64,000 nucleotides of DNA from an uncultured Bacteroidales bacterium (lineage in GTDB: Bacteria; Bacteroidota; Bacteroidia; Bacteroidales; Muribaculaceae): assembly GCA_902787185.1 (NCBI GenBank), contig CADAFP010000005.1:62001-126000 (forward strand). The letters run 5' to 3'. Numbering within the stretch: the first letter of the stretch is position 1; each line of letters begins with the position of its first letter. The position numbers were made by a program, and so were the translations under genes. The notes below the pieces were generated by a model. It did no database searches. It was not told where the DNA came from and saw only the letters and a list, made by a program, of their open reading frames with translations. Of this stretch, positions 1 through 64,000 are shown piece after piece.

Positions 1-105
1 GCTGTCAAAGACATGAGAGCGGGTATCCACCTTGCCCTGTGCCATCGCCGCTACCGCCAAGAGCATGCAGCACGCGATGGATACTATTCTATTCCACTTG
101 TTCAT
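1..105 (-). CDS. Secreted protein of unknown function, N-terminal fragment (cut by window edge)
   Basis: Only the first 35 codons are inside the window. They begin at the ATG at 103-105 on the minus strand and read MNKWNRIVSIACCMLLAVAA followed by MAQGKV. This is a short basic start, a hydrophobic core and an A-M-A-Q cleavage-like site, so the product is very probably exported by Sec. The rest of the gene lies to the left of the window, and no function can be given. It is transcribed in the same direction as the Ca2+/Na+ exchanger gene whose stop is at 167, but the 61-base gap does not prove an operon. Confidence 0.6.
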   Translation of the reverse strand, partial: MNKWNRIVSIACCMLLAVAAMAQGKVDTRSHVFDS

Positions 106-166
106 CGTTGCTGTTATTAGTGATTGTATGTTTGACAAGAAAAGCCCCTTGAGGTTTAACCCAGTG

Positions 167-1147
167 TTAACGCAGCAGCAAGTAAACCGTGTAGGCCACG
201 TAGGCAACAAAGAAGATGACACCCTCGATGCGGTCAAACTTGTTCTTCTTGAACGTGTGAATAACCATATAAAGCATGAGGGTAGCCACCAGCATCACCA
301 CATAATCCATGATGTTGATGGACTGGAACGAGAGCGGTCGTACGGTAGAAGCGACACCCAGGATAAACATCAGGTTGAACAGATTGCTGCCGATGACGTT
401 GCCCAGAGCAAGCTGAGGATTCTTCTTGCTCGCGGCGATGATGGCGGTCACCAGTTCAGGTAATGAGGTACCGACAGCAACAATAGTAATGGCAATAACC
501 GCATCACTCAGGCCCCAAGCGACAGCCAACTTCCTGGCACTGTCAAGGAACAGGTTGCCACCGAAGATGAGCAGGGCGAGCGACGCCAGCGCGATGAGCC
601 AAAGCAGCCACGGATTCTTGCCCGCGAGTGACGACTTGGCCTCCTCGTCGGCTTCTTGAATGGCTTTTTGGGGGTCTTTTCCCTTTTGGACGATTACCCA
701 TCCCATATATCCAATGAAGACGAGGAGCAAAACGATACCATCCAGCCGATTCAAAGAACTATCGAGTCCAGGGACCATGGCATCGTTGGCGATAGCCATC
801 ACGAGCACCGACATGAAGATGAGGAACGGGATGTCGCGCACCCGCTGCAGCCGTTCGATGGGGAACGGCAAAATCATCGCGGTCACACCCAAAATGAGGA
901 AAATGTTAGCTATATTGGAACCTAACACATTTCCCATAGCGATATCGCCATTGTTGGGCACTTTGCTCAGTGCCGAGGAAACCGAGACGAACAACTCGGG
1001 CGCACTGGTGCCGATACCCACAATCGTGAGACCGATGATGAAGTTAGAAATCTTGGCACGTTGGGCGATAGCCACCGAGGAGTCAACGAGATAGTTGGCT
1101 GCAAGCAGCAACACTCCCAAGCCGACGATGAGCAATATATAATCCAT
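167..1147 (-). CDS. Calcium/sodium antiporter, CaCA family (YrbG-like)
   Basis: An inner-membrane cation exchanger of about 326 residues, expected to move Ca2+ outward against Na+ or H+. The two inverted alpha repeats typical of the CaCA family are visible. The first holds GIGTSAPELFVSVSSAL and later GNVLGSNIANIFLILG. The second holds AVGTSLPELVTAIIAA and GNVIGSNLFNLMFILG. About ten hydrophobic helices surround an acidic loop (EADEEAKSS) in the middle, as in YrbG. I chose the ATG at 1145-1147 (MDYILLIVGLG) instead of the upstream ATG at 1181-1183, because the longer start would lie inside the terminator hairpin of alaS. Its length fits the family. Substrate preference is inferred from family only. 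Confidence 0.9.
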   Translation of the reverse strand: MDYILLIVGLGVLLLAANYLVDSSVAIAQRAKISNFIIGLTIVGIGTSAPELFVSVSSALSKVPNNGDIAMGNVLGSNIANIFLILGVTAMILPFPIERLQRVRDIPFLIFMSVLVMAIANDAMVPGLDSSLNRLDGIVLLLVFIGYMGWVIVQKGKDPQKAIQEADEEAKSSLAGKNPWLLWLIALASLALLIFGGNLFLDSARKLAVAWGLSDAVIAITIVAVGTSLPELVTAIIAASKKNPQLALGNVIGSNLFNLMFILGVASTVRPLSFQSINIMDYVVMLVATLMLYMVIHTFKKNKFDRIEGVIFFVAYVAYTVYLLLR

Positions 1148-1166
1148 ACAAGATGTCGAAATTAAC

Positions 1167-1208
1167 ACACTACCGCATCCCAAAACGATGTGGGGGATAC
1201 GGTAGTGT
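1167..1208 (-). terminator. Hairpin terminator after alaS
   Basis: A 15-bp stem with one G-U type pair (arms 1167-1181 and 1194-1208) and a 12-base loop starts 10 bases after the alaS stop on the minus strand. The T-run after it is weak (TTAATTT), so it may be leaky into the exchanger gene downstream. Confidence 0.7.
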
Positions 1209-1217
1209 AAATAAGGT

Positions 1218-3833
1218 TTACTTCAGTGCGTCGAGCATGGCCTGCATGGCGTCGTTAAGGCCCTGCGGGTTGCGTCCGCCAGCCTGAGCGAAATGAGGCT
1301 GTCCGCCGCCGCCACCCTGGATGGCCTTGGCTGCGCCGCGAACGATATCACCAGCCTTCTTGCCACTCTTGACGATGTCCTCGCTGAGCATGACGGTGAG
1401 CATGGGCTTACCCTCAAACTCGGTAGCGGCAAGGAATGCTGTGGCGGTGGGGCAATCTGCCTTGATGGTAAGAGCCACGCCCTTGACAACGTCGGGCATA
1501 CGCTCACCCCTGAGGGTGATGATCGTGATGCCGTTTTCCTCCTTGCCCTCGGATTCGAGTTGCTTGGCAAGGATGGCGATGCGCTGCTTCATGAAATCAT
1601 CGACCTGCTTCTTGAGGTCGGCGTTCTCGTTAAGCGACTTCTTGAGTGCTGCGATGGCATCGGGGGCATTGTTGAGCAGTTCCTTGACTTGAGCCATCGA
1701 GTCCTGGAAGTGGTCAAGCATATCCTCAACCACATAACCGCTGACGGCCTCGATGCGACGGATGCCAGCAGCAATGCTGCTCTCGCTGACGATGCGCACC
1801 ATGCCGATGTTGCCCGAGTTGGGCACATGGGTACCACCACACAGTTCCACCGAGTCGCCATACTTGATGACGCGCACGCGGTCACCGTATTTCTCGCCGA
1901 AGAGCGCCATAGCACCCATCTGCTTGGCCTCGTCGATAGGCACCTCACGGTGTTCCTCACGCGGCAGAGCCTCACGTATCATCTTATTGGCGAGGTGCTC
2001 CACTTGACGGATTTCCTCAGGCGTGACCTTGCGGAAGTGGGAGAAGTCGAAACGCAGCGAGTGCGGGTCAACGTAGGAGCCCTTCTGCTCAACATGGGTA
2101 CCCAACACTTGACGCAGGGCTGCATGCAGTAGGTGGGTTGCCGTATGGTTGCACTCGGTAGCGCGGCGGGCCTCGACGTCGATAGCTGCGTGTAACGTGG
2201 CATTGACATCGCTGGGCAACTTGGCGGTAAGGTGAACGGGCAGGTTGTTCTCACGCTTGGTGTCGGTCACTTCGATGACCTCGTCGCCCATAGTGAGCGT
2301 TCCTCGGTCACCCACCTGACCACCCATCTCGGCATAGAAGGGCGAACGGTCAAGCACAATCTGATAGAAGGACTTGTTCTTCTGGGTCACCTTGCGGTAG
2401 CGAAGGATGTTCACGTCACACTCGGTGAGGTCGTAGCCCACAAACTCGGTCACGCCGTCCTTCAGTTCTACCCAATCGGTGGCCTCGACGGCAGCGGCAT
2501 TGCGGGCGCGCTGTTTCTGCTTCTGCATCTCGACATTGAACTCCTCTTCATTGACGGTCATGCCATTCTCACGAAGGATGAGCTCGGTCAGGTCCAATGG
2601 GAAGCCGAAGGTATCATACAGGGTGAACGCTTCCTTGCCATCGACAACGGTCTTGCCGGCAGCTTTGGTGTCGGCGATGACTTTCTCGATGAGCTTCATA
2701 CCCGTCTCCAGGGTGCGCAGGAAAGCATCTTCCTCCTCCTTGGTGACGTGCTTAATGAGGTCGGCTTGGGCCTTGATTTCTGGATAGGCTTCGCCCATGT
2801 TTTCAATCAGCGTGTCGATGAGGCGATACATGAAGGCCTCACGGAATCCTAGGAAGGTGTAACCATAGCGCACGGCACGGCGCAGGATGCGACGGATGAC
2901 ATAGCCAGCCTTGGCGTTGCTGGGCAACTGTCCGTCAGCCACCGAGAAGGCGATGGTGCGCACGTGGTCGGCCACAACACGCATGGCGACATCCACATCC
3001 TTGTCGTCACCATATTTCTTGCCGCACATCTCTCCCAACTTGCCGATGAGGGGCTGGAAGACGTCGGTATCGTAGTTGGATTTCTTACCCTGGAGCGCCA
3101 TGCACAGACGTTCCAGACCCATACCGGTGTCGATGACCTTGTTGGGCAGCGGCTCCAGCGAGCCATCCACCTTGCGGTTATACTGCATGAACACGAGGTT
3201 CCAGATTTCCACTACCAGCGGGTTGTCCTTGTTGACGAGCGACGCGCCAGGCACGGCGGCCTTTTCCTCGTCACTGCGCAGGTCGATATGAATCTCGCTG
3301 CACGGGCCGCAGGGTCCCGTGTCACCCATTTCCCAGAAGTTGTCGTGGGCATTACCGTTGAGGATATGATCCTTGGGCAGATGTGCCTCCCAGAATTTGG
3401 CAGCTTCATCATCGCGGCTCACGCCGATGCTGTCATCGCCCTCAAATACGGTAGCATACAGATCCTTGGGATCCAGCTTATAGACATTGACCAGCAAATC
3501 CCATGCCCAATCAATCGCCTCGTGCTTGAAATAGTCGCCAAACGACCAGTTACCCAACATCTCAAACATGGTGTGGTGGTAAGTGTCATGTCCCACCTCC
3601 TCGAGGTCGTTGTGCTTGCCGCTCACGCGCAGGCACTTTTGGGAATCGGCAGCACGTTTCCACTGGGCTTCTTTGTTGCCCAGGATAATGTCTTTGAACT
3701 GGTTCATGCCAGCATTAGTGAACATGAGGGTCGGGTCGTCCTTGATTACCATAGGAGCCGAAGGCACGATATGATGGCCATGCTCCTCGAAATAGCGTTT
3801 GAAGGTCTCTCGGATTTCTTTTGCAGTCAGCAT
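1218..3833 (-). CDS. alaS: Alanine--tRNA ligase
   Basis: Cytoplasmic class II aminoacyl-tRNA synthetase that charges tRNA-Ala with alanine and edits Ser and Gly mischarging. Its 871 residues match the usual full length. The N-terminal catalytic domain has the family start ([30 protein letters not shown]). The editing domain shows HTATH at 563-567 and CGGTH at 665-669, which are the four zinc/editing ligands known in E. coli AlaRS. The C-terminal C-Ala domain ends with the Gly-rich [14 protein letters not shown]. It is transcribed away from the MerR gene, from a two-box promoter at 3923-3953 that overlaps the regulator's leader. It ends in a hairpin at 1167-1208. The ATG at 3831-3833 gives the expected N-terminus. 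Confidence 0.98.
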
Positions 3834-3872
3834 AATTTATTGTCTTAATTTATTATAAATGTTCTTGTTTTA

Positions 3873-3903
3873 TTGCAAAGTCTAAACTATTTGTTTACCT
3901 TTG
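3873..3903 (+). promoter_or_regulatory. Promoter of the MerR-type gene
   Basis: TTG at 3873-3875, a 20-base spacer, then TACCTTTG at 3896-3903. This fits the Bacteroidetes -33/-7 promoter. The start codon follows 54 bases later. Confidence 0.75.
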
Positions 3904-3922
3904 CGCAGTGATAATTAACCTG

Positions 3923-3953
3923 CAAAGGTAATCAATTCTGTTAATCTGTGCAA
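3923..3953 (-). promoter_or_regulatory. Promoter of alaS
   Basis: On the minus strand TTG (3951-3953), a 20-base spacer and TACCTTTG (3923-3930). The -33 box ends four bases before the start codon of the divergent MerR gene, so the two transcription units share control DNA. Confidence 0.75.
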
Positions 3954-3957
3954 GACC

Positions 3958-4314
3958 ATGCGAGAACTAGACAAAAAATTCTACAAAATAGGTGATGTAT
4001 CGGAGATATTGGGTATCCCCGAATCCACTTTGCGCTATTGGGAAACCCAATTCACCATCATCCGCCCGAAACGCAACAAGAAGAACATCCGCTACTATAC
4101 ACCCAACGACATCGAGATCATCAGCAAGGTCTATTACCTGGTCAAGGAGAAGGGGTTGAAGCTGGATGCCGCACAGGCCCAGATACGCCACAACCGCGAT
4201 GGCGTGGACAAGCGCTTTGACGCCATTGAGCAGCTCAAGGACATCAAGCAGCAGCTGCTGTCGTTCCAGCAAAGCCTTGACGACGTGTTCCCAGACATTC
4301 CCGCCGCCAAGTGA
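3958..4314 (+). CDS. MerR-family transcriptional regulator
   Basis: A 118-residue DNA-binding protein. Residues 9-30 form the MerR helix-turn-helix (KIGDVSEILGIPESTLRYWE), followed by the wing (RNKKNIRYYTPNDIEII) and a helical region that would form the dimer coiled coil. There is no effector domain with cysteines, so a metal or redox signal is unlikely. This short form is common in Bacteroidetes, and its ligand is not known to me. The gene is divergent from alaS and their promoters interlock. Self-control and a link to alaS are therefore plausible but are inference. Confidence 0.9.
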   Translation: MRELDKKFYKIGDVSEILGIPESTLRYWETQFTIIRPKRNKKNIRYYTPNDIEIISKVYYLVKEKGLKLDAAQAQIRHNRDGVDKRFDAIEQLKDIKQQLLSFQQSLDDVFPDIPAAK

Positions 4315-4335
4315 CAACACATCCCGACACTGGGG

Positions 4336-4440
4336 CCGTGACAGAGTCACGGCTCGGGGAACGACTCAGGAAACGGCACGGGGGAACGGCTCGGGACACG
4401 ACTCGGGGGACCGCTCGGGTAACTGTGGTGACCGCTATAA
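4336..4440 (+). repeat. Dispersed GC-rich hairpin repeat (copy 1)
   Basis: CCGTGAC-aga-GTCACGG at 4336-4352, preceded by TGGGG, is followed by a GC-rich tail of degenerate CTCGGGGAAC-like units to about 4440. The same design occurs at 7743, 8636, 11180, 16580 and 41241. Confidence 0.6.
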
Positions 4441-4447
4441 AAATTGC

Positions 4448-4477
4448 CAGGCAACAAGAAACTAATCTTGTTGCCTG
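4448..4477 (-). terminator. Bidirectional terminator between the MerR gene and the OmpP1-type gene
   Basis: Perfect 12-bp stem (4448-4459 with 4466-4477) and a 6-base loop. On the minus strand it is followed within four bases by a T5 run, so it serves the gene ending at 4506. The plus side has TTTATTATT after it. Confidence 0.8.
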
Positions 4478-4505
4478 ACAGTTTATTATTAGGAATACTT
4501 GTTGC

Positions 4506-6119
4506 TTAGAACCTCATGCCCAGGGTGAGTGACAGACGGTTGTTGTGGTCGACCACGTCGGCAGCGACATTGGTCTCGTAAGAAACTTCGTCGTTGATGA
4601 TCGGGAAGGCGTTGTACACGCTATTGCGGATCTTGTGGACATAAGCCAGGTCGGTATAGAATGACTTGTACTTGTAACCCACGCCACAGGTGATGTTGTG
4701 CACCGTGTTGTCATACTGGAAACCAGGGTTGGTGTCGTTGGTGTAGATGTTGTAAACATACTTATCCACGCCCTCCTCGACCTGGGTGGTCTTGATGCTG
4801 TAACCAGCACGCAAGCTCCAGTTGGGATTCACACGGTACTCGCCACCGACACGGATGATGTGAGAAGGCTTGAAGTACTCTTTCACCCTATAGGTCACGT
4901 CGGAGTAGTCATTGTTGCGATCATCGCCCAGGCGCATCGTCTCGTTAGCGACAAACTCATAGTCCATGCTGATGATTCCCTTAGTGCCGATCACGCCGGC
5001 CACACTTCCCATGAAGTGCCAGGGAGTCTTCATCGTGTAAGTGCTCGAGTAGTCATAGCCGTCATTGCTGCCCTTCTCGGCGCGATAGAGCTCAACGCCG
5101 TTCTGGTAGCCGTTGAGATAGGCTGACTGGTAGATGGTAGTACGCATATCATAGTAGGTGGGCGTGTGGAACGCTGCACCAATGCGCAACGCCTGAGTGG
5201 GACGCCAGATGAGACCCAGCTTGAAGTTCACACCAGTACCCTCGGTGTGGCGGTAGTTATACAAGCCCCAATCGGCGGCGGTGCCATTGTTGACGATGGC
5301 TGCGGTAAACAACTCATCATCGTCAAGAATATAGGCGTTGTCCAACTCCTCGTCATAGTACATGTAGCTCTTGTACTCCAGGTCAAGGATGCCGAAGTCG
5401 AGACCCAAATAAACCTTGTTGGCGATGTTACCACCAAATGCGATGTTGTACTCGTCGGCATGGCCGCGCTCATCCACCTCATAGTAGGCTACACCCGATG
5501 TGCCAGGTCCATACAATCCCTGCAACATGCCATTACCGATGTCATTGATGACACCCACGCTGCCACCCTTGTTGGTCTCCATGTCGAAAGTCGTAATAGC
5601 AGCCCAAGGATAGTCGTAATAGGCATCAGCGCCCATCAATTCATCAGATTTAATACCATAGACATTGCAGAACTCGTCGGCAATGTAATTGCTCATTGAA
5701 TTCTCAATATCGCCCACGCCGCCGGTATAGTGGCGATTAAAGGATTGCAGACGATTGTAGGTGAATCCAAAATTCAGGTTGGGTACAGACTCGGAGTCAA
5801 GACGGATGGCTCCCACATAGCCCACGTTGTTCACGTTGAACTTCGTCTCGTTGGTGGTGGTCACACCAGACTTGGTGCTGTTGAAGTCCAAGCTGAAGGT
5901 GATACCCAAGTCGGAGTTGCGATAGACACCGATACCAGCAGGATTCTGGGTGAGCGTCGAGAGATCGCCTCCGAGGGCTCCGAAGGCCCCTGCCATCGAC
6001 TGGAAGCGCGAGGTGCCCCGGAGTTCGGTTTGAGACATATGCAGGACATCAAAGGCTTCCTGAGCGTTTATCATAAGAGGCAGTCCGCACACAAGTATGG
6101 CAAAAACTATCTTCTTCAT
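4506..6119 (-). CDS. Outer-membrane beta-barrel protein, OmpP1/FadL/TodX family
   Basis: A 537-residue exported barrel. The signal peptide is residues 1-19 (cleavage after MINA). The mature N-terminus then has the family hallmark MAGAFGALGGDLSTLTQNPA with GIGVYRNSD, which forms the N-terminal hatch. The rest alternates polar and aromatic residues as in transmembrane beta strands and ends with LSLTLGMRF, a typical C-terminal aromatic for barrel insertion. FadL-type channels import hydrophobic compounds. Bacteroides homologs are often labelled hemin receptor without proof. It lies 57 bases after the Tyr/Trp-rich secreted protein gene on the same strand and probably shares its transcript. A strong terminator follows at 4448-4477. 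Confidence 0.88.
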   Translation of the reverse strand: MKKIVFAILVCGLPLMINAQEAFDVLHMSQTELRGTSRFQSMAGAFGALGGDLSTLTQNPAGIGVYRNSDLGITFSLDFNSTKSGVTTTNETKFNVNNVGYVGAIRLDSESVPNLNFGFTYNRLQSFNRHYTGGVGDIENSMSNYIADEFCNVYGIKSDELMGADAYYDYPWAAITTFDMETNKGGSVGVINDIGNGMLQGLYGPGTSGVAYYEVDERGHADEYNIAFGGNIANKVYLGLDFGILDLEYKSYMYYDEELDNAYILDDDELFTAAIVNNGTAADWGLYNYRHTEGTGVNFKLGLIWRPTQALRIGAAFHTPTYYDMRTTIYQSAYLNGYQNGVELYRAEKGSNDGYDYSSTYTMKTPWHFMGSVAGVIGTKGIISMDYEFVANETMRLGDDRNNDYSDVTYRVKEYFKPSHIIRVGGEYRVNPNWSLRAGYSIKTTQVEEGVDKYVYNIYTNDTNPGFQYDNTVHNITCGVGYKYKSFYTDLAYVHKIRNSVYNAFPIINDEVSYETNVAADVVDHNNRLSLTLGMRF

Positions 6120-6176
6120 ATCGCAGAATTATTAGAAATTAGGTTAATAGAATGCGTGTGTAAAAATCATGCCAGG

Positions 6177-7424
6177 TTAATGACGACGACCAGTACCACC
6201 GCCCGACGAACCGCCGCTGCTGCCGTGTGAACCACCGCCACCGCTGCCCATGGAGCTACCACCGGAAGGACGGCTACCCATGGAACCACTGCTGGAAGGA
6301 CGGCTGCCCATAGAGCCACTGCTGGAAGGACGGCTGCTAACGCCTGATGAGGGACGTGAGCCTGACGAAGCGGGCCTTGAAACGCTGCCTGAGGGACGCG
6401 TGGTTGCACCACCTATACGGCCGGAGCCAGTGCTTGAGGGACGAGTGGTTGCCGAACCCACACGACCGGATCCCATATTGCCAGCACGACCCGTTGCCAA
6501 TCCGCCACGAACACTGGAAGAGCCACTACGGCTTGTACCTGTCGGTGTTGAGACTCTCTTTCCGCGACCAGAGGAGCCAGCTCTATGGTCAGTACGTCCG
6601 TTTGGATTGCGGCTAGAAGCCAAGCCTACACGACTATTAGCATTTCTATCATGCGTGCCAAAGTGCCTTTGTGTTCCATTGCCTTGGCCAGGGTTGTAGC
6701 CTGTCCAATGGTAGGTGTGAGGGCTATGGTAGCCATAGCCATAATCCCAAGCCCAGGGTGAGCCATACCACCAGGGACGATAACCCATATAGCTCCATCC
6801 CCACAAGAAGTCACTGTGCCAAGGACGATACCATGAACCATACCAATAAGGGCTCCAGGAATCGTACCAGCTAAACCAGGGGCTGTAGTAATAGGGCTGA
6901 TAGTAGGGATACCATCCTGTGTACCAGGGATAGTAAGTATTGGCCCAGCCATAGGAAGCGGCAAGACCCATATCGGTACCGATGACAAGATTGATCGAGG
7001 GGGACTCATCATAATAGAGTTCCACCAGATCGTCATCATCACTCAGTATCACGACGTCGGGGTTGTAAAAGCGCTCAATGCGACGGGTGTTGGCAAAAGC
7101 CTCCTCATAAATCGTGTCGCCATCGAAATAGATGGTGTCACCATTGATGTCCACCTCATAATTGAGCTGGTAGTTAGGCTCAAAGTTGCCACGGCGGTTG
7201 TACTCATCCACGTCACGCTCGACGCGATAGTTGTCCTGTGCCACGGCTTTGTATCTTTCAGGGACCTCACCGTAAGCGGATACGGTCTTGGACTGCTTCG
7301 TAGCCTTGGTGGCTGAAGCTGACTTAGAGGCATCGTAATAGATGTCATCGTAGTCCTGGGCCTGCATCACAGCTCCGGCGCTAAGCGCCAGCAAGCCAAT
7401 CAGAGCTAAAAAACGGTACTTCAT
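6177..7424 (-). CDS. Secreted Tyr/Trp-rich protein with Ser/Gly-rich tail, unknown function
   Basis: I do not recognise a named family. The 415-residue protein has a signal peptide (MKYRFLALIGLLALSAGAVM, cleavage near AQA-QDY). A polar stretch with acidic clusters spans about 25-150, and a segment at about 155-250 is extremely rich in Tyr, Trp and Pro (for example WYPYYQPYYYSPWFSWYDSW). From about 260 on there is a low-complexity Ser/Gly/Arg/Pro region with short units such as GSMGSRPSSS and ATTRPSSTGSG, ending GTGRRH. The design suggests a structural or adhesive envelope protein. It is the first gene of a pair with the OmpP1/FadL-type barrel. A -7-like box TAATTTTG lies at 7455-7462 on the minus strand. 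Confidence 0.75.
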   Translation of the reverse strand: MKYRFLALIGLLALSAGAVMQAQDYDDIYYDASKSASATKATKQSKTVSAYGEVPERYKAVAQDNYRVERDVDEYNRRGNFEPNYQLNYEVDINGDTIYFDGDTIYEEAFANTRRIERFYNPDVVILSDDDDLVELYYDESPSINLVIGTDMGLAASYGWANTYYPWYTGWYPYYQPYYYSPWFSWYDSWSPYWYGSWYRPWHSDFLWGWSYMGYRPWWYGSPWAWDYGYGYHSPHTYHWTGYNPGQGNGTQRHFGTHDRNANSRVGLASSRNPNGRTDHRAGSSGRGKRVSTPTGTSRSGSSSVRGGLATGRAGNMGSGRVGSATTRPSSTGSGRIGGATTRPSGSVSRPASSGSRPSSGVSSRPSSSGSMGSRPSSSGSMGSRPSGGSSMGSGGGGSHGSSGGSSGGGTGRRH

Positions 7425-7907
7425 AATTATTTTATTTTAAATGTTTAACATATTCAAAATTAATTCGTTCGTCATTTAGACGAATTTGATTTAGAAAAGT
7501 TTAAGACGATTTTAAAAAACGTTGCAAGTTATAAAGTAAATAATTACGTGAGAATCTTTTTTAGTAAAAAAATGCAAAAATGCGGTTGTTTTAACTCTTG
7601 AGGCCCTGTTTCAGGCGCTGTTTTGGGACAAATAGCGGCGTTTCCTGCGGCCAAGTGAATGGCATTGAATGGAAATAGCTACTGTCATACCAAAGCCGCA
7701 ACGTTTCATAGCAAGAATCGTGCCAAGAAAAAAGACTGACACGGCGGCATAGCCGCCCACGGGACAGGTCGCGGCGATAGCGGGGAACGGCACGACTAAA
7801 GCGAGGGCTAACGGGACTGACGGGAACTTGATATAGCACTAAAAAACTTGAGAGGGATGGTGGTTGGGGGATTTTTGGTTACCTTTGTGGCGATTATGGG
7901 ACGAGAA
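7425..7907. other. Intergenic region: -7 box, inverted repeat and GC-rich hairpin repeat (copy 2)
   Basis: No convincing gene. From left to right it holds the minus-strand -7 box at 7455-7462, an AT-rich 6-bp inverted repeat TTCGTC-attta-GACGAA at 7468-7484 that could be an operator, and a GC-rich element around GGCGGC-ata-GCCGCC (7743-7757) with a tail of GGGAC-like units. Last is the plus-strand -7 box TACCTTTG (7880-7887) of the methyltransferase gene. Confidence 0.5.
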
Positions 7908-8606
7908 ATGGTTTTTAGATTTAAACAGTTTGCTGTGAAGAATGACCTCACGGCGATGAAGGTGGGAACCGATGGTGTGCTGCTGGGTGCCTGGTGTCCG
8001 GTGGATGGTGCTCGGCGGGTGCTTGATGTGGGTACTGGCTGCGGTGTGATTGCTCTGATGGTTGCTCAGCGCAATGCCACGGCTGTCATCGACTCCATCG
8101 ACATCGACAGTGATGCAATAGGAGAAGCGGAGTACAACTTCGCCAACTCGCCATGGGGTGAGCGGCTGACGGCTCGCCATGAGGATTTTAACTGCTTGGA
8201 GGGCAGCGAACGCTATGACCTGATCATCTCTAACCCACCCTACTTCACCAACGGCGTTCTCCCCACAGGTGATGCCCGCACGATGGCACGCCACACGGGG
8301 TCTCTGAGCTATAGCCAGCTTATCGAGGGGGCAGCTAGGTTATTGACTGATGACGGCTCGTTGGCACTCATCTCGCCCACCGATGCCGAGGGGCTCATTA
8401 TCGAGGCGGCAGCCTTTGCCTCACTTCCCGTGAGACGCCTCACCCGCGTCATCCCGACAGAGGGTGCCGAGCCTAAGCGCACGCTGTGGCAACTGACGCG
8501 TCGCGCAATCCCTTATCGGGAAGAGGAGATTACCATCGCCTCGAGGGACGGGTCCTTCACGAGCGAGTATATCGCCTTGACCGGTGCTTTTTACCTGAAG
8601 ATGTGA
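7908..8606 (+). CDS. trmN6: tRNA1(Val) (adenine(37)-N6)-methyltransferase
   Basis: SAM-dependent enzyme that methylates N6 of A37 in tRNA-Val. It is a Rossmann-fold methyltransferase with motif I LDVGTGCGVIALMVA and the adenine-methylating NPPY motif (DLIISNPPYFTNG). The N-terminus FRFKQFAV...TDGVLLGAW matches TrmN6/YfiC, and the length of about 232 residues is normal. A longer frame begins at 7848, but the -7 box TACCTTTG (7880-7887) lies inside that extension. I therefore chose the ATG at 7908 (MVFRFKQF). The ATG at 7896 is the alternative and would sit almost on the transcription start. Confidence 0.9.
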   Translation: MVFRFKQFAVKNDLTAMKVGTDGVLLGAWCPVDGARRVLDVGTGCGVIALMVAQRNATAVIDSIDIDSDAIGEAEYNFANSPWGERLTARHEDFNCLEGSERYDLIISNPPYFTNGVLPTGDARTMARHTGSLSYSQLIEGAARLLTDDGSLALISPTDAEGLIIEAAAFASLPVRRLTRVIPTEGAEPKRTLWQLTRRAIPYREEEITIASRDGSFTSEYIALTGAFYLKM

Positions 8607-9051
8607 TAACTGGGAGTGATGGAAACAAGATGGGGCCGTAGCGGAGCTACGGCACGGTGGACTGGGATGGAACAGCTGGCACAGGGGACCGGGTTGGGAC
8701 ATATCATTGCGAGCTTGATAAAAAAACAAAAGTCCCGTGACAAGTGATGTCGATCGGGACCTATATGTTCTGTGTCTCGTGATGCTTCGTCAGCAGTTTG
8801 ACACAAGGTTGAAGTGTTTTATTATTAAGAAAAAGTCAGTTTTATTTCGTTTGAAGCGTTTCGTTCTTCATCGAAGTCGTAATATTGACTATAGAAACAT
8901 TGAAAAGTTTAATCACATCTTTATATTTAACTTTCGTTAACTTTTAACCCCTTATTTTGTGGTTTTGAGCGTATTTTTGGATTGAATTTGGGCTGAATTG
9001 GAGAGAAATAGTACTTTTGCAGTCCAAATTCAATAATTGAGATTCTACTAT
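8607..9051. other. Intergenic region with hairpin repeat (copy 3), a second hairpin and AT-rich DNA
   Basis: No gene seen. It holds the dispersed hairpin CCGTAGC-gga-GCTACGG at 8636-8652 with tail to about 8699. A second stem follows at 8732-8760 (GTCCCG/CGGGAC plus GACA/TGTC), flanked on its left by an A7 run, so it would terminate only leftward transcription. An AT-rich stretch of about 200 bases comes next and leads into the promoter of the metallophosphoesterase gene. Confidence 0.5.
8988..9019 (+). promoter_or_regulatory. Promoter of the metallophosphoesterase gene
   Basis: TTG at 8988-8990, 21-base spacer, TACTTTTG at 9012-9019. The start codon at 9052 leaves a leader of roughly 25 bases. 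Confidence 0.7.
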
Positions 9052-10140
9052 ATGGCAAAATTTATGATCATCGCGCTCACCGTGATGCTGGTCATGCAAG
9101 TGTATGTATCATGGCACGTATGGCGCCTGTTGCCGTTCTCGACACCTGTCAAGGTGGTCGTGATGCTACTCTTGCTGGCGGCACTGTGCTGCATGGTGTT
9201 GCAGTTCAAGAGCGACAGCCTGCCATTACCTGTTGCGACGGCGATGTATGAGATAGGGAACTCGTGGTTGGTCATCATGTTCTACCTGCTGATGGCATTC
9301 CTGCTGCTCGACATCGGGCGGCTCGTTCATCTGGTGCCCGCCACATGGCTCAAGGACAACGCCATCACCACAACAGTGCTGACTGGCGTGATGCTCACCA
9401 CATTTATTGCAGGTAACATCCATTACCACAACAAACAACGTCAAGAAATCCACTTCACGACCGACAAGCCGCTGGAGCGACCGCTGAAGGTTGTCATGGT
9501 GAGCGACCTGCATGCCGGCTTCCACAACCGCCGTGCCGAGGTGGGACGCTGGGTGAACATGATCAATGACGAGCAGCCTGACCTCATCCTCATCGCTGGC
9601 GATATGATTGACGGCAACGTGCGCCCCTTGCTGGCTCAAGGAACGGCCGAGGAGCTGCGGCGCTTCAACGCCCCTGCAATAGCGTGCTTGGGCAACCACG
9701 AGTACATTACCGGCATCGACAAATCCCTGAAACTGATTAAGGAAACCGGCATCAATCTGCTGCGCGACGACACCCTCAACATCGGAAACATCACCATCGT
9801 TGGGCGTGACGACCGCAGCAACTTCAAACGCAAAGACGTGGCCCAACTGGTTCATGGCATCCCCCGTGACCACTACATTATCATGCTCGACCATCAGCCC
9901 TACCATCTTGAGGAAGCCGAAAAGAACGGTGTGGACCTGCAGTTGAGCGGTCACACCCACCGCGGCCAAGTGTGGCCGTTGAACTGGCTCACGGACAGAA
10001 TGTACGAATGCAGCTACGGTGAGTGGCATCGTGGCAAGACGAATTACTATGTAAGCTCCGGTATAGGCATCTGGGGCGGTAAATTCCGCATCGGTACTAA
10101 TTCAGAATATGCCGTAATCACCATAACACCCAACAAATAA
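9052..10140 (+). CDS. Membrane-anchored metallophosphoesterase (YkuE/YaeI-like)
   Basis: An integral membrane phosphoesterase of 362 residues. Three to four hydrophobic segments in the first about 130 residues are followed by a calcineurin-like domain with the full metal-binding set: SDLHAGFHNRR, GDMIDG, GNHEYITG, LDHQPY and SGHTHRGQVWP. Relatives include YaeI-type phosphodiesterases acting on envelope lipids or diphosphates, but the substrate here is unknown. The reading frame could begin at a TTG at 9037. The ATG at 9052 (MAKFMIIALTV) is the better start given the promoter at 8988-9019. It precedes the DUF486 gene by 17 bases, so the two are probably co-transcribed. Confidence 0.85.
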   Translation: MAKFMIIALTVMLVMQVYVSWHVWRLLPFSTPVKVVVMLLLLAALCCMVLQFKSDSLPLPVATAMYEIGNSWLVIMFYLLMAFLLLDIGRLVHLVPATWLKDNAITTTVLTGVMLTTFIAGNIHYHNKQRQEIHFTTDKPLERPLKVVMVSDLHAGFHNRRAEVGRWVNMINDEQPDLILIAGDMIDGNVRPLLAQGTAEELRRFNAPAIACLGNHEYITGIDKSLKLIKETGINLLRDDTLNIGNITIVGRDDRSNFKRKDVAQLVHGIPRDHYIIMLDHQPYHLEEAEKNGVDLQLSGHTHRGQVWPLNWLTDRMYECSYGEWHRGKTNYYVSSGIGIWGGKFRIGTNSEYAVITITPNK

Positions 10141-10157
10141 GAAAACCATTACGAGAC

Positions 10158-10541
10158 ATGCATCATCTGCAACAATTCTACACCATTGGACTGCTTCTCG
10201 TGTCCAACATTTTTATGACATTTGCCTGGTACGGTCACTTGAAACTGCAACAGATGAAGATCTTCAGCGACAACACGCCGCTCTATGTCATCATCCTGCT
10301 GTCATGGTTTCTTGCCCTGCCTGAATACTCCTGCCAAGTTCCCGCCAACCGCATCGGCTTTGACGGTAACGGTGGCCCGTTTAACCTCATGCAACTGAAA
10401 GTGATTCAAGAGGTGATTTCATTGAGCGTGTTCACCGTGTTTATGACCGTCTTCTTTAATGGCGAAAGCTTGAGGTGGAACCACCTGGCTGCATTCCTGT
10501 GCTTGGTGATGGCGGTGTTCTTTGTGTTCCACAAGTGGTGA
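10158..10541 (+). CDS. DMT-type membrane protein, DUF486 family
   Basis: A 127-residue protein with four predicted helices and the DUF486 signature: FMTFAWYGHLK near the start, then SWFLALPEYSCQVPANRIG and FNLMQLKVIQEVISLSVF. The family is distantly related to small drug/metabolite transporters. No transport substrate is established. It is the second gene of a two-gene unit with the metallophosphoesterase. A run of TTAG-type heptamers follows its stop codon. Confidence 0.88.
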   Translation: MHHLQQFYTIGLLLVSNIFMTFAWYGHLKLQQMKIFSDNTPLYVIILLSWFLALPEYSCQVPANRIGFDGNGGPFNLMQLKVIQEVISLSVFTVFMTVFFNGESLRWNHLAAFLCLVMAVFFVFHKW

Positions 10542-10544
10542 TTG

Positions 10545-10583
10545 TTAGTTAGAAGTTAGAAGTTAGAAGTTAGGAGTTAGGGG
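10545..10583 (+). repeat. TTAG heptamer array
   Basis: About five tandem 7-base units of the form TTAGAAG/TTAGGAG lie directly after the DUF486 stop codon. Similar arrays occur at 14451, 40417, 44092 and 56585. Confidence 0.7.
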
Positions 10584-10587
10584 TTAT

Positions 10588-11145
10588 TTAGTTTTTTGTG
10601 AAGAGGGCGGTGATTAGGGTGATGTGACGTGACAGGGAGCCGTCGGTGCTCCACTCGAGGGTGATTCCCAACAGGTCACGCGTCATGGCCTCGATGTCAA
10701 AGCCCACTGACTCCAGCGAATGGCGCAACAGTTCGGGATAGCGGCACGGCAAGCCCTCGGGGCGGGTGCAGCCCTCGGGGCACAACGAACAGCGGAACGT
10801 GAAACAGCGGCTGCCAGGAGTCTCGCGTTCCATCTCATGCAAGCGGGGCAACAGCGTTTCCCATTCCTGTTCCATAGCCTGACGCCCGACCGCCGCCGAC
10901 TCCTCAGGCGACTTGCAGGCAGCCCGCGTCGCCTTGTCAAATTCTATGGTCGTCGCCATCAGTATCACGGTCTTGAAACCGTCGCTGACAGTGCGCGGGT
11001 CAAAATCAAAGGGCGGACAATTCCACGTCTTGCCATAGCCCGGACATTGCAGACAATACTGCCTGATGCGCTCCACGTCACGGTAACGTGCAATCAACTC
11101 GTCGGCCGCGATAGTCACTTGCTTGTTGGTCACTGTATAGTTCAT
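10588..11145 (-). CDS. DUF2284 protein, predicted metal-binding
   Basis: A soluble protein of about 185 residues with the cysteine pattern of DUF2284: CLQCPGYGKTWNCPP near residue 30-45 and a second cluster CSLCPEGCTRPEGLPC near 120. These probably bind a metal or an Fe-S cluster. Function is unknown. A longer frame begins at 11199, but the -7 box TACTTTTG (minus strand, 11150-11157) lies inside it. The ATG at 11143-11145 (MNYTVTNKQ) is therefore the real start. It is only four bases after the box, so the transcript is probably leaderless. Confidence 0.85.
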   Translation of the reverse strand: MNYTVTNKQVTIAADELIARYRDVERIRQYCLQCPGYGKTWNCPPFDFDPRTVSDGFKTVILMATTIEFDKATRAACKSPEESAAVGRQAMEQEWETLLPRLHEMERETPGSRCFTFRCSLCPEGCTRPEGLPCRYPELLRHSLESVGFDIEAMTRDLLGITLEWSTDGSLSRHITLITALFTKN

Positions 11146-11149
11146 AGCG

Positions 11150-11157
11150 CAAAAGTA
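11150..11157 (-). promoter_or_regulatory. -7 box of the DUF2284 gene
   Basis: TACTTTTG on the minus strand, ending four bases before the start codon. No good -33 box was seen. The position predicts a leaderless mRNA. Confidence 0.55.
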
Positions 11158-11179
11158 CAATAAAAACTTGAAACAGGGG

Positions 11180-11215
11180 TTGTGGCAATGCCACAACACG
11201 GAGAACCGTCAGGGA
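11180..11215 (-). repeat. Dispersed hairpin repeat (copy 4)
   Basis: TTGTGGC-aat-GCCACAA at 11180-11196 (8 bp with the flanking G-C pair), preceded by GGGG and followed by CACGGAGAACCGTCAGGGA. It has the same design as the other copies, with different but still complementary arm bases. Confidence 0.6.
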
Positions 11216-11222
11216 AATAACT

Positions 11223-11288
11223 ATTAATAATAATGAGGGGGACCAATTTGGTCTCCCTCATTATTATTAATCCCTCATTATTATTAAT
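11223..11288 (-). terminator. Terminator of the DPP5-like gene, with a triplicated 17-mer
   Basis: A stem of about 22 bp (11223-11244 with 11250-11271, one G-U) lies just after the peptidase stop on the minus strand. The 17-mer CCCTCATTATTATTAAT forms the right arm and is repeated in tandem at 11272-11288. The left arm could therefore pair with either copy. Confidence 0.75.
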
Positions 11289-11299
11289 AAGGTATGGAA

Positions 11300-13504
11300 T
11301 CAGTTCTTTTTCTCCTCAGCGGGGGCAATCAGCGTGGTGGCTGCCTTGGCGGCGTTGATGGAGTCCTGCTGAGCCTTGTACTGCTTGGCGGCCTCACTAT
11401 CGGGCTTCAACCAAGTGTCGAGCCACTTGAAGAACTCGCGCTGCCACAGGATGCTGTTCTGGGGCTTGAGAATCCAGTGGTTCTCGTCGGGGAAGAGCAG
11501 CAAGCGAGCGGGCAGGCCCTTAATCTTGGCGGCATTGAATGCCTGGCAAGCCTGGGTGAAGACGATGCGGTAGTCAAGTTCGCCGGCGGTACACATGATG
11601 GGGGTATCCCAATTCTGAACGTAGTTCTTGGGGTTGGCCTGAGAGTAGGAGCGCTGTGCGACAGCGTTGTTCTTATCCCAGTACGGGCCACCGAGATCCC
11701 ACTGCACGAACCACATCTCCTCGGTCTCGAGGTATTGGGCCTCAAGGTTGAAGATACCGGCATGAGCCAGGAAGCAAGCAAAGCGCTTGTTGTGGTTACC
11801 AGCGAGGAAGTAAACCGAATAGCCACCGTAGCTGGCACCGACGGCACCAATGTGGTCACCATCGATGTAAGGCTCCTTCTTCATATAGTCCACGGCGCTG
11901 ATATAGTCGCGCATGTTCTGGCCACCGTAGTCACCGCTGATCTGTGCATTCCACTCGGTACCGAAGCCGGGAAGACCGCGGCGGTTGGGCAGGATAACGA
12001 TGTAGCCGTTGCTGGCCATGATGCGCATGTTCCAGCGATAGCTCCAGAACTGGCTAACGGGAGACTGCGGTCCACCCTCACAGAAGAGGATGGCGGGATA
12101 CTTCTTGGTGGGGTCGAAGTTGGGGGGATAGCAAACCCACGTGGTCATCAGCTTGCCGTCGGTGGTGGGCACCATGCGCTTCTCGATGCCGATGGGATCT
12201 ACCTGAGCAAGAGCCTCGTCGTTGACATGGGTGAGCTGAACGGGTTCCTTACCCATCTCTACACAGAAGACCTCGTTGGGAGTCTGGTAGCTGTGCTGGC
12301 AGGTAAACACCTTATCGCCAGCAAATGCCAGGCCGTCGTAGTCACACACGCCCATGGCGATAGTGTCCACCTTCTGGGTGGCGACATCCATGCGGAAGAT
12401 GGGCTGCACACCCTGGAACGGGCAGATGAAATAGATGGCCTTCTCGTCGGGCGACCAAGCGATAGCGTCAACGCTGTAGTCCCAATTCTCGGTGAGGTCC
12501 TTCTTGTTGCCTGCGGCATCCATGAAGAAGATGCGGTTCTTGTCGGCCTCATAGCCGTCATGCTCCATCGAGAGCCAAGCCATCTCGCCCTTGCTGTTGA
12601 TGATGGGATAAGTGTCATAACCCATCATGCCCTGCGTCAGGTTCTCGGTCTTGCCAGTTTCGAGGTTATACTTGTACAGGTCGCTGTTGGTCGAGAAAGC
12701 ATAATCCTTACCCGTCTTCTTGCGGCATACATACACCAGGCTCTTGCCGTCGGGGGTCCAAGCCAGAGACTCGATGCCACCCCAGGGCTTCATCGGCGAC
12801 TCGTAGGGCTCACCCTCGAGCACGTCCTTGACGTTGCCAGCCTTGCTGCCGTCATAGTCGGCCACAAAGGGGTGAGGAATCGTGGTCACCCACTCGTCCC
12901 AGTGCTTGTACATCATGTCGTCATAGATCTTGCCCGTGGTGTTCTCCAAATCGGGATAGATGTCCTGAGCCGTCTGACCATACTTGACTTGGGAGATCAT
13001 CACCACGCGCTTCTCGTCGGGAGAGAAGACGAAGCCCTCGATGCCGTCCTTGATGTCGCTCACGCAGTTGCGGCCACCACCATCAGCATTCATCGTCCAC
13101 AGTTGCGGTGTCTTGTCCTCGCCCTCTTCCCTGTAGATGAAGGCAATCTTCTTGCCGCCGTCAATCCACACATAGTTGCTCTCGCTGTTGGGCGTGTTGG
13201 TGATCTGCTTGCCGTTCTTGCCGTCAACATCCATCACCCAGAGGTCACAGTTACCCTTGTTGGTCTTGATGTCGTAATAGGTCACACCATACAGGACCTT
13301 TTTGCCATCAAGCGACACTTGGGGAGCGCCCACGCGTCCCAGTTGATTGAGGAATTCGGGCGTAAACTCTTTCTTCTCCATCGTTGCAGAGGTTTTCTCG
13401 GTGGTCGTAGCCTTGCCCGGCGCAGCCTCCTGCTTAGAGCAGGTCGAGGAGCTCAACAGAGCCAAAGCAGCCACTGAGATTGCTGTTAACTTGAATAATT
13501 TCAT
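11300..13504 (-). CDS. S9 family peptidase, DPP5-like prolyl oligopeptidase fold
   Basis: A 734-residue exported serine peptidase, expected to remove dipeptides from peptides in the periplasm. The signal peptide (MKLFKLTAISVAALALLSSS) ends near STC-SKQ, possibly a weak lipobox. Residues of about 60-440 form a WD40-like beta-propeller (repeated DLWVMDVDGK, QLWTMNADGG, SPDEKR units). The C-terminal alpha/beta-hydrolase domain holds GASYGG with Ser558, Asp644 in ELDYRI and His676 in DENHW, a complete triad with S9 spacing. It resembles bacterial DPP5, which prefers hydrophobic residues at P1. Exact specificity cannot be read from sequence. It is a single-gene unit with a hairpin after it and a -7 box (TAACTTTG, minus) at 13566-13573. 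Confidence 0.92.
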   Translation of the reverse strand: MKLFKLTAISVAALALLSSSTCSKQEAAPGKATTTEKTSATMEKKEFTPEFLNQLGRVGAPQVSLDGKKVLYGVTYYDIKTNKGNCDLWVMDVDGKNGKQITNTPNSESNYVWIDGGKKIAFIYREEGEDKTPQLWTMNADGGGRNCVSDIKDGIEGFVFSPDEKRVVMISQVKYGQTAQDIYPDLENTTGKIYDDMMYKHWDEWVTTIPHPFVADYDGSKAGNVKDVLEGEPYESPMKPWGGIESLAWTPDGKSLVYVCRKKTGKDYAFSTNSDLYKYNLETGKTENLTQGMMGYDTYPIINSKGEMAWLSMEHDGYEADKNRIFFMDAAGNKKDLTENWDYSVDAIAWSPDEKAIYFICPFQGVQPIFRMDVATQKVDTIAMGVCDYDGLAFAGDKVFTCQHSYQTPNEVFCVEMGKEPVQLTHVNDEALAQVDPIGIEKRMVPTTDGKLMTTWVCYPPNFDPTKKYPAILFCEGGPQSPVSQFWSYRWNMRIMASNGYIVILPNRRGLPGFGTEWNAQISGDYGGQNMRDYISAVDYMKKEPYIDGDHIGAVGASYGGYSVYFLAGNHNKRFACFLAHAGIFNLEAQYLETEEMWFVQWDLGGPYWDKNNAVAQRSYSQANPKNYVQNWDTPIMCTAGELDYRIVFTQACQAFNAAKIKGLPARLLLFPDENHWILKPQNSILWQREFFKWLDTWLKPDSEAAKQYKAQQDSINAAKAATTLIAPAEEKKN

Positions 13505-13645
13505 AATTTCTGTTGTTAATGATGTATTATTGTGTTAAATTTGGTTTTTCGGTCATTTCAACCTGCAAAGTTAACTATTTGTTCTTGAAAACGGCGTTTT
13601 TTCCGTCTTTTTTGCGCTTTATTTCGCCCTTTTAGATAATTTCAC

Positions 13646-13653
13646 TAATTTTG
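13646..13653 (+). promoter_or_regulatory. -7 box of aroE
   Basis: TAATTTTG, 25 bases before the aroE start codon. The -33 box is not clear. Confidence 0.5.
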
Positions 13654-13678
13654 CAACATAATCAAAATAACTACACTG

Positions 13679-14449
13679 ATGAAATCTCCACACGAATATC
13701 GATATCTGTATGGCTTGATCGGCTATCCGCTGGTCCATTCGTTCTCGCGCATCTTCTTTAACGGTAAATTTGAGACCGAGGGCATCGACGCCCAGTATGT
13801 CAATTTTGAGATTGAGAACCTGGAACTGTTTCCCGAAATCATCGCGGCCTACCCTAACCTGCACGGATTGAACGTCACCGCGCCCTATAAGGAAGCCGTG
13901 ATACCCTATCTCGACTCGCTCGATGATGATGCCCGGGAGATAGGCGCGGTCAACGTCATTAAGTGCATCCGCAACGCCAACTCAGGCGACATTATTGAAC
14001 TGCGTGGCTACAATAGCGACGTGGTGGGGTTTGGCCAAACGCTGGATTCCATCAAGTTTCCCGAGGGCACACGTGCCATGGTGTTAGGCACTGGCGGTGC
14101 CGCTAAAGCCGTCAGGACGGCCCTGCGCAAACGCGGCATCGAGGTGCAGCTGGTGTCACGACGCAAGTCGGAACACACACTGATCTATGAGGAAATCACT
14201 CGCGCCATGGTGGCCAACTATCACCTGATCATCAACGCCACCCCCGTGGGCAAATACCCGTACGACAACAAATGCCCCGACTTCCCCTACCGTTTCCTGA
14301 CCAAAGAGCACCTGTGCTATGACTTGATCTACAACCCCGAGGAGACCGTGTTCATGAAGAATGCGGCAAAATATGGTGCCGCCACCAAAAATGGCCTCGA
14401 GATGCTGCTGTTGCAGGCCTTTTCGTCCTATGAGATTTGGACAAGCTAA
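13679..14449 (+). CDS. aroE: Shikimate dehydrogenase
   Basis: Cytoplasmic NADPH-dependent enzyme that reduces 3-dehydroshikimate to shikimate in aromatic amino acid synthesis. Its 256 residues are normal. The substrate site is visible as YGLIGYPLVHSFS and NVTAPYKEAV (Lys71 is the catalytic lysine position), followed by EIGAVNVIK. The dinucleotide site is VLGTGGAAKAV, and INATPVGKYP and the C-terminal KNGLEMLLLQA are typical of AroE. A TTAG heptamer array and 49 bases separate it from comEC on the same strand, so the two may be co-transcribed. Confidence 0.95.
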   Translation: MKSPHEYRYLYGLIGYPLVHSFSRIFFNGKFETEGIDAQYVNFEIENLELFPEIIAAYPNLHGLNVTAPYKEAVIPYLDSLDDDAREIGAVNVIKCIRNANSGDIIELRGYNSDVVGFGQTLDSIKFPEGTRAMVLGTGGAAKAVRTALRKRGIEVQLVSRRKSEHTLIYEEITRAMVANYHLIINATPVGKYPYDNKCPDFPYRFLTKEHLCYDLIYNPEETVFMKNAAKYGAATKNGLEMLLLQAFSSYEIWTS

Positions 14450-14450
14450 A

Positions 14451-14489
14451 TAGGAGTTAGGAGTTAGGAGTTAGAAGTTAGGAGTTATT
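14451..14489 (+). repeat. TTAG heptamer array
   Basis: Five tandem units of TTAGGAG/TTAGAAG between aroE and comEC, ending ten bases before the comEC start. Variation in copy number could change spacing in a likely operon. Confidence 0.7.
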
Positions 14490-14498
14490 CTTTTTGCT

Positions 14499-16562
14499 AT
14501 GATGCCACAATCGGTGTTGTCCAGAGTTCCCGTGTTGAGGATTCTCTTGCCACTGATGGTGGGTATCGTCATGCATGAGGTGTGGCATTGCACGTGGGCG
14601 CCATTGTCGCTTATCGTCGTGGCTGTTATTGCCTACCTGTGGATGGCACGACTGGGGAAGGCACCTGCAAGGCAGTTGCGCCTTCGCCGCTATTACATTG
14701 TTCCACTGGCCGTTATCGCATTGTCATTAGGGTGGCTGGCCGCCATCATCCATTGCCCGCCGCACTTGAGTGCCGAGCAACGGAACGGAAGATTCTTGAC
14801 GGGAAGGGTTATCGGTCTGGAATACACCGACTTCTCGATGCGCATGACGCTCGACGTGATTGACACCGACCTGCCTAAATGTCGCGTGTTGGTATCCACT
14901 CGCGGCTGTGACTACAACGCCAAGGCTGGTGACCTCATGACGTGGCCAGCAGCACTCGATGACGTGCAAGGCACCGGTAATCCCTACGAGATGGACTATG
15001 CCATGCTGATGCTCCACGGCAAGGGCATCCGCTACCAGCAGCACTTGCCTGCCAGTCAAGTGAAGAAGACAGGGTATTCCCCTACCCTTTTCACGCGCTT
15101 GGCTAACGTTCGCCGCTCGATGGCAAACAAGGTGTTCAACTCGATGCTGTCGCCCGATGCCCAACACTTTGTGGTGGCCTTGCTGCTTGGTGACAGCCAT
15201 TACATTGACAAGGCTACCCGATCCGAGTTCTCGTCGGCCGGTATCGCCCATGTGCTGGCATTGAGCGGACTGCACGTGGGGCTGATTGCCCTGCTCATCT
15301 ATTGCCTGCTATTCCCGCTTGACTACATCGGGCTGAAGAAGTTGCGTTTAGTAATAACGTTAGGTGCCATTGCCCTGTTTGCCGTGTTCACCGGGTTGTC
15401 GCCCAGTGTGGTACGTGCCACGGTGATGACCGGGTTTGTTTTTGCCTCACTGGTATTCCATCGGCGTTCGGTGCCACTCAACGCCCTCGCCATGGCCGCG
15501 CTCGTCATTCTGGTGTTCTCGCCGTCCGACCTGTTCAATGTGGGTTTCCAGCTCAGTTTCATCACAGTGGGGTCAATCTTGCTGTTTGCACGGGTGCCCG
15601 AACGGTTGCGCAGCGACAAGCAGTGGGTCAATCATCTCACCACGACAGTCATCACATCGGCCGTCGCCATGCTGTCCACCGTCGCGCTGACTGCCTACTA
15701 TTTCCATAACGTGTCACTCATGTCAGTCATCGCCAATGTGCTTGTGCTGATGCTCATGCCCGTGTTTATGGTGCTGGCGGCGGTCATGCTGCTGGTAACT
15801 GCCGCGGGGCTTGAATGGCCCATGCTGAACCGCACCCTCGATGCCATCTACCAGTATTTCCACGGGGTCGCGCGCATGGTCAACGCCATGCCCTTGTCAC
15901 ATGTGAGCGGAGTGTACGTGAGTGCCATCGGAGTTGTCCTCTATTTTGTCATCATGGGGTTTGTCATCGTGTGGCTTTACCGTCGCAAGAGGCGCTACCT
16001 GGCGCTGGCAGGCATCGCATTGCTTGTCGCAGTGGCACACTGGGGATGGCTGCAGTGGCACACGCCCCGTCGCGGATGCGTCTTGTTCAACTCCTACACG
16101 TCAACCCCTGTGCTCTACTATGATGACGGCAAAGGCTATGTGTGGATTCCCGACAACGAGGATACCGATTTAGCGGAATTTGAGCGCCATCATGCAGGAT
16201 TCCTGGCGCGCTACAACATCGGAGAATTGACGATAGTGCCCGAGGACAGCACCTTGGCGGTGGAGGGCGCCTTGTTCAAGCCGCCTTACGCCCAACTGAT
16301 GGGACACCGAGTGCTCGCCGTGGGCCGTGGCCATTGGAAAAGCGCCACCACCGACCACAGAGAAGCCGTCGACGACATCATCGTGACCAAGCGCTACCAC
16401 AGCACCGCCAGCAAGCTGCGGGAACTATACCAATTCAAACGGTTGATTATCAGCGGCGCCCAACAGCCCGACGCCATTCAGTCGATGCAACGTGAATGCG
16501 ACACGCTAGGCATTCACTGCCATGCCCTGGCAACACAGGGGGCAGTCATCGAGGAGCAGTGA
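14499..16562 (+). CDS. comEC: ComEC/Rec2-family membrane protein
   Basis: A 687-residue inner-membrane protein related to the channel that carries single-stranded DNA into the cytoplasm during transformation. Two N-terminal helices are followed by a soluble OB-like domain (about 90-190, the DUF4131 region). The competence domain then opens with HFVVALLLGDSHYID and AHVLALSGLHVGLIA and has about eight helices to about residue 520. The C-terminal 150 residues are soluble but lack the metallo-beta-lactamase motif HxHxDH found in many Gram-positive ComEC proteins. Several Bacteroidetes members share this short form. Whether this organism is transformable is not known. Confidence 0.9.
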   Translation: MMPQSVLSRVPVLRILLPLMVGIVMHEVWHCTWAPLSLIVVAVIAYLWMARLGKAPARQLRLRRYYIVPLAVIALSLGWLAAIIHCPPHLSAEQRNGRFLTGRVIGLEYTDFSMRMTLDVIDTDLPKCRVLVSTRGCDYNAKAGDLMTWPAALDDVQGTGNPYEMDYAMLMLHGKGIRYQQHLPASQVKKTGYSPTLFTRLANVRRSMANKVFNSMLSPDAQHFVVALLLGDSHYIDKATRSEFSSAGIAHVLALSGLHVGLIALLIYCLLFPLDYIGLKKLRLVITLGAIALFAVFTGLSPSVVRATVMTGFVFASLVFHRRSVPLNALAMAALVILVFSPSDLFNVGFQLSFITVGSILLFARVPERLRSDKQWVNHLTTTVITSAVAMLSTVALTAYYFHNVSLMSVIANVLVLMLMPVFMVLAAVMLLVTAAGLEWPMLNRTLDAIYQYFHGVARMVNAMPLSHVSGVYVSAIGVVLYFVIMGFVIVWLYRRKRRYLALAGIALLVAVAHWGWLQWHTPRRGCVLFNSYTSTPVLYYDDGKGYVWIPDNEDTDLAEFERHHAGFLARYNIGELTIVPEDSTLAVEGALFKPPYAQLMGHRVLAVGRGHWKSATTDHREAVDDIIVTKRYHSTASKLRELYQFKRLIISGAQQPDAIQSMQRECDTLGIHCHALATQGAVIEEQ

Positions 16563-16579
16563 GATGCTGGACAATGGGG

Positions 16580-16655
16580 CCGTGGCAATGCCACGGCACA
16601 GGGGACCGGGCGGGAAATGCTTCACATTGCCACGGCACAGGGGACCGGGCGGGAA
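16580..16655 (+). repeat. Dispersed hairpin repeat (copy 5) plus a tail duplication
   Basis: CCGTGGC-aat-GCCACGG at 16580-16596 with the tail CACAGGGGACCGGGCGGGA at 16597-16615. A 28-base stretch covering the right arm and tail (16589-16616) is repeated exactly at 16628-16655 without the left arm. It lies between the convergent comEC and thiL genes and may act as their terminator. Confidence 0.7.
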
Positions 16656-16658
16656 TGG

Positions 16659-17696
16659 TTACTCTTTGAAAGCGTTCCAGCCTTGGGCGCGGATTTCCAT
16701 TTCCTGGTTGTCGCGGGTGACCATGTAGGCGCCCAGGTCGGGCTTGGTGATGTGGCCGATGAGGCGGGCGGTCTTCATGCGGGCTACCTTGTCGTGGTCG
16801 GCCAGGGGGACGGTGAACAGCAGCTCGTAGTCCTCGCCACCGTTCATGGCAGCGGTGACCAGATTCATGTTCAGTTCCTCGGCCATGATGGCGGTCTGGT
16901 AGTCGATGGGGATGCGCTCCTCATAGACTCGACAACCGACGCCCGACTGCTTGCAGATGTGCAGCAACTCGCTCGAGAGGCCGTCGCTGACATCCATCAT
17001 CGCCGTGGGACGGATGCCCAACTCGTGCAGCTCGTCGATGACGTCGCGGCGGGCTTCGGGCTTAAGTTGCCGCTCGATGATGTATTCCTTACCCGAGAAA
17101 TCAGGCTGGAAATCCTCGTCCTTGACCTGAGCACTCACACGGCGCTCACGTTCGAGCAACTGCAGTCCCATATAGGCCGCACCCAGGTTGCCGCTCACGC
17201 AGATGAGGTCGGTGTCCTTAGCGCCCGAGCGATAGACGATATCGCCCTCAGGAGCCTCGCCCAAGCAGGTGACGCTGATGATAAGACCCGTTACCGATGC
17301 GCTGGTGTCGCCCCCAACGAGGTCCACACCATAATGCTCACAGGCGATGCGCATGCCCTCGTAGAGCTGCTCAATGTGCTCCAGGGTGAAACGCTTGCTG
17401 ATGCCTAACGACACTGTGACCTGGCGCGGAGTGCCGTTCATGGCATAGACGTCACTCAAATTCACCACAATGGCTTTGTAACCCAGATGCATCAACGGGA
17501 CATAGGTCAGGTCGAAGTGGATACCCTCGAGGAGCAGGTCGGTCGTGACCAGCGTCTCGCGGTCCTTGCCATAGTTGATTACTGCGCAGTCATCGCCCAC
17601 ACCACGACGTGTGGACTCATTGCGCACGGGAAATGAGCGGGTGAGGTGCTCAATGAGCCCAAACTCGCCCAAAGTAGAAATCTCGGTTTCTTTCAT
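16659..17696 (-). CDS. thiL: Thiamine-phosphate kinase
   Basis: Phosphorylates thiamine monophosphate to the active cofactor thiamine diphosphate. A 345-residue member of the PurM/ThiL ATPase fold. It has the family start GEFGLIEHLTRSF, the metal/ATP motif GVGDDCAVI, TTDLLLEGIHFDL, NLSDVYAMNGTP and DLVGGDTSA, then MMDVSDGLSSEL and GGEDYELLFTVP. It is the last gene of the sppA-lpxK-punA-thiL unit, with only two bases between punA and thiL. No thiamine riboswitch is seen, which fits a gene driven from the sppA promoter. Confidence 0.95.
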   Translation of the reverse strand: MKETEISTLGEFGLIEHLTRSFPVRNESTRRGVGDDCAVINYGKDRETLVTTDLLLEGIHFDLTYVPLMHLGYKAIVVNLSDVYAMNGTPRQVTVSLGISKRFTLEHIEQLYEGMRIACEHYGVDLVGGDTSASVTGLIISVTCLGEAPEGDIVYRSGAKDTDLICVSGNLGAAYMGLQLLERERRVSAQVKDEDFQPDFSGKEYIIERQLKPEARRDVIDELHELGIRPTAMMDVSDGLSSELLHICKQSGVGCRVYEERIPIDYQTAIMAEELNMNLVTAAMNGGEDYELLFTVPLADHDKVARMKTARLIGHITKPDLGAYMVTRDNQEMEIRAQGWNAFKE

Positions 17697-17698
17697 TT

Positions 17699-18532
17699 TT
17701 ACATGCGGGTTATCATTTCCTGGACGAGCATCGCCATGATGGGCTGGGCTGCCGCGGCGGCCTTCTGCACTTCCTCATGGGAGGCCTTCTCGACGGCACC
17801 CTCAACGCCCAGGTCGGTGATGATGGAGATGCCAAAGACCTCGATATCGCTGTGACGGGCCACAATGACCTCGGGGACAGTGCTCATGCCCACAGCGTCA
17901 CCACCGATGCGCCAGAAGTAGCGGTACTCGGCAGGCGTCTCGAAGGTCGGTCCCTGGGTGCCCACATAGACGCCCTCCATCAAGCGCACGCCTTTTTCCT
18001 TGGCAATATCCTTCGCCAATTTGACCAGGCGGGGGCTATAGGCATCGACCATGGCCGGGAAGCGGGGTCCCAGCTCGTTGATATTCTTGCCATGCAAGGG
18101 GTGCTCGGGAAAGACGTTGATGTGGTCGGTGATGATCATGAGGTCCCCCACCCTGAAGTTGGGGTTCATGCCACCGGCTGCATTGGATACAAAGACCGTC
18201 TTGATGCCGATGGCCTTCATCACCCTGATGGGGAAGGTCACCTCCTGCATCGAGTATCCCTCGTAATAGTGGAAGCGTCCTTGCATCGCCATGATATACT
18301 TGCCAGCCAGGTTACCGAAGATAAGGCAGCCCTTGTGTCCCTCAACGGTCGAAACAGGGAAATTGGGAACTTCGGCATAGGGGATTTCCACCTCGATGTC
18401 GATGTGATTGACCAGAGCGCCCAGACCGCTGCCCAGGATGATGGCAGTCTCAGGCAGTTTGCCCGAAACTCGCTGCTTGATGAATTCGCTGGTTTGCTGA
18501 ATCTTCTCCAGCAAGTTGATTTGATGTGCCAT
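17699..18532 (-). CDS. punA: Purine-nucleoside phosphorylase
   Basis: Cleaves guanosine, inosine and their deoxy forms with phosphate for purine salvage. A 277-residue trimeric-type PNP. The phosphate site is AIILGSGLGALVNHI, and MQGRFHYYEGYSMQEVTFPIRV is characteristic. NAAGGMNPNFRVGDLMII holds the base-binding region, and TFETPAEYRYF with GGDAVGMSTVPEVI completes the site. It is the third gene of the sppA operon, 46 bases after lpxK. Confidence 0.95.
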   Translation of the reverse strand: MAHQINLLEKIQQTSEFIKQRVSGKLPETAIILGSGLGALVNHIDIEVEIPYAEVPNFPVSTVEGHKGCLIFGNLAGKYIMAMQGRFHYYEGYSMQEVTFPIRVMKAIGIKTVFVSNAAGGMNPNFRVGDLMIITDHINVFPEHPLHGKNINELGPRFPAMVDAYSPRLVKLAKDIAKEKGVRLMEGVYVGTQGPTFETPAEYRYFWRIGGDAVGMSTVPEVIVARHSDIEVFGISIITDLGVEGAVEKASHEEVQKAAAAAQPIMAMLVQEMITRM

Positions 18533-18578
18533 AAGCAGTCTTTTTTTTCAATTATGGTTTTTAGTGGATTGATGAGAG

Positions 18579-19697
18579 TCAGTTTTCCAGCCCTTCGATA
18601 TTACGTTCCAAGTCCTCGATGAAGCTGGAGCCTTCCATTTCGAGGAATCCCACCCTCATGGGGATGTAATAGATGCAGGAACGCATCGTTGGCGGATAAT
18701 ATGGATTGTTCATGATGCGCACGGCATCCTTCTCGGTAGTAATGATGAACTTGCGCTTGCCCTCAAGGCTGTTGAACACCTTGAAGATGTCGCTGAAATC
18801 GCGGCGCGTGAAGAAGTGATGGTCGTCGAAGTGCATCACCTTCAATGACCTGCAATACTGGCGCAGGTAGCGCACAAGCGGCTTGGGTGTCGCAATACCT
18901 GTGAGGCACAGGATGGAGTCATCCTCGCGCAGCCACTGCAACGAGGACAGCTGTGGCGACTGGACGGGGAACACCGGCACCGGGTCGGCATAACGGATGT
19001 TGCTGAAGTATAGCTGCTGTGAAGGGAAGAGGTCCAGGTTCTTTTTCATCATCCTGATATCCATCGCCGTCAGGTCGGTGGGACACTTGGTCACCACCAC
19101 CATGTCACAGCGCAGGAGCCTCTCGGAGGGCTCGCGCAATGTGCCAAGCGGCATGAGTTTGTCCTCGTACGGTGGGCGGTTGAAGTCCACCAGCACGATG
19201 TTCACTTTGGGCTTGACATAGCGGTGCTGGAAGCCGTCGTCGAGCAGAATCAGGTTGATATCAGGATTGATGCGCAGGAGCTCACGGATGCCCTTGCGGC
19301 GGTTCTCGCACACGGCAAAGGTAATCAAGTTGCCATACTTGCGGTAAATCTGATAAGGCTCATCACCGATGTCACGAGGCGACATGTTGTCGCTGGCAAG
19401 GATGAATCCCTTGGTCTTGCGCTTGTAGCCACGGCTGAGCACCGCCACGTTATAGCGGCGGTAGAACGACTCGATGATATACTCGACATGAGGCGTCTTG
19501 CCCGTGCCTCCCACGGTGATATTACCCACCGAGACGACAGGGACATCAAATTCCTCCTGTGGCAGCAATCCGATGTTAAAAGCCGTGTTGCGTAGCCACA
19601 CACCGACGCCATATCCCCATGAGAATGGCGTCAGCAGTGCATTCATGATAGACTTGCGCTGGTCCTTGTTCAATATCTTGGACAGGTCAATGTTCAT
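18579..19697 (-). CDS. lpxK: Tetraacyldisaccharide 4'-kinase
   Basis: Inner-membrane enzyme that adds the 4'-phosphate to the lipid A precursor disaccharide. 372 residues, normal for Bacteroidetes. The P-loop-like motif is VGNITVGGTGKTPHVEYI, followed by LSRGYKRKTKGF, ILLDDGFQHRYVKP and LTGIATPKPL, all LpxK signatures. The amphipathic N-terminus would anchor it to the membrane. Its position between sppA and punA is the usual order in Bacteroidales. Confidence 0.95.
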   Translation of the reverse strand: MNIDLSKILNKDQRKSIMNALLTPFSWGYGVGVWLRNTAFNIGLLPQEEFDVPVVSVGNITVGGTGKTPHVEYIIESFYRRYNVAVLSRGYKRKTKGFILASDNMSPRDIGDEPYQIYRKYGNLITFAVCENRRKGIRELLRINPDINLILLDDGFQHRYVKPKVNIVLVDFNRPPYEDKLMPLGTLREPSERLLRCDMVVVTKCPTDLTAMDIRMMKKNLDLFPSQQLYFSNIRYADPVPVFPVQSPQLSSLQWLREDDSILCLTGIATPKPLVRYLRQYCRSLKVMHFDDHHFFTRRDFSDIFKVFNSLEGKRKFIITTEKDAVRIMNNPYYPPTMRSCIYYIPMRVGFLEMEGSSFIEDLERNIEGLEN

Positions 19698-19748
19698 TTA
19701 GATTTAGAGATAATAGACCTTAGACGTTATACGTTTGGTGAAATGAGG

Positions 19749-21542
19749 TTACATGCGGATTCTTTCCTCAGGCATGAGGCAGAGGATGCGGTCACGTCCC
19801 AAGATGGCCTGCAGTTGCTTGTGCCAGTCATAGAGCATGCCCATCTCTCCCTGCAAACGCGACTCGTAACTTTGTACCATGTACTTGTCAAGCAGCGACA
19901 TGAAGGGGTCTTCAAGAGCAGGATAGTTCTGAGTCTCGTAATCATCACCCAGATTTGCTTTCTTGGCAACCCAAGCCACTGCCTCGCGAATGCCACCGAA
20001 CTCGTCCACCAGACCAATCTGCTTGGCGGTGAGTCCGTCCCAAACACGTCCCTCGGCGATCTTCTTGATAGAATCCTGAGTGACGTGGCGGCCATCGGCG
20101 CAACGCTTGGTGAAGAGCTCGTAGCCCTCGTTGATCATGTTCTGCAGAGCAGCGCGCTGTGCGGGAGTCAGCTTCTTACCCATGGCACCCGCGTCGCCAT
20201 TCTCATTGGTCTTGACCGTAGCCATGTGAACACCCAGCTTGTTCTCGATGAGGTTCTCATAGGAAGGAATGACGCCAAAGATACCGATCGAACCGGTGAT
20301 GGTGGTGCGCTCGGCAAAGATGCGGTCGGCGGCACACGAGATGTAGTAACCACCCGATGCGGCATAATCACCCATCGACACGGCGATGGGCTTACCAGCA
20401 GCCTTGAAATCCATCACAGCCTTCCAAATCTGCTCACTGCCGAATGCGCTGCCACCAGGCGAGTTGACCCTGAGCACCATACCCTTGACGTTATCATCCT
20501 TGATGAGGTCATGGATGGTCTCACTCAGTTTCTCGCTGTCGATGCCTTCCTCGGCGGGGCCGATGCTGCTACCGCCATCGATTTCGCCCACGGCATAAAC
20601 CACTGCGATGTGGTCACCGATAGACATTTCCTCGAGATCTGAAACCAGGTCTTCGGGATATACATAATTCAAATCGTCATCCTTATCCACCTCGGTGCGG
20701 GCACGCAGGATGTTGTCCATCTCGGTGCTGTAAACCAGCTTGTCCACGAGTTTCTGCTTCATGAGTTCAGTGGCCTTGAAGGTAACCACCACACTGTCAC
20801 ATAATGAATTGAGAGCAGCGTATTGGAGCTTGCGGTCAACGGCGATGCTATCGAGCATTTCCTTCCAGATCACGCCCAGATAGTGTTCCTGCTGTAAGCG
20901 GTTGGCTTCGCTCATATCATCAAGCATATAAGGCTCGACGGCACTCTTGAAGGTGCCCACACGCACCACCTGCATCTCAACACCCACCTTGTCAAACAGT
21001 TTCTTCATGTAGGGCGTTATCGATGCCAAGCCATGCAGGTCAACGGCACCCACAGGATTCAGGAATATGCTGTCGGCAACGCTGGCAAGGTAATAGTCGG
21101 CCTGATTGATGCCCTCGTAGCCATAGGCAGCAATCCACTTGCCGCTCTTCTTGAACTCCTTGAGGGCGCGCCTCACAACCTGCAATGTTGCAGGTGCGGC
21201 GCTCACGCCATTACACTCGATGTAAATACCATCCACCTTGTCATTCTCGGCAGCATTCTCGATGGCCGACACGAGGGTGTTCAGTCCCATGCTGCTGGGT
21301 AAACCTTCGTTACGCAGCACCGACATCATGTCGATGGGTTCCGAGCCGCTGCGTTCGGTGATTTCGGTGCCCAGATCGAGTTTGAGAATCGAATGCTTGG
21401 AAACATTCACCGTCTTCTTGCTACCTCCCATGCACGCACCCATGATGCCAATGCTCATGATGGCTAAGAACATGAAAAAAAGGAGAGCCAGAATCGTGCC
21501 AACTATTGAGCCGCACACGACAAGGATAAATTTCTTCATCAT
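19749..21542 (-). CDS. sppA: Signal peptide peptidase SppA, 67K type
   Basis: A 597-residue inner-membrane serine protease that degrades released signal peptides. One N-terminal helix (about residues 6-34) is followed by two tandem ClpP-like domains. The catalytic dyad is split as in E. coli: Lys199 in RVGTFKSAVEP in the first half and Ser396 in GDYAASGGYY in the second. RVNSPGGSAFGSEQIW forms the oxyanion loop. It is the first gene of the sppA-lpxK-punA-thiL operon, with a two-box promoter at 21644-21674 about 100 bases upstream. Confidence 0.95.
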   Translation of the reverse strand: MMKKFILVVCGSIVGTILALLFFMFLAIMSIGIMGACMGGSKKTVNVSKHSILKLDLGTEITERSGSEPIDMMSVLRNEGLPSSMGLNTLVSAIENAAENDKVDGIYIECNGVSAAPATLQVVRRALKEFKKSGKWIAAYGYEGINQADYYLASVADSIFLNPVGAVDLHGLASITPYMKKLFDKVGVEMQVVRVGTFKSAVEPYMLDDMSEANRLQQEHYLGVIWKEMLDSIAVDRKLQYAALNSLCDSVVVTFKATELMKQKLVDKLVYSTEMDNILRARTEVDKDDDLNYVYPEDLVSDLEEMSIGDHIAVVYAVGEIDGGSSIGPAEEGIDSEKLSETIHDLIKDDNVKGMVLRVNSPGGSAFGSEQIWKAVMDFKAAGKPIAVSMGDYAASGGYYISCAADRIFAERTTITGSIGIFGVIPSYENLIENKLGVHMATVKTNENGDAGAMGKKLTPAQRAALQNMINEGYELFTKRCADGRHVTQDSIKKIAEGRVWDGLTAKQIGLVDEFGGIREAVAWVAKKANLGDDYETQNYPALEDPFMSLLDKYMVQSYESRLQGEMGMLYDWHKQLQAILGRDRILCLMPEERIRM

Positions 21543-21643
21543 AACTGTACAGTATTTATTCGTTTGTATTTATAATCGATTTAATTTCAAAAGATTAATG
21601 CGATATCAGCGTCAAACGGCCACCGACATCAAAATCCAATCTA

Positions 21644-21674
21644 CAAAGGTAACACAAGTCAAGGACAGAACAAA
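21644..21674 (-). promoter_or_regulatory. Promoter of the sppA operon
   Basis: Minus strand: TTTG (21671-21674), 19-base spacer, TACCTTTG (21644-21651). A second TACCTTTG stands at 21726-21733 with a poorer -33, so a second start is possible. The rest of 21543-21844 is AT-rich and holds no gene. Confidence 0.75.
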
Positions 21675-21844
21675 AAGAAATCCTTCTTTTTTTATGTCTT
21701 GACGCCGCACACCTTAGTTAAACGGCAAAGGTAACGCATTTTCCCGACAATTATCACAATTGCAGCTAAAAAATTAGCAATGTGCGGCCCATTAACACAA
21801 CATCAACACGAACAACGGCGCTGAATGGCGACCGGGAAGTCCCC

Positions 21845-23020
21845 CTATTGATTCAAAATGGCGTCGATAATGGCGATGATGTCGGCGATGTTGACGATGC
21901 CGTCGAGGTTGACATCACAGCTCGAGGAAAAGGCCCCTGACAAGATGGCGTCGATGACGATGCTCACGTCAGCGATATTCACCACGTAATCGCCATTCAC
22001 ATCGGCCGACTCCTGATAACCGATGGGTAGAATCGTGCCGAACTCTTTCCAGTAGTCGGTGTTGCGATAGGTCTCTACCGCCTCTTGGGGGACATAGAGC
22101 GTGGATTTCTCATAAGAGAAACTGAACTTCGATACTTCAGGAGGGGTGGTGGCCTTGCAGATGATCTCGGTAAGCATGTCGCATTGAGCAAATGCCCAAG
22201 ATTCAATCTTGGTCACTGAGGCAGGAATCACTACGCTTGTTATCTTCTCGCAGTTGTCAAAGCCATACATGCCAATGCCAACGACGCCGTCAGGAATGAA
22301 GGCATTATCACATGCTGTTAGCAGGTAGTTGCTGGCCGTGCGGATGATGGCATTGCAACCGCCACGAGAGTCATAGAACTGGTTGTCTTCACTGACCTGG
22401 ATGCTCTCCAAACTTTTGCAAGCGAGGAATGCCATATTGCCGATGCTGGCAACCTTAGCAGGGATGAAGATGCTGGTGAGATTTGTGAACGCAAAGGCGC
22501 CAATTCGGATTTCAGTCACTGAATCAGGGATGACGATGCTGGTAAGCCCGCTGGATTCAAACAGGCTGCTGGAAATCACAGTGAGTCGCTCCGGCAAAGT
22601 AACGGAACGCAATTCAGCGCATTGAGTGAACGCGCCATTACCTATTTCAGTCACTGAATTGGGGATGCTGACGCTCCGCACTCCACTGTTGCGGAAGGCA
22701 TCTGACGCGATGCGGGTGACTGTGCTGGGGATTATCACAGAGCGGAGGTTGCCGCATTCTTCAAAAGCACAACTGCCAATGTCGGTGACAACATAGGTTT
22801 TTCCTTGATATTCAACCACCTGGGGTACTTCCACATTGCCGTAGTATAGTCCGACAATGTGAATCCAACCTTCCATATCGTTCCATGAATCGCCATAGGT
22901 GACGCTGACGGTCGAGTCGCCGTCATTGATATTGTAGTAAATGCCATCGACCATAAAGTCGTAGGCATTTGCCGCCATTGAAACCAGCAGCAACAATACA
23001 GTTAATAATGACTTTTTCAT
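21845..23020 (-). CDS. Secreted BspA-type leucine-rich-repeat protein with dockerin-like C-terminus
   Basis: A 391-residue exported protein. The signal peptide ends after AANA (about residue 19). Residues of about 75-300 contain eight or so BspA-type repeats of about 23 residues with the pattern L.SV.IP.SVT.IG..AF..C, as in treponemal and Bacteroidales surface adhesins. The end (about 338-391) carries two calcium-loop repeats, DVNGDYVVNIADVSIVID and DVNLDGIVNIADIIAIID, similar to type I dockerin halves. These probably fold into an EF-hand-like pair that binds a partner or anchors the protein. Partner and ligand are not known. No good promoter was found. Confidence 0.85.
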   Translation of the reverse strand: MKKSLLTVLLLLVSMAANAYDFMVDGIYYNINDGDSTVSVTYGDSWNDMEGWIHIVGLYYGNVEVPQVVEYQGKTYVVTDIGSCAFEECGNLRSVIIPSTVTRIASDAFRNSGVRSVSIPNSVTEIGNGAFTQCAELRSVTLPERLTVISSSLFESSGLTSIVIPDSVTEIRIGAFAFTNLTSIFIPAKVASIGNMAFLACKSLESIQVSEDNQFYDSRGGCNAIIRTASNYLLTACDNAFIPDGVVGIGMYGFDNCEKITSVVIPASVTKIESWAFAQCDMLTEIICKATTPPEVSKFSFSYEKSTLYVPQEAVETYRNTDYWKEFGTILPIGYQESADVNGDYVVNIADVSIVIDAILSGAFSSSCDVNLDGIVNIADIIAIIDAILNQ

Positions 23021-23072
23021 AATCGTTTAGTTTTAAATGAATAATTAGGTAAATCTACGAGAATACAGAATT

Positions 23073-23945
23073 TCACTCAGGAGGGGTCCTGTGGATGAGG
23101 CAACGGCTGGCGTAGAGTGCGAGCGCGAGGCTGACGACAAGGCTGACGAGGGCAAGCCAGGGAAAGGCGCCGTCGGCTGGGATGCCGATGTTGTCGCCAT
23201 AATCAGCCGGGACGATGCCCAAGTTGGAAAGGTAACTGAAAACGACAACAGTGCTGTTATTCAACGTGTGGGCAATAATGGGCACCCACAGACTGCCGGT
23301 CCACACAAGCAGGTAGCCAAGCCAGAGCCCGAGCACCATGCGAGGGAAGAAACCGTAGAACTGCATGTGGAAGGCGCTGAAGACGATGGCGACGATCCAC
23401 ACGACGGCATGCTTGCCCAAACGGCTGTCCTGCATCATGCGCAACATGGCGCCGCGAAAGAGGATTTCCTCGCTCAAACCCGCCATCACTCCCACGACAA
23501 AGACACAGGCGATGAGGCCGCCCACGGTGTGGATGTCAAGTATCTGCTCGGTGGTTTGGGCGGCGCTGTCCTCCATGGCCCGCATCCAGTGCTCGATGCC
23601 ACTGAGCGAGGCAGGCAGCGACATGGCCTCATTGGCCGTCACAAGCCAGTTCATGGCAGGTATCGAGACGAGATAGAAAGCCACTACGACGAGCAGCGCT
23701 TTGGCGCTGGGAGCCTTGTCGAGTGCCATGGCGCGCCAGGGACGGCGATAAAAAATGGCCATGGCCACCACCGCTGGCAGGATGAAAGCCACGACGTCTT
23801 GTATTGTGAGCATCATCAGCAAATTCTTACCGGGGGCTAAATAGAGTACTACCGAAGCCGCCATCAGCCCCAGGCCCATCATACACAATAACACGAGCAG
23901 ACGCGTGCTCAATTTCATCGGTGAACGACTTTCCATCATTTTCAT
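23073..23945 (-). CDS. CPBP-family intramembrane metalloprotease
   Basis: A multi-pass membrane protein of about 290 residues with the CPBP (Rce1-like) motifs SEEILFRGAMLRMM (EExxxR) and FSAFHMQFYGFFPRM (FxxxH), plus a late LNNS motif (HTLNNST) that supplies the third polar site. The family includes prenyl-protein and bacteriocin-processing proteases. The substrate is unknown. The open frame extends to 23978, but a -7 box (TAATTTTG, minus, 23958-23965) lies in that extension. I place the start at the ATG at 23943-23945 (MKMMESRSP). Confidence 0.9.
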   Translation of the reverse strand: MKMMESRSPMKLSTRLLVLLCMMGLGLMAASVVLYLAPGKNLLMMLTIQDVVAFILPAVVAMAIFYRRPWRAMALDKAPSAKALLVVVAFYLVSIPAMNWLVTANEAMSLPASLSGIEHWMRAMEDSAAQTTEQILDIHTVGGLIACVFVVGVMAGLSEEILFRGAMLRMMQDSRLGKHAVVWIVAIVFSAFHMQFYGFFPRMVLGLWLGYLLVWTGSLWVPIIAHTLNNSTVVVFSYLSNLGIVPADYGDNIGIPADGAFPWLALVSLVVSLALALYASRCLIHRTPPE

Positions 23946-24026
23946 TTTTTTATGCTGCAAAATTAAACAAAATTTCATAAATGTGGTCTAATAAACAAAA
24001 CATAAACATTTAAATCCTCACAGATT

Positions 24027-24638
24027 ATGAAAAAAATAATTCTACTTTTTGGCATGATACTCACCTTGGGGTTATGTGCCAGCGCACAGTCCAATCCCGA
24101 TGAGAACAACATCGAGAATGACGATAGCATCAAGCTCCAGTTCATCACTCCAGCCGAACCCGTACAGGAAACCGAGCAGGAAATCAAGGAACGCGAGAAA
24201 CGGCTTCGCCAGCACAACGACAAGGTTGCCTATGCCAAAGCATCCAACTCGATGCGCCGCGGATACTTTGTCCTGACCGCCGACAATATCCAGATTGGCC
24301 CAACCAGCTACCGCCATTTTGACATCAGGGACAACTTCAACTTCATCCTTGTCCAGGACGAAGACGGCATTATCCAGTATGCTCTGAACAACGGGCTCCC
24401 TGGAACCAACGGCTTGGGTGGCTGGACCGGTAAGGGGCGGGTGCGCAACAAACGCCTGAGTTATTCAGACAACGGCGACGTGCACATGCAGTATCAATTG
24501 TTTAGCGGCAGCGTGAATGCCACGATCAATATCACCCTGTTCAACAACAGCAAACGCGCCGTGGCCACCATCAGCGGAGGGGTTCCCATCACCATGTATG
24601 GTGACATTCTCCCCTATCGCGACGAGAAACATCGGTAA
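24027..24638 (+). CDS. Secreted DUF4251 protein
   Basis: A 203-residue exported protein with a signal peptide (MKKIILLFGMILTLGLCASA, cleavage before QSN). A charged, probably helical stretch follows (about 45-72: EQEIKEREKRLRQHNDK). The DUF4251 domain spans about 80-200 with RRGYFVLTADNIQIG, then LNNGLPGTNGLGGWTGKG and a beta-rich end NATINITLFNNSKRAVATI. This family is common in Bacteroidetes periplasm or outer membrane and has no known function. It is divergent from the CPBP gene and precedes the serpin gene by 89 bases. Confidence 0.8.
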   Translation: MKKIILLFGMILTLGLCASAQSNPDENNIENDDSIKLQFITPAEPVQETEQEIKEREKRLRQHNDKVAYAKASNSMRRGYFVLTADNIQIGPTSYRHFDIRDNFNFILVQDEDGIIQYALNNGLPGTNGLGGWTGKGRVRNKRLSYSDNGDVHMQYQLFSGSVNATINITLFNNSKRAVATISGGVPITMYGDILPYRDEKHR

Positions 24639-24727
24639 GCGGTAAGCTGTTAGCAATCAGCGGGGATGAGGCAATATATCCGGCATCTGGCCGTTTAGCA
24701 ATTATAAACTCTTAATCAAACTTGAAA

Positions 24728-25990
24728 ATGAAACCATCCACGATCATCAACACACTGGCCGCAGTGGCGCTCACGACCTTCTTCACGGCCTGCGCTAACG
24801 ACGCCTTTTTCACCTTTGACAACGTAGACGAGCAACCTGTGAAAAAGAACATCAGTTTGACCGAGGCCCAGCAGCAGATGCGCGACAACAACAATGACTT
24901 TGCCTGCAACTTGTTCCGCACCATCTACGAGATGAATGATAAAGATAGCAGCATGGTGCTGTCGCCCATCAGCGTGAGCTACGTGCTGGGCATGCTCAAC
25001 TGCGGCGCCGACGGCAACACACGCGCTCAGATTACCGACGTTCTTGGGCTGGGCACTTCGTTACAGGAAATCAACGAGTACTTCAAGAAGATGATTGATG
25101 AAGCCCCCGTTGTTGACCCGAAAGTGACGGTTAAAATCGCCAACTGCATCGAGGCCAACTCGGCAATGGACATCACGCTCATCCCAGAGTATCAGGCTAA
25201 TATGCAGAAGTATTACGATGCTGAAATTGGCAGCCTGGATTTCTCGCTGAGAAGCAGCCTGGACCACATCAACAACTGGTGCAACACCCATACCAACGGC
25301 ATGATCCCCACAATCTTAGACGAACTTCATCAAGATGCAGTGGCGTACCTATTGAACGCTGTCTATTTCAAGGCCACATGGACTGAGAAATTTGATTCTA
25401 AGGAGACTCGTGACATGGACTTTACGAAGCAGGACGGCACGACCGTCAAACGTCCGATAATGCACCTCAAGACTAATGCCGTTTACGGCCAGAACGACTT
25501 GTGCAAGATGTTGCGCTTGCCTTACGGCAGCAATGGCTACAGCATGTATGTGCTGCTCCCCAACGAGGGTAAGACCGTGGACGACATCATCGAGAGCATT
25601 TCGGCAGAAACGTTGAAGCAGCAACAGACCAAACAAATGACAACCTGTGCGGTCGATATCCTGATGCCTCGTTTCACCACAAGCGACATGACTAAACTCG
25701 AAGCCCCACTCTCAGCGTTAGGCATGCCGCAGGCATTTACCCCCTTTGCAGAGTTCCCCAATATGGCCCAAGGTCGCAACCTGTATGTGTCGAAGATGCT
25801 GCAGAAGGCTAAAATCGAGGTTAACGAAGAAGGCACCAAGGCCGCTGCGGTCACAGTTGTCGAGACGCGCACCTGGTCATCGTCCAATCCTACTGTATGG
25901 AAGTTCCACGCCACACGCCCGTTTGTATATTACATCATGGAAGAGAGCACCCAATCCATCTTCTTTATGGGCACTTACTGCGGCGACTAA
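24728..25990 (+). CDS. Serpin-family serine protease inhibitor lipoprotein
   Basis: A surface or periplasmic serpin of 420 residues. The N-terminus MKPSTIINTLAAVALTTFFTAC has a lipobox ending at a cysteine, so it is probably lipid-anchored. The serpin core is clear: NLFRTIYEM, SPISVSYVLGMLNCGADG, AVYFKATWTEKFD and MYVLLPNEGKTVDDII. The reactive loop is preceded by the hinge VNEEGTKAAAVTVV, whose small residues allow loop insertion, so an inhibitory serpin is likely. The C-terminus ATRPFVYYIMEESTQSIFFMG is typical. Gut Bacteroidales may use serpins against host or competitor proteases. I started at the ATG at 24728 instead of a TTG two codons earlier. Confidence 0.93.
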   Translation: MKPSTIINTLAAVALTTFFTACANDAFFTFDNVDEQPVKKNISLTEAQQQMRDNNNDFACNLFRTIYEMNDKDSSMVLSPISVSYVLGMLNCGADGNTRAQITDVLGLGTSLQEINEYFKKMIDEAPVVDPKVTVKIANCIEANSAMDITLIPEYQANMQKYYDAEIGSLDFSLRSSLDHINNWCNTHTNGMIPTILDELHQDAVAYLLNAVYFKATWTEKFDSKETRDMDFTKQDGTTVKRPIMHLKTNAVYGQNDLCKMLRLPYGSNGYSMYVLLPNEGKTVDDIIESISAETLKQQQTKQMTTCAVDILMPRFTTSDMTKLEAPLSALGMPQAFTPFAEFPNMAQGRNLYVSKMLQKAKIEVNEEGTKAAAVTVVETRTWSSSNPTVWKFHATRPFVYYIMEESTQSIFFMGTYCGD

Positions 25991-26070
25991 CTTTTATCAG
26001 CTAATGACTCAATAAACTATAGAATAAGGCATGGTAATAGATGACTCCCCATGAGGGAGCAACAGGCCGC

Positions 26071-26116
26071 GCGCCCCGCCCGAGTTCACCCCATGCTCGG
26101 CGGGGCGCACTTTTTC
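26071..26116 (+). terminator. Terminator of the serpin gene
   Basis: GC-rich 10-bp stem GCGCCCCGCC/GGCGGGGCGC (26071-26080 with 26099-26108) followed by ACTTTTT. Confidence 0.85.
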
Positions 26117-26131
26117 CCTTAGAATAATGAC

Positions 26132-26743
26132 TTACTCGGGAAGGAATGGCGCTATCTCCCGGGTGAAGAGGTCACGGCGGACGATGCGGTAGTGCGGAGC
26201 GTAAGCATCGCGGTAATTGGAGGAGTGGCTGATGGCATACTTGCCTTGGGACAAGACACTGTCGATGAAGCGCTTGTCTTCACCATAATCAGGCAGGTTG
26301 AGGTTCATTTGATCAAGGACCTTGATGATGATTTTCCACTGTGCGGCCCAGTCGGCCACAGCGGGCCTGTTGGCACCGTCAGCACTGGCGATGAAGGCGT
26401 CAAGCAGGGCGTCGGCACTAATCAGCCCCTCATGGACGGCACGCAGGCTCACACGCACGTAATTGCCATAGATGCCACAGGGTTCCCAATACCATGGCAG
26501 CAGGTCGTCGGCAGTGGTGGTGGCAAGTTCCTGATCAAGATAGGACTTGACTGTAGCCGTGTCGCTCACCAGATGCTCGGCACCCATATAGTCCTGGAAA
26601 CAAGACTTGTAGATATCCAACAGCCGCGCCTCGGGGTACTGTTGCAACAGCCCCGTGACAAAGCCCTCGATGGTTTGCCCCTGTAAGGTCATGCTGCAGA
26701 TACCCATCATGATAATGCCCAAGATTCTTTTTATCATACACAA
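26132..26743 (-). CDS. Conserved secreted protein of unknown function
   Basis: I do not recognise a named family. The 203-residue product has a signal peptide (MIKRILGIIMMGICSMTLQG, cleavage near GQT; the start may be the third residue). The mature part is mainly helical, with motifs such as PEARLLDIYKSCFQDYMGAEH, WYWEPCGIYGNYVRVSL and HSSNYRDAYAPHYRIVRRD. The many conserved-looking Tyr, His and Trp residues suggest a folded, possibly ligand-binding domain. It starts five bases after the ligA stop on the same strand and is probably translated from the ligA transcript. Confidence 0.75.
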   Translation of the reverse strand: MCMIKRILGIIMMGICSMTLQGQTIEGFVTGLLQQYPEARLLDIYKSCFQDYMGAEHLVSDTATVKSYLDQELATTTADDLLPWYWEPCGIYGNYVRVSLRAVHEGLISADALLDAFIASADGANRPAVADWAAQWKIIIKVLDQMNLNLPDYGEDKRFIDSVLSQGKYAISHSSNYRDAYAPHYRIVRRDLFTREIAPFLPE

Positions 26744-26748
26744 AATGA

Positions 26749-28752
26749 TTATTGAAGCATGTCGAGGAACTGGTCCTCGTTGATGATGTCGATGCCCAGT
26801 TTGCGGGCTTTCTCCAGTTTGGCGGGTCCCATGTTCTCGCCCGCGAGGATAAAACTGGTCGCGCTGGAGATACTGCTCACGTTCTTGCCGCCGTTCTGCT
26901 CAATCATTGCCTTGTATTCCTCGCGAGAATGCTTGGCAAACACGCCGCTGATAACGACTTTCTTGCCCAAGAGTTTGTCGGTCTGTCCCGCCGTTTCCTC
27001 CTCGGTGAGGGCAAGTTGCAAGCCAGCCGCACGCAGGCGCCCAACAAGGACACGGTTGCGCTCCTCGGCAAAGAAATCGACGATGGATTGGGCGATTTTG
27101 GGCCCTATCTCGGGGATGGCGGCCAATTGGTCGGCAGGCATCGACATGAGGGTGTCGATGTCGCGGGTGTGACGTGCCAGCACCTTGCCCGTCGTCTCGC
27201 CGACAAAGGGTATTGACAGGGCAAAAATCACCCTGGCATATGGCACGCTGCGGCTCGCCTCCAAGCCACGCAGGATGCGCTGCGCGCTCTTTTCCTGGAA
27301 ACGGTCGAGGGCGGTGAGTTTTTCCTGAGTGAGGTCATACAGGTCGGCGACATCATCAACCAGACCACTCTTGTTGAGGATAATTGCCACTTCCTCGCCG
27401 ATGCCGTCGATATCCATCGCGTGCCGCCCGACAAAGTGCTCGATGCGGCCACAAATCTGAGGACCGCAGCCCCACTTGTTGGGGCATACCCATGCCGCCT
27501 CGCCCTCGACGCGCTGCAACGGCGTGCCGCAAGCGGGACAATGGGTGACAAAGGCGATAGGGGCGCTGCCCGGCTGACGCCGTTTCTCGTCCACCCCGAC
27601 AATCTTGGGGATGATTTCCCCACCCTTCTCCACATAGAGCATGTCCCCGTCGTGGATGTCGAGTTGCGCGATAATGTCGGCGTTGTGCAACGAGGCACGC
27701 TTGACGACAGTACCGCTCAGCAGCACCGGGTCGAGGTTGGCAACCGGAGTGATGACACCCGTTCGCCCGACCTCAAAGGAGACAAACTGCAGGCGTGTGC
27801 ATTCACGTTCAGGAGCGAACTTGTAGGCTATCGCCCACCTCGGTGACTTGGCCGTAGCCCCCAGGTTGAGTTGTTGACGCAGGGAGTTGATCTTGAAGAC
27901 AAGTCCATCGGTGGCAACGGGCAGTTTCTTGCGCTCCACATCCCAATGTCCGATGAAATCCTTGACCGCCTCGATGCTGGGAAGAATCGACATCTCTCCC
28001 GTCTTGAATCCCCAGCGCTTGAGTGCCATGATGCTGTCGTAGTGCGTCTCAAAGGGCAGGTTGTCGCCCAACAGGAAATAGAACACGGCATCCAGGCCGC
28101 GACGGGCCACCTCGGCACTGTTTTGCAGCTTGAGGGTTCCGGCGGCGGCGTTGCGCGGGTTGGCAAACAACGGTTCCTCGTTGAACTGGCGTTCCTGATT
28201 GAGTTTTTCAAAACTCTGCCAAGGCAGCACGATCTCGCCCCGCACCTCAAACTTGTCAGGTAGGTCGATAAAGCCTGTAATCTCGAGAGGTACCGACTTG
28301 ATGGTGATGACGTTGGCGGTGACATCATCGCCTTGCACACCGTCGCCACGAGTCACGGCACGCACCAGGCGCCCGTGCTCATAGGTCACCGAAATCGACG
28401 TTCCGTCATACTTCATCTCGCCGACAATCTCGATCGCCTCGCCTCCCAAGCCATCCTGGGCACGGCGCAGGAAGTCCTGCACCTCCTCGATGCTGTAGCT
28501 GTTGGAGAGAGACATCATGGGCCGCTCGTGACGCACCTGGGTGAAGCCCTTGCTGATGTCGCTGCCAACGCGCTGTGTGGGCGACAAGGGGTCCTGATAC
28601 TGCGGATAGTCCCGCTCCAGGTCCTGAAGCTCACGCAGCAAGGCGTCAAACTCCTGATCGCTCACTGTGGGAGCATTGAGTACATAATAATTATGATTGT
28701 GGCGGTTGATGATTTCCCGCAATTCCTTAATCCGTTGTTCAAAAAGGTCCAT
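26749..28752 (-). CDS. ligA: NAD-dependent DNA ligase
   Basis: Seals nicks in DNA during replication and repair. 667 residues, normal length. Domain Ia ([19 protein letters not shown]) precedes the adenylation domain with the nucleophile lysine in [10 protein letters not shown] (Lys114 from the chosen start). The OB fold follows. The zinc finger is CPACGTPL...[17 protein letters not shown]. The HhH domain ([30 protein letters not shown]) and the BRCT domain ([36 protein letters not shown]) complete it. I use the ATG at 28750-28752 (MDLFEQ), not the one three codons upstream. It is followed at five bases by the unknown secreted protein gene. Confidence 0.97.
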
Positions 28753-28832
28753 GAAAAACAAAAATTAGCATGAATTGATGCGCTAAAGTAGTGTTTTTTT
28801 CTCAAAAACGTCGCATAGATTTCATTTTTTGT

Positions 28833-28840
28833 TAAATTTG
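28833..28840 (+). promoter_or_regulatory. -7 box of the 61-residue lipoprotein gene
   Basis: TAAATTTG, 33 bases before the start codon. No clear -33. Confidence 0.5.
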
Positions 28841-28872
28841 CGGGTGTAATTCAGAGCATAACCAATGAGCAT

Positions 28873-29058
28873 ATGAAAAAAATCGTGAAGTGTGTGTTGA
28901 TCATAGCCGCCCTGGCGGCCGTCACCTTGCCGTTGAGCAGCTGCTTTCGGCAAGATATGGTGATGTATGAGGATGGTGAGTTTGACGGTGCCGATTTCTC
29001 AGATTACGACCTCATGTTGAATGCCGAGATTGAAATGGATGACATCAACCGTGACTAA
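28873..29058 (+). CDS. Small acidic lipoprotein, unknown function
   Basis: A 61-residue product with a basic start (MKKIVKC), a hydrophobic core and a lipobox LSSC at about residues 21-24. The mature peptide of about 37 residues is strongly acidic (EDGEFDGADFSDYDLMLNAE) and has no known domain. A -7 box precedes it and a stop-rich gap follows it, so it looks like a real one-gene unit. No function can be given. Confidence 0.6.
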   Translation: MKKIVKCVLIIAALAAVTLPLSSCFRQDMVMYEDGEFDGADFSDYDLMLNAEIEMDDINRD

Positions 29059-29223
29059 TCCGCGTCTCCTGTCGGCCATGAGTGCGTTTCCCATTGTGGT
29101 TTTTTCAATTAAAAATCATTAATAGGGCTATAAATCATGTGTTATAACCGATTAGGATAGTGCAAAATGGTCAATTTGTCACATTTTGAACCCAATTTAA
29201 CATTCCGTTAAAGATTCTTTTTA

Positions 29224-29231
29224 TATATTTG
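29224..29231 (+). promoter_or_regulatory. -7 box of the serine palmitoyltransferase gene
   Basis: TATATTTG, 46 bases before the ATG at 29278. The -33 region is poor. Confidence 0.5.
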
Positions 29232-29277
29232 CAGCCAATTATTATAAAAACATCAATAGCGGCGACTGCCGTTGGCG

Positions 29278-30492
29278 ATGAATCAAGACAATAACAAACT
29301 ATATATGAACTTATTAGAAAATAAGTTAGCACGATATGATGAGCCGCAGAAGGCAAAAGCCGCGGGCATCTATCCCTACTTCCGCGCCATTTCGAGCGAA
29401 CAGGACACCGAGGTCATCATGAATGGCAAGCGTATCCTGATGTTTGGTTCCAATTGCTACTCCGGCCTTGTCAATGACGAACGTATCAAGCAAGCCGCCA
29501 TCGAGGCCACTGAAAAGTATGGCACCGGTTGCGCCGGTTCGCCCTTCCTGAACGGCACGTTGGACCTGCACAAACAGCTCGAGCGCAAACTTGCCGACTA
29601 TGAGGGCAAAGAGGATGCGATGATTTACAGCACAGGCTTCGGCGTGAACCTGGGTGTCATCTCGACGCTCACAGGCCGCGACGACTATATCCTGTGGGAC
29701 GAGCAGGACCACGCCTCGATCATCGAGGGCCGCCGCCTGTCGTTCTCCAACTCGCTCAAGTACCGCCACAACGACATGGCGTCGCTGGAGGCCCAACTCA
29801 AGAAGTGCGAACCCGATCGCGTGAAGCTCATCGTCACCGATGGCGTCTTCTCGATGGAAGGCGACGTGTGCAAGCTCCCCGACATCGTGGACCTGGCACA
29901 CAAGTACAACGCCAGCATCATGGTTGACGAGGCCCACGGCATCGGCGTGTTTGGCGAGGGCGGCCGCGGCGTGTGCGACCACTTCGGCCTGCGCGACGAG
30001 GTGGACCTGATCATGGGCACCTTCTCTAAGTCGATTGCTTCGCTGGGCGGTTTCATCGCCACCAGCAAAGTCATCACCAACTACCTGCGCCACCATTCCC
30101 GCAGCTACATCTTCACGGCGAGCATCACGCCAGCCTCGACCGCTGCGGCCATGAAGGCCATCGACATCCTCATCAGCGAACCCGAGCGCCAGGAGCACTT
30201 GTGGAAAATCACCCACGAGGCACTGCAAGGTTTCCGCGACATGGGTTGCGAGATCGGTCACACCGAGACGCCCATCATCCCGCTGTTCATCCGCGACAAC
30301 AACAAGACGTTTGCCATCACCCGCGACCTGCTCGAGGAAGGCATCTTTGTCAACCCCGTCGTGTCGCCCGCCGTTGCACCCAACGACACGCTCATCCGCT
30401 TCAGCCTGATGGCGACGCACACCCACGAGCAGGTGGCATTCGCCCTGGAAAAGATCCAGAAGGTATTCCGCGCCTACGGCCTGGTTCCCTGA
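29278..30492 (+). CDS. spt: Serine palmitoyltransferase (alpha-oxoamine synthase family)
   Basis: PLP enzyme that joins serine and a fatty acyl-CoA to give 3-ketosphinganine, the first step of sphingolipid synthesis in Bacteroidales. 404 residues, close to Bacteroides SPT. The family pattern is visible: FGSNCYSGLVND, GTGCAGSPFLNGT, WDEQDHASIIEG, MVDEAHGIGVFG (the Asp217/His220 region) and the Schiff-base lysine Lys251 in MGTFSKSIASLGGF, then HSRSYIFTASITPAS. The alternatives KBL, BioF and HemA cannot be fully excluded by sequence. The N-terminal Tyr-Pro-Tyr-Phe region and the host lineage favour SPT. I start at the ATG at 29278 (MNQDNNKLYM) rather than the TTG at 29272. Confidence 0.88.
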   Translation: MNQDNNKLYMNLLENKLARYDEPQKAKAAGIYPYFRAISSEQDTEVIMNGKRILMFGSNCYSGLVNDERIKQAAIEATEKYGTGCAGSPFLNGTLDLHKQLERKLADYEGKEDAMIYSTGFGVNLGVISTLTGRDDYILWDEQDHASIIEGRRLSFSNSLKYRHNDMASLEAQLKKCEPDRVKLIVTDGVFSMEGDVCKLPDIVDLAHKYNASIMVDEAHGIGVFGEGGRGVCDHFGLRDEVDLIMGTFSKSIASLGGFIATSKVITNYLRHHSRSYIFTASITPASTAAAMKAIDILISEPERQEHLWKITHEALQGFRDMGCEIGHTETPIIPLFIRDNNKTFAITRDLLEEGIFVNPVVSPAVAPNDTLIRFSLMATHTHEQVAFALEKIQKVFRAYGLVP

Positions 30493-30523
30493 ACACGACT
30501 ACACATTATTTAATTTACATATT

Positions 30524-30558
30524 GAAGCCATCGCATCTTACCCTGACGCGGTGGCTTC
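30524..30558 (+). terminator. Hairpin after the serine palmitoyltransferase gene
   Basis: An 11-bp stem with one wobble (30524-30534 with 30548-30558) and a 13-base loop. The T-run is poor, so termination may be partial. Confidence 0.55.
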
Positions 30559-30716
30559 GATGCTTCTACAGCCCTGTCAAAACCAGCCATAGGGGCACAA
30601 AAAGCGAATTTTCATGCCATTAGCGAAAAAAAAGTCCAAAAACATTTGCTTGATAAAAATGTATTAGTAATTTCGCAACATCAAAACGTAAACATTAGAA
30701 CAACATCTATATTGTT

Positions 30717-31274
30717 ATGATTTACAAATTTGTCATAGTCTCGGACGACGCCGATAACTTTAAACTGCAGATTGCCATCGACTCGACAGCCACGTTCATG
30801 CAACTGCGCAACATCATTCTTGACTCGATTGGCTACAGCAAGGAACAGATGGATTCATTCTACATCTGTGACGAGGACTGGAGCAAGGAAAAGGAAGTGA
30901 CCTGCATCGACATGGACACAGATAGCGACGAGGATATCTGGATCATGGACGACACCCAACTCGATGAGCTCATTGAGGAGGAAGGCCAACGAATGAAGTT
31001 CGTGTTTGACTACATGACCGAGCGTTTCTTCAAGGTGAAGCTCAAAGAGGTCATCCCCGGCAAGAACCTGCACGACCCCCTGTGTGAGCGCAAGGTGGGC
31101 AACCCGCCAGCCGAGAACGTTGACATCAGCGACTTCATCACTATCCCCAAGATTCCCGATGCCACCAACATCGAGCCCATCGACAAGAGCGAGTTCTATG
31201 GTGACGAGGAATATGACGAGGACGAGATTTCTGACTTCGAGGAGCTTGACAGCATTGTCGGCGACGACTATTGA
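30717..31274 (+). CDS. Plasmid pRiA4b ORF-3-like protein
   Basis: A 185-residue cytoplasmic protein. Residues 1-about 130 fit the pRiA4b ORF-3 (IS1096 passenger-like) fold: MIYKFVIVSDDADNFKLQI, then FMQLRNIILDSIGYSKEQM and DSFYICDEDWSKEKE. The C-terminal tail is very acidic and probably disordered (GDEEYDEDEISDFEELDS). The family name comes from a plasmid and a transposon, but in Bacteroidales the gene is usually chromosomal and of unknown role. No transposon ends are visible nearby. A near -7 box (TAATTTCG) lies about 45 bases upstream. Confidence 0.8.
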   Translation: MIYKFVIVSDDADNFKLQIAIDSTATFMQLRNIILDSIGYSKEQMDSFYICDEDWSKEKEVTCIDMDTDSDEDIWIMDDTQLDELIEEEGQRMKFVFDYMTERFFKVKLKEVIPGKNLHDPLCERKVGNPPAENVDISDFITIPKIPDATNIEPIDKSEFYGDEEYDEDEISDFEELDSIVGDDY

Positions 31275-31329
31275 TTCCATCAAGACCACTGGCCCGAGAC
31301 ACCAAGCGGCACATTAAACGGAATTAATT

Positions 31330-31359
31330 TTGAGATTTCGAGAAGAAAGATTACCTTTG
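31330..31359 (+). promoter_or_regulatory. Promoter of the 109-residue lipoprotein gene
   Basis: TTG at 31330-31332, 19-base spacer, TACCTTTG at 31352-31359. Start codon at 31385. The transcript may continue into tRNA-Gly. Confidence 0.8.
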
Positions 31360-31384
31360 CAGCGTTAAAACAATCATTCAGGAC

Positions 31385-31714
31385 ATGAAGAAATCAGTTT
31401 TAGCATTGAGTGCCCTTGCCGCCATCGCCATGATGTCGTGCATTGGCGGAACCGAGAACGGGGAGCAGACCGAAGCCCCCGTTGACACCGTCGAGCAAGC
31501 CATCGACAGCACGATGCAGGTGACCGGTGTCGCCATCGACGGCGCGATGAACAGCGTCTATCTCAAGGTGGGTGAAGACACCATCGAGTTCACCTACCCC
31601 GACCTCGATGCCGACCACAGGGACTCCTGGGACATCAACGACACGTTGACGGTCCAATACTACGTCACCGAGAGCGGTGACAGCGTCACCAACGTCATCA
31701 ACGAGAATGCCTGA
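31385..31714 (+). CDS. Small lipoprotein, unknown function
   Basis: A 109-residue product with a lipoprotein signal (MKKSVLALSALAAIAMMSC; cysteine at residue 19), a Glu/Thr-rich linker and a short beta-type domain (SVYLKVGEDTIEFTYPDL, TLTVQYYVTESGD). No named domain is recognised. It has a good promoter at 31330-31359 and is followed 37 bases later by tRNA-Gly, with which it may share a transcript. Confidence 0.7.
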   Translation: MKKSVLALSALAAIAMMSCIGGTENGEQTEAPVDTVEQAIDSTMQVTGVAIDGAMNSVYLKVGEDTIEFTYPDLDADHRDSWDINDTLTVQYYVTESGDSVTNVINENA

Positions 31715-31751
31715 CGCCCCACTCCACCACGAGGAGGCAAGACATAATGTT

Positions 31752-31824
31752 GCGGTAGTAGCTCAGTTGGTAGAGCATCAGCTTCCCAAGCTGAGGGCCG
31801 CGGGTTCGAGTCCCGTTTACCGCT
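31752..31824 (+). tRNA. tRNA-Gly (anticodon CCC)
   Basis: A complete 73-base cloverleaf. The acceptor stem is GCGGTAG with TTACCGC (one wobble), the D arm GCTC/GAGC, and the anticodon stem TCAGC/GCTGA with loop TTCCCAA (anticodon CCC at 31785-31787). The T arm has TTCGAGT. The discriminator T fits glycine. CCA is not encoded. The terminator at 31834-31880 follows. It marks the left edge of the accessory stretch. Confidence 0.95.
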
Positions 31825-31833
31825 CAAAGTATG

Positions 31834-31880
31834 AAAGTGTTGAAAATCAAGAAATTGATGCTTGATTTTTGGCACTTTTT
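31834..31880 (+). terminator. Terminator of tRNA-Gly
   Basis: Two-part stem: AAAATCAAG/CTTGATTTT (31843-31851 with 31861-31869) and, beyond a small internal loop, AAAGTG/CACTTT (31834-31839 with 31873-31878), followed by T-rich DNA. Confidence 0.8.
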
Positions 31881-32106
31881 CTTTTGGAGAAAACGCTCGA
31901 AATGTCCCCAAAGATTGAGCGTGATTCATCTATTGCTTATGGTATTGTGCAGTGAAGAGAGAGATAAAAGTCATTATCTGGAATATTTAATGGACATAAA
32001 TATACTATTTGTTCCGATGTTGCGTTATTATCATGTAACCATGGTATAACTGGATACCATAAGAGACCTAATTTTTTTGTATCATATTTTTAAACGTAAA
32101 ATTTTT
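31881..32106. other. AT-rich gap with a perfect inverted repeat
   Basis: No convincing gene. The only marked element is ATGGTAT-aactgg-ATACCAT at 32041-32060, a perfect 7-bp inverted repeat about 50 bases before the next start codon, which could be an operator. No clear TAnnTTTG was found. G+C falls from here on. Confidence 0.45.
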
Positions 32107-32823
32107 ATGAAAAAGATCATTTTATTCTTAGCGATTGCATTGCCTTTAGCATTCACTTCATGTAGCGACGACAAAGAAAAAGATGAACCCGTACCTGAGA
32201 CGACCACTATTCACGAGTATGTTGACCTGGGCCTAACCAGTGGCACACTGTGGGCGACATGCAACGTTGGTGCCGACAAACCTGAAGAATATGGCGACTT
32301 ATTTGCCTGGGGCGAGACCACTCCCAAGGAAGCCTATAGCTGGGATACTTACAAGTGGTGTGAGGGCAGATATGATAAGTTGACAAAGTACTGCATTGAC
32401 GAAAGTCATGGCGTTGTTGATGGCAAGCGGGAGTTGGATCCCGAGGACGATGCCGCCTATGTGAACTGGGGGCCAATGTGGCGCATGCCGACCACCGAGC
32501 AACAGAATGAGTTGTATAACGAATGCACATGGACGAGAACGAGTCTGAATGGCGTGAAGGGATATCAGATAACCGGTCCGAACGGGAAAACGTTGTTCTT
32601 GCCTGCAGCAGGTTACTGTGAGGACAATTCTGTTCTTGAGCAGGGTTCGTTCTGTAGCCTATGGTCGCGCTCATGCTACACCAGCAACGGCATCAGCAAT
32701 CACGACTACAGCTCATGTACCATGGGCTTCGACTGGGACAAAGGCAGCTACTTCTTCAACGGCAAATACCACTTCCGCTACTATGGTCACAGCGTCCGCG
32801 CTGTGAGAACTTCACAGAATTAG
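32107..32823 (+). CDS. FISUMP-domain lipoprotein (paralog A)
   Basis: A lipoprotein of 238 residues. The signal MKKIILFLAIALPLAFTSC has its lipobox cysteine at residue 19. The rest is one FISUMP domain (Fibrobacter succinogenes major paralogous domain) with YVDLGLTSGTLWATCNVGA, FAWGETTPKEAYSW, ELDPEDDAAYVNWGPMWRMP, NGVKGYQITGPNGKTLFLPA and the end YYGHSVRAVRTSQN. The domain is found on bacterial surface proteins and its ligand is unknown. I start at 32107, not at the in-frame ATG at 32077, because the signal peptide begins there. It has two paralogs downstream (34601, 36158). A clean terminator follows at 32843. Confidence 0.88.
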   Translation: MKKIILFLAIALPLAFTSCSDDKEKDEPVPETTTIHEYVDLGLTSGTLWATCNVGADKPEEYGDLFAWGETTPKEAYSWDTYKWCEGRYDKLTKYCIDESHGVVDGKRELDPEDDAAYVNWGPMWRMPTTEQQNELYNECTWTRTSLNGVKGYQITGPNGKTLFLPAAGYCEDNSVLEQGSFCSLWSRSCYTSNGISNHDYSSCTMGFDWDKGSYFFNGKYHFRYYGHSVRAVRTSQN

Positions 32824-32842
32824 TTTCTCAAGAACATAAAGG

Positions 32843-32868
32843 GACGGCCTTACACAGGCCGTCTTTTT
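32843..32868 (+). terminator. Terminator of FISUMP paralog A
   Basis: GACGGCC-ttacaca-GGCCGTC followed by TTTTT: a perfect 7-bp stem with a T-run. Confidence 0.9.
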
Positions 32869-33028
32869 AATACATCGGGCGGTTGAACAACTTTTCCAAA
32901 ATCATAAAAGTCAGGACGAGTACCAGCGCCTCATGAACAATAAATCACCGAAATCTAAAAGAAAATGAAGTGTTTAGCGAACTTTTCGCTACCTTTGCAA
33001 TCTAGTTCAGGTCAATAAGAAGAATAAG

Positions 33029-33829
33029 ATGAAGAAGACGAAGAAATCATACCTGTTGCTGTTTATACTGGCACTTCTATCTTATGTCGCATTAATGCCA
33101 GTCAGAAGCTATGATCTTAAATTAACTGCAGGATTGCATAGTGCAGCATTTTTCGCCTTAACGTTCTGGGCCTTGTGGAAATATAACTCAAAATTGAATC
33201 CATGGGCTATTGTATTCATGATTGTTTTGCCATGGTTAGCTGATTTTGGGCTTCGCATTTATACGCCTGAAACAACGCTTCGGTCTTTGCCACTAACAGC
33301 ATTGCCTTTGCAAGCAATCTTGGCGGCTGTCATCATCTATTATAACCGCAAGATTTGGCTGATTCTCTTGTTAGCTGCAGCATTTCTTTATAGTGTGACC
33401 GAGGGGCAAAACCAATGGTATGAGTGGGCCAATTATGGTATGAACAAAGCGAGACCCGCAAGCCTTGCCACTGCAGAAGTCTTTACAGGTGGGCAGTCAG
33501 TCGCCCTAAGCGACATGAATGAAGAATATCTTGTCTTTGCATTACCCGAGGTGCAGGCTTTGCATGGCCAATATAAGGATAACCCAAAGGTACAGGTCGC
33601 CTCCTTGTTCGTCTGCTATAAGGACGAGACCATCGAGACAGCCCTCAATATTGTTAAGAAACGTGGCTGCGACCTGCCAGTTTATGCAGTTGACAAATCA
33701 AGTGTTATCCTTGCTGAATGCGGCATAACCGCATATCCCCGTGTGCTCATTCTCGACAAGAATCGCAATGTTGTTTTCAACGGCAGCCTGGCATTTGCCA
33801 AGCGCAAATTGAAATCCCTTGATATATGA
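33029..33829 (+). CDS. Membrane protein with a TlpA-like thioredoxin domain lacking the CXXC site
   Basis: 266 residues. Four or five helices fill residues of about 8-130. A soluble TlpA/AhpC-like domain follows (about 160-266): VALSDMNEEYLVFALP, VQVASLFVCYKDETIETAL and the cis-proline loop ITAYPRVLILDKNRNVVFNGS. Where thiol oxidoreductases carry WCxxC after the first strand, this protein reads VFALPEVQAL, so the redox cysteines are absent. It may therefore be a binding or scaffold protein instead of a reductase. The gene is visibly poorer in G+C than the core genes. A -7 box TACCTTTG lies at 32990-32997. Confidence 0.75.
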   Translation: MKKTKKSYLLLFILALLSYVALMPVRSYDLKLTAGLHSAAFFALTFWALWKYNSKLNPWAIVFMIVLPWLADFGLRIYTPETTLRSLPLTALPLQAILAAVIIYYNRKIWLILLLAAAFLYSVTEGQNQWYEWANYGMNKARPASLATAEVFTGGQSVALSDMNEEYLVFALPEVQALHGQYKDNPKVQVASLFVCYKDETIETALNIVKKRGCDLPVYAVDKSSVILAECGITAYPRVLILDKNRNVVFNGSLAFAKRKLKSLDI

Positions 33830-33850
33830 GATAACGTCTTTTCACGTCAT

Positions 33851-33873
33851 ACGCGGTTGAACCGTGTTTTTTT
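33851..33873 (+). terminator. Terminator after the TlpA-like gene
   Basis: ACGCGG-ttgaa-CCGTGT stem (33851-33856 with 33862-33867) running into T7. Confidence 0.75.
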
Positions 33874-34062
33874 ATTATGGGTTTAATCTAATGCACCTGT
33901 TTATTTCGAGTTTTTGATTGGTTTCGTCTTGAACATTGTCGGGTTAATCTACCCCTACCGTAAATCGTGGTCGCTCGGCACGGGACGCAGTGTCTAATAG
34001 ACAAAGAAGACCTAATTGTATCATCAGTCTGGACTTCGGTCTTGGCACAAAACCCTAAAGTT

Positions 34063-34395
34063 ATGAAAACGCTGATTAAAATATCCATCTTAATGGTAGT
34101 GGTTAGCTCATTTCTCCCGTCATGCACCCTCCTGTATTCAAGTCCACTCGATTCTCGTGAAGATTATATTTCTGAAAGCGTGATAATAGAGTCTGATTGG
34201 GATTGGGTTTTGGGCTTGACGTATTGCACGTTCCCCTACTGCTCATGTGAACAATATGAAAAAGCACCCCGGAGCAAGAACTATAGTTGCCGATGCGGTC
34301 ATACGGCAGATTACCATTATTATGATGGTCCGGTAGAGTATGAGGTAGATGACGTGTATTACACGCAAGAGGAAGAACCGTGTTATCGGCCATAA
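34063..34395 (+). CDS. Cys/His-rich small lipoprotein, unknown function
   Basis: 110 residues from the ATG at 34063. The lipoprotein signal is MKTLIKISILMVVVSSFLPSC. The mature part has a compact Cys/His-rich stretch, CTFPYCSCEQYEK, then YSCRCGHTADYHYYDG, which could bind a metal or form disulfides. The acidic, Tyr-rich end is YEVDDVYYTQEEEPC. No family is recognised. The open frame extends upstream to 33967 but without any sign of coding use. Confidence 0.6.
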   Translation: MKTLIKISILMVVVSSFLPSCTLLYSSPLDSREDYISESVIIESDWDWVLGLTYCTFPYCSCEQYEKAPRSKNYSCRCGHTADYHYYDGPVEYEVDDVYYTQEEEPCYRP

Positions 34396-34485
34396 TGCGG
34401 CGGTTGGCTAACCCGCTGCATAAAGTCAAACCACTGCTCACCATGCGCCTACTGGAGAATAACGCGCCGAAATTCGGAAGAAAGA

Positions 34486-34515
34486 TTGTATTTAGCGTAA
34501 AAATCACTATCTTTG
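34486..34515 (+). promoter_or_regulatory. Promoter of FISUMP paralog B
   Basis: TTG at 34486-34488, 19-base spacer, TATCTTTG at 34508-34515. The 36 bases 34480-34515 match 35584-35619 (before the next gene) at about 31 positions. Confidence 0.8.
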
Positions 34516-34600
34516 CCAATCATAGAATTCTGCCAGTATGGTCTTGTCTATCATTGAATCAATTGGCTTCGTCATATAGAACCTAAAAAATGCTATAATT

Positions 34601-35461
34601 ATGAAGAAGATTACAATCATCTCAAATGTTATGCTACTGATGGCATGGCTAATGCCGTTGAGTGCTAATGCAGTCCAAACGGTTGGAGATGTGAATAATG
34701 ACCACGATGTAAATATAGCTGATGTGAATGCCGTTATCAACATCATCTTGGGTGGTGTCGGAAATAACACCGCCGCTGATGTGAACGGAGACCATGACGT
34801 TAATATCGCCGACGTAAACATGATCATCAACATCATCCTGGGGGGCACGGCTCCCTCTCCGAATCATGAGTATGTTGACCTGGGCCTGCCAAGCGGCACA
34901 CTGTGGGCAACGTGTAACGTCGGAGCCAGCAGCCCTGAGGATTATGGCGACTACTTTGCCTGGGGCGAGACGACACCCAAGGAGGCATATGACTGGAGCA
35001 ATTACAAGTGGTGCAATGGCGACAATGACACGATGACGAAGTACTGCACCTTCAGCAATTCTGGCTACAACGGCTTTACCGATGGCAAGGCCGAGTTAGA
35101 CCCCGAGGACGATGCCGCCACCGCCAACTGGGGTTCGTCGGCCCAAATGCCGTCTTTGACTCAGATACAAGAGCTGAAAAAACAATGCTCATGGGAATGG
35201 ACAGAGAGGAACGGGGTGAAAGGTCAACTTGTTACAGGTCCTAACGGGAACACCATCTTTTTGCCAGCCACTGGTTACCGTACGGACTATTCGCTCAACC
35301 TCGACGGGTCGTACGGTTTCTGCTGGTTGCGCACATTGGGATCGGGCAGCTCGAGCCTCGCCTGCAACCTGAATTATAAATCGGGCGCGGTGAACTGGGA
35401 ATATAAGTACCCCCGCTACTTCGGGTTCACCGTGCGTGCTGTGCACGTGACGCAGAATTAG
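34601..35461 (+). CDS. Secreted protein: dockerin-like pair followed by FISUMP domain (paralog B)
   Basis: 286 residues. The signal peptide is residues 1-about 25 (ends SANA). Residues of about 29-82 hold two calcium-loop repeats, GDVNNDHDVNIADVNAVI and DVNGDHDVNIADVNMII, each ending NIILGG. The FISUMP domain spans about 88-286 (YVDLGLPSGTLWATCNVGA, FAWGETTPKEAYDW, ELDPEDDAA, FTVRAVHVTQN). The dockerin-like pair comes first, which is unusual because such repeats mostly sit at the C-terminus. It is a paralog of the genes at 32107 and 36158. Function is unknown, and surface display is inferred. Confidence 0.88.
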   Translation: MKKITIISNVMLLMAWLMPLSANAVQTVGDVNNDHDVNIADVNAVINIILGGVGNNTAADVNGDHDVNIADVNMIINIILGGTAPSPNHEYVDLGLPSGTLWATCNVGASSPEDYGDYFAWGETTPKEAYDWSNYKWCNGDNDTMTKYCTFSNSGYNGFTDGKAELDPEDDAATANWGSSAQMPSLTQIQELKKQCSWEWTERNGVKGQLVTGPNGNTIFLPATGYRTDYSLNLDGSYGFCWLRTLGSGSSSLACNLNYKSGAVNWEYKYPRYFGFTVRAVHVTQN

Positions 35462-35589
35462 CGTAACGCCGTCTTTTTAGCAATAAAGAGAATGATTCAC
35501 CTATATCTCAGGACGGGTACTGACGCATTTAAACAATGATTTGAACAATTCTGAAACGTAGCCAATTATAATCAAATCCAATAGAAAGT

Positions 35590-35619
35590 TTGTATTTGGC
35601 GTAAAAATATCTATTTTTG
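35590..35619 (+). promoter_or_regulatory. Promoter of the PsbP-like gene
   Basis: TTG at 35590-35592, 19-base spacer, TATTTTTG at 35612-35619. It is a near copy of the promoter at 34486-34515. Confidence 0.8.
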
Positions 35620-35642
35620 TAACCTAACAAATACTGTTTATT

Positions 35643-36125
35643 ATGAAGAAAGCATTGATGATTTTACTGATGGCATTGACGGTGAACCTCGTTTCGACGG
35701 CTATCGACTTTAAAACCTATGAGAACGAGATATTTACCATCAGCTATCCTGCCGACTGGGAAGTGACTTATGAAAGCGATGATTGCATGAACGTGGCTAC
35801 TGAGGACGATGAAATCCGTTTTGATGTCACTTACAATGAACGTGGCCCAATGAAGGATCAACTGCAAGAGGCCGCAGACAATTGGGAGTACATGAAAACG
35901 AGCCAAGGCCACAAGGTGGCCCAGAAACTGGTGAGGGACGACTATGCGCTCGTGCGGTCGATAGAGACCGATGAGGACGACGGAACGCAACAAGTTGTCG
36001 TGTGGTTCGTGATGATCACGCAGGAGCCGCAAGGTTTCTCCGGATCAATCCAGAGCCCATTAAGTCGCGCCAACGAAGCCATCGACATACTGGTAGAAAT
36101 GCTGGCGACCCTCACCCAAAAGTAA
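35643..36125 (+). CDS. Small secreted PsbP-like protein
   Basis: 160 residues with a signal peptide (MKKALMILLMALTVNLVST). The mature protein begins with FKTYENEIFTISYPADWEVTY, the typical opening of PsbP/Mog1-like alpha-beta domains, and continues with alternating strands (EIRFDVTYNERG, QQVVVWFVMITQE) and a final helix. Ligand and role are unknown. It starts 24 bases after its -7 box and is 32 bases ahead of FISUMP paralog C, so the two are probably co-transcribed. Confidence 0.7.
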   Translation: MKKALMILLMALTVNLVSTAIDFKTYENEIFTISYPADWEVTYESDDCMNVATEDDEIRFDVTYNERGPMKDQLQEAADNWEYMKTSQGHKVAQKLVRDDYALVRSIETDEDDGTQQVVVWFVMITQEPQGFSGSIQSPLSRANEAIDILVEMLATLTQK

Positions 36126-36157
36126 CTAAGGGTATTAACTGAATAAAACATATAATT

Positions 36158-37945
36158 ATGAAAAAAAGAATCATATCAATTATAGTGGCCTTTTTGTCGT
36201 TGTTGACGGCAAATGGTCAAGTGACGTTTACCGGTGTGGGGCAATACCATGTTATTGAGGTAACACCAGCGACGGGTACGGGGTTAGACATGATATATGT
36301 AATTTATAACACCAATGGGGTCGGGATGACCTATCACTCGGCATCGGGTGAGCAGGCTGTATGGTACAGTTATGATTCACGAGGTGCCGACTATGCCGAG
36401 GAGATTACCGACATTAGCTGTGACAGTTCAGCCACCTCACTCAGTCAGGTTTTGCCCAACTCGGGCTATATCATCGTGGATGGCAGTGAGCGCTATTGCT
36501 GTTGGGTGGTCAACTATGCTGACTATTATCTGGAACTCAATGACTTGTTTATCAGCAATGATGAGCCGTGCTCATTGATGAGTTTCAGAGTGGATGGCTA
36601 CGGACCCACGATAACTTACACAACAATCGATGGACACACTCGAGTGCTTGATCGTGAAATCAAGTTAACTTACAACACGCTCGTGTGGGATGACGAATAT
36701 GCACAGTGGCAGGAAAAAGAGGTGAAAGAGAGTTTCGAGAGTATTGATGATGTTTTTGCCGTAGAACCGCCGCTGTGTAACACTAGCTTCACTCTAACGG
36801 GAGACTGTTTCCTTCAGGCTTGGGGACTTGAGAATTCAATCGAGAGTGAGTATTACCAAACACAAGCTGTGGACTGCGGCTCAACTGCCGAGCTGGACAA
36901 TTTTGATAGTGATGGCCTAGGAGGATGGGCACCATGTCGAATTGTTTTCTCAGGTTATCCCACCGATGCAGTCGTTTATCGTGTTTGGGAAATGGCCACC
37001 GATGCTGAATTTGAGAACGTCATCAAGCGGTTCAACCAAGATGAGGTAGATTATACCTTCATGGAAGCGGGAACTTATTATATGCGCTATATGGTCACCA
37101 ATGAAGATGGTTCCTGCAAGGCCTACGGCAACACCTATGTGATTAAAGTGAAGTCTTTCCCCATTCGGGGTGATATCAACGGCGATCGTGAGGTCAATAT
37201 TGCTGATATCAATTCCGTCATCGACATTATTCTTGGCAATGGCGTTAGTGATTATGTTTACTCCCGAGCTGATGTGAACAGCGATGGCGAGCTCAATATC
37301 GCCGACATCAATGTCATCATCGACATCATCTTGAAAGGGCAACCAACTGTCAACACCAAAGAATGGGTGGATCTGGGGCTGCCCAGCGGAACGTTGTGGG
37401 CAACTTGCAATGTTGGTGCCAACAACCCCGAGGAGTATGGTGACTACTTCGCATGGGGCGAGACCTTTTCCAAGGATTATTATGATTGGACTACCTACAA
37501 GTGGTGCAACGGTAGTATGGATGGCATAACCAAGTACAGTTATGCTTCCGGTAACATTTGCTTTATTGATTGTAAAAGCGAGCTGGAACCTGAAGACGAT
37601 GTCGCCTATGTACAATGGGGGCCATCGTGGCGCATGCCGACCAAAGCTCAGCAAGACGAGTTGCGAGAGTATTGCACTTGGACTTGGACGACTCAGAATG
37701 GTGTGAATGGCTATTTGGTGATCGGTCCCAATGGTAACAGCATCTTCTTGCCCGTCGCTGGCAATTCATGTGAAGAATTGCCCTACAACGCTGAATCGGG
37801 CGGCTTCTATTGGTCGCGCACGCTTAACATAGAAATCAACCAAATTGCCTACTTTTTGTACTTCGATTCAGAGAACGTGCGCTTGAGTTGCCACAACCGC
37901 AGCTTCGGATTTCCCGTCCGTGCTGTGTGTGTCCCGCAGAATTAG
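36158..37945 (+). CDS. Large secreted protein: unknown N-terminal region, dockerin-like pair, FISUMP domain (paralog C)
   Basis: 595 residues. The signal peptide is about 1-20 (MKKRIISIIVAFLSLLTANG). Residues of about 21-335 form a beta-rich region that I do not recognise. It has Tyr/Asp-rich strands and ends in an Ig-like stretch (DYTFMEAGTYYMRYMVTNED). Residues of about 337-392 hold two calcium-loop repeats (GDINGDREVNIADINSVID and DVNSDGELNIADINVIID). The FISUMP domain fills about 401-595 (WVDLGLPSGTLWATCNVGA, ELEPEDDVAYVQWGPSWRMP, FPVRAVCVPQN). It lies behind the PsbP-like gene. A weak hairpin follows at 37970-38006. Confidence 0.85.
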   Translation: MKKRIISIIVAFLSLLTANGQVTFTGVGQYHVIEVTPATGTGLDMIYVIYNTNGVGMTYHSASGEQAVWYSYDSRGADYAEEITDISCDSSATSLSQVLPNSGYIIVDGSERYCCWVVNYADYYLELNDLFISNDEPCSLMSFRVDGYGPTITYTTIDGHTRVLDREIKLTYNTLVWDDEYAQWQEKEVKESFESIDDVFAVEPPLCNTSFTLTGDCFLQAWGLENSIESEYYQTQAVDCGSTAELDNFDSDGLGGWAPCRIVFSGYPTDAVVYRVWEMATDAEFENVIKRFNQDEVDYTFMEAGTYYMRYMVTNEDGSCKAYGNTYVIKVKSFPIRGDINGDREVNIADINSVIDIILGNGVSDYVYSRADVNSDGELNIADINVIIDIILKGQPTVNTKEWVDLGLPSGTLWATCNVGANNPEEYGDYFAWGETFSKDYYDWTTYKWCNGSMDGITKYSYASGNICFIDCKSELEPEDDVAYVQWGPSWRMPTKAQQDELREYCTWTWTTQNGVNGYLVIGPNGNSIFLPVAGNSCEELPYNAESGGFYWSRTLNIEINQIAYFLYFDSENVRLSCHNRSFGFPVRAVCVPQN

Positions 37946-37969
37946 TTTAGTAGCGTTTTTTCAGGGCTT

Positions 37970-38006
37970 AGGCGGTTGGTTTACCTTTAAGGAGAATCAA
38001 CCGCTT
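37970..38006 (+). terminator. Hairpin after FISUMP paralog C
   Basis: AGGCGGTTG with CAACCGCTT (one wobble) around a 19-base loop. There is no strong T-run. Confidence 0.5.
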
Positions 38007-38220
38007 GTTATTATGATTTAGTGATTATTCGTCCCTACAGCATACTGGAAAGGGAGGGATTAAATACTTGAAAATCTGAAATATTACCCATCTGATACAC
38101 AAAAACTTACATTTTCGTAAAAGAGGGAAAATCCATGATTAGTGTCCCTATACTGTCCCTGAAAAATAGCTTATAAGCAACTTATAGACAGTTAATTAAT
38201 CTTTATTTCGCGTTCGATTG
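38007..38220. other. AT-rich gap with a tRNA-Ser-like 15-mer
   Basis: No gene seen. GGAAAGGGAGGGATT at 38047-38061 is identical to the 3' end of the tRNA-Ser fragment at 39593-39607 and in the same orientation. A small inverted repeat TATAAG-caa-CTTATA lies near 38173. These may mark an old integration edge. Confidence 0.5.
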
Positions 38221-38565
38221 TTATACGACCATTTCTGATTCTGCTTTCTCTTCAAGCGTCTTTCGGATAAAGGCATTGATGGTGAGCCCAGCTTGTTTGG
38301 CAAGCATGGCGATCCTGCGGTGGATGGCAGGTGTCAACCTCACATTCAGAGCGCCTGAATAACTCTTATCCGGTTCGATTCCCTCGTCGGCGCAATAAGC
38401 GAGGTAATCATCCACGGCCTCATGAAATGCCTCGGTCAGTTCCTTGACGCTCTCGCCCTCAAAATTCACCAAACCATTGATGCCCTCCACCTTGCCGTAG
38501 AAAACACCGTCCTGCTCGCTAAAAGCGACTGAGCCTAAATAGCCCTTATAACTCATTGTATTCAT
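38221..38565 (-). CDS. HicB-family antitoxin-like protein without HicA
   Basis: 114 residues. The N-terminal partial RNase H-like HicB domain (YKGYLGSVAFSEQDGVFYGKV, NFEGESVKELTEAFHEAVDDYL) is followed by a ribbon-helix-helix DNA-binding end (LNVRLTPAIHRRIAMLAKQA with LTINAFIRKTL). No hicA-like frame (short, basic, with the Gly-x-His motif) is found on either side, so it stands alone. It is probably a repressor of its own promoter: a 7-bp inverted repeat sits between its -33 and -7 boxes. The start may be Met1 (nearly leaderless) or Met4 at 38556. Confidence 0.88.
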   Translation of the reverse strand: MNTMSYKGYLGSVAFSEQDGVFYGKVEGINGLVNFEGESVKELTEAFHEAVDDYLAYCADEGIEPDKSYSGALNVRLTPAIHRRIAMLAKQAGLTINAFIRKTLEEKAESEMVV

Positions 38566-38572
38566 AGAAATG

Positions 38573-38603
38573 CAAATGTAACTAAAAAATAGTTACCATC
38601 CAA
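38573..38603 (-). promoter_or_regulatory. Promoter and likely operator of the HicB gene
   Basis: Minus strand: TTG (38601-38603), 20-base spacer, TACATTTG (38573-38580). A perfect inverted repeat GTAACTA-aaaaa-TAGTTAC (38578-38596) fills the spacer and touches the -7 box. It is a good site for self-repression by the ribbon-helix-helix end of HicB. Confidence 0.7.
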
Positions 38604-38764
38604 ATCACATTACAAAAATCTTGCCAAAAACACTAAAATTGCAGTGAAATTCAGTGTTAAAAACAGATGTTGGCAACGAAAGTGTAAAAATTTTGGACAC
38701 TTTTTGGAAAAAAGTCGAGGCAAGGTCCCTTTTTATGGATAATGACTTGTTTCTCTTGTTTATT

Positions 38765-39379
38765 ATGAAACAAGTAGAATTTGAGAGTTTCAGCAAAGAA
38801 GAACTCTTTGAAAAGATCAAGGCGGAATATGCCCGAAAAGCAAAATTAGGTTTTGTAATGGGTATTGTCTACGGTCTATTGTGTTTAGCAACGTTCATTG
38901 TGTATTGCTTCCTCACTGAGTGTGATTCCTCTGAACTTTTATTCTTGAGTGGCATCCTTCTGGTGATATCTTTTATAAAGTTTCTATTCTCTGTAAATAA
39001 TAAAAATATAATGAAGGCCGAAAACGCAGAGGAATTATTGAGTAGGTATGATGCCTCCTACCCCAACAAAATTGGCAAATGGATTTCATTCATTGCCGTT
39101 CCATATATTGTCGTTCCATTCATTGCCGTTCCTGCCCTTTTCCTAATCGGATATCTGATATACCACATGATAACAGATATCAACATCGAGAGGTTCGGAG
39201 TCGTCCTGTTCTGGCTGATAATAACATTCTATGTGTTGTGTTTTATTTTGTTGTGCTTTCTTTCCCTTTGGATGATGTGTATTCCCATGAAAGGAAAAGC
39301 CAAGGGGATTGGTTGGAAGGATGATTCTATCGAGTGTCTGCGTGAGCTCGTAGCTAATGAGAAACAAGACACCTTATAG
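38765..39379 (+). CDS. AT-rich multi-pass membrane protein, unknown function
   Basis: About 204 residues from MKQVEFESFSKE (an upstream ATG at 38735 is possible, and the frame extends back to 38654). A basic N-terminal helix (EELFEKIKAEYARKAK) is followed by two helices (about 30-85), a soluble loop, then two to three more helices. One includes the tandem SFIAVPYIVVPFIAVPALF, encoded by three 15-base repeats at 39089-39133. No family is recognised. The base composition is clearly lower in G+C than core genes. Together with HicB it lies between tRNA-Ser-like repeats, so recent gain is plausible. Confidence 0.6.
   Translation: MKQVEFESFSKEELFEKIKAEYARKAKLGFVMGIVYGLLCLATFIVYCFLTECDSSELLFLSGILLVISFIKFLFSVNNKNIMKAENAEELLSRYDASYPNKIGKWISFIAVPYIVVPFIAVPALFLIGYLIYHMITDINIERFGVVLFWLIITFYVLCFILLCFLSLWMMCIPMKGKAKGIGWKDDSIECLRELVANEKQDTL
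39089..39133 (+). repeat. Three tandem 15-base repeats inside the membrane protein gene
   Basis: Units TTCATTGCCGTTCCA, TATATTGTCGTTCCA and TTCATTGCCGTTCCT keep the frame and encode (F/Y)I(A/V)VP three times. Confidence 0.8.
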
Positions 39380-39412
39380 CTTTCCGATTCAAATCCCGCA
39401 CAAAAAAAATGA

Positions 39413-39441
39413 AACGATTAAGACTTGCATCTTAATCGTTC
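39413..39441 (-). terminator. Bidirectional terminator next to the tRNA-Ser-like remnant
   Basis: AACGATTAA with TTAATCGTT (39413-39421, 39433-39441). On the minus strand it is followed by a T-run (39402-39409). On the plus strand it closes the membrane protein gene. Confidence 0.75.
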
Positions 39442-39453
39442 ATTGAATTTTTG

Positions 39454-39471
39454 CGGAAAGAGAGGGATTCT
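39454..39471 (-). repeat. Partial tRNA-Ser 3' end (degenerate copy)
   Basis: GCGGAAAGAGAGGGATTC differs at one base from the 3' end of the larger fragment at 39591-39608. It lies just before a terminator on the minus strand, as the larger one does. Confidence 0.55.
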
Positions 39472-39548
39472 TTCTCCGCTGCGCTGCGAAAGCGACCTGA
39501 AGGTCGATGGCGAACCCGGTGTGTTCGAATCTGCAGCGCCTATCACGT

Positions 39549-39590
39549 AAAATGAAAAAAGAAGCCCACAAGGGACTTCTTTTTCATTTT
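39549..39590 (-). terminator. Terminator directly after the tRNA-Ser fragment
   Basis: A 15-bp stem with one bulged A (39549-39564 with 39576-39590) and an inner CCC/GGG pair. It starts one base after the tRNA-like 3' end on the minus strand. Confidence 0.75.
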
Positions 39591-39653
39591 GCGGAAAGGG
39601 AGGGATTCGAACCCACGGTACGCAAAGCGTACAACGGTTTTCGAGACCGCCCC
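39591..39653 (-). pseudogene. tRNA-Ser 3' half (anticodon CGA) with its own promoter
   Basis: On the minus strand the sequence gives the anticodon arm (loop CTCGAAA, anticodon CGA), a long variable arm (TACGC/GCGTA), a T arm with TTCGAAT and the acceptor 3' strand CCTTTCC followed by GCAA. The 5' acceptor strand and D arm are missing, so no cloverleaf can form. The T stem has one mismatch. A good promoter (39659-39688) places the RNA start at the first base of the fragment, and a terminator follows. Most likely it is an integration remnant (attR-like). A processed tRNA-like RNA is the bolder reading. Confidence 0.65.
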
Positions 39654-39658
39654 GATTG

Positions 39659-39688
39659 CAAAGTTATGGTAAATTTTCCACCTGGCAA
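39659..39688 (-). promoter_or_regulatory. Promoter facing the tRNA-Ser half
   Basis: Minus strand: TTG (39686-39688), 19-base spacer, TAACTTTG (39659-39666). The predicted start is about six bases further, at the edge of the tRNA-like sequence. Confidence 0.65.
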
Positions 39689-39769
39689 AATATTTTGGCG
39701 GATTTTTCCTGCAATAGCATTTTTTCAGGTCACCAGCCAGGTTGCGGGTGAGGTTGCGTGGTATGATGA

Positions 39770-40414
39770 TTACAGTCCTTTGAGCCCGTCGATGGTTTTG
39801 ATGGGATCGTCGGCCCCGAAGACATAACTGCCTGCGACGAGGATGTCGGCTCCGGCCTGGGCGAGTTGTGCGCCGGTGACATCATTGACGCCTCCGTCTA
39901 TCTCGATCTGGGCATTGGAGCCGTTGAGGACGATGAGCTGGCGCAGTTCGCGCACTTTGTTGAGCGTCTGGACGATGAACTGCTGGCCTCCGAAGCCGGG
40001 GTTGACTGACATGAGGAGGACAAGGTCCACGTCACAGATGATGTCGCGCAGCATCATCACGGGCGTTGCGGGGTTGAGGGCGACACCAGCCATCATGCCA
40101 GCGTCGTGAATCTGCTGCACTACCCTATTCAAGTGGATGCAGGCCTCTTGATGGATGGTCATGATGCGTGCGCCGCAGTCACGCACCTGCGGGATGAACT
40201 TTTGGGGTTCAACGATCATCAGGTGGGCGTCGAGTGGCTTGTCGCACAGGCGCTGAACGTGCTTGATGACGGGAAAGCCAAAAGAGATATTGGGGACGAA
40301 GACGCCGTCCATAACGTCGAGATGGAGCAGGTCGGCGCTGCTACGGTTGATCATGTCGATGTCGCGCTCCAGGTTGCCGAAGTCGGCTGACAGCAGTGAG
40401 GGAGAAACTTTCAT
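39770..40414 (-). CDS. rpe: Ribulose-phosphate 3-epimerase
   Basis: Interconverts ribulose 5-phosphate and xylulose 5-phosphate in the pentose phosphate pathway. A 214-residue TIM barrel. It opens with VSPSLLSADFGNLERDI, has the metal/catalytic site LHLDVMDGVFVPNISFG, DAHLMI and TIHQEA, then MSVNPGFGGQQFI and EIDGGVN, and ends with the phosphate site ADILVAGSYVFG. It lies 26 bases after dedA on the same strand, with TTAG heptamers between them. Confidence 0.97.
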   Translation of the reverse strand: MKVSPSLLSADFGNLERDIDMINRSSADLLHLDVMDGVFVPNISFGFPVIKHVQRLCDKPLDAHLMIVEPQKFIPQVRDCGARIMTIHQEACIHLNRVVQQIHDAGMMAGVALNPATPVMMLRDIICDVDLVLLMSVNPGFGGQQFIVQTLNKVRELRQLIVLNGSNAQIEIDGGVNDVTGAQLAQAGADILVAGSYVFGADDPIKTIDGLKGL

Positions 40415-40416
40415 TT

Positions 40417-40450
40417 TAGTTAGGAGTTAGGAGTGAGAAGTTAAGAGTTG
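40417..40450 (-). repeat. TTAG heptamer array
   Basis: Degenerate units of the TTAGGAG type between dedA and rpe, overlapping the dedA stop codon region. Confidence 0.6.
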
Positions 40451-41163
40451 GTTGGGCGCTTCTTGATGGCTTGGTAGGCCAGGAAGAGGACGATGAAGAT
40501 GGCGAGTGCATAGCCTGCCCACGATAGGTAACGGTTGTAATGCTCGAGTTGGACGAGGAGTTCCTGCTCGGGGAAGTGCTGGCTGAGCCAATAGCCGAGT
40601 GCGGCAAGCACGATGTTCCAGATGCCTGCGCCAAGGGCAGTGAACAGGGCAAAGGTGCCGAAATTCATGCGCGACAGTCCGGCGGGAATGGAGATGAGCT
40701 GCCGGATAGCAGGAATGAGGCGGCCCAGGAAGGTGGAGATGGCGCCGTGGCGGTCAAAATAGGCTTCGGCTTTCTGCACCTTCTCGGCATCGATGAGGCA
40801 CATGTGCCCCACCCTGCTGTTGGCAAAGGCATAGACGACAGGGCGGCCAATGAGCAACGACAGGACGTAGTTGATGATGGCTCCGATAAGTGCGCCAAGG
40901 GTGGCAATGAGGACAATCATCACCACGTTCATGTCGCCGTTGCGTGCCGCGAAATAGGCAGCAGGCGGGATGACGACCTCGCTGGGGAATGGGATGAAGG
41001 AGCTCTCGATGGCCATGAGCAACAGGATGGTGCCGTAGGTGAGGTGCTCTTTATACCAGTTGTAAATGGTGAGGATGTCGTGAGGCATATAAATCACGAC
41101 GGCTACCGCTGCAGCGAGCAGCAGCACGAGAATGATGATGAGTTGTAAAGTGTCTTTTTTCAT
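40441..41163 (-). CDS. DedA-family membrane protein
   Basis: 240 residues with about five to six helices. The DedA/SNARE-associated signatures are present: AIESSFIPFPSEVVIPPAAYFAA, LGALIGAIINYVLSLLIGRP, YFDRHGAISTFLGRLIPAIR and ISIPAGLSRMNFGTFALFTALGAGIWN. Family members act as lipid flippases or scramblases, with undecaprenyl phosphate and phosphatidylethanolamine known substrates in some bacteria. They depend on the conserved Glu and Arg seen here. It is the first gene of a pair with rpe. A -7 box TACCTTTG lies at 41172-41179 on the minus strand, very near the start. Confidence 0.93.
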   Translation of the reverse strand: MKKDTLQLIIILVLLLAAAVAVVIYMPHDILTIYNWYKEHLTYGTILLLMAIESSFIPFPSEVVIPPAAYFAARNGDMNVVMIVLIATLGALIGAIINYVLSLLIGRPVVYAFANSRVGHMCLIDAEKVQKAEAYFDRHGAISTFLGRLIPAIRQLISIPAGLSRMNFGTFALFTALGAGIWNIVLAALGYWLSQHFPEQELLVQLEHYNRYLSWAGYALAIFIVLFLAYQAIKKRPTNS

Positions 41164-41496
41164 ATCAGGGGCAAAGGTAGTGATTTTTTGGGGTTTGGAG
41201 GTGGTTTTTGGGGGATTGTTTCTTTTTTTTGAGGGGTGTTCCGAGCCAGAGGCTCGGACTACGGGACAGGACGGGTGAAGGCGGGGACGAGTGAGAGCAG
41301 GGACGAGCGAAGGGCGGGGGCCGCGAGAGGGTTGGTTTCATTTTATAAGGAAAATGAAATTTTTCTTGACATATATTACTGAATTCGGGGAATTTATTCT
41401 TAAATTTGCTGCGTTATACTGGTCTCTAACTGAGGTCGATATCACAATTTATTTATTTTCAATCATTTAATCAATTTTTCTAAATTCTTATCATTT
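41164..41496. other. Divergent intergenic region with hairpin repeat (copy 6) and two promoters
   Basis: It holds the minus-strand -7 box of dedA (41172-41179) and the hairpin CCGAGCC-aga-GGCTCGG (41241-41257). A tail of GGGACAGG/GGGACGAG units runs to about 41330. The plus-strand -7 box TAAATTTG (41401-41408) serves the large repeat protein and leaves a leader of about 80 bases. No gene was found. Confidence 0.6.
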
Positions 41497-44091
41497 ATGA
41501 AAAAGTTATCTTTACTGTTAATGGTAATGACTATTGCGTTCGCCGCATCGGCTACCATGCCTGTTCGCGGTAACGTCAATGCCATTATCCAACCCAGTCA
41601 TCGTGTGATTGGTCAGAAGGCGTCATTGGGTGCCCCGGTGACTGCTCAGCCCGAAGGCACGATGCACATCTTTACCCGTGCTGGTGGCTACATGTACTAT
41701 CAAGGTGGTATCGGTGTCAACGACCAGTCAGGTAGTGTACTCGCCATCTTTGCCGATGATGGCAAGACCGTTTGGATTAAGGACATCATGGCAGGTGCCA
41801 AAACCGGTGCCTGGGTTCAGGCCGAGCTCAGTGATGACGGCCAGTTGTTGACCCTGCCCCTGTATCAGTCAATCTATACCGGCACCACTAATGATGGTGA
41901 GCCTTTTGAGGCCTACTTGGCTTGGGGTTCGACCAGCATTGACACCGAGGAGCAACTCATCAACTTTGAACTTGATGAGCGCACCACCGAGGTCACATTC
42001 ACTATCGATGGCAACGTGCTGACGATGGAAGGCAGCGACGGTGTTTATCCCGTTAACCCCAGTGCTGATGAGTCCTATATCGCTACCGGTCTTACCCTGG
42101 TATCCAAAGTGGAATCCAGCGACGAGTACGGCTGGATGGGTTACATGGACTGGAAGACCAGTTTCACCGATAATGGTGTATTTGAGATGCCCGAGATGAT
42201 TACCGAGCAGCCCGAAGGCGAACTGGTGACCTACAAGCGCTTCGGCTACACCATGTCACTTCAGCAGATTTGGTTCTGGACATTTGTCACCACAGGTGAG
42301 CAGGACGGCAAGATTAATATCGTGTATGCTCCCGACGGCAAGACCGTTTACATCCAGAACATCATGAACGGCTATGAGGAATACTTCAACACATGGGTGA
42401 AGGGTGAACTTGACGAGAATGGTCTGATTCACGTTCCCACCGGCCAGTGCATCTATTGGAGCGACGAGTACATGGGAGGTGTGATGCTGACCATGGGTGA
42501 TGTTGTCGCTACCGTTAACAACGAGGGCTTCGATGTCGTCGAAAAAACCGATGAAGAGATTGTTCTTGCTATCGACGACAACTTTATCTATCTGCTTAAC
42601 ACCAGGGCCGACATTGTACCAGGCGAAGAAGGCAATGACACCTATACCATTCATGGCTTGACCGGCTTCTGGAGTGATGATAACTCCAACGTGGGCAGCA
42701 TCGACTGGGACAGCTACTTTGTTCATGTCGATGCCGTTCCCGCTGTTCCCGCCAACCCCGAGGATGTTGAGTGGAATGACGGTTTCAATGAGCTTGGTGA
42801 CAGCTATCTGTCATTCAAGATCAATGTTGTTGATGTTGACGGCAACTATCTCGATGACGATCACCTGTATTACCGCATCTACACCGACGATGGCCAGATC
42901 TTCACCTTTGATCCCGAGACCTATGCCGAGAGCGGTATCACCGAGAACATGACCGACATGCCCTACAACTTCACTGGTTGGGAGATCAGCGGCAAGCAAG
43001 GCGTTGTTTACTTCTATCGCACTAACTACAATGAGAACCCGTTCTTCAACGAGCGCATTGGTGTTCAGACGGTTTACATCGTTGATGACGTAGAGAACGT
43101 ATCAGACATCGTTTACTGGTACCGTCCCGTCGCTGTTCCCGCCGTTCCCGCTGATCCCACCGCTGACAACTGGGTTGACGAGGGTGATGAGAGCGGTTTC
43201 AACGAGTTCCAGTTCACGATTAACATGGAAGATGTTGATGGCAACCCGCTCGATCCCGGCTATGTATATTACAGCATCTACACCGATGATGACCAGATCT
43301 TCACCTTTGATCCCGAGACTTATAGTTATAGCGGCGTTACCGAGGACATGACTATGGTTCCTTACATCATGCAGTACTATGACCTGCATCCCGAGAATGG
43401 CCACGTTTACTTCTACCGCACCAATGCTGAAGGTTATGAGACCTTCTTCAACGAGCGCATCGGTATCCAGGTACATTACATCGTTAACGGCGTTCAGAAC
43501 TCGTCGAACATCGTTTACTGGTACCTGCCCGAGCCCGAGCCCGTTGATCCCGTTACTCCTGCCAACCCCGTGGCAATCAAGTGGTATGACTGCGGTGACG
43601 AGAGCGGTGACAGCTACTTTGAGTTCCAGATTGTTGACCGTGATGTTGACGGCAACCCGATCGACATGGAGAACCTGAGCTACAGCATCTTTGTTGACAA
43701 CGATGAGATCTTCACCTTCTATGCCAACGAGTATGTTAACGATCTGACCACCGACAGGACTGAGATTCCTTACTGGCTGTACAGTAACGCTTATGACTTC
43801 ATGAGTGACTGCGTTTACTTCTACCGCACCAACACGGGTGAGAACCCGATGTTTGAGAATCGCATTGGTATCCAGGTTTACTACCGCGTTAACGGCCAGC
43901 TCGCCGGTCAGTCTGATATTGTTTACTTAGACCTTGACACTTCGGTAGATGAGGTTAGCGCCGGCAAGACCGTTGCCAACGTTCGCTACTACAATGTTGC
44001 CGGTCAAGAGATGGCTCAGCCCGAGGGCATCACCATCAAGGTGACCACCTACACCGACGGCAGCACTCACGCCACCAAGGTTGTGAAGTAA
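41497..44091 (+). CDS. Large secreted modular repeat protein with a type IX-like C-terminal signal
   Basis: 864 residues. The signal peptide ends near residue 19 (FAASA-TMP). Two copies of a beta-rich module of about 180 residues come first (about 55-235 and 240-410; compare DDGKTVWIKDIM and PDGKTVYIQNIM). Three copies of a second module of about 130-140 residues follow (from about 412, 544 and 687). Each has VDGN...YYSIYTDDDQIFTF and later VYFYRTN, ERIGIQV and SDIVYW, separated by VPAVPA-type linkers. The last 45 residues (VRYYNVAGQEMAQPEGITIK and on) resemble the C-terminal signal of type IX-secreted Prevotella proteins. Ligand is unknown. A terminator follows at 44169. Confidence 0.8.
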   Translation: MKKLSLLLMVMTIAFAASATMPVRGNVNAIIQPSHRVIGQKASLGAPVTAQPEGTMHIFTRAGGYMYYQGGIGVNDQSGSVLAIFADDGKTVWIKDIMAGAKTGAWVQAELSDDGQLLTLPLYQSIYTGTTNDGEPFEAYLAWGSTSIDTEEQLINFELDERTTEVTFTIDGNVLTMEGSDGVYPVNPSADESYIATGLTLVSKVESSDEYGWMGYMDWKTSFTDNGVFEMPEMITEQPEGELVTYKRFGYTMSLQQIWFWTFVTTGEQDGKINIVYAPDGKTVYIQNIMNGYEEYFNTWVKGELDENGLIHVPTGQCIYWSDEYMGGVMLTMGDVVATVNNEGFDVVEKTDEEIVLAIDDNFIYLLNTRADIVPGEEGNDTYTIHGLTGFWSDDNSNVGSIDWDSYFVHVDAVPAVPANPEDVEWNDGFNELGDSYLSFKINVVDVDGNYLDDDHLYYRIYTDDGQIFTFDPETYAESGITENMTDMPYNFTGWEISGKQGVVYFYRTNYNENPFFNERIGVQTVYIVDDVENVSDIVYWYRPVAVPAVPADPTADNWVDEGDESGFNEFQFTINMEDVDGNPLDPGYVYYSIYTDDDQIFTFDPETYSYSGVTEDMTMVPYIMQYYDLHPENGHVYFYRTNAEGYETFFNERIGIQVHYIVNGVQNSSNIVYWYLPEPEPVDPVTPANPVAIKWYDCGDESGDSYFEFQIVDRDVDGNPIDMENLSYSIFVDNDEIFTFYANEYVNDLTTDRTEIPYWLYSNAYDFMSDCVYFYRTNTGENPMFENRIGIQVYYRVNGQLAGQSDIVYLDLDTSVDEVSAGKTVANVRYYNVAGQEMAQPEGITIKVTTYTDGSTHATKVVK

Positions 44092-44155
44092 GGTTTTAGG
44101 CTTTAGGTTTTAGGTTTTAGGTTTTCGACCCAGACCTTAGACTTTAGGCCTTAGC
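44092..44155 (+). repeat. TTAG heptamer array
   Basis: Units of GGTTTTA and GGCTTTA in tandem right after the stop codon of the large repeat protein gene, with degenerate units to about 44155. Confidence 0.7.
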
Positions 44156-44168
44156 CAAGTATTATTGA

Positions 44169-44201
44169 GTAGAGGCGCAAGATTTTGCGTCTCTACTTTT
44201 T
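44169..44201 (+). terminator. Terminator of the large repeat protein gene
   Basis: A 12-bp stem with one wobble (44169-44180 with 44185-44196), loop GATT, then T5 at 44197-44201. The T-run overlaps the -33 box of the next promoter. Confidence 0.9.
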
Positions 44202-44230
44202 GTTTATTTGTAGCAAATGGTGTACTTTTG
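44200..44230 (+). promoter_or_regulatory. Promoter of the free methionine sulfoxide reductase gene
   Basis: TTG at 44200-44202, 20-base spacer, TACTTTTG at 44223-44230. The start codon at 44235 is four bases on, so the mRNA is probably leaderless. Confidence 0.8.
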
Positions 44231-44234
44231 CAAT

Positions 44235-44705
44235 ATGGACAAGAATGACACTTATCAGATGCTCGTCAAGCAGGTGGAAAGCCTGATTGAAGGCGAGGAC
44301 AACCCCATTGGCCAGCTGGCCAACGCCATCGCAGTGATGCACGAGACGATGGGCTGGTGGTGGACCGGTTTCTATATGGTCAAGGGCGACACGCTGCAAC
44401 TGGGCGTTTTTCAAGGGCCCGTGGCTTGTTACAACATCAAGAGGGGGCGTGGCGTGTGCGGCACCGCATGGCAGGAAAACCGCACCATCGTCGTTCCCGA
44501 CGTGGAACAGTTTCCAGGTCACATCGCCTGCAGCAGCGCTTCGCGCAGCGAGATTGTGGTGCCCCTGCATGACGTCAAGGGCGAGGTCATCGGCGTGCTC
44601 GACATCGACAGCAAGGAACTGGCCACCTTTGACGAGGACGACGCCCGCTGGCTGGAGGAAATCGTGCACGTGATTGAGCGCTGTGTGAACCTTTCCACAC
44701 GCTAA
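44235..44705 (+). CDS. Free methionine-(R)-sulfoxide reductase, GAF-domain type
   Basis: A cytoplasmic enzyme of about 156 residues that reduces free methionine-(R)-sulfoxide with thioredoxin. The GAF fold is visible from GWWWTGFYMVKGDTLQLGVF. The three cysteines of fRMsr are in place: VACYNI, GVCGTAWQ and IACSSASRSEIVVPL. Then come VIGVLDIDSKE and FDEDDARWLEEI. An in-frame ATG at 44217 lies inside the promoter, so the ATG at 44235 (MDKNDTYQ) is the start. Confidence 0.93.
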   Translation: MDKNDTYQMLVKQVESLIEGEDNPIGQLANAIAVMHETMGWWWTGFYMVKGDTLQLGVFQGPVACYNIKRGRGVCGTAWQENRTIVVPDVEQFPGHIACSSASRSEIVVPLHDVKGEVIGVLDIDSKELATFDEDDARWLEEIVHVIERCVNLSTR

Positions 44706-44753
44706 GGCGCTAAGGAGCTAAGTTTATTAAAAACAGACAAACAGTAGATAACT

Positions 44754-46055
44754 ATGAGCTATGAGCCACTTGCCGAACGGTTGAGACCCCGGTCGCTCGA
44801 TGACTACATCGGGCAGCGTCACCTGGTGGGCGAGGGCGCGGTGATACGCCGCATGATCGAGAGCGGCAACATCTCGTCATTTATCTTGTGGGGGCCTCCA
44901 GGAGTGGGCAAAACCACGCTGGCCCGCATCATCGCCGAGCAGACACAGGTGCCCTTCTACACGCTGAGCGCGGTGACATCGGGCGTCAAGGACGTGCGCG
45001 AGGTGCTGGATCGCTGTCAAGCCGACGCACGGAGCGTCTTCTCTAAGGGACGTCCCATCCTGTTCATCGACGAGATTCACCGCTTCAACAAGTCCCAGCA
45101 GGACTCGCTGCTGGGTGCCGTAGAACGCGGCACGGTAACGCTCATCGGCGCCACGACCGAGAATCCGTCGTTCGAGGTCATCCGTCCCCTACTCTCCCGC
45201 GCCCAGGTCTATGTGCTCAACCCGCTTGACAGCGACGACTTGCTGCAGCTGCTGGACCATGCCATCAAGACCGACAAGATGTTCCAGGGCCGCGAGGTGC
45301 GCATCGAGGAGACCGAGGCACTGTTACGCTTCTCGGGGGGCGACGCCCGCAAGCTGCTCAACATTCTCGACCTGATCATGCAGTCGCTGCATGATGGCGA
45401 GCCGTTTGTCATCACCGACGACATCGTCACGAGCCGCCTGCAACAGAACCCGTTGGCGTTTGACAAGGGCGGCGAGATGCATTATGACATCATCTCGGCG
45501 TTCATCAAGAGCATACGTGGCAGCGACCCCGACGCGGCAGTCTATTGGCTGGCACGGCTCATCGCCGGTGGTGAGGATCCCAAGTTCATCGCACGCCGCC
45601 TGTGCATTCTTGCCGCCGAGGACATCGGCCTGGCCAACCCCAACGCACTGTTGCTTGCCAACGCCACGTTTGACATCATCAACAAGATTGGCTGGCCCGA
45701 GGGACGCATCCCCTTGAGCGAGTGCGCCATCTACCTCGCCACGAGCGCCAAGAGCAACAGCGCCTACCTCGCCATTGACGGCGCGCTTGCCCTGGTGAAC
45801 GAGACGGGCAATGCCCCCGTGCCACTGCACCTGCGCAACGCCCCGACAGGCCTGATGAAACAATTGGGCTACGGCAAGGACTACCGATATGCCCATGACT
45901 ATCCGGGCCACTTTGTCGTCGAGCAGTACATGCCCGAGGAACTGAACCACCCGCAGTTGTGGCATCCGCAGGACAATCCCGCCGAGAACCAAATGACGGC
46001 CCGCCAGCAGTCGCGGTGGGGCAAAAACGCCGGTCATGGGCCTGAAAAAAGTTGA
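44754..46055 (+). CDS. rarA: Replication-associated recombination protein A
   Basis: AAA+ ATPase (MgsA/RarA, relative of eukaryotic WRNIP1) that acts at stalled replication forks. 433 residues. It starts PLAERLRPRSLDDYIGQRHL. Walker A is WGPPGVGKTTLAR, Walker B is LFIDEIHRFNKSQQD, and sensor 1 is IGATTENPSFEV. After the lid (RFSGGDARKLLNILD) the C-terminal tetramer region has YDIISAFIKSIRGSDPDAA and YWLARLIAGGEDPKFIARRL, typical of RarA and not RuvB. It follows the methionine sulfoxide reductase gene by 48 bases and precedes yraN by 33 bases, so one operon is possible. Confidence 0.97.
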   Translation: MSYEPLAERLRPRSLDDYIGQRHLVGEGAVIRRMIESGNISSFILWGPPGVGKTTLARIIAEQTQVPFYTLSAVTSGVKDVREVLDRCQADARSVFSKGRPILFIDEIHRFNKSQQDSLLGAVERGTVTLIGATTENPSFEVIRPLLSRAQVYVLNPLDSDDLLQLLDHAIKTDKMFQGREVRIEETEALLRFSGGDARKLLNILDLIMQSLHDGEPFVITDDIVTSRLQQNPLAFDKGGEMHYDIISAFIKSIRGSDPDAAVYWLARLIAGGEDPKFIARRLCILAAEDIGLANPNALLLANATFDIINKIGWPEGRIPLSECAIYLATSAKSNSAYLAIDGALALVNETGNAPVPLHLRNAPTGLMKQLGYGKDYRYAHDYPGHFVVEQYMPEELNHPQLWHPQDNPAENQMTARQQSRWGKNAGHGPEKS

Positions 46056-46088
46056 ATTATCACTTTAACAGTAGCAATATAAGAATCT

Positions 46089-46469
46089 ATGGCAAGGACA
46101 AATGTCATCGGAAAAGAAGGAGAACAGGCTGCTTGTGAGTATCTCATCGGCAAGGGATATACCGTGCGCGATACCAACTGGCGCCTGGGTCACCTCGAGA
46201 TTGACATTGTTGCCCAAGAGCCCAAAGCCAACCTGCTGCACATTGTCGAGGTCAAGACGCGCAAGAGTATCGAGCACTTTGACCCGATGGAAGCCATTAA
46301 CCGCAAGAAAATCAACAATCTGGTCAATGCGGCAAACGGTTACATCCAGTACTATCAACTGCCGATGTACGTGCAGTATGACGTGATGATTCTCGTCGGG
46401 CAATCGCCTGACTTTAAGATACATTACATCCCCAATGCGTTCCAGTCGTCGCTGCGCACCATTCGCTGA
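46089..46469 (+). CDS. YraN family (UPF0102) endonuclease-like protein
   Basis: 126 residues with the restriction-endonuclease-like core: GKEGEQAACEYLIGKGYTVRDTNWR (N-terminal helix and strand), GHLEIDIVAQE (catalytic Asp) and LHIVEVKTRK (ExK). The family is widespread and often near DNA-processing genes. A Holliday-junction-type activity has been proposed but is not settled. Here it follows rarA closely, which fits a DNA repair context. Confidence 0.93.
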   Translation: MARTNVIGKEGEQAACEYLIGKGYTVRDTNWRLGHLEIDIVAQEPKANLLHIVEVKTRKSIEHFDPMEAINRKKINNLVNAANGYIQYYQLPMYVQYDVMILVGQSPDFKIHYIPNAFQSSLRTIR

Positions 46470-46571
46470 GCCGGCTTGTAAAAAATATAAACTATTACTT
46501 TAATGTTTAATCATTAACTCAAAACATATTAACCGATTACTATTTAGAAACCACTTAAATATAATAACCTG

Positions 46572-47933
46572 ATGGAATATTTAAATGACTTCTTCGCTAC
46601 CTTGAGCGACTACTTGTGGGGCTGGCCGATGATTATCCTGTTGCTGGGCACTCACATTTTCCTGACCATCCGCTTAGGTGTGCCGCAGCGCAAACTGCTG
46701 ACCGCCATCCGCTTGTCGGTGAGCCGCGACAAGGGATCGACAGGCGACGTGTCACAGTTCGGAGCCCTCGCCACGGCGTTAGCGGCAACGATTGGCACGG
46801 GTAACATTGTGGGTGTGGCCACCGCCGTCGCGCTGGGTGGTCCCGGTGCCGTGCTGTGGTGCTGGCTGTCGGGGGTGTTCGGTATCGCTACCAAGTACAG
46901 CGAAGGTCTCCTTGCCATCAAGTATCGCGTCAAGGCCCCTGACGGCCGTATGCTGGGCGGCCCCATGTACGCCCTGGAGCGTGGCCTCGGGTGGAAATGG
47001 CTTGCCGTGCTCTTTGCCCTGTTCACCGCTCTGGCTTCGTTTGGCATCGGCAATACCGTTCAGGCCAACGCCATATCGACCATTGCCAACGAGTCTTACG
47101 GCATACCCGAGTGGATTACGGGCGGTGCCGTGTGCCTGTTGACCGCACTGGTGCTGCTGGGCGGCATCAAGAGCATCGCCCGCGTGTGCGGCGCCCTGGT
47201 ACCGTTCATGGCATTCTTCTATGTCATCGGCTGCATCTATATCCTGTTTGCCAACGGCCAGTATGTGTGGCCCGCCATCAAGCTCATCTGTGAATCGGCA
47301 TTCACACCCCAGGCAGCAGGCAGCGGTTTTGTCGGCACGACAGTCATCATTGCTGCCCGCATGGGTATTGCCCGCGGACTATTCAGCAACGAGTCGGGCT
47401 TGGGCTCGGCACCCATTGTTGCCGCCGCTGCCAAGACACGAAATCCTGTCCGTCAGGCATTGGTGTCCTCGACGGGCACCTTCTGGGACACGGTGGTCAT
47501 CTGTGCCTTTACCGGTCTGGTGATTGTCAGCTCCATCATCGCCCACCCTGACATCAGTGCCAGCGACGGCGCAGCGTTGACTAAGGCCGCCTTCTCCAAG
47601 ATTCCCTACGTGGGCAAACCGCTGTTGACGTTCGGCTTGCTGACGTTTGCCTTCACCACCATCCTCGGCTGGTGCTACTATGGCGAACGTGCCGTCGAAT
47701 ACCTCAAGGGAAAACGCTGGATGCTGGCATACCGCATCCTGTTTGTGGCGATGGTGTTTGTGGGCAGCATCGTGAGCCTTGATGTCGTATGGAATGCTGC
47801 CGACTGCATGAATGCCCTGATGGCGATACCCAACCTCGTAGCCTTGCTGCTGCTGAGCGGCGTCATTGCCCGCGAGACCAAGCATTACCTGTATGGAGGC
47901 CGCCTTGACGACCATGCGCCGTCACAGGATTAA
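46572..47933 (+). CDS. Alanine/glycine:cation symporter (AGCS family)
   Basis: 453 residues with about ten to eleven helices. It imports alanine or glycine with Na+. The AGCS signatures are clear: FGALATALAATIGTGNIVGVA, FGIATKYSEGLLAIKYR, GGPMYALERGLG, FSNESGLGSAPIVAAAAK and GWCYYGERAVEYL. Length is normal. It is separated from yraN by 102 AT-rich bases without a clear -7 box. A hairpin at 48097-48121 lies beyond two copies of a palindromic repeat. Confidence 0.95.
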   Translation: MEYLNDFFATLSDYLWGWPMIILLLGTHIFLTIRLGVPQRKLLTAIRLSVSRDKGSTGDVSQFGALATALAATIGTGNIVGVATAVALGGPGAVLWCWLSGVFGIATKYSEGLLAIKYRVKAPDGRMLGGPMYALERGLGWKWLAVLFALFTALASFGIGNTVQANAISTIANESYGIPEWITGGAVCLLTALVLLGGIKSIARVCGALVPFMAFFYVIGCIYILFANGQYVWPAIKLICESAFTPQAAGSGFVGTTVIIAARMGIARGLFSNESGLGSAPIVAAAAKTRNPVRQALVSSTGTFWDTVVICAFTGLVIVSSIIAHPDISASDGAALTKAAFSKIPYVGKPLLTFGLLTFAFTTILGWCYYGERAVEYLKGKRWMLAYRILFVAMVFVGSIVSLDVVWNAADCMNALMAIPNLVALLLLSGVIARETKHYLYGGRLDDHAPSQD

Positions 47934-47948
47934 CCCACCGATATATGG

Positions 47949-48071
47949 ATCGCGCTGCGCGCGAGAAATCAAAAATAATTTTTTATTTAAATTGATTTTC
48001 TTGGATTTCTTGCGAGCATCGGCGAGCAATCTCATTTACATGGAATCGCGCTGCGCGCGAGAAATCAAAAA
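47949..48071. repeat. Direct repeat of a 27-base palindrome-containing element
   Basis: ATCGCGCTGCGCGCGAGAAA plus TCAAAAA stands at 47949-47975 and again at 48045-48071. Each copy holds the palindrome TCGCGC-tgc-GCGCGA. The DNA between is AT-rich and has a degenerate GCGAGCATCGGCGAGC. Confidence 0.7.
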
Positions 48072-48096
48072 ATATTTTATTTTACTAAATAATTGA

Positions 48097-48121
48097 GCCA
48101 CAGCTAATTAACGGCTGTGGC
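48097..48121 (+). terminator. Hairpin after the symporter region
   Basis: GCCACAGC with GCTGTGGC, a perfect 8-bp stem (48097-48104, 48114-48121), followed by AAAATTATTTATT. It separates the symporter gene from the small RNA promoter. Confidence 0.7.
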
Positions 48122-48143
48122 AAAATTATTTATTGAAAAGTCC

Positions 48144-48173
48144 TTGCCAGTTCGGGAAAAAGCAGTACCTTTG
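48144..48173 (+). promoter_or_regulatory. Promoter of the small structured RNA
   Basis: TTG at 48144-48146, 19-base spacer, TACCTTTG at 48166-48173. The predicted start is about 48179. Confidence 0.8.
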
Positions 48174-48178
48174 CAGCC

Positions 48179-48280
48179 GGGTAAGTCCTACACGGCCAGC
48201 TCCCTCCCAATCCCCCAGGCCTTGACCGGAGCAAGGGTAACGAGGTTGTAGCGGCGCGCTGTAGCTCACTTGCCCTTTTT
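48179..48280 (+). ncRNA. ffs: Small signal recognition particle RNA (4.5S type), probable
   Basis: About 100 bases between a strong promoter and a T7 run, with no reading frame. The ends pair (GGGTAAGT at 48179-48186 with ACTTGCCC at about 48268-48275), then CTACA with TGTAG, forming a long rod. The apical part AGGCCTTGACCGGAGCAAGG resembles helix 8 of bacterial SRP RNA, whose tip binds the Ffh M domain (AGG on the 5' side, a GGAG/GGAA-like loop, AGCA on the 3' side). The match is by eye only. If it is wrong, this is an unclassified structured sRNA. Confidence 0.7.
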
Positions 48281-48313
48281 TTATTAACGGATGTAACGGA
48301 ATTAACGGAGGAG

Positions 48314-49297
48314 TTATTTGCCTTGCATGAAGGAGCGGATTTTCTCGTAGTAACCGTTGCTGCCAACAAACTCGTAGCCGATGTAGTCGGCGCTGTTGTT
48401 CCCCTCAATCAACTGAACATGATCCTGACTGATGGCAACGTCCCACCCTACCAGGGCGACTCGTGGCAGTCGTTGGGCGGCATCGACACACATCTTGACC
48501 ACCTGGTCCCACAAGGGCACCTTGAAACCCAGCATGACGATGTCGGTTTGAGGATGGATGAAAACCAGGTCGCCATCCTTGGAGATGCCCTCGGACACGA
48601 CAATTCCCGTGTCGAGGTCCACTTCATAATAGTATCCACCCGTTGCCGTGTTGTCCATGAGCGTGTCACCCACTCCGGCCCTGAGAAACGCCTTCATGAT
48701 GCGCGCATGGCCGTCGGGGCGGCATGCGGTGAGCACACGGATCGTGTTCACTGACCTGTTGCCGAACACCATGTCGGGGTGCTGGATGATGAGTTCCTCA
48801 AGAATGACATCCTCCTGAGCCAACGCGTCGAAGAGCCGATGCTGCCCTTCATCATTCTGGGGCACGTTCTCCATCATGCGTATTCCGTCACCCTGCTTGC
48901 CATCCATCGGCTTGATGATAATGGCGGGATAACGCGACAGAAAAGCCTTGAAGTCTTCAAATGACGATTTCTTGACCCAGAGCCAGCCACGATGCACAAA
49001 ATCGCTGAAAAACTCATTAAACTCAGGCTTGTTGACGAAGTAATGGACATCTTCAGGATTGTTGTATTTGTTTTGCAGGGCCAGGCGGCGATAATGCGTC
49101 AGGCACTTGCTGCGCTGCGGATTGCTATAACTCCAGAACCTGCCCGCGATATACTGGTCGATGTGGGCACCATGGCGCACAAAGGCCGAGAGGTAGTCCA
49201 TCAAGTGGTAGAAGCGGCTATAGCCCGTCTGTTTTGACAGTTTGGAGACTTCTCCCCATATTCTCTTGAAATAGTTGATAGCAATGCTCGGATTCAT
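48314..49297 (-). CDS. ATP-grasp protein, sugar-transfer-associated type
   Basis: 327 residues without a signal peptide. The N-terminal helical region (FYHLMDYLSAFVRHG, NKYNNPEDVHYFVNKPEFNE) leads into an ATP-grasp core: AIIIKPMDGKQGDGIRMME (lysine and glycine loop for ATP), VILEELIIQHPDMVFGNRSV and the metal-binding end GWDVAISQDHVQLIEGNNSAD. This matches the ATP-grasp family often found in capsule or surface sugar loci (PF14397 type). Acceptor and ligated acid are unknown. It is convergent with the small RNA gene. A -7 box (TACTTTTG, minus) stands at 49331-49338. Confidence 0.85.
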   Translation of the reverse strand: MNPSIAINYFKRIWGEVSKLSKQTGYSRFYHLMDYLSAFVRHGAHIDQYIAGRFWSYSNPQRSKCLTHYRRLALQNKYNNPEDVHYFVNKPEFNEFFSDFVHRGWLWVKKSSFEDFKAFLSRYPAIIIKPMDGKQGDGIRMMENVPQNDEGQHRLFDALAQEDVILEELIIQHPDMVFGNRSVNTIRVLTACRPDGHARIMKAFLRAGVGDTLMDNTATGGYYYEVDLDTGIVVSEGISKDGDLVFIHPQTDIVMLGFKVPLWDQVVKMCVDAAQRLPRVALVGWDVAISQDHVQLIEGNNSADYIGYEFVGSNGYYEKIRSFMQGK

Positions 49298-49398
49298 ATC
49301 TCAACAGGTCACTAATGATTACAAATCACGCAAAAGTAGTCATTTCCCATGAAACACGGGAAAGAACCAAGATAATTCTTGCCAAATCGGGGTGTTTT

Positions 49399-50607
49399 TT
49401 ACCGTAGCAGGTCGGCCACTTCGTCGAGAGAGCCGTCGTTGGGCGAGGGTGATACACCTAACAGGTGGCACAGCAGCGGGTAGATGCACACGTTGCGGAA
49501 ACGGTCCTGCTTCTCGTATCCCACCTTGAAGTCGGGGCCCACAGCACGGAACCCCACCTGCATATCGGCCGCGGTGTGGTCAAAGCCGTGGCTGCCGCGT
49601 TGCTTTTTGGAGGGTTTGTCGGCAAAGAGCCATCCCACATCGGGCAGCACGATGACGTCACCCATGTTCTTGTTGGTGCCGTAGCCCAGATAATCGGGTA
49701 CCTCCCCCTTCTTCCAGGCGCGGATGTGGTCCACACCCTGCAGGGCGTTATAGATGCTGTCGATGTACTGAGGCGCGCTGGCATAGATGAGCGTGGGATA
49801 ATCATTACAGCAACGGTCATACCATCGCTTGGGCAGCACATCGTCGATGTCCACAAAGCGCTTGGGGTCAACGCTGGCCATGCCGTGGTCGCCAGTGACA
49901 ATCAGGTTCACCTTGTCGGCAAAGGGCAATAACTGGATGCGAGACCAGAGCTTGCTGAGCAGTCGGTCCAAGTTTTCCACGGCTCGGCGCGTCATGCTAT
50001 TGAGCGGGCCATAGTTGTGACCACTGCGGTCAGGTTCCTCAAAGTAGCCCATCACCAGATGGGGGCGCTCTTCCTCAGGCAGGCTAAGCAGACGAATGAT
50101 TTCATCGATACGGCCTTCAAAGCCCATCTTCTCGCTCTCGGTCTGGTAGTCGAGCCAGTAGGTGGGATGCTCATCGTTGATGGTCACATCGCTGCCCACC
50201 CAGAACACCGTCGCCGTCTTCACGCCCTGGTGCTTCGCCGTGAGCCAGATGGGGTCACCGCCATAATAGCTGCCATCGGCACGCGTCACCTTGTCTTTCA
50301 ATGAATATTCCACACCTTTCTCCCTGTCCCAAAAGATGTTGGCGATAATGCCATGATGGTCGGGGGTGAGTCCCGTGGCCAGGGTGTAGTGGTTAGGGAA
50401 GGTCTTGCTGGGGAACGACGGCTGCATGACCGCTTTTACGCCTTGGCGGGCCATGATGTCCATAAAGGGCACGTCATAGGTGTCGAGGTAGTCCCACCGC
50501 AGACCGTCGAGCGAGATGATTACCGTGTAAGTGTCACGTCCCGCGGCCCACGACTGAACCGCAACCAACATCAACACCAACAGAAAAGAGAATCTACGCA
50601 TCTTCAT
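49399..50607 (-). CDS. Secreted nucleotide pyrophosphatase/phosphodiesterase (alkaline phosphatase superfamily)
   Basis: About 402 residues. The signal peptide (MKMRRFSFLLVLMLVAVQSW) ends near AA-GRD. The NPP catalytic set is complete: VIISLDGLRWDYLD (metal Asp), QPSFPSKTFPNHYTLATG (nucleophile Thr in KTFPNHY), EEPDRSGHNYGP, VTGDHGMA and GSHGFDHTAADM. The enzyme would hydrolyse phosphodiester or pyrophosphate bonds of nucleotides or nucleotide sugars outside the inner membrane. It is the last gene of the TonB receptor operon, so its product may be the compound imported. I start at 50607, since the upstream 13 codons are not signal-like. Confidence 0.92.
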   Translation of the reverse strand: MKMRRFSFLLVLMLVAVQSWAAGRDTYTVIISLDGLRWDYLDTYDVPFMDIMARQGVKAVMQPSFPSKTFPNHYTLATGLTPDHHGIIANIFWDREKGVEYSLKDKVTRADGSYYGGDPIWLTAKHQGVKTATVFWVGSDVTINDEHPTYWLDYQTESEKMGFEGRIDEIIRLLSLPEEERPHLVMGYFEEPDRSGHNYGPLNSMTRRAVENLDRLLSKLWSRIQLLPFADKVNLIVTGDHGMASVDPKRFVDIDDVLPKRWYDRCCNDYPTLIYASAPQYIDSIYNALQGVDHIRAWKKGEVPDYLGYGTNKNMGDVIVLPDVGWLFADKPSKKQRGSHGFDHTAADMQVGFRAVGPDFKVGYEKQDRFRNVCIYPLLCHLLGVSPSPNDGSLDEVADLLR

Positions 50608-50695
50608 TTTTTTATTATTGTTGAAAAAATGAGGGAGGAGAAGCAATCACAGTCGCCTTCCTCCCCCATTTCATGCTATTGAATCAAGGGATTGA

Positions 50696-52225
50696 TCAAT
50701 CATTCTTCTCGTGCGAGAAGTAAATGCCGTTCTTCAACTGAGGATTTCCCTGATAAGTGCTCCTGATGCCAATGACGGTGAGCTCGTCACCGACCTCGAT
50801 GCCGGCGGTAGCCAGCCAATTCTTGCGGTTGTCACCAGTAGCGCCCCATCCAGGATAGGTTCCATAGACATAGAGCCTGCCAGAGCCATCCACAAGGTAA
50901 AGGTTACCCCAAACAGGATTGTCAATCGCGTCGACGGTACCAGTCACCATGTAGTAAACGTCGGGGTTGTCCTCCTGAGCGAGGAACTGCTCGATGGTCA
51001 CCTGGGTCACATGCTTATAACTATCTAGAACGACGCCACCACTCATTTGTGGGTTGCCATTATACTCGCCACGCTTGCCGACAAGAGTCACAATGTCACC
51101 CACTTTGAGGCCAGCTTCCTTGAATTCGCCTTTAGCACCGACCTGATAAGCATAAACCTCCTTGTCGGACCAGTCACGGATGTAGATATTGCCCGACTCG
51201 GAATTGACCACCTTGGTAATGACACCACTAATACGATATCTCTTGTCACCAACAGGAGCCTCAAGGAACTCAGCCAGTGAACACTCAGGGCCAGCCTGTT
51301 TAATGGTAGCCAAAGCAGTGTATTCTTGACCATTGTCATCGGTAGTCTTGATAGAAACGTCAGCACTGCGTTCCTCATCACCATTATTGGCAGTTGCACG
51401 GAATGTCACCGTAGGCTCTTTTCCTCCAGTTACTGAAAGAATCGAGAGCCAACTCTTGGCCTCATCAGGAATCTCCACAGTGATACCGTTATTGCTCTTA
51501 TTGAGCATATTAACAGTGACATCGCCACCATTCATGGGTATAATGGATTTATCGGGGTCGAACCCATCGAGCTGAATCATCCATTTTTGGAGTTTGATAA
51601 CGGTCACGTCAACCAGCTCAATCTTGCCGTTATAGACGGTCTTGGGACCCTCGACAGTGATGATGTCACCTTCCTCGATGCCCCAAACATCGATAGAATT
51701 GTTTTTTCCGGCCGACCCGTTCTTGTCCAGTGTGCCATAGATATAGATTGAACCAGTCTCATCCATCAGCCACCAGTTACCATAGATGGTATTCTCGATT
51801 TTCGTCACAGTACCCGTCACACGATAGGTCTTGCTCTCGGGACCGGCAATCACCTCGGCGCAAGTAGCCTCGGTGACCACGGGAAGGCCTTGAATCACGT
51901 TGATGGTCTGGCTCTTGCTAGCGCAAGTGACGTGGAGCACGGCCGAGCGTCCGTCCTCGGTTGCAGGAGCGCTGAATGTCACCTTGCACTCGCCTGCCTC
52001 ACCTGTCATGGGGCTAACAGTGAGCCATTCGGGAATTTCTTCGGCATCAAACGCCCAAGAGGAAACGGCATTGAGGGTGATGGCGTTGGAACCACCATCG
52101 ACGTCAACAGCCACATAGGACGAAGAAACCTGAATCTCATCGAGCATCGTCACCGCATCGTCATCGGAGCAAGCCGACAGCAGGGCGACCAGTGCAAAAA
52201 ACGAAATAAAATATTTGAGTTTCAT
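50696..52225 (-). CDS. BACON/OB-fold surface lipoprotein
   Basis: 509 residues. The lipoprotein signal MKLKYFISFFALVALLSAC is followed by acidic residues (SDDD) that favour surface export in Bacteroidetes. A BACON domain covers about 30-115 (SSWAFDAEEIPEWLTVSPMT). Three OB-fold-like modules of the DUF5689 type follow, at about 120-215, 315-405 and 415-505. They share YRVTGTVTKIEN, GNWWLMDETGSIYIYG, KRYRISGVITKVVN, YYMVTGTVDAIDN and the GDELTVIG/GDIVTLVG end. A second BACON-like part lies at about 225-315. It sits between the TonB receptor and the phosphodiesterase and probably binds the same ligand. Confidence 0.85.
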   Translation of the reverse strand: MKLKYFISFFALVALLSACSDDDAVTMLDEIQVSSSYVAVDVDGGSNAITLNAVSSWAFDAEEIPEWLTVSPMTGEAGECKVTFSAPATEDGRSAVLHVTCASKSQTINVIQGLPVVTEATCAEVIAGPESKTYRVTGTVTKIENTIYGNWWLMDETGSIYIYGTLDKNGSAGKNNSIDVWGIEEGDIITVEGPKTVYNGKIELVDVTVIKLQKWMIQLDGFDPDKSIIPMNGGDVTVNMLNKSNNGITVEIPDEAKSWLSILSVTGGKEPTVTFRATANNGDEERSADVSIKTTDDNGQEYTALATIKQAGPECSLAEFLEAPVGDKRYRISGVITKVVNSESGNIYIRDWSDKEVYAYQVGAKGEFKEAGLKVGDIVTLVGKRGEYNGNPQMSGGVVLDSYKHVTQVTIEQFLAQEDNPDVYYMVTGTVDAIDNPVWGNLYLVDGSGRLYVYGTYPGWGATGDNRKNWLATAGIEVGDELTVIGIRSTYQGNPQLKNGIYFSHEKND

Positions 52226-52248
52226 AATCTTGTCTTAGTCTTTAAGAA

Positions 52249-55200
52249 TTAGTTGAAGATGTACTTGATACCGATAGAAGCATTCCAGCACTGACCGACG
52301 GCCTTGTTGGGAACGAAGGTCTCGGTGTTGCCATTGATTGACTTCGGAGTCGAGAAGGTGGCATAACCCTGAGCGTCCACGCCCTCATACTTGAGGATAC
52401 GGGGGTCGCTTCCAATAGAGGGATTGAGGTACTTGCTCACACCCCAGCTGGAGTTGAAGAAGTTAAGCACGTTCTTCATGTCGAAGAGCAGCTGCAGGGT
52501 GTGCTTGGCACCACAAACGTTGAGCGAGAAGTCATGCTTATAGCTGAAGTCGATGCGGTGAACCCAAGGGCTGTAGAGACTGTAAGGCTCGGCATACTCG
52601 CCCTGATGATTCTTCAGGTAGCTGTTAGCGTGCACATAATCCATAAAGCGGTTCTTGTCACCGTCGCTGACAAAGCGGAACTCGCGGTTAGCGACCTGCT
52701 CGTCGGAGGGGATGTAGAGGGCGTCGTAGTTGTAGCCGTCACCGTTCATATCGTTGGCCATCATAAAAGAGTAGTTGTAACCGCCGCGCCAGGTCTCATA
52801 AATCAGGCCATAGTGGTTGCCGCTGCGGTCGTGAGCGGTTGCCGAGAGGACAAAACGGTCAGGGGTCACATACTGCGAGTTGTGCAGCTTGATGTTGTTG
52901 GGGCCCTCGATGGTGGGGACATAGGTAAAGGCACTCTCGGCAGCCGAACCGGGCATACCAGTCACTTCCTTCTGCACGGTGTGGGTATAGGCAGCCATGA
53001 GGCTCAACCAGTCGGTAGGATCAGCATTCAAGGTAATGTTGCCAATCCAACCATAGCCACGGCTGGTGTTCTCGAGGACGAAAGCCTTGGTACCGGTGCG
53101 GAATCCCGAGGGATAAATAGGACGGTTGTCAGCGCCATTGAAGCGTGCAAAGCCACCCACGCTGGGGATAGACCAGTCGCTGATGCTGGCAGCGTTGATG
53201 TTGCGGTTAAAGATACCCTCGACAGTGACAGTGAAGGGGAATGAAACAGGAACTACATAGTCAACAGCCAGCGAAGTTTTCCAAACCATCGGCATCTTGA
53301 AGTCGGGGTCAACAGCACTGATTGAAGAAGGAACAGTACCCATGTCGGGAGTCACATTGGCAGGATAGCCCAGTGCAAACAGTCTTTCACGCAAGGCGTC
53401 GATTGTGGCATTGCCATTGGCATCGGTCACCAAACCGCCAGCAAACTGGCTCATGTCGATGAAGCGGTTGCCATTCTCATCGGTAGTATAGGAGCCAGTG
53501 TAGTTCTCAAAGCCACGGGTGGGTGCACCAGTCTTGCTGTCCCAAACCTTGGTCTTGGCACTGAGCTGTGCCTGATACTGTACCATACCTCCATTGGTGG
53601 GCATATTGGTAAAGAAAACTAAGGGCAGACGGCCCGAGAACAGACCCGAACCACCACGCAACTTGAGCACCTTGTTGCCGAAAACGTCCCAGTTGAAGCC
53701 GACGCGGGGTTGCACAATCAGGTTGCTGCTGGGCCACTTGCCGGTGTCGATGTGCCGAACGTTGCCTTTCTTGTCATAGTAGTCAAGGGCGAGAATGGCA
53801 TTGTTAGTCATCAGGTCGCCATTGTTGAAGAACAGACCGTCGAGACGCAGGCCGTAGGTCAGCTTGAAGCGCTTGGTGATGTTCCACTCGTCCTGAGCAT
53901 AGATACCGGCCTTGTTGAACTGCACGCGTGCAGCAGGCTTGGTCTCACCGCCGTAGCCGTAGGTCAAGCAGACGACTTCGGGGGCGGCACCGTTGATGAA
54001 GTCATCAACGCTATTGTAGCGGTAGTAGCCCGTACCGTTACGCATGTACTGGTTGTCGGCCATCTGGTGCTCAAACGAGAGACCGCCCATGATCTTGTGG
54101 TTGCCATAGTACCAGGTCACGTCGTCACGCAGGTTCCAGATGGTGTTGTGCACGGCGTTGTTCCAGGTGAAGAGCTCATATCCCAGCGCCATGTAGTTGT
54201 CGCGGTTGCCCTCGTCATCGGTCATGGTGATGTCGATGAAGGGGAACTCGCTGGAGTTGCTCAAGCGGATGTCATCCAGTTTGGAGAGGGTTGCCAGGAA
54301 CTGGTTAGACAGGTTGTCGGCCAGACGGCTGTTCAAGTCAACAGAGAAAGAGTGCACAAGGTTGTCCATGCCATACATCGAGTTGGCAAACGACATAGAC
54401 TTCTGTGACATTCGGTAGCTGGGCATTCGGTCGCCACCATCCATTGAAGTGCCGTTAGGCGAATTCCAGAAGCGGTTCTTGGTGTAGTTGTAGCGCAGTG
54501 CCAAGTGATTATTGTGGTTGATGTTCCAGTCCAGACGGGCGAGCAGTTTGTAGTTGTTCTCGTCGGCGGGGAATTTGGTGTAAGAACCCGTCTCATAACC
54601 ATATTTCTGCCTTACGAAGTCACTCACGCGACCCAGGTCGGCAAGCGTGGTGCGGGAAATGTACTGGTCAGGGACAGCAACACCATCGGACGACGCACGC
54701 CAGCGGTTCACGATAGTCGGTTGCTTGGTCATCTCACCGTTTACAAAGAAGAAGAGCTTGTCCTTGATGATGGGTCCGCCAATGGTAGCGCCATAGGTGG
54801 TCACCTGCTCCTTCTCACGAGTACCTACCACAGTGCGCTCAACGGCGTCGCCGCGCATGTTCTCGTTGCGGTGGAAGATGTAGGCACTGCCACGGAACTT
54901 GTTGGTACCGCTCTTGGTGATAGCGTTCACACCACCACCAATGAAGTTGGTTTGACGCACATCATAGGGGGAAATCACTACCTGCAACTCCTCAATGGCC
55001 TCGATGCTGATGGGATTACCGCCACCGGGCAGGTTGTCGCTCAGACCGAAGTTATTGTTGAAGTTGGCACCGTCAACGGTGAAGTTGGCAGTACGGCCAT
55101 CGGTACCAGCAAAGCTCATGCCTTTACCGCCGTAGGGCGACAGACGGGTAACGTCGGTCAGGCTACGGGTAACGGTGGGCAGGCTGCTTATTTGAGCGCT

Positions 55201-55620
55201 GGTGATGTTGGTGGCAGCACCGGTCTTCTCGGCGCGGAACTTGGTAGCAGCCGCGGTGACAACGACCTCGCCCAGCGTATTGGCGCTGACACTCATGTCA
55301 ACATCCAGGTTGGACGTCTCGGCCAGTTGCAGCATGACGCCGTTCACACTCTGAGTTTGGTAACCGACGTAGCTCACGCTCACGGTGTAAGGGCCACCGG
55401 GACGCATACCCTGGATGGTGTAACGGCCATCCATGTTGGTCACAGCGTTGTACTTGGTGCCCGAAGGCGTGTGCAACGCGGTGATGGTAGCGCCAATCAA
55501 CGCTTGATGGTTTTCATCGGTCACAACACCGGACAGCGCCGAAGTTGTCACCTGGGCACTTGATGCCAATGCCACAAAAAACATTGCCACTAATGCCAAA
55601 AGCTTAACTGTTCTCAACAT
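52249..55620 (-). CDS. TonB-dependent receptor, Oar-like
   Basis: A 1123-residue outer-membrane receptor. The signal peptide is about 1-22. A carboxypeptidase-regulatory-like domain covers about 25-110 (LSGVVTDENHQALIGATITA, GRYTIQGMRPGGPYTVSVSYVGYQT). The plug domain comes next (TRSLTDVTRLSPYGGKGMSF, NPISIEAIEELQVVISPYDVRQ, NFIGGGVNAITKSGTNKFRGS), and the 22-strand barrel fills the rest, with no SusD partner next to it. Oar-like receptors in Bacteroidetes often pair with lipoproteins and phosphodiesterases or nucleases. Energised import of a phosphorylated ligand is therefore likely, by inference. Its leader is about 240 bases and carries a terminator hairpin (see 55691-55863). Confidence 0.93.
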   Translation of the reverse strand: MLRTVKLLALVAMFFVALASSAQVTTSALSGVVTDENHQALIGATITALHTPSGTKYNAVTNMDGRYTIQGMRPGGPYTVSVSYVGYQTQSVNGVMLQLAETSNLDVDMSVSANTLGEVVVTAAATKFRAEKTGAATNITSAQISSLPTVTRSLTDVTRLSPYGGKGMSFAGTDGRTANFTVDGANFNNNFGLSDNLPGGGNPISIEAIEELQVVISPYDVRQTNFIGGGVNAITKSGTNKFRGSAYIFHRNENMRGDAVERTVVGTREKEQVTTYGATIGGPIIKDKLFFFVNGEMTKQPTIVNRWRASSDGVAVPDQYISRTTLADLGRVSDFVRQKYGYETGSYTKFPADENNYKLLARLDWNINHNNHLALRYNYTKNRFWNSPNGTSMDGGDRMPSYRMSQKSMSFANSMYGMDNLVHSFSVDLNSRLADNLSNQFLATLSKLDDIRLSNSSEFPFIDITMTDDEGNRDNYMALGYELFTWNNAVHNTIWNLRDDVTWYYGNHKIMGGLSFEHQMADNQYMRNGTGYYRYNSVDDFINGAAPEVVCLTYGYGGETKPAARVQFNKAGIYAQDEWNITKRFKLTYGLRLDGLFFNNGDLMTNNAILALDYYDKKGNVRHIDTGKWPSSNLIVQPRVGFNWDVFGNKVLKLRGGSGLFSGRLPLVFFTNMPTNGGMVQYQAQLSAKTKVWDSKTGAPTRGFENYTGSYTTDENGNRFIDMSQFAGGLVTDANGNATIDALRERLFALGYPANVTPDMGTVPSSISAVDPDFKMPMVWKTSLAVDYVVPVSFPFTVTVEGIFNRNINAASISDWSIPSVGGFARFNGADNRPIYPSGFRTGTKAFVLENTSRGYGWIGNITLNADPTDWLSLMAAYTHTVQKEVTGMPGSAAESAFTYVPTIEGPNNIKLHNSQYVTPDRFVLSATAHDRSGNHYGLIYETWRGGYNYSFMMANDMNGDGYNYDALYIPSDEQVANREFRFVSDGDKNRFMDYVHANSYLKNHQGEYAEPYSLYSPWVHRIDFSYKHDFSLNVCGAKHTLQLLFDMKNVLNFFNSSWGVSKYLNPSIGSDPRILKYEGVDAQGYATFSTPKSINGNTETFVPNKAVGQCWNASIGIKYIFN

Positions 55621-55690
55621 AGAAAAAACTTGTTTTAATAAGTAAAAAAATGATTAACTATTAATTAAATGTTTGTTTTGCTAACTGTTT

Positions 55691-55863
55691 TTAAAAAGAG
55701 TCGCGCCGCAATAATGGCAGTATTCCATTAATTGCGGCGCGTGTGTCGCTTGCAGTACCCTCTTGCAGCGGGTTATAGAATTGGCTTGCAGCCAATTGGC
55801 AACAAAATAACCTAAAGGGTATGCCAAAAAAATGATGTATCATTATTGATATAGTCACTAATA
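55691..55863 (-). promoter_or_regulatory. Structured leader with a terminator-like hairpin (candidate riboswitch or attenuator)
   Basis: In RNA order on the minus strand: outer stem TACCCT/AGGGTA (55816-55821 with 55756-55761), middle stem GGTTAT/ATAACC (55807-55812 with 55771-55776) and inner stem AATTGGC-tgcaa-GCCAATT (55779-55797) are nested. CTGCAAG occurs three times. Then a 16-bp terminator stem with one bulge (55702-55717 with 55725-55741) runs into CTCTTTTT. It lies about 70 bases before the receptor start. No known riboswitch consensus was recognised. Confidence 0.65.
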
Positions 55864-55869
55864 CGGGTG

Positions 55870-55899
55870 CAAAGGTAGACATTTTTCCTCACATGACAA
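55870..55899 (-). promoter_or_regulatory. Promoter of the TonB receptor operon
   Basis: Minus strand: TTG (55897-55899), 19-base spacer, TACCTTTG (55870-55877). The predicted start is near 55863, which gives the long leader. Confidence 0.8.
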
Positions 55900-55925
55900 G
55901 GAAGAAAGAAAATAATTTATTAACA

Positions 55926-55948
55926 CTCTCCTTTTTTAACAAGGAGAG
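55926..55948 (-). terminator. Terminator of ruvC
   Basis: CTCTCCTT-ttttaac-AAGGAGAG, a perfect 8-bp stem downstream of ruvC on the minus strand. It lies about 70 bases past the stop, beyond the AACGGA-type repeats. Confidence 0.65.
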
Positions 55949-56005
55949 GACGGAGGGGACGGAAGGAACGGATTTAACGGAGAGAACGGATTTAACGGAG
56001 AACGA
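55949..56005. repeat. AACGGA-type short repeats
   Basis: GAACGGATTTAACGGAGA occurs twice in tandem within a run of GGACGGAGG-like units. A related GTAACGGAATTAACGGAGG stands at about 48292-48310. Confidence 0.6.
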
Positions 56006-56016
56006 TAGTGTAATCC

Positions 56017-56583
56017 CTATTTCTTGACGCGGTCGGGGTGCTGGGCGACGAAGGATTTCCAGGATTTGGCACCTTTGGTCTGGAAGGGCTTGTTGCGCTC
56101 GTAGAAGTGACACAAGGCGGCGGCGAGGGCGTCGGTAGCGTCGAGCAGGGCGGGCATCTGCGCTTCGTCGATGCCCAGCGTGCGCTGGAGCATCAGCGCC
56201 ACCTGCTCCTTGCTGGCGGCACCGTTGCCGGTGATGGCCATCTTGATTTTGCGCGGCTCATACTCGGTGATGGGAATCTCGCGGTTGAGGGCAGCGACCA
56301 TGGCCACGCCCTGTGCCCTACCCAACTTGAGCATCGACTGTACGTTCTTGCCATAGAAGGGCGCCTCGATGGCCATCTCGTCAGGCAGGTACTCGTCAAT
56401 GACGCCGCTCACGCGCTCATAGATGTGTCTGAGCTTCATGTAATGGTCCTCCATGCGTCCCAGTTGCAGCACGCCCATGACGATGAGCTCGGGCTTCTTG
56501 CCATTGACGCCCAACAAGGCATAACCCATCACGTTGGTGCCCGGGTCGATGCCGATGATGATATTTTGATACCGCTTGTCCAA
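56017..56583 (-). CDS. ruvC: Crossover junction endodeoxyribonuclease RuvC
   Basis: Resolves Holliday junctions made by RecA recombination, together with RuvAB. 188 residues. The acidic active site is visible: Asp13 in [15 protein letters not shown], the Glu in [19 protein letters not shown] and the two Asp of [45 protein letters not shown] is typical. The C-terminal extension ([19 protein letters not shown]) is basic. It follows the transporter gene by 45 bases with TTAG heptamers between. Confidence 0.96.
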
Positions 56584-56584
56584 A

Positions 56585-56625
56585 TTAGGCTTTAGGCTTT
56601 AGGTGATGGGCTTTAGGTGTTAGGA
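56585..56625 (-). repeat. TTAG heptamer array
   Basis: TTAGGCT units in tandem, interrupted once, fill the 45-base gap between the transporter gene and ruvC. Confidence 0.65.
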
Positions 56626-56628
56626 GTC

Positions 56629-58314
56629 CTAAGCGACGGCGAAGATGATGATGAGTTCGGCGATGAGGACGCGCATGAACATCGTCAAAGGATAGACTGT
56701 GGCATAGGCGACAGCGGGTGCGTCGTTGCCAGCGGTGGTGTTGGCATAGCCCAGTGCGGGCGGGTCGGTTGTAGCACCGGCAACGAGGCCCATGATGGTG
56801 CAGTAATTGAGGTGGAGCTTACCTCGGGCGACGATGACGGCGATGATGAGCGGGATGATGGTGATGAGGAAGCCGTAGAGCACCCACATCGCACCATTAG
56901 CGCTCAGGATGGTGGACACGAAGCGTCCACCGGCAGCAATGCCCACCGAGGCCAGGAAGAGACACAATCCCAATTCACGCAGCATGAGGCTGGCAGCCGT
57001 GCTGGTATAGGTAACGAGTTTTGCCTTGTAGCCATAACGGCCAATGAGGATGGCCACCACCAGCGGTCCTCCTGCCAAACCCAGCTTCATGGGCACCGAC
57101 ATTCCAGGCAGCATAATGGGAATGGAACCCACCAGAATACCGAGGAAGATGCCGATGAACATGGTGAACAGGTTGGGATGCTCCAGACGCTTGTAGGAGT
57201 CGCCCATGCGCTTGCCCAGACGGTCCACGTCCTCTTCACGACCCACGACGGTGAGGCGGTCGCCCACCTGCAGCGACAGGTTGGGGCTTGCCAGCAGTTC
57301 GACGCCAGCGCGATAAATGCGGGTGACGTTGACCTTGTAACCCTCGTGCAGGCGGATGGAGCCTATCTTGCGCCCATTGAGTTCGCTGTTGGTGATGACA
57401 ATGCGCTTGCTCACGATGCCCTTGGGCGAGGTCTCGAGTTGCCAGTCAAAATCGACTTGCGGGCCGATGATGGCATCGAAGATTTCCTGGTCGTGGGCGC
57501 TCATGACGATGCGCAGCACGTCGTCCTGATGGATGATGGTCTCGCCTCGAGGAATCTCAACCGTGCCGTCAGTGCGCTTGAGTCGCGAAATGGTGAAGTT
57601 GCGGTCGATGATGGAGTGCAGGCGCGTGACGGCCTTGTCAAAGATGAGCTTGTTGGTCACCTGATAGGTGATGACGTGTGGCTTGAGTTGACTGTCTTCC
57701 TTCTCACGCTCGATATCCTCGATTTCCTTATCGACATTGATGCTGAAGAAGACTTTCAGGAGCACCATCGACAAGATGATGCCTATCACGCCCAAGGGAT
57801 AGGCGGCCGCATATCCGAGTGCCATCGACTCGTTAAGGCCACGGGCATGCTCGCCCATGGTCTCGATGATCGCTTGCTGGGCGGCACCCAGTCCGGGCGT
57901 GTTGGTCACCGCGCCGCTCATCACGCCCACCAGGTCGGTGACAGTGATGTTGCCAGCGATGAAGTAGATGGCGAATGCCACCACAACGTTAAGCGCCACA
58001 ATGAGCATGGCGATACCGTTGAGCTGGATGCCCTCATGCTTGAACGACGAGAAAAAGCTGGGTCCCACCTGGAGGCCGATGGAGAAGATGAAGAGAATCA
58101 AACCGAACTCCTGAATGAACTTGAGCGTCGGACCATCGACGGTGACACCGAGGTGCCCCACAAGGATGCCGCAGAAAAGGACAAAAGTGGCTCCGAGTGA
58201 GATACCAAATATTTTCACTTTGCCCAACAGCACACCAATCGCAATGACGATGGCATAAATGAGCAGGGTGTGTGCTACACTATTACCGATGAATAATTCA
58301 GTGAACCAGGACAT
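56629..58314 (-). CDS. AspT/YidE-type transporter with two RCK-C domains
   Basis: 561 residues. Two membrane halves of about five helices each (about 10-185 and 380-560) carry the duplicated AspT/YidE motif (GLILFIFSIGLQVGPSFFSSF with VMSGAVTNTPGLGAAQQA; LGLCLFLASVGIAAGGRF with MGLVAGATTDPPALGYA). Between them are two TrkA-C/RCK-C regulatory domains (about 205-290 and 295-375: GETIIHQDDVLRIV, LSLQVGDRLTVVG). AspT exchanges aspartate and alanine. The substrate here is unknown. It lies between the HAD and ruvC genes with gaps of 57 and 45 bases. Confidence 0.92.
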   Translation of the reverse strand: MSWFTELFIGNSVAHTLLIYAIVIAIGVLLGKVKIFGISLGATFVLFCGILVGHLGVTVDGPTLKFIQEFGLILFIFSIGLQVGPSFFSSFKHEGIQLNGIAMLIVALNVVVAFAIYFIAGNITVTDLVGVMSGAVTNTPGLGAAQQAIIETMGEHARGLNESMALGYAAAYPLGVIGIILSMVLLKVFFSINVDKEIEDIEREKEDSQLKPHVITYQVTNKLIFDKAVTRLHSIIDRNFTISRLKRTDGTVEIPRGETIIHQDDVLRIVMSAHDQEIFDAIIGPQVDFDWQLETSPKGIVSKRIVITNSELNGRKIGSIRLHEGYKVNVTRIYRAGVELLASPNLSLQVGDRLTVVGREEDVDRLGKRMGDSYKRLEHPNLFTMFIGIFLGILVGSIPIMLPGMSVPMKLGLAGGPLVVAILIGRYGYKAKLVTYTSTAASLMLRELGLCLFLASVGIAAGGRFVSTILSANGAMWVLYGFLITIIPLIIAVIVARGKLHLNYCTIMGLVAGATTDPPALGYANTTAGNDAPAVAYATVYPLTMFMRVLIAELIIIFAVA

Positions 58315-58371
58315 TTTTTAGAATTTAGATAATAGTTATTAGATCTGAGATAATAGATAAGTTCCTTATCA

Positions 58372-59040
58372 TCAGGAGATTTTGATGCCGTTCTCGACGA
58401 TGTCGAGGATATCGACGGGATTGTTGACTATGGCGTCGGCATGGTATTCGACGAGCTCCTTCTTGTTGCGGAAACCCCAAGTCACGCCCACCGAATCGAT
58501 GCACGCGCGCCGTGCCGTCTCCATATCCACACCACTGTCGCCGATGTAGAGTGTGTCGGCCTTGGCAACCCGCGCCTTGGCAAGGATGGCAAACACCACA
58601 CTGGGGTCAGGCTTGACATTGACGCCATCGCGGTGTCCCTCGACGGCGACAAAGTCGATTTCAGGATAGAAATGCGGGATGATCTTATCGACAGCCTTTT
58701 GGTACTTGTTGCTGGCGACCGCCATCGCCACGCCCATGTCGCGCAGGTCCTGCAGGAGTTCCGGCATACCATTATAGGGCTTGGTGTAGTCGGTGCAATG
58801 CACGTCATAGTACTCGAGGAAGTCGCCCAGGACGCGGTCCACCGTCTCGTCGTCACGTGCATCCTCAGGGAGCACACGCGTCATCAGACGCCGCACGCCG
58901 TTGCCCACAAAGTAAGGGTAACTTGCCATGCTATGCGTGGCATAGCCGTTGCGTTGGAGGGCATAGTTGGCCGCCTGCCCCAAGTCCTCGATGGTGTTGA
59001 GCAGGGTGCCGTCCAGGTCAAAAATCACGAGCTTCTTCAT
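58372..59040 (-). CDS. HAD-family phosphatase, phosphoglycolate phosphatase-like
   Basis: 222 residues of a HAD hydrolase with cap C1. Motif I is FDLDGTLLNTIEDLG (nucleophile Asp), motif II is VASNKYQK, the lysine follows in VNVKPDPSVVF, and motif IV is YIGDSGVDMETARRA. It resembles Gph, which removes 2-phosphoglycolate formed in DNA repair, but HAD substrates cannot be told from motifs. It is the first gene of a minus-strand group with the transporter and ruvC. A -7 box (TACCTTTG, minus) stands at 59062-59069. Confidence 0.9.
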   Translation of the reverse strand: MKKLVIFDLDGTLLNTIEDLGQAANYALQRNGYATHSMASYPYFVGNGVRRLMTRVLPEDARDDETVDRVLGDFLEYYDVHCTDYTKPYNGMPELLQDLRDMGVAMAVASNKYQKAVDKIIPHFYPEIDFVAVEGHRDGVNVKPDPSVVFAILAKARVAKADTLYIGDSGVDMETARRACIDSVGVTWGFRNKKELVEYHADAIVNNPVDILDIVENGIKIS

Positions 59041-59061
59041 ATCTCAATCACAATTACGCTG

Positions 59062-59069
59062 CAAAGGTA
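59062..59069 (-). promoter_or_regulatory. -7 box of the HAD phosphatase gene
   Basis: TACCTTTG on the minus strand, 22 bases before the start codon. The -33 is unclear. Confidence 0.6.
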
Positions 59070-59177
59070 GTAATTTTCCCGTGAATTATAGATATGGTTG
59101 ACGGCACAATGCATCATTATTGAATTAGTAGCGTGTGGTGCAATCGTTTGCGTTGATTCTTTATATAATTGTAGTGC

Positions 59178-59253
59178 GTGGAGGGCACTTTGGGTGGATA
59201 AGAATCATTAATTTTGGGACTACAAAAATCTGTGGTCCTATGAGGCCCTCCAC
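59178..59253 (+). promoter_or_regulatory. Promoter region of the amylase gene with nested inverted repeats
   Basis: The -7 box TAATTTTG lies at 59209-59216. Directly after it is an 8-bp hairpin with one wobble (59217-59224 with 59231-59238). A perfect 9-bp outer pair GTGGAGGGC (59178-59186) and GCCCTCCAC (59245-59253) flanks both. The best -33 (TTG 59190-59192) is only 16 bases from the -7. Confidence 0.6.
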
Positions 59254-59301
59254 CATCGGAATAACCAAAATTTTTACTCATAACTCTAAAAACGACGCAT
59301 T

Positions 59302-62300
59302 ATGAAAAAGATTCTTACATTCATTGTTGCGCTTGTGGTATCGTTATTGACGCTGCAAGCGGGCGCCGCCATGTACATTGTGGGTTCTGCCCCATTCGGC
59401 GGTTGGAAGACCAATGCGGGCGTTCAGATGACGGCGAGTGGCAACAGCTATACCGCCACCGTCGAAATCAATGGAGACGCCTATTTTGTGTTTGCCACTC
59501 AGCTGTGTTCATCGGCTGATGATTGGACCACCTTCAACAACTATCGTCTTGGCCCCAAGACCAATGACTATGTCGTGAACACCGGCAGCACCTATACCGC
59601 CTACAGTGGGCAAGGCAGCAACTCCTTCAAGTTCACGGGAAGCGGTTCTTATGTGTTTACCTTCAACAGCAGCAACAACCAGTTCACCATCAACGAGGCG
59701 ACAGGCCCTGTCACAGCAGGTGACCTGTACGTGCTGGGTGAGGTGAACGGTAACGGCTGGGCACCCAACACGGGTGTGAAGATGGACTATGACGAGTCCA
59801 ATGGCCTGTACAGCACCACGGTAACCACTACTGGCGCGAACGAGGGCTACAGCTACTTCTCGTTCACTACCCACCTGAGTGATGTCGCCGATGACTGGGC
59901 AGGCATCGCCAGCTACCGCTATGGCGCCGAGACCAACGACTATCCGACGGTTGTTGACACCCAGATGCCGCTGCAGCGTGGTGAGAACGCCTTCATGATT
60001 CCCGCAGGCACATGGAAATTCACGGTAAGTCTGACCAATGGCTACCTGCTGGTTGAGCAGGTGGGCGATGGCCCCGGCCCGCAACCCACAGGCCAGCTGT
60101 ACATCTTAGGTGAGGCCAATGGCAACACGTGGGCAACCAACGTGGGTGTGGCAATGGCTCAGAATGAATCCACTGGTCTCTACACTGCCACGGTGACCTT
60201 CAACGGCGAGCACAGCGAGGAGGATGCCAATGTGAGCTACTTCTCGTTCACGACCAAGCTGGCTGACACCGATGACGACTGGGCTGGAATCGAACCTTAC
60301 CGTCTGTCGCCTATCGCTGACGAGGGCACCAACTTCTGGGTGACCCCGCAGATGCTCGGCCACGAGCTTGCACTGAACAACATGGGCGAGAATGTGGACG
60401 TATCGTTCCGCATTCCTGCCGGCACCTACACGGTTACCGTCAATCTGGCTAACCGCATCTGCGTCATCACCCGCGAGGGAGGCAGCACGCCCGTTTCGGG
60501 CAAGGGCTGGCCGTCGATGTATGGCGGTGTGATGTTGCAAGGCTTCTATTGGGACAGCTACAAGGCTACGCGCTGGACCACGCTGACCGATCAAGCCCAA
60601 AACTTGGGTCAATACTTTGACGTGGTGTGGGTTCCCAACTCGGGTAGTGTCGATCCCAATGGCGTGGCTCAGAGCATGGGTTACATGCCCGTTTATTGGC
60701 TGAAGCACAACACCTGCTTCGGTACCGAGCAGCAGTTGCGCAACATGATCAGCACCTTCCACGAGCACAACACCAGCGTGCTGATGGATATGGTCATCAA
60801 CCACAAGAGCGGTAAGAGCAGCTGGGTTGACTTTGCCAACGAGACCGTTATCGGTCCCGTCACTGGCGAGGAATATAGCATGACCTGGTCGCTTGCCGAC
60901 ATTTGCCGCAGCGATGAGTGCGTCGGCGCAGGCTACGCCGCCACTGGAGCCTATGACGAGGGCGAGGACTTTGACGGCAGCCGTGACCTGGACCACACCA
61001 GCGCCAACGTGCAGAGGAATGTCAAGACCTATCAGCAATACCTGATGAAGGAGCTGGGCTACGACGGCTTCCGCTATGACATGTGTAAGGGTTATGCCGG
61101 CTACTATGTCGGTCTGTACAACAAGGCCAGCGAGCCCGCCTTCTCGGTTGCCGAGTATTGGGACGGTAACGCCGAGACCCTGCGCTGGTGGCTCAACGAG
61201 ACCAAGCAGGACGACAGGATTCAGAGTGCCGTGTTTGACTTCGCGTTGAAGTACCCGATGCAGAGCGCTTTTGCCACCGGCAACTGGAGCGCCCTGAACG
61301 ACAAGGGCCTTGCCGCTGACCCCAATTATCAGCGTTACTCGGTAACCTTTGTCGATAACCACGATACGGGCCAAAACGGCAACTATGACTGTCTGAAGAC
61401 CAACATCATGCCCGCCAACGCCTTCATTCTGGCGATGCCTGGCACACCGTGTATCTTCTACAAGCACTACCTCGTGTATGCCGACGAAATCAACAACTGC
61501 ATCAAGGCCCGCCGTGCCGCTGGTGTCCACAACCAGAGTGCTATCCTCACCCAGCAGGAGAGCAGCGGCGGTTACATCCTGGAGACCCAGGGAACTCGCG
61601 GAAACCTGTACTTGCAGGTGGGCGGCGCCACCAACAACGGCTGCCCCTACGGCTATGAACTGGTACAGGCCGGTGACGGCTATGCCCTGTACATCACTTA
61701 CGGCATCGACTGGCGCCACGTGGCTAAGGATGGAAGCATCGTGGGCTATCCCGTGGTGAGCAAGGCCGCTGGCAACTATGTTGGCAACGTGAGCCTGACC
61801 GTAGCTCCCAGCAAGGGCGGCACGACGCTCGTCTATACTACCGACGGCAGCGAGCCTACCACCGCAAGCGCTACCATCACCGCCTCTACCCCGATGACCT
61901 TTACCGAGAGCACGACCTTGAAGGTCGGTGTCCTGAACGGTGACCAGGTCGAGAACATCGAGGACTACATCTATACCATCACGGCTGCCGAAACCACTGG
62001 CATCAACGTGTATGTGAAGACGACGTTGAACAACGCCCATATCTGGGCCTGGACCAACACGGGCAGCGTGACTGGCACCAACTGGCCCGGCAAGGCCATC
62101 ACCTCACTGAACAAGGTGACCGTCAATGACATCGAGTGGTATTGCCTGCACGTGGATGCCGACGAGGTATCGCTCATCTTTAACAATGGTGAGGGAGGTT
62201 TTGAGAAACAGACCGCTACCATCAACGTGACGCGTGACGCCTTCTTCATGTATCCCTACAGCGACCTGAGCACCTATGGCTACGGCGCCGCCGACACCTA

Positions 62301-62892
62301 TCTTGACGTGACGGAGAAGTATGCCGGAGCAGGCAGTGCCAGCTATGAGAAGGTATATGTGCTGGGTAATATCAACTCGACCGGTTGGGCAACCAACAAC
62401 GGCATTGAGATGACGACGACCAACGGTGAGAAATACACCGCCACTATCGACTTTGTTGATCCTTATGGCGGCTACAGTTACTTCAGTTTCACCACCGCCC
62501 TGGCATCGACAGCCAACGATTGGGACGCCATCGCAAACAACCGCATGGGCGCCACAAGCGACGGTTTCCTCATCAATGAGGCCCGCCTGGGCACCGAGTT
62601 GACTGTCGTAGCCAGCACCAATTCCTTCAGGGTTGCCACTGGCAAGTACAACCTGACGTTGTACCTCAACGGCGGCAAACTGATTGTCGAGAAGTGGACC
62701 GATGTCCTGCCAGGAGATGTGGATTTGGACGGTAATGTATCAGTTGCCGATGTGACGGCACTGATAGATTATATCTTGACAGGTAATGCAGCCGGCATCA
62801 GCACTGCTAATGCCGACGTTGACAATGACGGCATCATCAGCATCGCCGATGGCACCGCCATTATCGACATCATCCTGAGCCACAACCATTAA
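59302..62892 (+). CDS. Secreted modular alpha-amylase (GH13) with SusE/F-like repeats and dockerin-like end
   Basis: 1196 residues. Signal peptide about 1-22. Three related beta-sandwich repeats (about 23-130, 140-253, 262-393; compare MYIVGSAPFGGW, LYVLGEVNGNGW, LYILGEANGNTW) resemble starch-binding SusE/F domains. The GH13 barrel (about 400-800) has its complete triad: Asp593 in GFRYDMCKGY, Glu618 in SVAEYWDGN and Asp688 in FVDNHDTGQN. A chitobiase-C-like module (VYTTDGSEPTTAS), a CBM26-like module (about 893-985), a fourth repeat (about 1010-1133) and two dockerin-like calcium loops (GDVDLDGNVSVADVTALID, ADVDNDGIISIADGTAIID) complete it. It probably degrades starch at the cell surface. No Sus genes lie nearby. 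Confidence 0.93.
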   Translation: MKKILTFIVALVVSLLTLQAGAAMYIVGSAPFGGWKTNAGVQMTASGNSYTATVEINGDAYFVFATQLCSSADDWTTFNNYRLGPKTNDYVVNTGSTYTAYSGQGSNSFKFTGSGSYVFTFNSSNNQFTINEATGPVTAGDLYVLGEVNGNGWAPNTGVKMDYDESNGLYSTTVTTTGANEGYSYFSFTTHLSDVADDWAGIASYRYGAETNDYPTVVDTQMPLQRGENAFMIPAGTWKFTVSLTNGYLLVEQVGDGPGPQPTGQLYILGEANGNTWATNVGVAMAQNESTGLYTATVTFNGEHSEEDANVSYFSFTTKLADTDDDWAGIEPYRLSPIADEGTNFWVTPQMLGHELALNNMGENVDVSFRIPAGTYTVTVNLANRICVITREGGSTPVSGKGWPSMYGGVMLQGFYWDSYKATRWTTLTDQAQNLGQYFDVVWVPNSGSVDPNGVAQSMGYMPVYWLKHNTCFGTEQQLRNMISTFHEHNTSVLMDMVINHKSGKSSWVDFANETVIGPVTGEEYSMTWSLADICRSDECVGAGYAATGAYDEGEDFDGSRDLDHTSANVQRNVKTYQQYLMKELGYDGFRYDMCKGYAGYYVGLYNKASEPAFSVAEYWDGNAETLRWWLNETKQDDRIQSAVFDFALKYPMQSAFATGNWSALNDKGLAADPNYQRYSVTFVDNHDTGQNGNYDCLKTNIMPANAFILAMPGTPCIFYKHYLVYADEINNCIKARRAAGVHNQSAILTQQESSGGYILETQGTRGNLYLQVGGATNNGCPYGYELVQAGDGYALYITYGIDWRHVAKDGSIVGYPVVSKAAGNYVGNVSLTVAPSKGGTTLVYTTDGSEPTTASATITASTPMTFTESTTLKVGVLNGDQVENIEDYIYTITAAETTGINVYVKTTLNNAHIWAWTNTGSVTGTNWPGKAITSLNKVTVNDIEWYCLHVDADEVSLIFNNGEGGFEKQTATINVTRDAFFMYPYSDLSTYGYGAADTYLDVTEKYAGAGSASYEKVYVLGNINSTGWATNNGIEMTTTNGEKYTATIDFVDPYGGYSYFSFTTALASTANDWDAIANNRMGATSDGFLINEARLGTELTVVASTNSFRVATGKYNLTLYLNGGKLIVEKWTDVLPGDVDLDGNVSVADVTALIDYILTGNAAGISTANADVDNDGIISIADGTAIIDIILSHNH

Positions 62893-62910
62893 TCCCTCAT
62901 TTATCCATTA

Positions 62911-62957
62911 AAAAGCATCCAGGCTTCGCGGGAATGCCCGTAAGCCTGGATGCTTTT
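62911..62957. terminator. Bidirectional terminator between amylase and the last gene
   Basis: Perfect 16-bp stem (62911-62926 with 62942-62957) that begins with A4 and ends with T4, plus an inner CGGG/CCCG. It serves both convergent genes. Confidence 0.95.
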
Positions 62958-62976
62958 ATCATGTGCCTCAATTGGG

Positions 62977-64000
62977 TTAATTGCGGAGCAGATTCTTGTC
63001 GGTGACGATCGTGGGTTCCTTGTCGAAGTCCCAGTCAATCTCGTACTTGATGCGGTTGTCGGACTGCAGGCGGGCGGTTGTCTGGTAGAAGTGGCGCACC
63101 TTGGTCTGCAGGATCCTGGTGTCGTCAAACTGTGTCTTGGTCACCCAATGACGGCCGGTCTCGACGTTCTCCTCGTAGTCGTAATCAAAGGAACTCTGGT
63201 CGGTGACATTAGTTCCTTGAATCTTCATCATGGAAATCACATCGCCCTGCGGGTTGTAGCCATACTCGATGGTGACATTGTTAGGTAGGATTGTCTTCAC
63301 GAGACGGTATTTGTCATCATAGCAATCGGTCTTGATGACGCTTGAACCCTTGTAGTGGGTGATTTTCTTATAGAATTCCTCGCTGTCGAGATAGACGATG
63401 CGGGAATTGTCGCTGCCCCTGATTTCGGCGAGAGAGCCGTCATCGTTCCACTTGGTGATATAGCTCACGAGCTTGCCGTGGGAGTCGGTCTTATTGGTGA
63501 GTTTGAATCCAAAGTTGGAGTCAAAGTCATAAGAGTAGTCATCACTCTGGCCCGTGGCGCGGTTGGTATGCCTGATGAGCAGTCCCTGCTGGTTGAAAAT
63601 CAGTTCCTCGACATTCTCGGAAGTCAGCGTGCTGGTGGTCACGCTCACCTCGCCCGTCAAGCCATCGCAGTTGTTCATGATCGTGGAAGTGGGCATCCAC
63701 AACAAGTTCTCGAATAGAGCCCTGACATGATTATCCCTGATGCCGTCAATGGGATTGACAGCGTTACAGTAGCAATAGAGTTCAGTCCGTGACACCCTGT
63801 TGTTGAAATAATGCTGGGAGAAGTTCTGCTGCATCAGCTTCTTAGCCTCCTCGGCATAGTCAGAATCCGGGTATTTGGTGACGAAATCGAGATAGGATCC
63901 TACCGTGTTTTTCGAGCGGGCATCACGGTAGGCATAGTCCAGTTCCATCTGTTGCACGCGGTACACAAAACGCGATTCGGGATACTTGTCGAGGTATTGT
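62977..64000 (-). CDS. Protein with TPR/BamD-like repeats and a beta-rich C-terminal part, 5' end cut
   Basis: The frame stays open to the right edge, so the start is outside the window. An internal GTG at 63966 is unlikely to be the start, because the sequence before it (QYLDKYPESRFVYRVQQM) continues the same repeat. Two repeats of the form YLDKYPES/DFVTKYPDSDYAEEAKKLM resemble the tetratricopeptide units of periplasmic proteins. From about residue 100 the part inside the window is beta-rich, with RHS-like short strands (RLVKTILPNNVTIEYGYNPQG, DYSYDFDSNFGF). No family is assigned. Export is probable but the signal is not visible. It is convergent with the amylase gene. Confidence 0.7.
   Translation of the reverse strand, partial: QYLDKYPESRFVYRVQQMELDYAYRDARSKNTVGSYLDFVTKYPDSDYAEEAKKLMQQNFSQHYFNNRVSRTELYCYCNAVNPIDGIRDNHVRALFENLLWMPTSTIMNNCDGLTGEVSVTTSTLTSENVEELIFNQQGLLIRHTNRATGQSDDYSYDFDSNFGFKLTNKTDSHGKLVSYITKWNDDGSLAEIRGSDNSRIVYLDSEEFYKKITHYKGSSVIKTDCYDDKYRLVKTILPNNVTIEYGYNPQGDVISMMKIQGTNVTDQSSFDYDYEENVETGRHWVTKTQFDDTRILQTKVRHFYQTTARLQSDNRIKYEIDWDFDKEPTIVTDKNLLRN

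Follow-up and report, generated by a model that had tools for sequence, protein, structure and literature searches.

The leader in front of an Oar-like TonB-dependent receptor gene of an uncultured Bacteroidales bacterium is probably a ribosome-mediated transcription attenuator, comparable to those of pyrBI and bmrB. Sequence comparison established coding constraint on a short ORF, an intrinsic terminator and a conserved overlap of both. A coding ORF that overlaps a terminator is how leaders under ribosome-mediated attenuation are built. The locus lies on the minus strand of the window, i.e. the whole stretch of 64,000 nt that was analysed, and the coordinates given below are those of the window.

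The promoter (55870..55899, minus strand) is composed of TTG at 55899-55897, a 19-nt spacer and TACCTTTG at 55877-55870, which we take, by its consensus, to be of the Bacteroidota type. A consensus scan picked up neither this promoter (not of the sigma-70 type) nor the terminator, whose hairpin is plain by eye. The leader is ~175 nt long and the receptor starts at 55620, ~250 nt (about 240) 3' of the promoter. A TAnnTTTG box was present 241-268 nt 5' of the receptor in all 26 receptor loci with a leader of the window's kind (type A, see below), and none of them had one within 210 nt of the receptor start, the nearest lying 213 nt upstream (this box type only). Since no such box occurred between hairpin and receptor in any of the 26 loci, the receptor appears, at the sequence level, to depend on read-through past the hairpin. 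Folding of the 248-nt leader, terminator included, gave -57.4 kcal/mol vs -43.4 for shuffled sequences (z -3.17, none of 200 shuffles equal). Re-reading of the minus strand confirmed the pieces seen by an earlier, sequence-only reading of this DNA, namely promoter, leader, stems, terminator hairpin and three copies of CTGCAAG; a point absent from it is the ORF at 55843-55691, which spans the stems, the hairpin and the T-run.

A simple scan of the window for the same layout returned eight promoter-like sites, two of which had a qualifying hairpin with an overlapping ORF: the present leader and a weaker one (-14 kcal/mol) at 21733. At the latter site, also on the minus strand, the leader is of 191 nt, its hairpin is weak and its ORF of 32 codons is followed by one of 598 codons. 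Another hairpin, CTCTCCTT/AAGGAGAG (55948-55926, minus strand), was observed 3' of ruvC; it has no clear T-run and may mark where the ruvC transcript ends. A multi-copy element was rejected after a search of the own genome with the leader DNA (E ≤ 10). Of its 11 matches, one was the locus, one was the hairpin of the locus in opposite orientation (E 0.006) and the other nine had E ≥ 0.5.

The receptor (52249..55620, minus strand, 1123 aa) displayed the Pfam domains CarboxypepD_reg and OMP_b-brl_4; the name Oar-like is that of the sequence-only reading. It is followed by a BACON-domain protein (50696..52225, minus strand, 509 aa, Pfam), predicted in that reading to be a lipoprotein, and by an NPP/ENPP-type phosphodiesterase (49399..50646, minus strand, 415 aa), assigned by Pfam and by two PDB entries, ENPP1 and a bacterial NPP, that it matched at E ~1e-64. 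Among named records, the best relatives (best 80 of 370) were for the most part MAGs from rumen and gut, with Muribaculaceae, Prevotellaceae or Bacteroidales in the title. Operons were surveyed over at most 6 kb of flanking DNA, less at some loci, and the BACON-domain gene was found next to the receptor in 26/26 type A loci and in 9/9 loci with a second leader type (type B, see below). The phosphodiesterase gene is a neighbour and an inconstant member of the operon: it came after the receptor/BACON pair in 25 of the 26 type A loci, with gaps from less than 100 to more than 1000 nt, it occurred in a single type B locus out of nine, upstream of the receptor there, and it was found in none of the loci titled Prevotella. 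A nucleotide or phosphate-linked signal, guessed at earlier from the presence of this gene, is thus a weak proposal, because both gap and presence of the phosphodiesterase vary.

The leader ORF (55691..55843, minus strand, 50 codons plus stop, MIHHFFGIPFRLFCCQLAASQFYNPLQEGTASDTRAAINGILPLLRRDSF) starts 26 nt past the -7 box and has its stop codon inside the terminator T-run. It emerged on translation of the leader and is backed by homologues and their pN/pS ratios. For 33 distinct gapless segments of 22 codons, out of 56 loci, pN/pS was 0.25 in frame, vs 1.38 and 1.30 in the other frames. The same was observed along helix P1 (55762..55806, minus strand; 5' strand 55806-55799, 3' strand GCTGCAAG at 55769-55762), a structure called by RNAalifold inside the ORF. 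Over 39 aligned leaders, the in-frame ratio was 0.36 for the 5' arm with its flanking bases (vs 1.42 and 0.88 in the other frames), 0.25 for the loop (pS 0.64, pN 0.16; vs 1.77 and 1.08) and 0.34 for the 3' arm (vs 0.57 and 3.37), so that in each arm one of the other frames was not high (0.88 and 0.57). This alignment holds 39 distinct leaders from 65 loci, close pairs among them, and its codon counts omit three columns with a 3-nt insertion of two leaders (L026 and L082). In 53 of 56 loci the frame was opened by an ATG, GTG or TTG situated 20-34 nt past the -7 box; the start-picking rule placed the remaining three at 46 nt (L031 and L094) and 12 nt (L037). Coding constraint was strong over ~28 residues, and by these comparisons the type A leader ORF is evolving as a coding sequence. 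Its nascent peptide is conserved within the type, as in arrest-peptide leaders of the TnaC/ErmCL kind. No known peptide family was matched in searches of NCBIfam with three leader peptides and of Pfam with 28 type A rows.

Type A peptides occurred in 39 of 101 genomes of the genus, own genome counted. The peptide profile gave 40, one of which (G037) was weak and taken as spurious. Leader DNA alone detected 31/101 at E ≤ 0.01, own genome included, one (G069) by just 27 bases. The 39 genomes were exactly those with an identity of 84% or more to the window at the N-terminus of the receptor (compared by eye, one receptor, that of G060, being counted from two fragments), while a receptor match of any kind was recorded in 92/101. 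Two leader profiles, A1 and A2, were built partly from genomes that were later searched, which flattered their E-values. In the 101 genomes, profile A1 also gave four weak extra matches (G048, G053, G094 and G100), each in a genome that has a strong match as well; three were on the contig of the receptor, and by eye they are leader-like sequences 5' of a different gene. These type A-related sequences (L178:1144-1233, L179 reverse complement 1895-2047, L180:1148-1288 and L181:1244-1390) each display a similar hairpin and precede an ORF of 484-507 aa, which is on the same contig as the receptor in 3/4 genomes. A dockerin-like stretch was read by eye in this ORF of L179, L180 and L181.

The terminator (55702..55741, minus strand) overlaps the 3' end of the leader ORF. 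It reads CGCGCCGCAAT-T-AATGG...CCATT-ATTGCGGCGCG, i.e. 16 bp with one bulged T, followed by CTCTTTTT, and the ORF stop codon is contained in its T-rich tail CTCTTTTTAA (55691..55700, minus strand). An attenuator-like intrinsic terminator between promoter and receptor was part of the sequence-only reading and was borne out in relatives: 93.4% of cells were paired, compensatory change was seen at 9 of the 16 pairs and 38 cells had changed on both sides, vs a mean of 9.7 after shuffling, with none of 500 shuffles reaching the covariation score. T-runs were short in some leaders. A strict hairpin pattern was found in 10/101 genomes, own genome not among them, nine times at the receptor leader and once at the second leader of G100.

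The type A ORF entered the 5' arm of the terminator in 39/39 distinct leaders, vs 6/39 and 0/39 for the other two frames. Weight is placed on this contrast between frames, not on a product of probabilities, since the leaders are relatives of one another and the mean chance that a linker is still open after shuffling was 0.72 per sequence. The stop codon came after the hairpin in 35 leaders, in the 3' arm in one, in the loop in one and in the 5' arm in two. Indels of 1-2 bases around the hairpin altered the C-terminal frame, and the frame was closed before the hairpin in none of the 39. In five of them (L010, L016, L028, L029 and L036) it has no stop and continues in frame through the terminator into the receptor gene.

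A rare isoleucine codon was almost invariant in leader types A and B. Codon 8 (55820..55822, minus strand) was ATA in 36/39 type A leaders (counted as codon 9 where the ORF starts one codon earlier) and in 17/17 of type B; codon 12 of type A was ATA in 37 rows and TTA in two. The share of ATA among isoleucine codons of neighbouring genes was ~4% to 8% (648/8377), and the adjacent Gly, Ala, Phe and Gln codons switched freely among alternatives. AUA at codons 6-8 was also displayed by 12 of 19 loci of other leader types, vs 13/291 background genes, a pattern that was noticed before being tested and a gene set that holds some spurious ORFs. Helix P1 begins 14-16 nt past the last AUA base, at ORF nt 38-40, in types A and B alike. 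Given the usual extent of the ribosome footprint, we infer that a ribosome with AUA in its A site would end just 5' of P1. The helix itself is imperfect in the window, and it is CUUGUAGC/GCUGCAAG in most relatives. In type A it was paired in 95.5% of cells, vs 21-60% for slid versions, and these measures did not exceed those of shuffles.

These codons raise the alternative of an attenuator sensing charged tRNA-Ile, in which slow decoding of AUA (codon 8, and 12 in type A) would park the ribosome behind P1 and so select the downstream fold. In the classical trp and his attenuators, a short ORF with a control codon near the first hairpin is followed by a terminator. The likeness lies in the order of these elements, with P1 as a candidate first hairpin, and both the near-invariance of a codon rare in nearby genes and its constant distance to P1 speak for such a mechanism. 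Yet the type A and B ORFs display one to three isoleucine codons and no run of codons for a single amino acid, their conserved residues are mixed and the receptor is without known link to isoleucine. No conserved alternative (2:3) pairing was found either, since the type A consensus of RNAalifold paired no upstream sequence with the terminator 5' arm. We regard this mechanism as unlikely. As no conserved antiterminator was found in type A, the simplest model would be a ribosome that directly blocks the hairpin.

Type B leaders were found at the same place in 15 genomes of the same genus whose receptor shares 67-70% identity with that of the window; their peptide is approximately MALLxFFIFDxxxPGSQxYTAGDxISH. 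Two further genomes (G010 and G006) were added by eye, and there was no overlap between these 15 genomes and the 39 of type A. Searched against 397 family genomes, the type B profile matched 30 at E ≤ 0.05, of which 15 were strong (E ≤ 2.6e-10) and 15, at E ≥ 0.006, were taken as chance. In the 17 distinct leaders (out of 25 loci) the ORF entered the terminator 17/17 times, eight stopping in the 5' arm and nine in the loop or 3' arm, vs 0/17 and 2/17 for the other frames. The stop position is thus unfixed, being mostly past the hairpin in type A and always inside it in type B. A P1-like hairpin was paired in 90.8% of cells, with four compensatory cells vs 1.6 in shuffles, 27 of 500 of which were equal. 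Coding constraint was weaker than in type A, with a pN/pS of 0.41 over codons 1-12 (other frames 0.59 and 2.19) and of 0.93 over the hairpin codons. By eye, peptides A and B share no sequence, yet they stand in the same layout.

Among 38 further upstream regions of the genus, 11 had no box 150-420 nt upstream; ten of these have a box 44-126 nt 5' of the receptor and no such leader, and the eleventh (L203) is a truncated region. For the other 27, an automatic rule called a hairpin in 25, which the ORF reached in 18. This rule errs both ways: two loci scored as misses (L196 and L219) reach the hairpin by eye, for L204, L213 and L227 it picked hairpins other than the terminator-like ones, and the ORF of L226 stops 12 nt before its hairpin. 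Nineteen loci were hand-picked from the 38, with start codons chosen by eye, leaving out two of type B (L207 and L209), the 11 without a box 150-420 nt upstream and six with another layout or none assignable (L199, L201, L202, L205, L206 and L210). Folding at the ORF start, expressed as mean z against shuffles, was -1.93 in these 19 (for one of which, L195, the hairpin is the terminator and not P1), -1.77 in the 39 of type A and -1.83 in the 17 of type B, vs -0.47 (sd 1.26) in 60 control genes. Loci L199, L205, L206 and L210 form a further type with a longer leader and a common block around GATATAAACGAGGC, which the same ORF layout does not fit. Leader types of dissimilar sequence thus stand before the same receptor.

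Coding constraint over ~28 type A residues would also be expected if the ORF were a separate gene for a small protein, ending at a terminator of its own, with receptor transcription owed to constitutive read-through or to a promoter that went unrecognised. This explanation is rather unlikely. Only the start of the peptide is kept; towards the C-terminus its frame, stop and length differ between leaders, and some frames run into the receptor. Moreover, peptides A and B look unrelated while their layout is the same, and the region next to the receptor was devoid of TAnnTTTG boxes in the type A loci.

The sequence-only reading had favoured a ligand- or protein-binding RNA, built on three nested stems (55756..55821, minus strand) and a repeated CTGCAAG motif. 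In the window, the stems are TACCCT/AGGGTA (outer, 55821-55816 / 55761-55756), GGTTAT/ATAACC (middle, 55812-55807 / 55776-55771) and AATTGGCT/AGCCAATT (inner, 55797-55790 / 55786-55779), all on the minus strand; the two sizes of 6 bp given earlier were right, and the innermost stem is of 8 bp by sequence instead of 7. As a conserved element they did not survive comparison: in the 39 distinct leaders homologous columns were paired in 58.2% of cells, vs a shuffled mean of 58.3%, an outcome which that reading had itself named as speaking against it. The low pairing is owed partly to a two-base register shift of the outer stem in relatives, where in the shifted register the inner five pairs were kept in 28-39 of the 39 leaders and the outer three in 17-24. 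Likewise, CTGCAAG dissolved into codons. Copies 1 and 2 lie within GCT GCA AGC (Ala-Ala-Ser) and CTG CAA GAG (Leu-Gln-Glu) in the conserved part of the peptide, and copy 3 (ACT GCA AGC) was not kept in relatives. An alternative pairing of this motif had also been suggested; the middle copy does pair with CUUGUAGC, in the helix kept as P1, and its covariation was not above that of shuffles. If the leader is a translated one, the case calls for caution, as codons can generate the structure that one leader sequence displays.

A metabolite riboswitch or protein-binding RNA with an incidental ORF nevertheless accounts for several observations, i.e. the folding z of the leader, the retention of P1 and a constraint on nucleotides. 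Such a constraint, besides coding, is likely from the alignment because its column 42 was T in 39/39 leaders, although the codons concerned specify six amino acids (Thr, Ser, Ala, Phe, Val and Ile). Against it stand the unconserved stems, the frequent synonymous change in the P1 loop, the constant entry of the ORF into the terminator in both types and the dissimilarity of leaders before the same receptor. Rfam at E ≤ 1 gave no family for window positions 50000-60000. A ligand aptamer is therefore not supported, as stems were unconserved in relatives and Rfam was without match, and we consider the whole explanation quite improbable. A small RNA acting in trans, made as the terminated transcript of ~175 nt and lying before the receptor by chance, is very improbable. 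A promoter, a structured RNA and a terminator do add up to a full transcription unit; against this, coding constraint is present and the leader sequence varies before orthologous receptors while the layout stays constant.

Ribosome-mediated attenuation, the reading preferred here, has known counterparts. In E. coli pyrBI, the leader ORF, of 44 codons, extends across the terminator, and termination is averted by a ribosome that keeps close behind the polymerase; UTP is sensed by pausing of the polymerase at a U-rich stretch, and the peptide sequence is not known to matter. The present leader resembles it in having an ORF that runs into the terminator and differs by a conserved type A peptide. 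Among the cases compared, the nearest experimentally studied one is bmrB of the Bacillus subtilis bmrBCD operon, a 162-nt leader gene with an intrinsic terminator inside its coding region (PMC4191407). There, loss of the bmrB start codon lowered read-through, rare codons altered the outcome, codon optimisation (faster translation) led to more termination, and the operon, which has a predicted antiterminator, encodes a lincomycin-induced drug transporter (PMC4191407). Both systems have a terminator inside the leader ORF. Unlike bmrB, the present leader precedes an outer-membrane receptor in Bacteroidota, has no conserved antiterminator in type A and displays a fixed AUA and peptides that differ between relatives. 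Within Bacteroidota, short ORFs in long 5' UTRs were mentioned for Bacteroides thetaiotaomicron (BT_4401, PMC7366714) and leader-peptide clues for amino-acid biosynthesis operons of Flavobacterium psychrophilum (PMC9723704). Leader peptides are thus suspected there too; in contrast to the present case, the passages compared concern no outer-membrane receptor (PMC7366714, PMC9723704). Passages of the uORF4u paper do not mention Bacteroid- (PMC10219788), and a literature search, whose coverage of subscription papers and preprints was thin, returned nothing that we recognised as describing this leader.

Attenuation would proceed as follows. RNA polymerase would start ~240 nt before the receptor and transcribe the short ORF, which runs into the intrinsic terminator. 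A ribosome translating this ORF and arriving in time at the terminator 5' arm would hold the hairpin open, and receptor and partner gene would be transcribed. If translation were late, weak or arrested upstream, the hairpin would form and transcription would presumably stop there. How the ribosome is timed against the polymerase is probably set by AUA codon 8 and the downstream P1, to which the conserved nascent peptide may add a means of sensing. Candidates for the step at which a signal is set would be the nascent peptide, AUA decoding and the plain translation rate. The putative direction of the effect could also be the reverse, by analogy with bmrB, where faster translation raised termination.

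A broader reading, which we put forward tentatively as a possibility less probable than its negation, is that of a Bacteroidota attenuator class in which the layout is fixed while related species have entirely exchanged the peptide that precedes one and the same receptor. The fixed layout comprises the promoter, the start codon, AUA at codons 6-8, a hairpin just beyond the waiting ribosome and a terminator entered by the ORF. AUA is decoded by lysidine-modified tRNA-Ile, and in such a class this decoding would serve for timing or sensing and so couple the synthesis of the receptor to the capacity for translation.

Should the attenuator be confirmed, Bacteroidales of gut and rumen would control an outer-membrane receptor through translation of a leader overlapping a terminator, and several dissimilar peptides would serve before orthologous receptors. 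The system would then offer a clear test of transcription-translation coupling in Bacteroidota, and of the role of a fixed rare AUA codon.
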